Origin: Propionibacteriaceae bacterium
GTDB taxonomy: Bacteria > Actinomycetota > Actinomycetes > Propionibacteriales > Propionibacteriaceae
Assembly (NCBI GenBank): GCA_031272805.1
Contig: JAISTC010000101.1
Coordinates: forward strand, 1-32,539
Direction of reading: 5' to 3'
Length of the DNA stretch: 32,539 bases
Shown here: positions 1-32,539 of the stretch, piece by piece
Layout of the letters: each line of letters starts with the position of its first letter
Position numbering within the stretch: position 1 is the stretch's first letter
Position numbers and translations under genes: made by a program
The notes under the pieces: model-generated
What the model was told of the DNA's origin: nothing
The model's database searches: none
Seen by the model: only the letters and a program-made list of their open reading frames with translations

Positions 1-172
1 CGGTGAAGTCGGCGGATTTGCCTGGGTGAGGAGGCGTGGGGGCGGCCGCGGTATCAGGTGCCGCCGCCCGGGCTCGTGCCTCGCCAAGGCCGCGGCGCCT
101 GACACCTCAGCCTGGCGGATTTGCCTGGGTGACGAGGCCGTTGTCCTCGCGCTCGTCTTCTGACCCCAATAG

Positions 173-298
173 GATCCCGGCTTTCGCCGGGATGACAACG
201 GTTCTTGTTATACCCCTGTCATCCCGGCGGAAGCCGGGATCTTCTGACCCCATAAGATCCCGGCTTTCGCCGGGATGACAATGGTTCGCCGGGATGAC
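173..298. repeat. Cluster of GATCCCGGCTTTCGCCGGGATGAC palindromic repeats
   Basis: gatcccggctttcgccgggatgac at 173-196 and 256-279, inverted copy gtcatcccggcggaagccgggatc at 218-241, half copy at 285-298. Confidence 0.93.
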
Positions 299-314
299 GA
301 CGGTTTGACTGGGG

Positions 315-393
315 GCGGCCACGGTGTCAGGCCCTGTGGCTGTCGCTCGTTCCTCGCTCCGTAGCCACAGTGCCCGACCCCATGGCCTCACGC
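315..393 (+). repeat. REP-B copy
   Basis: gcggccacggtgtcaggccctgtggctgtcgctcgttcctcgctccgtagccacagtgcccgaccccatggcctcacgc. Confidence 0.85.
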
Positions 394-480
394 CACACGC
401 CCGACCCCATGGCCTGACGCCACACGCCCGACCCCATGGCCTCACGCCACACGCCCGACACCTCGGCCTGGGCGACAATG
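373..480 (+). repeat. 27-bp tandem repeat (~4 copies) of the REP-B tail
   Basis: cccgaccccatggcctcacgccacacg repeating at 373, 400, 427 and (degenerate) 454, period exactly 27. Confidence 0.9.
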
Positions 481-483
481 GGG

Positions 484-2214
<1,731 letters not shown>

Positions 2215-2219
2215 GGTCT

Positions 2220-5200
2220 CTACTCCTCCTTGCGGGAACGGGCTAGTAGGGCTGTGCCGGCGGCCAGCAGTAGCAATGCCAATGCGCTGACGGCTATGGC
2301 TGTGCCTTGGGTCAAGGGCATACCCAAGGGGCCGATTGGCGGGGCGCTCGGCTGCGCCGTCGCGGTCCCGGCCGGGGTCGGCTCCGGGGTGGCGCTGGCC
2401 TGCGGCGTCGCGCTGTCGGTCGGGGACGGGCTCTCCGCTGGAGTCGGGCTCGGAGTCGGGGACTCGGCCGGGGTCGGGCTCGGGCTCTCGCTAGGTGTTG
2501 GGCTCGGCGTGGGCGTCGGGCTCTCGGCCGGGGTTGGGCTTGGGCTCGGCGTCGGGCTTGGACTCGGCGTCGGGCTTGGACTCGGGGACTCTGCCGGAGT
2601 CGGGCTTGGGCTCGGCGTTGGGCTCGGGCTTGGGCTCGGCGTCGGGCTTGGGCTCGGGGACTCAGCGGGAGTCGGGCTCGGGCTGGCCGTCGGGGTCGGG
2701 GACTCCGTTGGCGTCGGGCTCGTTGTCGGCGTCGGGCTCACCGTGGGCGTCGGCGTTACCGTCGGCGTCGGCGTTACCGTCGGCGTCGGCGTCACGGTCG
2801 GCGTCGGGCTGGCCGTCGGGGTCGGAGACACCGTCGGCGTCGGAGACACCGTCGGCGTCGGGGTTACCGTCGGCGTCGGGGTTACCGTGGGCGTCGGGGT
2901 CACTGTTGGCGTCGGGGTGGGGCTTGGTGTGACTACCGGGGCCTCTACCTCGACTGTGGCTGCGTCCCTGTTGTTGGACGAGTCGGAGTCCTGCTGCGTG
3001 TGGCCGACGACGCCGACCAACGTCAGGGTGGCCGGCGCGGACGGCGCCTTACCCGTAATCCGATACGTCACGCTGGCGCCGGCCGGGAACGCGCCGATCG
3101 GGCACGTCACCAGGCGGCCGACCACGCCGCAGGTCGTGGCGGGGCTGACGTCGCCGACGTGGCCTGAGACGGCCACAACCGGGTTCTGGAGCCCCTCGGG
3201 GAGCTGGAACGTGGCGAAGGCACCCGTCGTGGCGAACGGCCCGTCATTCGACGCCACGGCCGTGTAGCCGACCGCCGCGCCCACCTCGACCGGACTGGCG
3301 TCCGCCGTGACCGCGATCGCCACGTCCACCGCCGGGGCCCCGACGTCGACCGAGGCCGAGGCATCGTCGTTGGGCGGGTAGGCGTCCGTGTGGTCGTGGG
3401 CCGAGTGGGCAGTCAGAACCAGGGTGGTCAGGCCGGCCGCCGGGGCCGTCCCCGTCACGCGGATCGTGACCGACGCCCCGACCGGGAAGTCGCCGACCGG
3501 GCACAGGGCGGTCGTTCCGGAGATAGCGCAAGGCCCAGGGGCTGCCCCACCGTCAGCCGCCGAGATCGTCGCCGCCGCGCCCCCCAAGGCAGGCGGGAGA
3601 TCGATCGAAACGACCTCGCCGGTGGTCGCCACCGGGCCTACGTTGACCAACCCTACTGTGTACCCCACCGCAGCGCCAGCCGCGACCGGAGTTTGGTCGG
3701 CCACGACCGTCACGGCGACGTCGGTCGGCGGCGTCAACTGGCCGCGCACCGTCACCGTGGCCGACGCCGTGTCGTTGGCCGGATCGGGGTCCGGCAAGGT
3801 GTGACTCGTCACCGCCGACAAGGTCAGTTGGGCGGAGCCGCCGTCGGGCGCGCGACCCTTGACGTGGTACGTGACGGACGCGCCGAGCGGCAGGTCGCCG
3901 ATCGCGCAGGTCGCGGCCGAACCCTCAACCGGGCAATCAGACGGCGCCGCGCCGCCCGTGGCGCCCGTGACCGTGACCGTGACGCCCGTCAAGGCCGGGG
4001 GCAGGTCCAGCGTCACGGTCGCCCCCACCGTCGGGTCCGGCCCGTGGTTCGTCACGACCACCGCGTAGCCGACGGGCGCGCCCGCGTCCACGACCGGCGC
4101 GTCCGGCGTCACGACGACGCCCACGTCCGCGGTCGGCGGCGCGGCCTCGTTGACCGTGGCGACGGCGAGGTCGTTGGCGGGGTTCGTGTCGGCCTTGGCG
4201 TGGGTGACGACGGCCGTCAGCGATAGCCGGGCCGACGCGCCGTCGGGCGCCGCGCCGGTAATCCGGTAGGTCGCCGTCGCGCCGACCGGCATGTCCCCGA
4301 TCGGGCACGTCACGGTCAGCTCGTCGGCCGAGCAGGTGACGTCCGGCGCCGCCCCGCCCGTCGCGCCGGACCACGTCACGGTCGCGCCGGCCAGGTTGGC
4401 CGGGAGCAGGAACGTCACGACCGCGCCGGTCGTCGGCTCCGGCCCGTTGTTTTCGACCACGGCCGTGTAGCCGACGGCACCGTCCGGGCCGACCTCAGGC
4501 GCGTCGGCCGCCACGGTCACGCCGACGTCGGTCGGCGGCGGGGCGACGGTCCGGTCGCAGGTCTGGGAGACGTTGTCGGCCAGGTCCGGGTCGTTCGGGG
4601 CCGTGTCGACGGTCGCCGTATTGCACAGGTCGCCCGCGACGTCCGGGCCGACCGCGAAGACGACGTCGACCACGACCGACGCGCCGGGCGCCAGGTCAGG
4701 CACCTCGCAGCGGACCGGGTTGCCCGCCACGGCCGGCGCCGGGCAGGCCGTGCCGTCGGCCAGGGTCGCCGAGACGAACGTCAGGCCCGCCGGGATGGCG
4801 TCGGTCAGGACGACGCCGGTCGCCAGGGACGGGCCGGCGTTGGTCGCCGTCAGCTTGTAGGTCACGTTCGCCCCCGCCTGGACCGGCGTCGGGCCGACCA
4901 GGGTCTTGACGACCGTGACGTCGGCGGCCTGGCCGACCGCGACGGAGACGTCCGCCGCGTTGTTGATCAGGGTCGTCTCGGTCGTCGGGGTGGCGGTCGC
5001 AAAGTGGGCCGTGGCCACGCCGTTCGGCGCGTCGGGCGGGATGGCGGCCTGGAACGTCCCGGTCAGACTGGCGCCGGGGGCGAGGGTGACGCCCGCCGCC
5101 GTGACACAGTGGACGTGCTGGGCGGCGCCTTCGGCGGGCGCGTCGGCCGAGCAGGTCAGGCCGGGGATCTGGGCGGCCGCGAAGACGAAGCCGACCGGCA

Positions 5201-8200
5201 GGTCGACGTCGAGGACCGGCTCGCGGGCGCTCGACGTCCCCTGGTTCTTGATGGTGACGCCGTAGGTCACGGTCGACCCGGCGGCCGGAGTGACATCGCC
5301 CGCCGTCGCCGTCGTGGCCGTGATCGCCAGGTCAGTGTCCTGGATGGCGTCGACGACCGCGTGGGCCTGCTTGTCGACGGGCGAGCCGTCGCGGGCCGGC
5401 GTGGCCGCCGTCACGACCGCGACGTTGTCCAGCCCCGTGCCGTCGGCGATCTCGCCGACGACGTCGGGCGCGACCGTACCGTAGACCTGGAGGGTGACCG
5501 GCTGCGGCGTCATCGACTTGAGCTCGTACTGGTAGCCGTGGAGCGTCCCGACCTGGCACGTCACGACCGTTCCGGCCGCGCTGATCGAGCACGTGCCCTG
5601 GCCCGCGTTGACGGTCGTGGCGACGAGCCCGGCGGGCAGGGTGTCCGTGACGACGACGCCGGTCGCGTCCGCGCCCAGCTCCGTGACGTCGAGCGGCGCG
5701 GTCGAGGCCGCGTCGAGCGGGACGGCCCAGACCTGGATCTCGTAGCCGAACGTCCCGCCCGCCAGGAACGCGGCGTGGCCGTCGGCGTTGGGGAGGGTGT
5801 CGAGGGCGATCTTCGTGATGTCGACGTCGGCGCGCGGCGCGTCGACCGTCATGCCGACGTCTTTCTCGTTGTTCGTGTAGTCCGACTCGGGCGTCGTCGT
5901 CGTGACCTTGAGGTACGCGCCGGGCGGCGTCCCGTTGGCCGGGTAGTCGCCGGCCTGGACGTAGGCCAGGAGGTAGCTCGGCAGGCCCTCCAGGACGACC
6001 TGGGCGCCGGGCGGCAGCGAGCCGTCGGACGTCCCGGTTGCGACGCCGTTGACGATGAGCGGCGCGCCCACGATCGTGCAGACGATCTCGTTGCCAAGGT
6101 TCTGGCAGTTGGGCGTCCCGTCGCCCCGGTCGGCGATCATCCAGGCAGGCACATGGTCCTTGTCCATGATGTTGTCGACCGCCGTCTTGTAGCGGAAGAC
6201 GACATTGTCGGCCGTCGAGGGGCCGTTGTTGCCGATCGTGATGTCGTTGGTCCACTTCGAGCCCGCGCCCGTGTAGGCGTCGACGGGCGTCATGGCGAAC
6301 GCCACGGCCGCCACATCGGCGACGTCCTGGCTCGTGTCCGTGACCGTGGCCCGGTTGTTGGACGTGGTCGGGTCGTGGGTGGCCGCGGCCACGACCGCCA
6401 CGTTGGTCAGGAGCGTCCCCTCGGGGACGGTCAGGGCGACCGCGACGGTCACGTCGATGGTCCAGGTGGCGCCGTTGGCCAGCGTCGCGCCGGGCTGGCA
6501 GGTCAGCGACTGGGCGTCGCCGGCGATGGCGCAGGTCCCCTGGTCCGCCGTGGCGGCGGTTGCCGTCACGCCGTCCGGCAGCGTGTCCGTCAGCGTGACG
6601 TCGGCCGCGGGGTCGGGCCCGTGGTTGGTGACGACGAGGTGGTAGCTGGCGGTCGAGCCCGCTACGAAGGGGCCGGTCGAGGTCTTGACCACGGCCAGGT
6701 CGGCCGACAGGTCGCCCGTGTTGGTCCAGTGGCCCTCGTTGTTGTCGGGGGTCGGGTCGGGCGTGTCGGAGCCGACCTTGGCGACCTGGTCGAACGAGTC
6801 CGGCGGGTCGGGCCAGGGGTCGGGCGCGGCCAGGACGACGGTCCAGACGGCGCTGGCGCCGGGGGCCAGAGAGGCCAGGGAGCAGGTCAGGTTGCCGCTG
6901 TCTTCTTGGCAAGTCCCCGGCCCATTGGCGGAAACATAGGTCAATTCGGACGGCAACGTATCGGCCAAGCCGACGTTCTTGGCTGTGGAAGGACCGTTGT
7001 TCTTGACCGTGACCGTATACGTCACCTGGTCGCCCGGGTTCGGCACCTTGGTCGTGTCCGCCACCTTCGTCACGGCCAGGTCGGCCGAGGTCGTCAGCGT
7101 GGTCGTGGCCGACGCCGTGTTATTCGAGGTGTCGGGATCGCCGGGCGCGCTGGCCACGGCGTTGTTGACCAGGGTCGTGGCCGAGCCCGGGTCGGCGTTG
7201 ACGGTCCCGCGGATGTTGACCGTGACGGACGCCCCGACGGCCAGGTTGCCGAAGCCGTCGCAGGTCACGGTCCGGCCGTTGGCCGACACCGCGCAGGTCC
7301 CGCGGTCGGCCGTGGCGGACGACGCGGTCACGAGGTCGGGCAGCGTGTCGGCGATGACCACGTCGGCCGCGTCGGACGGCCCCTGGTTGACCGCCGTGAC
7401 CGTCCAGGCGATCGCCCCGCCGGCCACGGCCGTGGCCGGGCCGGTCTTGGTCAGCGCGATGTCCGCCACGCGGTCGCCGACAGTGACATCGGCCTCGGAC
7501 TGGTTGTTGTCCGGGTTGGGGTCGAGGGTCGTCGTCGTGACGGCGGACTGGTTGACGACGGTAGCGCCGGGCGCGACCGACTCGTTGACCAGGGCCGTGA
7601 CAGTGACGCCGAGCGAGCCCCCGGCGGCCAGCGTGTCGACCGTGCAGCGGGCGGACGAGCCGGAGCTGACCACGGCGCAGTCCAGGCCCGGACCCGCCGC
7701 CGATAGCAACGTCAGTTGCGACGGGTCGGCGACCGTGTCCGTGATGACGACGCCGGCGGCGTCGGAGCCCGCGCCCGGGGTCAGGACGAGGTTGGAGACG
7801 GCCAGAGTGTAGGTCACGGTCTGGCCGGGAGTGACGGTCGCCGGATCGGCCGTCTTGGTAATGGAGAGGTCCGCCGCCCGGCCCAGCGGGACCGTGGCGG
7901 TAGCAGTGTTGTTGGACTTGTCCGTGTCGTAGGAGGTCGTCGTGACCGTGGCCGTGTTGGTCAGGGAGGTCGCCGTGGAGCCCGCCACCGTATGGCCCGT
8001 GACCGTGACGACGACGGACGACCCGGCCGCCACCGTACCGAGGTCGCAGTTGAGCGTCCCGCCCGCGCCCGGCGTGACACAGGCGGCGCCGGACGAGACC
8101 TGGACCGACTCAGCGACGTAGCCGTCGGGCAGCGGATCGTTGACGACGACCCCGGCCGCGTCCGCCGGGCCGGCGTTGGCGACGGTCAACGTGACCGTCT

Positions 8201-11200
8201 CAGCCGCGCCCGCGACGGCCGGGTTGGGCGTCATGGCTTTCTGGATCGACACGTCGACCCGGTCGGACAGGACGTCGTGGCAGGCCTCGGACTCGTTGTC
8301 GGACGAGTCGGGGTCGAGCGCGTCGGAGCCGACCAGGGCCTTGTTGCAGAGGTTGCTGCCGGAGAACCCGGCGTCGACGTCGAACGTCACCGTCACCGAG
8401 ACCGACTGGCCGGGCTCGAGGTCGCCGACCGGGCAGTTGAGGACCGCCTGGCCGTTGACGTCGACGGGCGCGGGGCAGTCGGCGCCGCCGTCGACCGTCG
8501 CCCCCACGAACGTCATGCCCTCGGGCACCGTGTCGGAGACGACGACGTCGCGGGCGACCGACGGGCCGACCGGGTTCGACGCGGTCAGCCGGTACGTCGC
8601 GGCGCTGCCCGCCTGGAGCGGGTTGGGCTCGACCAGGGTCTTCTCGACCTTCGTGTTGGCGACGACCTGGACGGACACCGTGACGGGCGCGCGGTTGTTG
8701 GAGTAGTCGGACTCGCAGGTCCCCGCGCCGACGGCCGGGCACTCGACGGGGTTCTGGGAGTACGTGTAGCTGGTGGCCGTGTACTGGCCGGACGGCGTGT
8801 CGGCGGGAATGTGGACGGTCACGGTCCCCGGGATCGTGAAGCCCGGCAGGAACGAGTCGCGGTAGTCCGTCTCGGGCCGGCCGACGCAGTGGATCGTGGC
8901 GACGGCCGGGTCCGTCCCGGGCTTCGTCCCCGTCGTGCACTCCATCGTCGGGATGTTGTAGGAGACGATCGTGAAACCGGGCGGGAACTCGGCGTCGGTC
9001 GTCGGCCGGTCGGCGGTCGACGGGCCGAGGTTGACGCCGGTCAGCGTGTACGTCAGGTCGCCGCCGGCGGCCGGGGTCGTCGTCGTGACCGTCGCGGTCA
9101 CGGCGATGTCGGCCAGGCGGTCGAGTTCGGTATCGACCGTGGCCGTGTTGTTGGCTGGGACCGTGTCGGGGGCCGAGGAGCCGACGACAGCTTGGTTGTG
9201 CAAGGTCCGCGGGATGGGTTCGGAGGTCGACTGGCCGCCGACGCTCGCGCCCAGGTCCGTCGGCGGCAGCTCCTCCGGGCACTGGACGCCGACGACGCCC
9301 GATTGGCCGGGGCACCAGTAGGGCCGGAGGTCCCGCGGGTCGGTCGTGGCGACGAGGCGGACGTTGACCGACTTGCCCGCCTGGATGGTCCCGGCGGGCT
9401 GGCCCGCGGCCTGGGGCACGCACGTCACGACCTGCTGGCCGGTCCCGAGCGCGGCCGTCGCGGGGCCGTCGACCGAGCAGCCGGGTGAGTTGGCCGGGTC
9501 GAGGGTCAGGCCCAGCGGCAACGTATCCGTCACGACGGCGTCGGCCACGTCGGACGGGCCGTTGTTCAGCGCGGTCAGCGTATAGCCGACGGTCGCGCCG
9601 GCGTAGGCCACCGGCGCGTCGGCCAGCTTGGCCAACTGGAGGTCGGCCTGGGCCACGACATCGACCGTGGCGGTCGCCTGGACCGTCGAGCCGTCGCCGT
9701 CCGTCTCGTCATTGCTGAGGCCGTCCGTGTCCGTGTGCGCGGAGGCCGTGTTGACGGCCCCGCCGCCGCCCGTGATCTCCGCCTCGGCCGAGGCCGCGAT
9801 GGAGCCGTAGACGAACACCGTGACCTTCTGGGGGGCGGCCGGGTCGGTACTGGCCCGGACCGTACCGAGCTGGCAGGTGATGCTGGCGCCCGTCGTGACG
9901 GAGCAGGAACCCTGGGACGGGTTGACCTGCGTCGCCGTGAACCCGGCGGGCAGCGTATCCGTCAGGACGACGTTGGCGGCGTCGGCCGGGCTGACCGTGA
10001 CGTGGGCCGTACTGTCGGTCGTGGCCGGCACCCACAGGTCGATCTGGTAGCCGAACTTGTCGCCGGCGATGTACGTCGAGTGGCCGTCGCCGTTGGGGTT
10101 GGCCACGGTCGACAGCGCCGTCTTGGCGATCTTGAGGTCGGTCTTGGCCGCGGGGATGACCAGGGCGGCCGTGTCGTAGTTGTCCGTGTAGTCGGTTTCC
10201 GTGACGCCGGACGAGACCGACGCCCAACCGCCCGGCTGGCCCTGGCAGACCTGGCTGCGGCCGCAATCGGGGAAGTCCTGCGGGGCGGCCGTGTCGGGCG
10301 TGATCGTGAACGGGAAGTAGAACGAGACCGACTGGCCGGGCTGGAGGACCTGGGCGGCCGGATCCGGGTTGTCGGCCAGGTCGCAGACGAGCTGCTGGTT
10401 GACCGAGTGGCACCAAGCCGGGAACGACGCCTGGTCCGGGGTCGCCGTGACGGCGACGTTGGAGAGGATCTGGACGTGCGTGGCCGTCGACGGGCCGTCG
10501 TTGCGGACCGTGATGACGGCGTAGCGGAGGGAGCCGGGGCCCGTGTACGTCGACGGGACGGCCGTGTCGGCCAGGTACGGGTCCGTGGGCGTGCCGGCGC
10601 CCGTGACGGCGTAGCCGATGCCGTAGTCGATGGCCAGGTTGTTGGCGGCCGTGACGTTGTCCGTGACGCTGGCTTCGTTGTTCGCCCAGGTCGGGTCGTC
10701 GGTCCCGGCGCCGGAGCCGTCGGGGTTGTTGGCAGAGCTGACCATCGCCGTGTTCGTCAACTGGGTCCCGTCCGGCAGGCCCGCGTCGGCCGTGAACGGC
10801 AGAGTGATGGCCCAGACGTCGCCCGGCTCCATGTTCGCGCCCTTGAGGCAGGTCACGTCCTGGCCGCTGGCCGTGCACTCGGCGGGCCACGCCGGGTCGC
10901 CGGTCGCCGGCGTCAGGCCGTCCGGGAAGTTGTCGGCCACGACCGGGTAGAGCGCCTCGTCGGGGCCGTAGTTGTTGACGGTCAACGTGTAGGCGCCGCT
11001 GGCGCCCGCCGTGACGCCGTTCGACAGCTTGGCAATCGCCAGGTCGGCCTGGGCGTTGCCCGAGTTGGTCCAGGTCGTCGTGTTGTTGCCGGGGTTGGGG
11101 TCGGGCGTCGGGCTGTCGACGCGGACGCTCTGGGTCGCCGACGTCGGCTCGGGGTCGGGGACGGTCATGACGACATGGATGGTCGCCGTCGCCCCGGCCG

Positions 11201-14200
11201 CCAGGTCGCCGACCGGGCACGTCAACGTCGAGCCGCTGTCCTGGCAGCCGCCGTCCGCCGACGTGAAGGTCAGTTCCGGCGGCAGGGTGTCGGTCACGGT
11301 CGCCTGCTTGGCGGCGGACGGGCCCTTGTTCGTGACCGTGATCGTGTACTCGATCGTGTCGCCCTTGTTGGGCACCTTGCTGGTCGAGCCGGACTTGGCG
11401 ATCACGAGGTCGGCCGAACCCGTCACGTCGGTCGTCACGGTCGGCGTATCAGGGTGGGGGTCGTCGCCGGGCGGCGGGTCGTTGGTCTGGGTCGTCTGGG
11501 CCGTGTTGGCCAGCGTGCCCGTAAACGCCGGGTCGATCAGGACGCCCTGCAGCGTGACGCGGGCCGTCGCGCCCGTCCCGCCGGGCGCGTTCGGGCCGGG
11601 CAGAGTTCCAATGGCGCACGTCACCGTGTTGGTCGCCGTCACCACCTGGCACGTCCCCCGGTCGCTCGACACGGTCGTGGCCGCGTCGGCGCTGAGCCCG
11701 GCCGGCAAACTGTCGGCCAGCGTGACGCCGGTCGCGTCGGAGGGGCCGAAGTTCGTCACGGTCATCGTGTAGCTGACGCGGTTGCCCGCGATGGCCGTGG
11801 CTGGGCCGGTCTTGACCGTCTGGAGGTCCGACTGGGGCGCGCCGGTCGTGACGTAGGCGACAGCCTGGTTGTCGGCCTGGTTGGGGTCGAACGTGGCGGA
11901 CGTGACGGCGGCGTTGTTGGCGATGCCGTCCGTCCCGGCCGGGACGTTGCCCGGCACGTACGCCGTGACCACAACCTTGGCCGTCTGGCCGGGCTTGAGC
12001 GCCGCGTCGGCCGTGCACTGGGCGGACGTGGCGGAGACCTGGCCCGCGGGGCACGTGACCGCGACGTCGCCGCCGCCGTCCGTGGCCGACTGGAGGATGA
12101 GCTGGGCCGGGTTGGCGACCTTGTCCGTGATGACGACGGCGGTCGCGTCGGAGAGGTTCGTGCCGGTGGCGGGGCTGGGATCCTGGTTCGTCACGGTCAG
12201 CGTCCACGTCACGAGGCTGCCCGGCGTCACGGTCTGCGGCGTCGGCGTCTTCTCGACCTTGAGGTCGGCCTGGTGGGTCAGCGGGATCGAGACCGTGTCG
12301 ACGTTGTTCGTCATGTCCGGGTCGAACGAGGTCGTCGCCACCGAGGCGATGTTCGAGAGCGTCGTGTCGGGGTCGTCCGAATCGGGCACGCCGTTGATCG
12401 TGACCGTGACCGTGGCGCCGTCGGCCAGATCCTGGAGGGCGCAGGTGACGGGCTGGCCGGCGGCCGGGAGCTCACAGGCCGAGCCGTCGGAGGCCTGGAT
12501 GGCCGTGGCCGTGTAGTGGGCCGGGATCGGGTCGCTGACGACGACGCCGGTCGCCGTGTTGGGGCCGTGGTTCGTCACCGTCAGGACCGTCTGGCCGGGC
12601 TGGCCGGCGATGGCCGGGTTGGGCGTCATCGTCTTGTCGATGGCCACGTCCGCCTTGAGGCCGACGGGAGTCGAGACCGGGGGCGGCGTGTACGTGCCGG
12701 AGGTCCGGGTCGTCCCCGTCAGGTACGTCAGGTTGGCCTGGTTCGTCACGGTCGTGCCGCCGGCGTCGTCGTCGATCGTGACCTGGAACTGGTAGTACGT
12801 CGCATCGCCGACGTTGATCGTGCCGCCCTGGGACGGGGTCGCGCCGCGGCCCAGGTTGACGCAGATGGTCCGGCCGTCGAACGACGCCAGGCCGGAGCCG
12901 TCGTCCGGCAAGGTCACGGGGGTCGTGACGTTCGGATCGGGGGTGGCGACCAAGGTCAGGGAGCCCGGGACGTATGTGACGCCGGCCGGGAGAGTGTCGC
13001 AGGACTGGGAGTTGACGGCCGGGTCCTGGCCCGTGTTGGCGTACATCAGCGTGTACTGGAGCTTGTCGCCGGGGTTGGCCGTGCCGGTGCCGGTCAGGTT
13101 GACGACGGACTTCGTCGAACTCGAAAAGTCGGGGGCGTAGAGGTTGATGGCCAGGCCGAGGACGCCCGGGTAGTAGACGTCGCCCTCGGAGGAGAAGGTG
13201 AAGCTGGCGGAGGTCGCCCCGTTGGGGATGACGCCGGACGCGCCGAAGTTCTTCAGGTCGTAGCCGAGCATGTTCTGGTCGGCCGGGTAGCGGCAGGAAT
13301 ACGGGGCGTCGGCCCAGTCGCCGGACGCGGGGCAGGCGGGGACAGAGTTGCCGTTGAAGGTATTGACGGAGTCGAAGAAGTTCGAGCCGGGCGAGGACGT
13401 CGTCGCCAACTGGGCGTTGTTGAGCTTGACGTAATCGCCGGTCAGCGTCAGGTCGCCCTCGTAGGCGACGACGCTCAACTGGGCGTCGACGGTCCCGGAC
13501 AGGGGGGCCAGGAAGCCCGACACCTGGACCGTCTGCGGGGCGCCCTTCTTGATCATGTTGAAGCCGTCGAAGACGGTCAGGTTGCGCAGCGGCAAGCCGG
13601 GGGCCGTGTAGACGACGGTCAGCGACCAGCCGGCGTACATGTCGATCTCGCCGGTCGCGGCCGTCACGTTCGCCCCCCAGTAGGCGCCGTTACCGGCCTG
13701 CTGGACCAGCGTCGTGACGTCGGCGAAGCCCTGGTAGGCGAGGGCGGAGGACGTGTTGGGGCCGAAGATGGCGTCGGCCTCGATGTCCAGGTAGGAGTCA
13801 CTGCCCGGGAGTTTCAGGCTCATCTCCCGCCAGGCGCCGGTCGTGTACTGCCCCGTCGTCAGGCGGGCGCCCCAGTACAGGCCGGCCCAGAGGACGCTGG
13901 AGCCGGCGGGGAGGTTGAGGGTTGAGGAGGAGGAGTCGAAGGTCGAGGAGTCCTGGTCGGCGTCGCGGTAGACAATGTTGAAGTTGTTGTTGTCGTACTG
14001 GGCGCCGGCGCGGGCGTTGAGGCAGTTCGTCGGGTTCGAGATGGCGTCGTTGCAGCTCGTCAGGTTGTTGCCCAGCGTCACGATCGCGCCGTTGGCGTTG
14101 ACGGCGAAGCGGGGCTGGAAGGGGACCGTGTTGGCCGCCTCGGATGGCTCGGGCGCGCTCACCGCCCACACCATCGCGCCAACCAGCGCCACCGCCGTGG

Positions 14201-14228
14201 CGACCGCGACCAACCGTTGACCACGCAT
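2220..14228 (-). CDS. Giant secreted DUF11 multi-repeat surface protein with Pro/Thr/Ser-rich stalk and C-terminal TM anchor
   Basis: One uninterrupted ~12-kb ORF. Start placed at [31 protein letters not shown] (signal peptide; SD-like AAGGGGTG upstream) rather than the ORF-track start at 14267. About 24 repeated modules of the type 'ADLxIxKT...VxYTxTVxNxGPSxAxxVxVxDxLP...C...C.G.L..G......NxAxVxxxxxDPxxxNN', then a TPTPTV stalk and C-terminus [27 protein letters not shown]. Confidence 0.95.
2360..2945 (-). repeat. Low-complexity Pro/Thr/Ser stalk-coding repeat of the giant protein
   Basis: Short tandem DNA repeats of the type ggcgtcgg(c/g)gttaccgtcggcgtc encoding ([18 protein letters not shown])n. 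Confidence 0.9.
2946..4545 (-). repeat. Four tandem ~400-bp 'K-type' DUF11-like modules
   Basis: Starts at about 4545, 4145, 3742 and 3345: [16 protein letters not shown].., [17 protein letters not shown].., [18 protein letters not shown].., [18 protein letters not shown]... All share VGYT, GGAAP, C.(V/I)GD.P.GASVTY.(I/V).G.AP and the absence of the strand-A Lys. Boundaries approximate. Confidence 0.85.
4546..8261 (-). repeat. DUF11 module block copy 2 (A'-B'-C'-D'-E'-F'-G'-I'-J')
   Basis: Module order and signature segments match copy 1 (8262-12660): [111 protein letters not shown]. Boundaries approximate. Confidence 0.85.
8262..12660 (-). repeat. DUF11 module block copy 1 (A-B-C-D-E-F-G-H-I-J)
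   Basis: Signature segments: [83 protein letters not shown], [module [13 protein letters not shown]], [31 protein letters not shown]. Boundaries approximate. Confidence 0.85.
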
Positions 14229-14378
14229 CAGGACACCCCTTATCGCTCCGTGTGACTCACCCCACACTTGTGACCCCAGACACTAGCAAGTCCCACCAAG
14301 CCCGGCCCAGCCTTTTGGGGCCGAAAAGGGGTTGTCTCACCAAAGGTTCGCCAGATCACCACAGAGCCAACACACGGC

Positions 14379-14562
14379 GTGACATTGGGGACGGTTCCTT
14401 TTGTCACACTCTGGCTACGGCCACGGTGTCAGGCCCCGTGTGACATTGTGTGACATTGGGGACGGTTCCTCTTGTCACACTCTGGCTACGGCCACGGTGT
14501 CAGGCCCCGTGGCTGTCGCTCGTTCCTCGCTCCGTAGCCACGGTGCCCGACCCCATGGCCTT
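14379..14562 (+). repeat. REP-A/REP-B nested cluster with ~62-bp duplication
   Basis: gtgacattggggacggttccttttgtcacactctggctacggccacggtgtcaggccccgtg at 14379 and again (one mismatch) from 14450; the second copy continues into a full REP-B. Confidence 0.88.
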
Positions 14563-14732
14563 CCGACCCTATGGCCTGTTCTTGTCTGAATTTTCACCAA
14601 AATGTGCGTGCTTCCTCACAATCGCGACGTATGCTCCTGCCTGTCCGCGCGGCCGGGACCTCCGGTCGATAGGGGAAGTCGCGGGCGACTGACAAGTTCA
14701 AACGAACATCAGACAACAACATGGGGTGTTTC

Positions 14733-15356
14733 ATGACAACAACTTCCCTGGACTCTGCCTATCCGCGGACGGCCACGGGCCGGACATCGGCGCGGGTCCT
14801 CGTGACCCTGGCCCTCCTCGGGCTGGCGCTGGCGGCGCCGCCGCAGACGGAGGCGTCGCCGAGCGTGGACGTGTGGCTGGAGGCGCAGCCCGCCGACGGC
14901 AAGCTGCCTGTCTGCCCGGGCGAGACCTACACGCTGACCGTCGCGGCCCTCGACCGCGTGACCGGCCCGATCCCGGACGAGGAGGTTCTGTTCAGCTCGA
15001 ACTCCCTCGTCACGTTCAGCCCGCCGAGCTGCGTCACGGGGCCCGACGGCCGCTGCTCGGTCGCCGTCACGACAACCCAGGCCACGGGCGGGACGTGGGT
15101 CGTCCACGCCACCCTGGACGGCGCGCCGATCACGGCGACGCGGGCGTGGACGGACCACAGCACGGTCGGCGGCGTGACCTACGAGGCGCCGGACCCGCCG
15201 AAGCTCAAGTTCTGGGCCGAGGGCGACTGCCCCGGGACGCCGCAGGACATCGGGGTCGTCGACCTGCCGGCGTTCGTGCAGACCATCCAGGCGATGCTGG
15301 CGCAGATCCTGGACCTGATCCGGGCGTTGGTGGCCAGCCTGACCTTCCCCGTGTGA
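14733..15356 (+). CDS. Small secreted protein with an invasin/Big-1-like Ig-type domain
   Basis: ORF 14721-15356; internal ATG at 14733 has an SD-like GGGGTG. N-terminal hydrophobic signal (VLVTLALLGLALAAPPQTEA), then VCPGETYTLTVAALDR..GPIPDEEVLFSSNSLVTFSPPSCVTGPDGRCSVAVTTTQATGGTWVVHATLDG. Confidence 0.75.
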   Translation: MTTTSLDSAYPRTATGRTSARVLVTLALLGLALAAPPQTEASPSVDVWLEAQPADGKLPVCPGETYTLTVAALDRVTGPIPDEEVLFSSNSLVTFSPPSCVTGPDGRCSVAVTTTQATGGTWVVHATLDGAPITATRAWTDHSTVGGVTYEAPDPPKLKFWAEGDCPGTPQDIGVVDLPAFVQTIQAMLAQILDLIRALVASLTFPV

Positions 15357-15390
15357 CGCGCGGGCGCGCGGTCGATGACAGAATGGGCCC

Positions 15391-16923
15391 GTGCTGGACA
15401 CCTTGCGGCGAATGCGTGACCGACTCCAGGGGACTGGGTGGCTGTGGTGGCCGGCGTGGGCGATCGCGGCCCTCTGTACGAGCTTGTACCTGACGCTCTC
15501 CCTGGCGCGCTGGCACCGCATGTCGACGCCGTCGTGGGACAACGCGATCTTCGAGGAGGCCATCAAGGGCTACGCCCACCTCTCCCTGCCCGTCGTCGAC
15601 ATCAAGGGCGAGGGCTTCGTCCAACTGGGCGACCACTTCTCGCCCCTCCTCGCCGTCATCGCGCCGTTCTACGCCATCTGGCCGTCCGGCGTGACGCTGC
15701 TCGTGGCGCAGTGCGTCGCCCTCGGGCTGTCCATCCTGCCGCTGACCCTGGCCGCGCGCCGCCACCTCGGCCCGGTGCCCGGCGCGGCCATCGGCCTGGC
15801 GTACGGCCTGTCGTGGGGGCTCCAGTCCGGGGTCGACGTGCAGTTCCACGAGTACTGCCTGGCCGTGCCGCTGCTGGCGTTCGCGCTGGCCGCGCTGCTC
15901 GACGCGCGCTGGCGGGCGGCGGCCGTCTGGAGCGCGCTGCTGCTCGGCGTCAAGGAGGACCTCGGGCTGACCGTGGCCGTCATCGGGCTCGTCATGTGGG
16001 TCGAGGGCTGGCGGCGGGAGCGGCGCCGCCTCGGCGCGCCCGGCCGGGTCGGGGACTATTCCGGCGCGGACGCCCGGCGGGAACTGCGGACCGGGCGGAA
16101 CCTCGTCATCGCGGGCAGCGTGACCTTGGTCGTGGTCCTCCTCATCATCATCCCCGCGTTCAACCCCGGCCACCACTGGGACTATTGGGGCCGGCTGGAG
16201 GGCGACGGCGGCTCGATGACGGGCGAGGGCGGCATCGCCGCGGCGCTCGGCAACCTGCCCGAGCTGGCCCTCAACTTCTTCCAGCCGTACCAGAAGGTCA
16301 ACACGCTCGTGCTGGTCGTGGCGCTGACCGTCGGGGCGGCGTGTGTGTCGCCGTACGGGCTGATCGCCGTGCCGACGCTGGTGTGGCGGTTCATCTCGCC
16401 CAACTACGGTTTCTGGGGCTCGGGCTGGCACTACTCGCTCGTGCTCATGCCGATCGTGTTCGGCGCGGGCATCGACGCGCTGCGGCGCCTGAAGACGTCG
16501 GAGTCACGCGCGGTGCGGCGTTACGCGGCCGCCGTGCCGTCGCTGGCGTTGGCCTTCGCGCTGGTGGCGGCGTCGCAGTTCCCGTTCCGCGACCTGGTCA
16601 AGCCGGAGACGTACGACCCGCCGGGGCGCGCGGACCAGGTCGCGGCGGTCATGGACCTGATCGACGACGATTGCACGATCGGGACGGACGTCGGGCTGAT
16701 CGTGTACCTGCCGAGTCGCTGCCGCGTGTTCTGGGTCGCGGACCTGCCGGCCGAGCCACTGGACTACCTCGTGTTCGACCCGACGAGCGGCTGGAGCGGC
16801 GACCCCGGCAACCCCGTGGACTGGGCGCAGAGCACCTACCCGGACGCGACCTACGAGCTGGTCTACGGCGAGGCCCAATCCGGCGACCCCGAGGGCCTGC
16901 GGCTGGCCAAGCGCGTGGGGTAA
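15391..16923 (+). CDS. DUF2079 family polytopic membrane protein
   Basis: 510 aa, multiple TM segments, WDNAIFEEAIKGYAHLSLPVVDIKGEGFVQLGDHFSPLLAVIAPFYAIWP and WRFISPNYGFWGSGWHYSLVLMPI typical of DUF2079. GTG start. Confidence 0.85.
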   Translation: MLDTLRRMRDRLQGTGWLWWPAWAIAALCTSLYLTLSLARWHRMSTPSWDNAIFEEAIKGYAHLSLPVVDIKGEGFVQLGDHFSPLLAVIAPFYAIWPSGVTLLVAQCVALGLSILPLTLAARRHLGPVPGAAIGLAYGLSWGLQSGVDVQFHEYCLAVPLLAFALAALLDARWRAAAVWSALLLGVKEDLGLTVAVIGLVMWVEGWRRERRRLGAPGRVGDYSGADARRELRTGRNLVIAGSVTLVVVLLIIIPAFNPGHHWDYWGRLEGDGGSMTGEGGIAAALGNLPELALNFFQPYQKVNTLVLVVALTVGAACVSPYGLIAVPTLVWRFISPNYGFWGSGWHYSLVLMPIVFGAGIDALRRLKTSESRAVRRYAAAVPSLALAFALVAASQFPFRDLVKPETYDPPGRADQVAAVMDLIDDDCTIGTDVGLIVYLPSRCRVFWVADLPAEPLDYLVFDPTSGWSGDPGNPVDWAQSTYPDATYELVYGEAQSGDPEGLRLAKRVG

Positions 16924-16950
16924 AGGCCGTCACCGCCGTGTTCTTCTGGT

Positions 16951-17640
16951 ATGCCTCCCAGCGACCGGTATGACGTCCTCATCGTCGATGACGAGGCCGC
17001 GTTATCGGAGTCGACGCGCGAGTACTTCAGCCTGTTCGGCGTGCCCACGGCCTGGGTCTCTTCCGGCGAGGCCTGCTTCGAGTTCCTCGAAGGTCACGTG
17101 GTCCGCCTGATCCTGCTCGACGTCAACCTGGGCGGGGCGACGGGTTTCGCCGTCTGCCAGCAACTGCGCCGGACGACGGACGTGCCGATCCTGTTCATCT
17201 CGGCCCGAGGCTCGGACGACGACGTCCTCCTGGCCCTCGGCGCCGGCGGCGACGACTACATCCAGAAGCCCTACTCGCTCTCCGTCCTGCTGGCCAAGGT
17301 CCAGGCCGTCCTCAAGCGCTACGGGTCACGCGCGGCGCCGGGCCCCGACCGTGACGTCGCGTTCGGCGGCCACACCCTCCGCCTCGGACAAGAACGCCTG
17401 TTCGGCCCGGCCGGCGAGGTCGGGCTGACCGCCCTCGAGTACAAGCTCCTGGCCTACCTCGCCACCCACCAGGGCCGCGTCATCCCCAAACTTGAATTGT
17501 TCACGAACGTCTGGGGCCACGCCATCACGGGCGACGGCACCCTCAACGTCCACATCCGCCGCCTGCGCGAGAAGCTGGGGCCCGACGCCGCGTGGATCCG
17601 GACGCAGTGGGGCACGGGCTACCTGTTCGAGGCGCCGTGA
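16951..17640 (+). CDS. OmpR/PhoB-family response regulator
   Basis: Receiver domain (VLIVDDEA, LILLDVNL, ILFISARGSDDD, GGDDYIQKPYS) plus winged helix (LTALEYKLLAYLATHQGRVIPKLELFTNVWG...TLNVHIRRLREKLG...IRTQWGTGYLFE). Confidence 0.97.
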   Translation: MPPSDRYDVLIVDDEAALSESTREYFSLFGVPTAWVSSGEACFEFLEGHVVRLILLDVNLGGATGFAVCQQLRRTTDVPILFISARGSDDDVLLALGAGGDDYIQKPYSLSVLLAKVQAVLKRYGSRAAPGPDRDVAFGGHTLRLGQERLFGPAGEVGLTALEYKLLAYLATHQGRVIPKLELFTNVWGHAITGDGTLNVHIRRLREKLGPDAAWIRTQWGTGYLFEAP

Positions 17641-18896
17641 GGGTCCGCGGCCTCCTCGTCACGCTGGCGCTGATCCTGGCCGCCGGCGTCGCCGCGGTCT
17701 GGCTCTGGCCGCCGCCGGAGCAGCGGGCCGTCGACATCGTCACGGTCAACGACGTCGTCCAGACGCTGACCGCGGGCTACCCGGGCTCGCTGACCGCCCC
17801 GCTGCCCCAGCCCGGCGGAGTCGACTACGCGGTCCTCGACGCCGCCGGCCACGCGCTGGCCGCGACGGCGGACGGACTGGCGGCGAACGTGACGCAGGCC
17901 TACCGCCAGCGGGACACGGTCGTGCCGCTCCTCCAGGGCGAGACCCTGGTCGGCTACGTCGTCTTCCCCAACGACCTGGCCGCCGCCCAGGCCGCCTACT
18001 CGGCCCGCCTCCGCGTGCTCCTCGTCGTCCTCCTGGCCGCCGGGGTGGCCGCCACGGCGCTCGTCCTCTGGCGCGTTGAGGCCCGCGTCCTCAAACCCTT
18101 CCGCGACCTCCAGGGCTTCGCCCGCCGGGTCGCGCTGGGCGACCTCGACGCGCCCCTGGCGATGGACCGCGGCCACACGTTCGGCGCCTTCACGGAGTCC
18201 TTCGACCTCATGCGGACCGAGCTGGCGGCGGCCCGGGAGCGCGAGCGGGCGGCCGAGCTGTCGAAGAAGGAACTGGTGGCGTCGCTCAGCCACGACATCA
18301 AGACGCCGGTCGCCTCGATCAAGGCCGTGGCCGAGGTCATGGCCGTGAAGACCGCCGACCCGGACGCCCAGGCCCGGCTGGCGACGGTCGTGACGAAGGC
18401 GGACCAGATCGACGCGCTCGTGACGAACCTGTTCCACGCCACGCTCGAGGAGCTCGACCAGCTCGCCGTCACGCCGGCCGAGATCGCCTCGACCGACATC
18501 GCGGGCTTCGTCGCGGCGGCCGACGTGCGGGGGCTGGCCGGGCCGGTCACGCTGCCCGGCTGCCTGGTCCGGGCCGACCCCCTGCGCCTGGCGCAGGTCA
18601 TCGACAACGTGTTCTCCAACTCCTACAAGTACGCCGGCACGCCGATCACGGTGACGGCGGCGGTCGACCGTGACGGGCTCACGCTGACCATCGCCGACAC
18701 GGGCCCCGGCGTCCCGCCCGCCGAACTACCGCTCGTGGCCCAGAAGTTCTACCGCGGCCAGGCCGCCGCGGGCCTCCCCGGCGCGGGCCTGGGCCTGTAC
18801 CTGGCGGCCCACTTCATGACGGCGATGGGCGGGGCCTTGGAGGTGGCCGACAACCACCCAGGTTTCGCCGTCACGCTGACCCTGCCCCTGGCGTGA
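17637..18896 (+). CDS. Sensor histidine kinase, two TM segments with ~100-aa extracytoplasmic region
   Basis: GTGA overlap with the RR stop (start at 17637, in frame with ORF 17592). HAMP-like region, H-box SLSHDIKTPVASIKAVAEVM, N-box DNVFSNSYKYA, ADTGPGVPPAELPLV, GAGLGLYLA. Confidence 0.95.
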   Translation: MRVRGLLVTLALILAAGVAAVWLWPPPEQRAVDIVTVNDVVQTLTAGYPGSLTAPLPQPGGVDYAVLDAAGHALAATADGLAANVTQAYRQRDTVVPLLQGETLVGYVVFPNDLAAAQAAYSARLRVLLVVLLAAGVAATALVLWRVEARVLKPFRDLQGFARRVALGDLDAPLAMDRGHTFGAFTESFDLMRTELAAARERERAAELSKKELVASLSHDIKTPVASIKAVAEVMAVKTADPDAQARLATVVTKADQIDALVTNLFHATLEELDQLAVTPAEIASTDIAGFVAAADVRGLAGPVTLPGCLVRADPLRLAQVIDNVFSNSYKYAGTPITVTAAVDRDGLTLTIADTGPGVPPAELPLVAQKFYRGQAAAGLPGAGLGLYLAAHFMTAMGGALEVADNHPGFAVTLTLPLA

Positions 18897-18899
18897 CGT

Positions 18900-18968
18900 G
18901 TGTGACATTGGGGACGGTTCCTTTTGTCACACCGAGTGTGACAAAAGGAACCGTCCCCAATGTCACAC
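18900..18968. repeat. REP-A F/R pair: perfect 33-bp inverted repeat with 3-nt loop
   Basis: F arm 18900-18932 gtgtgacattggggacggttccttttgtcacac; loop cga; R arm 18936-18968 is its exact reverse complement. Confidence 0.97.
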
Positions 18969-18980
18969 CCAATGTCACAC

Positions 18981-18998
18981 TTAAGGAACATTTAAGGA
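18981..18998 (+). promoter_or_regulatory. Candidate response-regulator binding site (11-bp-period direct repeat)
   Basis: TTAAGGA (18981-18987) and TTAAGGA (18992-18998), period exactly 11 bp, in the leader between the HK gene and the ABC gene; OmpR/PhoB-family regulators commonly bind ~11-bp-spaced direct repeats. Confidence 0.45.
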
Positions 18999-19051
18999 TC
19001 TTGTAGGCGACCGGTCGAGACCTGTTCAGGGAATCTGACGAGGCTTGAGCC

Positions 19052-19811
19052 ATGACCGCAACCATCATCGCCGCCACCAAGTTGACGAAGACCTTCTCGA
19101 CCGAGGGGCGTCAGCAGCATGTGCTCCGGAACATCGACCTGGAGCTTTACCAAGGTGACTTCACCGTCATCATGGGCGCCTCCGGCGCCGGCAAGTCCAC
19201 CCTCCTACGCCCTGTCGGGCATGGACCAGCCCTCCCTCGGCGACGTCAGGTTGGCCGGCCAGTCGATCACCGGCCGGTCCGAGTCCGACCTGGCCCGCTT
19301 CCGCCGCCGCCACGCCGGCTTCGTCTTCCAGCAGATCTACCTGCTCGACAACATGTCGCTGCTGGACAACGCGCTGGCCGCCGGCCGGCTGCTGACGACC
19401 GACCGCAAGGCCATCGCCGCCAAGGCCAACGGGCTGTTCGACCGCGTCAAGATCGGCCCCGACACCCGCCTCAAGTTCCCCGCCCAGGTCTCCGGCGGCG
19501 AGGCCCAGCGCGCCGGCATCGTCCGCGCGCTGATCAACGACCCCGTGGTCCTGTTCGCCGACGAGCCGACCGGCGCCCTCGACCAGAGTTCCGGCACGGC
19601 CGTCCTCGACGTGTTGACCGAGGTCAACCGGACCGGCCAGTCGATCGTCATGGTGACCCACGACCTCAAGTCGGCCCGCCGCGGCAACCGCGTCCTGTTC
19701 CTGCGCGACGGCCAAATCACGGGCGACCTCGCCCTGGCCCCCTACGAGTCGGACGCCGACCAAGCCCGCAACGACACCCTCCGTTCCTACCTCATCGAGA
19801 TGGGGTGGTGA
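19052..19811 (+). pseudogene. ABC transporter ATP-binding protein (BceA/LolD/MacB-like), frameshifted
   Basis: N-part in frame 19052 (KLTKTFSTEGRQQHVLRNIDLELYQGDFTVIMGASGAGKSTLL) and C-part in frame of ORF 19119-19811 (YALSGMDQPSLGDVRLAG...FVFQQIYLLDNMS...QVSGGEAQRAGIVRALINDPVVLFADEPTGALD...MVTHD). Frame break at about 19202-19208, immediately after Walker A. Confidence 0.85.
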
Positions 19812-19813
19812 CG

Positions 19814-22162
19814 ATGACCCGCCTCGCCAAGATCGCCTGGGCCAATGTCCGCCGGCATCAGGGCCAGACCGCCAGCCTCCTCGCCATGATGCTGATCGCC
19901 GGCCTCGTCGCCAGCCTCGGCCTCCTCCTCATCCTCCGCTACGCCACCGAGTTCGACCGCCAGGCCGCCGCCCAGAACGCCCCCGACCTCAGCTTCGCCG
20001 AGCCCGACACGCTGTACGACGCCAGCCACGCCGCCAGCGCCCGCGCGCTCGGCGCCGCGACCGTCGAGACCGAGCCGGTCGTCCTCCTCTCGGGGGAGGT
20101 CGCCTTCAACGGCGCCGACGTGACCGCGACCGCGATGTACTCGTCCGTCACGACCGACGCCACGATGGACGTCCTGACGCTGCTCGACGGGGCCGAGCCC
20201 CTGACCGACACCAGCGTCTACGCCCCCCACCTGCTGGCCGACCTGGGCGGCTACCGGATCGGCGACCGGCTGACCGTGCGCGCCGCCGACGGCCCGGTCC
20301 TCGGCTACACCATCGCCGGCTTCTACAACGCCGTCTACTTCGTGTCCCCCACCAGCCAGTGGTACCACCTCTACCTGACTGCGGCGGCCTTCGCCGACCT
20401 GCAGGCCGAGCTGCCCGCAGATCAGTGGACGCTGCTCAACCTCCAGGTGGCCGACGGCGTCGACGCCAACCGGCTCTACCTCGACTACGTCAAGGCCAAC
20501 TGGGTCGACAATCCGCTCAACACCGGCGACATCGTGGCCTACTCCACCAGCCTGGACGCGGCCGTCGGCGGCCGGACCTTCATGGCCACGATCGTGGCGC
20601 TCATCATGGTCACGTTCGCCGCCCTCCTCGTCATCCTCGCCCTGTTCGTGGTCCGCTTCCGCGTGCGCACGGCCATCGAGGACTCGACCAAGGACATCGG
20701 CGCGCTCAAGGCGGTCGGCTACACGTCCGGCCAGGTGGCCGGCGCCCTCATCCTCCAGTACGTCGGCACGGCCTTCGCGGGCGCCGCCCTCGGCGTGGCC
20801 CTGTCCTATGCCGCCGTGCCCGCCGTGGCCGCCGTCCTCAAGCGCCAGTCCAGCATCGACTGGCGGCCCGGTTTCGACGCCGCCACGGCCCTCCCGACCG
20901 TCGTCGTCCTGACCGGCGCCATCCTCCTCGTGACGGCCGCCGCCGCCCGCCGCGTCCGCCGCCTCAGCCCGTTGGCGGCCCTGCGCTCCGGCCTCTCCGC
21001 CCACTCCTTCCGCCGCAACTGGTTCCCCCTGGACCGCTCGCGCGGCCCCCTCGCCTGGCTCCTCGCCGCCAAGCAGACCCTCCAGACCACGGGCCAGGCC
21101 GCCATGGTCGCCGCCATCACGGCCGTGGTCGCCTTCACGTCCGTCGCCCTGGTCTCGACCTACCACGTGACGGCCGTCGACACCGACCGCTTCGTCGGGC
21201 TGATCGCCGGCGAGCTGACCGACGCGCAGGTCACGGCCACACCCGAGGCCGCCGACGCCGTGTTGGCGGACCTCCAGACCCGGCCCGGCGTGCGCAAGGC
21301 CTTCCCCTACGTCGGCGGCCTGGCCATGACGCTCGACGGCGACTGGGCCCTGGCCACGGCGACCGCCGACTACGCCCAGCTCGAGGGCTCGGCCCTCTAC
21401 GACGGCCGCTACCCGGTCCACGCCAACGAGGTCGCCATCGGCGTCGTCACCGCCCGGACCGCCGGCCTCGGCATCGGCGACACGGTCACGCTGGCGGCCG
21501 GTGGCGCCGCCGCCGAGTACCTCGTGACGGGGCTGACCCAGGTCTACGGCGACGGCTCCGGCTACCACGTGGCGCTGACGCTCGACGGCCTCGGCCAACT
21601 GTTCCCCGGCTACCACTGGACGCTGATCGACGTCTACCTGGACGACTCCGCCGACGTCACGTCGTTCGCCGACGCCGTCACGGCCGAGTACGGCGACGCG
21701 GTCACGGTCACGGACACGCGGCGCGCGTGGCAGGCCACCCTCGGCATGTACGGCGACATCTTCGGCGCCGTCGCCGTGGCCATCCTCGCCATCACGGTCA
21801 CCGTCATCGGCCTCGTCCTCTACATGGTCCTCTCGACCACCATCCGGCGCCGCCAGCGGGCTTACGGCATCCAGAAGGCCGTCGGCTTCACGGGCGCCCA
21901 GCTCATGCGCCAGGTGACGCTGACGCTGCTCCCGGCCGTGGCCCTGGGCGTGGCCGCGGGTGCCGCCCTGGGCTACCTGGCCTTCCCCGCCCTGATGGAC
22001 GCCCTGTTCGCCAGCATGGGCCTGCCGTCCGCGGCCATGACCGCGTCCGCCCTGTTCACGGCCGGCGTCGCCGTCCTCCTGGTGGCCGCCGCCACGGCCA
22101 TCGCCTGCCTCGTGGCCCGCCGCATCCGCCGAGTCAGCGCCTACACCCTGGTCTCCGAATAG
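19814..22162 (+). CDS. FtsX/MacB-type ABC transporter permease (two FtsX-like domains)
   Basis: MTRLAKIAWANVRRHQGQTASLLAMMLIAGLVASLGLLLILRY...; DSTKDIGALKAVGYTSGQVAGALILQYVGTAFAGAALG and RQRAYGIQKAVGFTGAQLMRQVTLTLLPAVALGVAAGAALGY. Alternative GTG start at 19808 would overlap the ATPase stop. Confidence 0.92.
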   Translation: MTRLAKIAWANVRRHQGQTASLLAMMLIAGLVASLGLLLILRYATEFDRQAAAQNAPDLSFAEPDTLYDASHAASARALGAATVETEPVVLLSGEVAFNGADVTATAMYSSVTTDATMDVLTLLDGAEPLTDTSVYAPHLLADLGGYRIGDRLTVRAADGPVLGYTIAGFYNAVYFVSPTSQWYHLYLTAAAFADLQAELPADQWTLLNLQVADGVDANRLYLDYVKANWVDNPLNTGDIVAYSTSLDAAVGGRTFMATIVALIMVTFAALLVILALFVVRFRVRTAIEDSTKDIGALKAVGYTSGQVAGALILQYVGTAFAGAALGVALSYAAVPAVAAVLKRQSSIDWRPGFDAATALPTVVVLTGAILLVTAAAARRVRRLSPLAALRSGLSAHSFRRNWFPLDRSRGPLAWLLAAKQTLQTTGQAAMVAAITAVVAFTSVALVSTYHVTAVDTDRFVGLIAGELTDAQVTATPEAADAVLADLQTRPGVRKAFPYVGGLAMTLDGDWALATATADYAQLEGSALYDGRYPVHANEVAIGVVTARTAGLGIGDTVTLAAGGAAAEYLVTGLTQVYGDGSGYHVALTLDGLGQLFPGYHWTLIDVYLDDSADVTSFADAVTAEYGDAVTVTDTRRAWQATLGMYGDIFGAVAVAILAITVTVIGLVLYMVLSTTIRRRQRAYGIQKAVGFTGAQLMRQVTLTLLPAVALGVAAGAALGYLAFPALMDALFASMGLPSAAMTASALFTAGVAVLLVAAATAIACLVARRIRRVSAYTLVSE

Positions 22163-22199
22163 CCCGCCCCACCGTCACGCTCGGACCCACCGTGACACC

Positions 22200-22273
22200 G
22201 TGACATTGGGGACGGTTCCTCTTGTCACACCCCACCGAAAGTGTGACAAACGGAACCGTCCCCAATGTCACAC
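22200..22273. repeat. REP-A F/R pair between convergent genes
   Basis: F 22200-22230 gtgacattggggacggttcctcttgtcacac; R 22241-22273 gtgtgacaaacggaaccgtccccaatgtcacac. Confidence 0.95.
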
Positions 22274-22289
22274 TTCCCAGGGGGTGGCT

Positions 22290-23762
22290 CTAGAGGGCAC
22301 CCCGGCCCATGGTCACGAGGCGGCGGCGCGTCGCCAGCAGCGCCAGGCCGGCCAGCAGCGCCACGGCGCCGTAGGCCAGGAAGAAGTTGTGCGGCTGGGT
22401 GGGGTCGAAGGCGTGGACCGTGATGGCGTTGATGCCCTGGCCGAGCGCGTCGGCGATGAACCACAGGGCCATCATCTTCGACAGGTGGACGGTGGGCGAC
22501 AGTTGGCTCGTCACGGCCAGCCCGGTCGGCGCCAGCAACAGCTCCCCCAAGGTCATGAGGACCATCGCCGCGACGATCCACCAGGCGGAAACCTTCTCCT
22601 GGCCGGCCAGGTAGGGCAGGGACAGGACGACGAAGCCGAGGCAGGCCACGATCAGCCCGGCGCCGATCTTGGCCACGGGCGACGGCTGGCGGTGGCCCAA
22701 CCGGGTCCACAGCCCCGCCAACAGCGGGCTCAACACGATGATGACGAGCGGGTTGATCGACTGGTACCACGAGGCCGGGATCGTGAAGCCGCCGACGGCC
22801 GACGTGACGCTCTGGTCGATCAGGAGCGCCATCGTGGAGCCCTGTTGCTCGGAGATGGCGAAGAAGCAGGTCCCGGCCACGAACAGCGGCGCGTACGCGG
22901 CGATCCGCGAGCGCTCGTCGGACTCCAGCCGGACGTCACGCAGGAAGTAGGCGAACAGCGCCGCGGCGATGGCCACGCAGACGGCCGGCATCGCGTTCGC
23001 CACGACCTGCAGGCCCTCCTCGCCGTGGCGGGTGGCCGACACGAGGAGCGAGACCACGGCGACGAGCCCGACCCCGCCGATCGCCACCCAGCGCCGCCTC
23101 TCCGCCGGGTCCAGGGGCTGGGCCACGGCCCGGCCGACGCCCTTGAGCGTCTGCCGGCTGAGGCCGACGTAAATGGCCAGGCCGACCCCCATGAGGAGGG
23201 CCGGGACGAGGAAGCCGGCGTGGTAGCCCGACCGGTCCGAGACCCAGCCGACGATGATCGGCGAGAAGAAGCTGCCGATGTTGATCGACAGGTAGAGGAG
23301 CGAGAAGCCGGCCTGGCGGCGCGGGTCGCCGGCGGCGTAGAGCTGGCCGACCATGACCGACACGTTCGGCTTCAGCAGCCCCGTCCCGATGACGATCAGG
23401 TCGAGCGCCACGAGCGTGCCCGACAGGCCGAGGGGCAGGCCGAGGACGACGTGGCCCGCGGCGATCGTGACGCCGCCGATCAGGACGGCCCGGTACGGCC
23501 CCAGCAGGCGGTCGGCCAGCCAGCCCCCCACGATCGACGTCAGGTAGACGAGCGACCCGAACAGGCTCATGAGGACCATGGCGTCGGTCTCCGTCAGGCC
23601 CAACCCGCCGGCCGCGACCGAGTCGTACAGGTAGAAGACGAGGATCGCCTTCATGCCGTAGAACGAGAACCGCTCGCACAGCTCGGTCGAGAACAGGTTG
23701 AGCAGCCCGAGGGGATGCCCGAAGAACGTGCGAGGCTTGGCCTCGCCAACCACCACAGCCAC
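22290..23762 (-). CDS. POT/PTR family proton-dependent oligopeptide transporter
   Basis: FFGHPLGLLNLFSTELCERFSFYGMKAILVFYLYDS, GGWLADRLLGPYRAVLIGG, YLSINIGSFFSPIIVGW. ORF extends to 23843; a GTG at 23762 with upstream AGGAAAGG is the preferred start. Confidence 0.93.
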   Translation of the reverse strand: MAVVVGEAKPRTFFGHPLGLLNLFSTELCERFSFYGMKAILVFYLYDSVAAGGLGLTETDAMVLMSLFGSLVYLTSIVGGWLADRLLGPYRAVLIGGVTIAAGHVVLGLPLGLSGTLVALDLIVIGTGLLKPNVSVMVGQLYAAGDPRRQAGFSLLYLSINIGSFFSPIIVGWVSDRSGYHAGFLVPALLMGVGLAIYVGLSRQTLKGVGRAVAQPLDPAERRRWVAIGGVGLVAVVSLLVSATRHGEEGLQVVANAMPAVCVAIAAALFAYFLRDVRLESDERSRIAAYAPLFVAGTCFFAISEQQGSTMALLIDQSVTSAVGGFTIPASWYQSINPLVIIVLSPLLAGLWTRLGHRQPSPVAKIGAGLIVACLGFVVLSLPYLAGQEKVSAWWIVAAMVLMTLGELLLAPTGLAVTSQLSPTVHLSKMMALWFIADALGQGINAITVHAFDPTQPHNFFLAYGAVALLAGLALLATRRRLVTMGRGAL

Positions 23763-23846
23763 AGCGACCCTTTCCTGTCGCGGAGGCTGGGGGTCATCGT
23801 AGACACACTGCGACGCCAGGTCTACCGGCGCGAGGCCGGGCACTCA

Positions 23847-23958
23847 GGCCATGGGGTCGGGCACGCTGGCTACGGGGTCGGGCACGCCGGCCATGGGGTC
23901 GGGCACGCTGGCTACGGAGCGAGGACCGAGCGACAGCCAGCGGGCCTGACACCGGGGC
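23847..23958 (-). repeat. REP-B repeat cluster (second family)
   Basis: ggccatggggtcgggcacgctggctacgg..., partially duplicated, then ctacggagcgaggaccgagcgacagccagcgggcctgacaccg; reverse complement of copies at 315-393, 2092-2170 and 14482-14562. Confidence 0.85.
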
Positions 23959-23967
23959 CGGCCCACC

Positions 23968-23995
23968 GTGACATTGGGGACGGTTCCTTCGTCAC
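23968..23995 (+). repeat. REP-A, F orientation
   Basis: gtgacattggggacggttccttcgtcac. Confidence 0.9.
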
Positions 23996-24042
23996 GCTGA
24001 ACGCCGGGCCGGTGGGTCACGCCGGCGCGCTACTGTGGGCAC

Positions 24043-24765
24043 GTGGGACTCGGGGCGGTGGCGTGGGCGGTCATGGCGGTGGCCGCCGTGGTCATGGGCT
24101 TCTCCAAGACGGCGATCGGCAACGTCGCGCTCCTCGGCGTCGTCGCCCTGGCCCAGGTCCTGCCGGCCAAGGACTCGACCGGCGTCGCGCTCCTGCTGCT
24201 CTTGGTCGGCGATGCCGTCGCCACCGTGACCTACCGGAAATCCGCCGACTGGCCTGTCATCGGCCGGCTCATCCTGCCCGTCGCCGTCGGCCTCGGCCTC
24301 GGCGCCGTCTTTCTCCACGTGACGTCGGACTCGGTCCTCAAGAAGACCATCGGCGCCATCATCCTCGCCCTGCTGCTCCTCGGGCTGCGGCCGGACAAGC
24401 TCGGCGTCCAGCGCCCGGCCGTGGCCGCGGGCTACGGCGGCCTGGCCGGCTTCACGACGATGGTGGCGAACGCCGGTGGCCCGGCCATGAGCCTCTACCT
24501 GCTGGCGGCCCGGTTCGACAAACTCCGCTTCCTCGGCACGTCGGCCTGGTTCTTCGCCGCGGTCAACGTGACGAAGCTGCCGATCTCCATCGGCCTCGGC
24601 CTCGTCCGGCCCGACACGGCCCTCATCGCCCTCCCGCTCGCCCCCGCCGTGCTCCTCGGCACGGCCATCGGCCGCCGCGTCGTCCAGCGCCTCGACCAGA
24701 AGACTTTCACCGCGCTGATCATGATCTTCGTGGCGATCTCGGCGCTGTACCTGATCGCCAGCTAG
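24043..24765 (+). CDS. TSUP family (TauE/SafE-like) membrane transporter
   Basis: MGLGAVAWAVMAVAAVVMGFSKTAIGNVALLGVVALAQVLPAKDSTG...ANAGGPAMSLYLLAARFDKLRFLGTSAWFFAAVNVTKLP. Confidence 0.88.
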   Translation: MGLGAVAWAVMAVAAVVMGFSKTAIGNVALLGVVALAQVLPAKDSTGVALLLLLVGDAVATVTYRKSADWPVIGRLILPVAVGLGLGAVFLHVTSDSVLKKTIGAIILALLLLGLRPDKLGVQRPAVAAGYGGLAGFTTMVANAGGPAMSLYLLAARFDKLRFLGTSAWFFAAVNVTKLPISIGLGLVRPDTALIALPLAPAVLLGTAIGRRVVQRLDQKTFTALIMIFVAISALYLIAS

Positions 24766-24843
24766 GCGTGACAAAGGAACCGTCCCCAATGTCACACACG
24801 GGCGTCACGCGGTGTGACATTGGGGACGGTTCCTTTGTCACGC
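24766..24843. repeat. REP-A R/F pair at the 3' end of the RAYT gene
   Basis: R 24766-24797 gcgtgacaaaggaaccgtccccaatgtcacac; F 24812-24843 gtgtgacattggggacggttcctttgtcacgc. F overlaps the RAYT stop codon (24838-24840). Confidence 0.95.
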
Positions 24844-25608
24844 TGGGGCCGAGTCGGCCGACTCGGGCGTGACGCTGCGCCAGACCACGCCGCGGTTCAG
24901 GCCGGTCAGCCGCGCCAACTGGCGCACGGACGCGCCACGCTGGAACGCCTCCGCCAGCGCCGCCTGCTGCAGCGGCCGGCCGAGAGCCTGGAAAGCCGTC
25001 GCCTGGCCGGCGCCGCTGACAGCCGCCAGGACGCTCCAGGCCTGCTCGTCAGAGGGCCGACGGCCCTGCACGGCCGACGGGGGGCGGGCGGCGGCCTCGT
25101 CGACCTCTCCCCGCAACTCGGCCCAGTCGGCCACGCCGGTCAACTCCTTGACGCGCCGCGCGTCCACGACGCGGTCGGGGCCCGCCGCGCTGCTCCACTC
25201 GTACTCGGCCGGGGTCGCGCACAGGCCGGCCTCGACCGGATTGCCGTGGACGTAGCGGATCACGTTGATGAGATCCTCGGTCTCCACCACCGGCCGGCTC
25301 TTGAACCGGTCTTGCCACAGGTGGCCGACCCGGTCGTACTTGTGGTTGAACCACCACACGTACCGCGCGCCCAACCGGCGGAAGAACTGGCCGACCGGCT
25401 CCCGCGTGACCTCAACCACCAGGTGGACGTGGTTCGACATCAGGCAGTACGCCAGCACGCGGACGCCGCTCAGGTCCGCCGCCGCCACGGCGCAGTCGAG
25501 GAACCGCCGCCGATCGGCGTCATCCTCGAAAATGTTCTGCCGGTTGATGCCGCGCAGGAACGCGTGATGCACGCCGACCTCGCCGTGAATCCGCTGGCTT
25601 CGTGACAT
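24838..25608 (-). mobile_element. REP-associated tyrosine transposase (RAYT, IS200/Y1_Tnp HUH family)
   Basis: 256 aa; FLRGINRQNIFEDDADRRRFLD, LAYCLMSNHVHLVVEV (HUH-type H-V-H), KYDRVGHLWQDRFKSRPVVETEDLINVIRYVHGNPVEAGL (Tyr-containing helix), C-terminal helix-turn-helix-like tail. Confidence 0.93.
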
Positions 25609-25654
25609 GGGAGGCCCCTCCGTTCGTTGAGGACCAACTCAATTCCACCAGCAA

Positions 25655-25744
25655 GTGTGACAGAAAGAACCGTCCCCCATGTCACGCCGTCACATGTCAC
25701 GCCGTCACGCCCGTGTGACATTGGGGACGGTTCCTGTGTCACAC
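25655..25744. repeat. REP-A R/F pair at the 5' end of the RAYT gene
   Basis: R 25655-25685 gtgtgacagaaagaaccgtcccccatgtcac; F 25713-25744 gtgtgacattggggacggttcctgtgtcacac. Confidence 0.93.
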
Positions 25745-25747
25745 CTA

Positions 25748-25815
25748 GCCATGGGGTCGGGCGCCGTGGCTACGGAGCGAGGAACGAGCGATTCCACGGG
25801 GCCTGACACCGTGGC
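25748..25815 (-). repeat. REP-B copy
   Basis: gccatggggtcgggcgccgtggctacggagcgaggaacgagcgattccacggggcctgacaccgtggcg; 3 bp from REP-A. Confidence 0.85.
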
Positions 25816-25839
25816 GCCCCGCCAGAACACCCCGCCAGA

Positions 25840-25871
25840 GTGTGACAAAGGAACCGTCCCCAATGTCACAC
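25840..25871 (-). repeat. REP-A, R orientation
   Basis: gtgtgacaaaggaaccgtccccaatgtcacac. Confidence 0.95.
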
Positions 25872-25914
25872 ACAGGCCGGCGACATTTCGCGGGTTGTCG
25901 TCGTTTACTGAAGT

Positions 25915-26445
25915 ATGGAGACCGTGACCGAGAGCGCTGCCGCCGAGCTCTATCGGCGCCACGTCGGCGCGGTCTACCGCCTCTGCTACGCCTGGCTGAA
26001 GCACCGGCCGGACACCGAAGACGCCGTCCAGGAGACCTTCGTCCGGCTGATCCGCTCGGGGCCTCAGTTCGAGTCGGAGGCGCACGCCGAGGGCTGGTTG
26101 ATCCGGACCGCCGGCAACATCTGCAAGGACATGGCCAAGCGGACCTCGCGGCGGCGTGAAACGACGCTGGCAGAGGATCAGGTAGGTCTGGGTGCGGTCA
26201 GCGCGGCAGGCGAGTTGCCTGGGTCGCCGCCCAGCCTGTCGGTCGCGCTCAACCCAACCCTGGCCGCCGTCCTGGCGCTACCCGACCACTACAAGGCGGT
26301 CGTCTACCTCTATTACTACGCCGGCTACAGCACGGCCGAGATCGCCGAGCGGCTGCGATTGAGGCCCTCAACTGTCCGCAATCGGCTGGCCGATGCGCGC
26401 GCCCGGCTGCGTCGGGCCTTAGGAGACGAGTTCGATGAGGAATAG
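25915..26445 (+). CDS. ECF-type RNA polymerase sigma factor
   Basis: ELYRRHVGAVYRLCYAWLKHRPDTEDAVQETFVRLIRSG (sigma2) and LPDHYKAVVYLYYYAGYSTAEIAERLRLRPSTVRNRLADARARLRRAL (sigma4). Confidence 0.93.
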   Translation: METVTESAAAELYRRHVGAVYRLCYAWLKHRPDTEDAVQETFVRLIRSGPQFESEAHAEGWLIRTAGNICKDMAKRTSRRRETTLAEDQVGLGAVSAAGELPGSPPSLSVALNPTLAAVLALPDHYKAVVYLYYYAGYSTAEIAERLRLRPSTVRNRLADARARLRRALGDEFDEE

Positions 26446-27292
26446 CCAAATCATGGCGGCCTGGGACGAGGTCACGCCCGACCTGACAACCAGGGACCGG
26501 CTGTGGGGCGCGATCGTGGCGGCGACCGACAGCGTGACCGCCGCCAGTCCAGCTCAGCCCATTCACCCGGCTGAGCACGCCCGCCCGACTCGTCGCCGTA
26601 CCCGTCGGCGCTGGCTCTGGGCGCTGGCCCCGGTCGGCGCCGTCCTGTTGGCCGCCGCCCTGGTCATCCCCCGGTGGGCCGACTGGGGCCGCGCGGTGTC
26701 CTTGACCGACTCGCACGGCGTCCGCGTCGCCTACACCGACCCGCCATCCGGCAGCTTGGCCGCCGACCTGGTCCCGATGACCGAGGCGGAACTGCTGGAC
26801 GGCGCGGACATCTTCGCAGGCACGGTCGTCGGCATCCAGGGCATCAAGGTCACGTTTTCCGACTACGACACCGCGATGAGCCTGCTGACCGTCCGTGTCA
26901 GCGAAGTTGTCAGCGAAGCTGTCAGCGGCGAATTGAGTCCGGGCGACGACGTGACCATCCTGGTCTCCCCGGCGGTCGGCCTGACCTGCTCGATTTGCCA
27001 GGTCAGCGGTCAACTAGCGGTTGGTGCGGCCGCCGTCTTTGTGGCCCACCCGGCGGCCGAGGGCTGGGCCGCCGCACTCGACGGGTCGGAGGTCTTCTAC
27101 TACTCCGATGTGGCCGGCTACTACCTACCCGACCCGGTGCGCTACGTCTTCCTGGACACCGACGCCGGCGTCGCCTTCGCGACCAGCGGCTGGCCCAGCC
27201 TGGCGCCCCTGAGCACCCCCCTCGACAACAACCTCTCCCTGGCCCCCAACCTGGCCACCGTGGTCGCCTTCCTGCGTACAGCCGCCGGTTAG
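26435..27292 (+). CDS. ECF-linked single-TM membrane protein of unknown function
   Basis: Overlaps the sigma factor end by 11 nt; cytosolic N-terminus, RRRTRRRWLWALAPVGAVLLAAALVI TM, then extracytoplasmic domain with LTCSICQ. Confidence 0.8.
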   Translation: MRNSQIMAAWDEVTPDLTTRDRLWGAIVAATDSVTAASPAQPIHPAEHARPTRRRTRRRWLWALAPVGAVLLAAALVIPRWADWGRAVSLTDSHGVRVAYTDPPSGSLAADLVPMTEAELLDGADIFAGTVVGIQGIKVTFSDYDTAMSLLTVRVSEVVSEAVSGELSPGDDVTILVSPAVGLTCSICQVSGQLAVGAAAVFVAHPAAEGWAAALDGSEVFYYSDVAGYYLPDPVRYVFLDTDAGVAFATSGWPSLAPLSTPLDNNLSLAPNLATVVAFLRTAAG

Positions 27293-27295
27293 GAC

Positions 27296-27404
27296 GTGTG
27301 ACATTGGGGACGGTTCCTCTGTCACGCTGTTGCGGCGCATCCGAGCCCACCCGACGTCACGCGGCGTCAAAGTGTGACAAAAGGAACCGTCCCCAATGTC
27401 ACAC
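27296..27404. repeat. REP-A F/R composite (~110 bp)
   Basis: F 27296-27327, ~44-bp spacer ending cgacgtcacgcggcgtcaaa, R 27372-27404. Confidence 0.95.
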
Positions 27405-27436
27405 ACGCGTGACCGATACAGATCTCTCCAACAGAC

Positions 27437-27474
27437 TTGACAAGCGCTATCTAGATAGAGTATCTATCTAGATA
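27437..27474 (+). promoter_or_regulatory. padR promoter with overlapping palindromic operator
   Basis: TTGACA (27437-27442), 18-bp spacer, TATCTA (27461-27466); two copies of palindrome TATCTAGATA (27448-27457, 27465-27474), period 17 bp, the second abutting the ATG at 27474. Confidence 0.65.
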
Positions 27475-27881
27475 TGAAGTCAGACACCGCATGGCCGAGC
27501 GAATGGCTCCGAGGCGTGACGGAACTCTGCGTCCTGAAGATCATGAGCGCCGGGCCGACCTACGGCTACGCCATCGCGTCCGCCCTGGGCGACGCCGGGC
27601 TCGGCACTCCCAAGGGCGGGACCCTCTACCCCCTCCTCGGCCGGTTCGAGGAGGCCGGCTGGGTGACGACCGAGTGGCGCGCCGGCGACGGCGGCCCCGG
27701 CCGCAAGTTCTACTCCCTCACCTCCGCCGGCCGCGCCGCCCTGGACGAGCAGCTTCCCCAATGGCAGGCGTTCACGGCGGCCGTCGGTTCCCTGCTGAGC
27801 CCCGTCACCCCGGTCGCCCCGTCGACTCCGGCCGCCCTGACCACCCCAACCACCCCCCACCCCGAAAGGGCACTCTCATGA
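27474..27881 (+). CDS. PadR family transcriptional regulator
   Basis: LRGVTELCVLKIMSAGPTYGYAIASALGDAGLGTPKGGTLYPLLGRFEEAGWVTTEWRAGDGGPGRKFYSLTSAGRAAL. Confidence 0.95.
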   Translation: MKSDTAWPSEWLRGVTELCVLKIMSAGPTYGYAIASALGDAGLGTPKGGTLYPLLGRFEEAGWVTTEWRAGDGGPGRKFYSLTSAGRAALDEQLPQWQAFTAAVGSLLSPVTPVAPSTPAALTTPTTPHPERALS

Positions 27882-28639
27882 CCGAGAAGTACAGCCTCGA
27901 ACGCGAACTCGCGCCCCACGTCGACCCCCACTGGGCCGAGTGGTTCCTCGTCACCCTGCGCCTCCAGGAGGTCCCCGGCGACCGCATCGGCGCCGCCCTG
28001 GCCGAGGTCGAGGCCCACGTGGCCGAGTCCGGCGAAACCGCCGAAGAGGCGTTCGGCGAACCCGTCGCCTACGCGCGCAGCCTCCGCCTCAAGGCCGACC
28101 CCATCGGCACCAAGGGCCAACTCCTGCGCAACCTGCTCGTCGTGCCGTCGCTCCTCGGCCTGGACCTGGTCGTGGAGTCGGTTCAGGGGCTGTCGGATGA
28201 GGTCTTCCCCGTTCGGACGGGCCTCCTCGTCACGCTCGGCCTCTACTGCCTCATCCTCGTCACGCTGGCCGCCGCCAGCAGGGCGTTGGTCGCATCGCTG
28301 GTGCGCCGCCGGGGCGCGGCGGTCGCCGTCTACGTCGCGGCCGTGGCCCTGCTAGTCGTCCCCGTCGTGCTGTGGCGCGGGACGGCGTTCACGCTCCCGG
28401 CGTGGCCGGCGCTGTTGGCCGGCGTCGTCCTGCTCGTCGCCATGATCCCCGTCAACTACCGCCTGATGGCCGGGAACGCCGACCCGGTCACGCCGCCGCT
28501 GCCCTCCCCGGACGACCCGGACGGGTCGGTGGCAGCCGCTCGCGCCGCCCGGTCCAACCGCCGCACCGCTTGGGCGTTCGCGCTGATGTTCCCCGTCGTG
28601 ACGGCCGTCCTGGCCGGCCTGTGGCTCCTGCTGGGCTGA
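27878..28639 (+). CDS. HAAS/DUF1700-like membrane protein co-encoded with PadR
   Basis: ATGA overlap with padR; MTEKYSLERELAPHVDPHWAEWFLVTLRLQEVPGDRIGAALAEVEAHVAESGETAEEAFGEPVAYARSL then several TM segments. Real start at 27878 inside ORF 27491-28639. Confidence 0.8.
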   Translation: MTEKYSLERELAPHVDPHWAEWFLVTLRLQEVPGDRIGAALAEVEAHVAESGETAEEAFGEPVAYARSLRLKADPIGTKGQLLRNLLVVPSLLGLDLVVESVQGLSDEVFPVRTGLLVTLGLYCLILVTLAAASRALVASLVRRRGAAVAVYVAAVALLVVPVVLWRGTAFTLPAWPALLAGVVLLVAMIPVNYRLMAGNADPVTPPLPSPDDPDGSVAAARAARSNRRTAWAFALMFPVVTAVLAGLWLLLG

Positions 28640-28664
28640 GCCGCGACCGACGGACGGAGGGCGG

Positions 28665-28774
28665 GTGTGACATTGGGGACGGTTCCGTTTGTCACACCGC
28701 GGGGGCGCAGTCGAGCCCAGCGAACGTCACGCGGTGTCAGAGTGTGACAGAAGGAACCGTCCCCAATGTCACAC
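28665..28774. repeat. REP-A F/R composite (~110 bp)
   Basis: F 28665-28697, spacer cgcgggggcgcagtcgagcccagcgaacgtcacgcggtgtcaga, R 28742-28774. Confidence 0.95.
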
Positions 28775-28907
28775 GATCCGGAGAACTTCGAGATCGTGTT
28801 GGGTGGTGGAAGGCTGGAATTGGATCGCCGCCAGGTAATGCGTTTTGCCCAGCGAATGGCGTCGCGCGCATCGCCTTGCGCCGGTTAGACTCCTTGCTGT
28901 GGGCACG

Positions 28908-29165
28908 ATGTATGCAACGGTGACCGGCAAAGGTCAGATCACCCTGCCGGCGCCGGTTCGCCGGGCGCTGGGGATTGAGGCAGGCCAGCGGATCGAGGTG
29001 CGTCTGGAGGAACGGCGGGCCGTCATTGAGGCGCCGGCCCCAGTCGCGCATCTGCGGCAGGCGCTCGAGCGCGAAGCCCGTGAGCGGGGAACCTGGGGCA
29101 AGGCATACTCATCCGGAGACGGGTGGGCGGCTCGGGTGCGCGAGGCCGGCGATGCCGAGTCTTGA
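28908..29165 (+). CDS. AbrB/MazE-VapB-family antitoxin
   Basis: MYATVTGKGQITLPAPVRRALGIEAGQRIEVRLEERRAVIEAP (SpoVT/AbrB fold); GTG at 28899 is an alternative start. Confidence 0.85.
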   Translation: MYATVTGKGQITLPAPVRRALGIEAGQRIEVRLEERRAVIEAPAPVAHLRQALEREARERGTWGKAYSSGDGWAARVREAGDAES

Positions 29166-29541
29166 CACGAACGGCGTGCTCCGCTGGCTCATGGGCGACG
29201 TGCCGGACCAGGCTGCCGCAGTAGACGCGGCACTGGCCACTGGAACCAAGTTCCATCTGGACGACATCGTCTTGGTCGAAGTGGTCTACGCGCTGGAACA
29301 CCACTACCTGCTGTCCCGGCCAACTACTGCCGCGTCGTTGCAGACGGTCATGGGCCAGGCCGGGTTCCTCCTCGACCGGCCACTGTGGAGCGAAGTCTTG
29401 CCGGTCTACATTGCGAAGCCGAAGCTGTCGCTGGTCGACATCCTGACCGTCGAACGCGCCCGCCGCACCGGTCGAACCCCCGTGGCGATATTCGACCGCA
29501 AGATGGCCAGCCAGCTCAAGGACGTGGAACTGCTGTCGTAG
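29152..29541 (+). CDS. PIN-domain toxin (VapC-like)
   Basis: MPSLDTNGVLRWLMGD...FHLDDIVLVEVVYALEHHY...LSLVDILTVERARRTGRTPVAIFDRKMASQL; overlaps the antitoxin by 14 nt. Confidence 0.87.
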   Translation: MPSLDTNGVLRWLMGDVPDQAAAVDAALATGTKFHLDDIVLVEVVYALEHHYLLSRPTTAASLQTVMGQAGFLLDRPLWSEVLPVYIAKPKLSLVDILTVERARRTGRTPVAIFDRKMASQLKDVELLS

Positions 29542-29646
29542 TGACGGCGCCGCCGCGCGGTCAGGTGGTGTGGTTTTCAGTTGGGCCCCCGTAGGAAGGG
29601 CACGGGCTCCGGGTGTCGTCGGTCAGGCCAGTTCCGATCGCGCGCA

Positions 29647-29678
29647 TGTGACATTGGGGACGGTTCCGTTTGTCACAC
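29647..29678 (+). repeat. REP-A F copy with remnant of composite spacer but no R arm
   Basis: tgtgacattggggacggttccgtttgtcacac followed by cgcgggggcacagttgagcccagtgaacgtcacgcggtgt (matches spacer at 28698-28741), then divergence. Confidence 0.9.
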
Positions 29679-29745
29679 CGCGGGGGCACAGTTGAGCCCA
29701 GTGAACGTCACGCGGTGTGCAACTCGTCACGCGTTCGCCGCTGGG

Positions 29746-30471
29746 TCACGCTGTCACCAGCCGTCTGGACACCTGTACGTTCTCCCCCAAGCTCGTCAGC
29801 ACGCTGGCGAGGGCGTCACCGGCGGCGTGCAACTCGTCATCGGTGACGGGGGCGAGCGCGTCGAACACGAAGAACGCGGTCCGGGTTTGATCGGTCAGGC
29901 CGGTGCGCCGGCACTGCCGCCAGTTCCACCGCCGACACGTCACCCCGGTCCCGTCGCACCAGACGACCTCGCCGGGTTCGGGGTACTCGACTGCCACCTC
30001 GCCGTGCGCGGTCGTGTCGAACGGCTCCATGCCCGTGGCGCGAATCAGACGCGCCGGACCGTCGTAGCGTTCGTAGTCCTCCCCGCCGAGGGGAATCTGG
30101 CGCAACACCGAGATTGCGTTGTAGGCGTCGGTCAGCGCGTTCACCCGCGGCAGGCCGGTCTCGGCGCGGCGGGTGAGGGCTTCGAGGCTGTTGCGGGTGC
30201 GCTGCGGCTTCGCCCCGAACGCCCGGTACGCCTCCCGCCACGACGCGACATGGGGCAGCTCGTCCACGGACGTGACGGCCAGCAGGTCGTGGGCGTGGGC
30301 CTCGGCCGCCGACACGAGCCCGTCGACCGTGCTGTTGCCCTCGCCGGTCACGCCCGGAGCGAGGCCGTCGATGACGAGCAGCAGGGCACGGTAGTCCGGG
30401 CGCAACTCGAATACGGCCGGCTCGACCTGGCAAGCCGCCAAGAACGCCTCGGGAGTCATGGTTTCAGGCAT
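29746..30471 (-). CDS. B3/4 (tRNA-binding/PheRS-like) domain-containing protein
   Basis: 241 aa; WREAYRAFGAKPQRTRNSLEALTRRAETGLPRVNALTDAYNAISVLRQIPLGGEDYERYDG resembles stand-alone B3/B4 domain proteins; C-terminal WCDGTGVTCRRWNWRQCRRTGL. Confidence 0.75.
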   Translation of the reverse strand: MPETMTPEAFLAACQVEPAVFELRPDYRALLLVIDGLAPGVTGEGNSTVDGLVSAAEAHAHDLLAVTSVDELPHVASWREAYRAFGAKPQRTRNSLEALTRRAETGLPRVNALTDAYNAISVLRQIPLGGEDYERYDGPARLIRATGMEPFDTTAHGEVAVEYPEPGEVVWCDGTGVTCRRWNWRQCRRTGLTDQTRTAFFVFDALAPVTDDELHAAGDALASVLTSLGENVQVSRRLVTA

Positions 30472-30522
30472 TCAGAGTCTCCTCTCCGCAGTCGGCTCTC
30501 GCCCCCTGGCCGGCGTGACATT

Positions 30523-30619
30523 GCGTGACATTGGGGACGGTTCCGTTTGTCACACCGCCCCGCATTCACGCCCAGAGCGGTGTCAGAGTGTGACAGAGGG
30601 AACCGTCCCCACTGTCACA
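30523..30619. repeat. REP-A F/R composite
   Basis: F 30523-30555; R 30588-30619 gtgtgacagagggaaccgtccccactgtcaca. Confidence 0.93.
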
Positions 30620-30839
30620 AGACCAGCGCAACCACGGTCGCCGCCGCGCGTCGCCGCCTCTTGGGTTTCGCCGCGCCGGTCCCGGGGTCGGGCGCGTCCC
30701 AGGCCGGCGCGGCCTCCACCGCGCCGTCCTTGGGCTCATACGGCAGATACGGCGCCGCCACCGGCATCTGTGCCGGGGTCACGCTCTCCGCCGCCGCCGT
30801 CACGCGCAGTCCGCCCGGTTGCTCTTCTACCTCGGCCAT
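30615..30839 (-). CDS. Small ORF of unknown function, apparently truncated by REP-A at its 3' end
   Basis: 74 aa ending KPKRRRRAAATVVALVL*; SD AAGGAG 8 nt upstream of ATG; stop TGA (30615-30617) lies within the REP-A R arm. Confidence 0.55.
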   Translation of the reverse strand: MAEVEEQPGGLRVTAAAESVTPAQMPVAAPYLPYEPKDGAVEAAPAWDAPDPGTGAAKPKRRRRAAATVVALVL

Positions 30840-30907
30840 GGGCTTGGCTCCTTCACGCCGCCGGTTGTCGTGGAGGCCAGTCTACGCTGGCGTGACATTG
30901 GCGTGGC

Positions 30908-31020
30908 GTGACATTGGGGACGGGTCCGGTTGTCACACCAGTCCGCTGGGCAGGTCCGGTGCCACCCCGCCGTCACGCGGTGTCAGAGTGTGACAAAAGG
31001 AACCGTCCCCAATGTCACAC
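30908..31020. repeat. REP-A F/R composite (~113 bp)
   Basis: F 30908-30938 (variant gggacgggtccgg); R 30988-31020; spacer ends ccgtcacgcggtgtcaga. Confidence 0.93.
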
Positions 31021-31059
31021 GACCCGGCGCGCCCGCTACGACCAGTTCTTGGCCCACGC

Positions 31060-31962
31060 CTAGGCGGCGGCGATGGCGGCCTGGTAGAAGGCGTCGACCC
31101 GCTCCCAGAACGCCTCGTCGATGAAGTTAGCGTGGCCGTTGTAGGGCGGCTGGTCATAGATCAGGAACTCGGCCCGCGGGTTCGTCACCTGGTCACGTCG
31201 GCCGGCGATCGACACCTCGGCGAACGGTGTCATCGGGTCGTCCGTCCCCTGCGCCACGAGGACCGGCCCGTCGAAGGCGTTGATCGCGTCGATGGCGTTG
31301 ACAGCGCCGTAGCGGCCAAGACTCAGCTTGGCGTCGAGCCAGACATACGGCCGGGAGACCGCCGCCAGGACCGGGCCGGCGGACTGGCGCCAGTTGTAGT
31401 CGAGCTTGGCCAGCGGCGAGTACGCCCCGGCGACGGACACGACCGCCGTGACATCGGTCCGGCCGAGCGTGGCGCCGACCACGCCGCCACCGCCATAACT
31501 GACCCCCCACAGGAGCCGGGGAAGGCCCGCCGCCTCGGGCTGTGCCGCCAGCCAGTCGAGCGCCGCCGCCACGTCGACCGCCGACCGTGCCGGATGGCCG
31601 GTGTGGCGCCCGTCGGACGTGCAGCAGCCCATACCGTTGGCGAACAGGATCTGGTAACCCCGGCTCAAGAACTCGCGCGCCAGCGAGGCGTCGAAACAAC
31701 CCGGCATGCCGTGGGCGATCACGACCACGCCGGTCGCGTCCGCCGGACCCCCAAACCAGCCCCGCAACGTCGTACCGTCGGACTGGAACTCGATCTCGCG
31801 CAGGTCGTAGCCGGTGTACGTCGTGCTCTGGACCTCGACGTGACTGAACGGCCGGGTCAGGTAGTGGGCCACGGGCAGAGGCGCCAAGACGAGGGCCACG
31901 ACCACCACGCCGAGAACGATCAGGCGCCGCCGCCGGACGGGCTTCGCTGTCCGAGCTACCAC
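31060..31962 (-). CDS. Membrane-anchored alpha/beta hydrolase
   Basis: N-terminal TM; VVVIAHGMPGCFDASLAREFLSRGYQILFANGMG, nucleophile elbow WGVSYGGGGV, GPVLVAQGTDDPMTPF, NGHANFID. Confidence 0.9.
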   Translation of the reverse strand: MVARTAKPVRRRRLIVLGVVVVALVLAPLPVAHYLTRPFSHVEVQSTTYTGYDLREIEFQSDGTTLRGWFGGPADATGVVVIAHGMPGCFDASLAREFLSRGYQILFANGMGCCTSDGRHTGHPARSAVDVAAALDWLAAQPEAAGLPRLLWGVSYGGGGVVGATLGRTDVTAVVSVAGAYSPLAKLDYNWRQSAGPVLAAVSRPYVWLDAKLSLGRYGAVNAIDAINAFDGPVLVAQGTDDPMTPFAEVSIAGRRDQVTNPRAEFLIYDQPPYNGHANFIDEAFWERVDAFYQAAIAAA

Positions 31963-31983
31963 GCCAGCAGCCTATTGGACACC

Positions 31984-32091
31984 GTGACACTGGGGACGGT
32001 TCCTTTTGTCACACTGTTACGGCGCATTCGAGCCCGCCCGACGTCACGCGGTGTCAAAGTGTGACAAAAGGAACCGTCCCCAATGTCACAC
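31984..32091. repeat. REP-A F/R composite (~108 bp)
   Basis: F 31984-32014, spacer tgttacggcgcattcgagcccgcccgacgtcacgcggtgtcaaa, R 32059-32091. Confidence 0.95.
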
Positions 32092-32120
32092 GCACGGCCG
32101 TTCGCGGGCCGGGTGGGAGG

Positions 32121-32539
32121 ATGGTGTTCGTGATCCGCAGGGTGTGCGTCGTGGGGAATGCGGCCAGCGGGAAGAGCTGCCTGGCCGACCGGATCGGCCT
32201 GGCGCTGGGTGTGCCCGTGCATCATCTGGACCGGGTGTACTGGCGGGCCGACTGGACGCATGTCAGCCGGGCCGAGTTCCTCGCCGCGCAGAAGGCTCTC
32301 GTCAGCGGTGAGGCGTGGGTAATCGACGGGTGTTTCTCGGAATACGGCCTGCGGGAACGGTTCGCCGCCGCCGACCTGGTGGTGTTCCTGGACGTGCCCG
32401 CGCTGGCCTGTGTGCGCCGGGCCGTGGCGCGGCGGGGCGGCTCTCATGTCGGCCTGCCGGACGGGGCCGACGATTCCCGGATGGCTCTGGGGCGCACGGT
32501 GGCGTTTCTCGCGGAGATGCTGCTGTTCCCTGTGCTGGA
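32121..32539 (+). CDS. P-loop (adenylate kinase / DNA topology modulation FlaR-like) protein, 3' truncated by window end
   Basis: ATG at 32121: MVFVIRRVCVVGNAASGKSCLADRIGLALGVPVHHLDRVYWRADWTHVSRAEFLAAQKALVSGEAWVIDGCFSEYGLRERFAAADLVVFLDVP. Walker A GNAASGKS. Confidence 0.85.
   Translation, partial: MVFVIRRVCVVGNAASGKSCLADRIGLALGVPVHHLDRVYWRADWTHVSRAEFLAAQKALVSGEAWVIDGCFSEYGLRERFAAADLVVFLDVPALACVRRAVARRGGSHVGLPDGADDSRMALGRTVAFLAEMLLFPVL

Follow-up and report, generated by a model that had tools for sequence, protein, structure and literature searches.

A RAYT-like HUH transposase gene bounded by copies of an amplified hairpin repeat in a Propionibacteriaceae genome

Sequence comparison indicates, with a probability of roughly 0.8, that the gene at 24838-25608 encodes a RAYT-like HUH transposase of the TIRYT/subclass 2.1 type, that the REP-A copies bounding it are its own putative recognition ends, and that it spreads REP-A in trans. 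The window, meaning the whole 32,539-nucleotide stretch of DNA that was analysed, is the entire contig C229 of a 2.96-Mb Propionibacteriaceae genome in 239 contigs. The same layout, which combines a shared core with lineage-specific stems and has the stop codon at or next to the repeat, is found at related genes across several phyla, so that REP-A is probably spread by the transposase.

The transposase and its locus

The protein matches Pfam Y1_Tnp (E 1.1e-11) and the NCBIfam model REP_Tyr_transpos (NF047646; 65.7 bits, E 4e-18, under the curated cut-off of 80). H60 and H62 form the HxH motif (NHVH) and the catalytic tyrosine is Y119, within YVHGNP; H60 and Y119 are kept in 85 of 85 relatives, H62 in 84 of 85, and N123 and P124 in 84 or 85 of 85. 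The nearest PDB fold to the AlphaFold2 model (mean pLDDT 89.4) is 4er8, E. coli TnpA-REP bound to a REP hairpin (E 2.6e-6, TM 0.73 by target length), and a profile search likewise returned E. coli TnpA-REP as the best match (E 1.7e-8). Residues ~187-246 are modelled as a helical, HTH-like C-terminal region, for which HTH sequence matches are weak. Phylogenetically, the gene lies within a supported Propionibacteriaceae-type set (100/97, 15 rows) apart from IS200 transposases, in a tree with few outside references where the placement of E. coli RayT, on a very long branch, is unreliable; the closest named kin in the comparison are Propionibacteriaceae MAGs. The original prediction of a RAYT is thus borne out by Y1_Tnp, REP_Tyr_transpos and the 4er8 fold as far as a RAYT-like HUH tyrosine transposase goes, but the best fit is to the TIRYT/subclass 2.1 type. 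Three transposases of another actinobacterial genome, G014 (L012, L014 and L015), group among Bacillota sequences in the same tree, which suggests horizontal transfer.

A sequence check placed the gene between REP-A F and REP-A R, as had been predicted (Table 1). The R copy is diverged, with two substitutions within the 19-nt core match. REP-A copies run in the order F R F gene R F R across 23968-25871, so that both gene flanks are R-F doublets; the doublet on the 3' side (24766-24843) has a predicted fold of -45.7 kcal/mol (z -13.5). The transposase stop codon, read as TCA on the plus strand at 24838-24840, falls inside the outer stem arm (GCGTGACA) of REP-A F. Gene and repeat are therefore physically fused, as proposed, but the stop sits in the stem arm and not, as had been supposed, in the conserved core, which is GGGGACGG.

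The adjacent non-transposase gene is likewise enclosed F..R, by the copies at 23968-23997 and 24766-24797, and F..R enclosure was rejected as significant by itself for that reason; random orientations enclose about one gene in four, so that the enclosure of one gene is not significant alone.

Table 1. Coordinates of the transposase gene and of repeat features in the window (F and R, REP-A orientations)
Feature	Position	Strand	Details
REP-A copy F, far side of the neighbouring gene	23968-23997	+	
Neighbouring non-transposase gene	24043-24765	+	
Outer REP-A copy R, R-F doublet with 24812-24843	24766-24797	-	
REP-A copy F, 3' side of the transposase gene	24812-24843	+	GTGTGACATTGGGGACGGTTCCTTTGTCACGC; hairpin -5.8 kcal/mol, z -2.5
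HUH/Y1 tyrosine transposase gene	24838-25608	-	256 aa, ATG start, TGA stop
REP-A copy R, 5' side of the transposase gene	25655-25685	-	GTGTGACAGAAAGAACCGTCCCCCATGTCACGC; hairpin z -1.6
Outer REP-A copy F, R-F doublet with 25655-25685	25713-25744	+	doublet z -5.9
Further REP-A copy R, continuing the alternation	25840-25871	-	
Short F-R composite, probable non-autonomous unit	18898-18970	.	fold -42.6 kcal/mol, z -13.0
REP-B copies, interleaved with REP-A	312-393, 2089-2170, 14485-14566, 23889-23964, 25748-25791		

REP-A and the other repeats in this genome and its relatives

REP-A is a small hairpin with a GTGACA/TGTCAC stem and a loop that carries the family-wide core GGGGACGG(TTC). Its 11-nt core, GGGGACGGTTC, has 182 exact copies genome-wide against 0 for the reversed-pattern control, and REP-A is therefore not a chance match. 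Of these copies, 22 lie in the window contig, which makes up 1.1% of the genome and would be expected to hold ~2 if they were evenly spread, in agreement with the earlier view that the flanking repeat is locally amplified.

Composites of two REP-A copies were counted in a sample of 329 kb, used alongside whole-genome pattern counts, its contigs being partly picked for known REP-A so that its densities are biased; 14 were F-R and 2 were R-F, with core spacings of 38-142 bp. The short composites had been noted to have the same F..R polarity as the gene flanks. This holds for REP-A and REP-C, but REP-B composites and gene flanks disagree, so that a polarity common to composites and gene flanks is not a general rule. 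No compensatory change was found in the REP-A stems among copies in the genome sample; the inner stem barely varies and the outer two pairs are without covariation. The usual F-R composites contrast with the stretch at 14374-14511, where both members of a tandem REP-A pair point the same way (F F), within a 71-nt direct repeat that includes part of REP-B.

The F-R composites form long, strong predicted hairpins, and REP-A copies sit between genes and at gene ends, both of which suit a secondary function in which the composites today serve chiefly as transcription terminators or as structures at mRNA 3' ends and the transposase is no more than their historical origin. This leaves the gene-flanking copies and the lineage-specific stems unexplained and is, on balance, unlikely; it is nevertheless compatible with the transposase as the origin of REP-A.

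Four Y1 genes are present in this genome, each flanked by a different inverted repeat, the other three encoding paralogues 40-44% identical to the REP-A-flanked gene. The gene on contig C30 is flanked by REP-B (242 genome copies; absent from the 97 relatives described below except for one 2-mismatch match) and that on C191 by REP-C (68 copies), whose counts of 0-5 in 39 relatives are background since control counts are equally high there. The gene on C29 (L013, G000:C29:4175-4771) is truncated, lacks the C-terminal domain and runs into an array of GGGGACAGTCCCC, designated REP-D, which has only ~12 exact copies genome-wide. A private repeat for each paralogue is a published property of RAYTs (PMC6006769, PMC2817692). 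Four transposases and four repeat families in one genome make specificity directly testable.

The comparison set consisted of 98 genomes, this genome (G000) and 97 relatives. A transposase homologue at E < 1e-10 was detected only in G000, G014 and G026 (182, 26 and 307 core copies), and 94 of the other 95 genomes had 0-11 copies; the three transposase-bearing genomes rank 1, 2 and 4 of 98 for core copies (P ~1e-5, relatedness ignored). Core abundance in relatives with and without the gene, the comparison on which the original prediction was to be judged, therefore tracks the transposase in 97 of 98 genomes. The remaining genome, G036, has 75 core copies and no detectable Y1 gene in an assembly given as 100% complete, and is thus a single instance of what had been named as contrary evidence, abundant repeats in a relative without the gene, but the stems there differ. 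Most of the G036 copies examined carry GGCCTGAAAT...TTTTCAGGCC or GGACCGT...CGGTCC, and a few look like chance matches. Two of the five genus mates of G036 carry such a transposase gene, with yet other stems. Gene loss in G036 is the simplest reading of its orphan repeats, which show that a repeat family can be kept, or can come into being, in a genome with no transposase of its own, and provide a test case for the fate of a repeat family once its transposase is lost. The orphans, at loci L040-L069, comprise two hairpin repeat families with the GGGGACGGTTC core.

Layout around related genes

The related loci were the best 80 of 507 public-genome matches to two conserved peptide patterns, and eleven were added from G000 and its relatives; one branch was thereby sampled, rather than the whole subclass. 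Flanking inverted repeats exceeded the 99% shuffle level at 67 of the 83 loci with enough flank, while no such flank was found at 16 of the 83, nor at the Skermanella, cyanobacterial and Collinsella loci looked up. A GGGAC(GG/AG/GT) core was arranged F..R around the gene at 61 of 86 non-redundant loci (one duplicate removed) and R..F at 6; across the transposase family, F..R polarity is significant. As a check, the E. coli rayT locus was run and its known GTAG-type REPs were recovered. Relatives carrying such a gene were also found in Mesobacillus and Bacillus.

Stems of at least 5 were formed by 62% of elements with their own arms and by 21% with arms swapped between loci, and stems of at least 6 by 45% and 7%, respectively. 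Since own arms pair more often than swapped ones, the loci have a loop core in common but private stems. At 42 of 73 loci the distance from the stop codon to the start of the core is 2-20 nt, compared with 11 of 2493 control windows, and the fused stop in the window is accordingly one case of a common spacing. GGGGACGGTTC is present in 33 of 36 transposase-bearing host genomes, many of them with tens to hundreds of copies (up to 349). Stem similarity tracks protein similarity weakly (catalytic domain, r 0.13; C-terminus, r 0.10). A tie of stem sequence to the C-terminal domain specifically was considered and rejected, as correlations were weak for both domains with no clear preference.

An autonomous unit, in which the whole F-gene-R segment moves like an IS200 element, had been proposed. 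Its inverted ends in conserved polarity, the fusion of the stop codon to one end, and a scattered distribution that includes the three G014 copies among Bacillota proteins would all fit such an element. Yet the unit is single-copy in the genome, its paralogues are only 40-44% identical and have other repeats, and published RAYTs also lack multiple copies (PMC2817692). No empty site was found either, in relatives that are not close: the right-hand gene was not beside homologues of the left neighbour, themselves only ~50% identical. The proposal is thus unsupported, and we regard it as highly unlikely.

Less probable still is a coincidence of neighbourhood, with REP-A spread by another agent (a paralogue, template switching or terminator selection) and the gene merely lying in a repeat-rich region, for which the F..R enclosure of the neighbouring gene, the G036 repeats and the suitability of strong F-R hairpins for a terminator or mRNA-end role can be cited, but against which stand the co-occurrence in 97 of 98 genomes, the private repeat of each paralogue, and the family-wide polarity and stop spacing.

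Known systems and a possible mechanism

The transposase as the agent that spreads REP-A is in keeping with the RAYT/TnpA-REP and REPtron systems of E. coli, Stenotrophomonas and Pseudomonas (PMC2817692, PMC8266576), in which, as here, a single-copy Y1 HUH gene lies between inverted palindromic repeats. Further likenesses are cognate repeats in the hundreds, several paralogues each with its own repeat, a repeat often directly past the stop, accumulation near the gene, and the nearest solved fold. The class 2 features of RAYT/TnpA-REP are likewise present: HUH with Y---NP, an abundant inverted flanking repeat and low copy number. That REPs bound a RAYT and abut its stop, accumulate locally and are private to it was already known (PMC2817692). 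The protein here, however, has 256 aa rather than 165, with an extra C-terminal HTH-like domain, and where classical RAYT groups 2 and 3 have a GT[AG]G foot tetranucleotide, REP-A lacks it and has its conserved bases (GGGGACGG) in the loop, as do most of the other repeats.

TIRYTs and TIRtrons (PMC3733652) resemble the present gene in length (~240 aa type), NHVH, Y..NP, the C-terminal HTH, and inverted repeats on the flanks that carry a GGGG[AT][CG]A[CG]-like motif and in some cases overlap the gene 3' end or are moderately repeated in the genome. GGGGACGG is one base off the published TIRYT motif GGGGWSAS, which relatives with GGGGACAG match; TIRYT repeats with the GGGGWSAS motif, including ones that overlap the gene, had already been described (PMC3733652). 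In contrast to TIRYT/subclass 2.1, the repeats here take the form of hairpins whose stems are private, and they have been amplified to 68-242 copies. In the 2018 classification of Quentin et al. (PMC6006769), TIRYTs probably correspond to subclass 2.1, which is group 1 in the RAYT scheme of Bertels et al.; the 2018 survey detected no REP-like sequences in the neighbourhood of subclass 2.1 genes and did not settle whether these are the TIRYTs (PMC6006769).

The HUH/Y1 catalytic core and hairpin recognition at the ends are points of likeness to IS200/IS605 TnpA, from which the gene differs in having Y..NP and not Y..Q, in being single-copy without near-identical multiples, and in its separate, well-supported tree branch. 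REPINs and BIMEs are also inverted REP pairs that form long hairpins dispersed in the genome, but with another core and stem; the composites here are F-R with the core spacing given above. In the literature searched, most subscription papers being outside the search, no stem-variable, loop-constant, high-copy hairpins were found around this gene type, and a search for the core sequence gave unrelated matches only.

TnpA-REP carries out strand-specific processing of its single-stranded cognate REP and contacts loop or bulge bases (PMC8266576). By analogy, we infer binding, cleavage and mobilisation by the present protein, and their specificity for REP-A. REP-A made single-stranded, for example at a replication fork, would be recognised as a hairpin through its loop core, with the stem as the specific part; cleavage beside the hairpin would proceed via Tyr119, and strand transfer would give rise to further REP-A copies, and to F-R composites, at other sites that are often near the gene. 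The gene itself would be a resident, domesticated copy, and a REPtron/TIRtron-like unit would have its 3' boundary at the fused stop and hairpin. Counted against this explanation are G036, the lack of compensatory stem change, the weak correlation of stem and protein, REP-B polarity and the flankless loci.

More tentatively, and at somewhat under even odds, the TIRYT/subclass 2.1 transposases may, in a large cross-phylum branch, be true REP systems of a different design, in which a constant loop core, GGGGACGG(TTC), is read by the HUH domain and the private stem perhaps by the C-terminal HTH, each paralogue having its own non-overlapping repeat population. If so, one genome could host several insulated repeat families. 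Biochemical work on RAYTs has dealt with groups 2 and 3, whereas group 1 (subclass 2.1), the largest, has been reported without REPs and is assigned no substrate in the literature searched; the layout described here names stem-variable, loop-constant hairpins as its probable substrate.

Two further features of the window were recorded. A 4015-aa ORF at 2220-14267 (-), which contains numerous repeated domains of extracellular type and has a PT-rich stretch at its C-terminal end, probably encodes a surface protein, and two small adjacent ORFs at 28845-29541 resemble, by eye, an AbrB-type antitoxin and a PIN-domain toxin.
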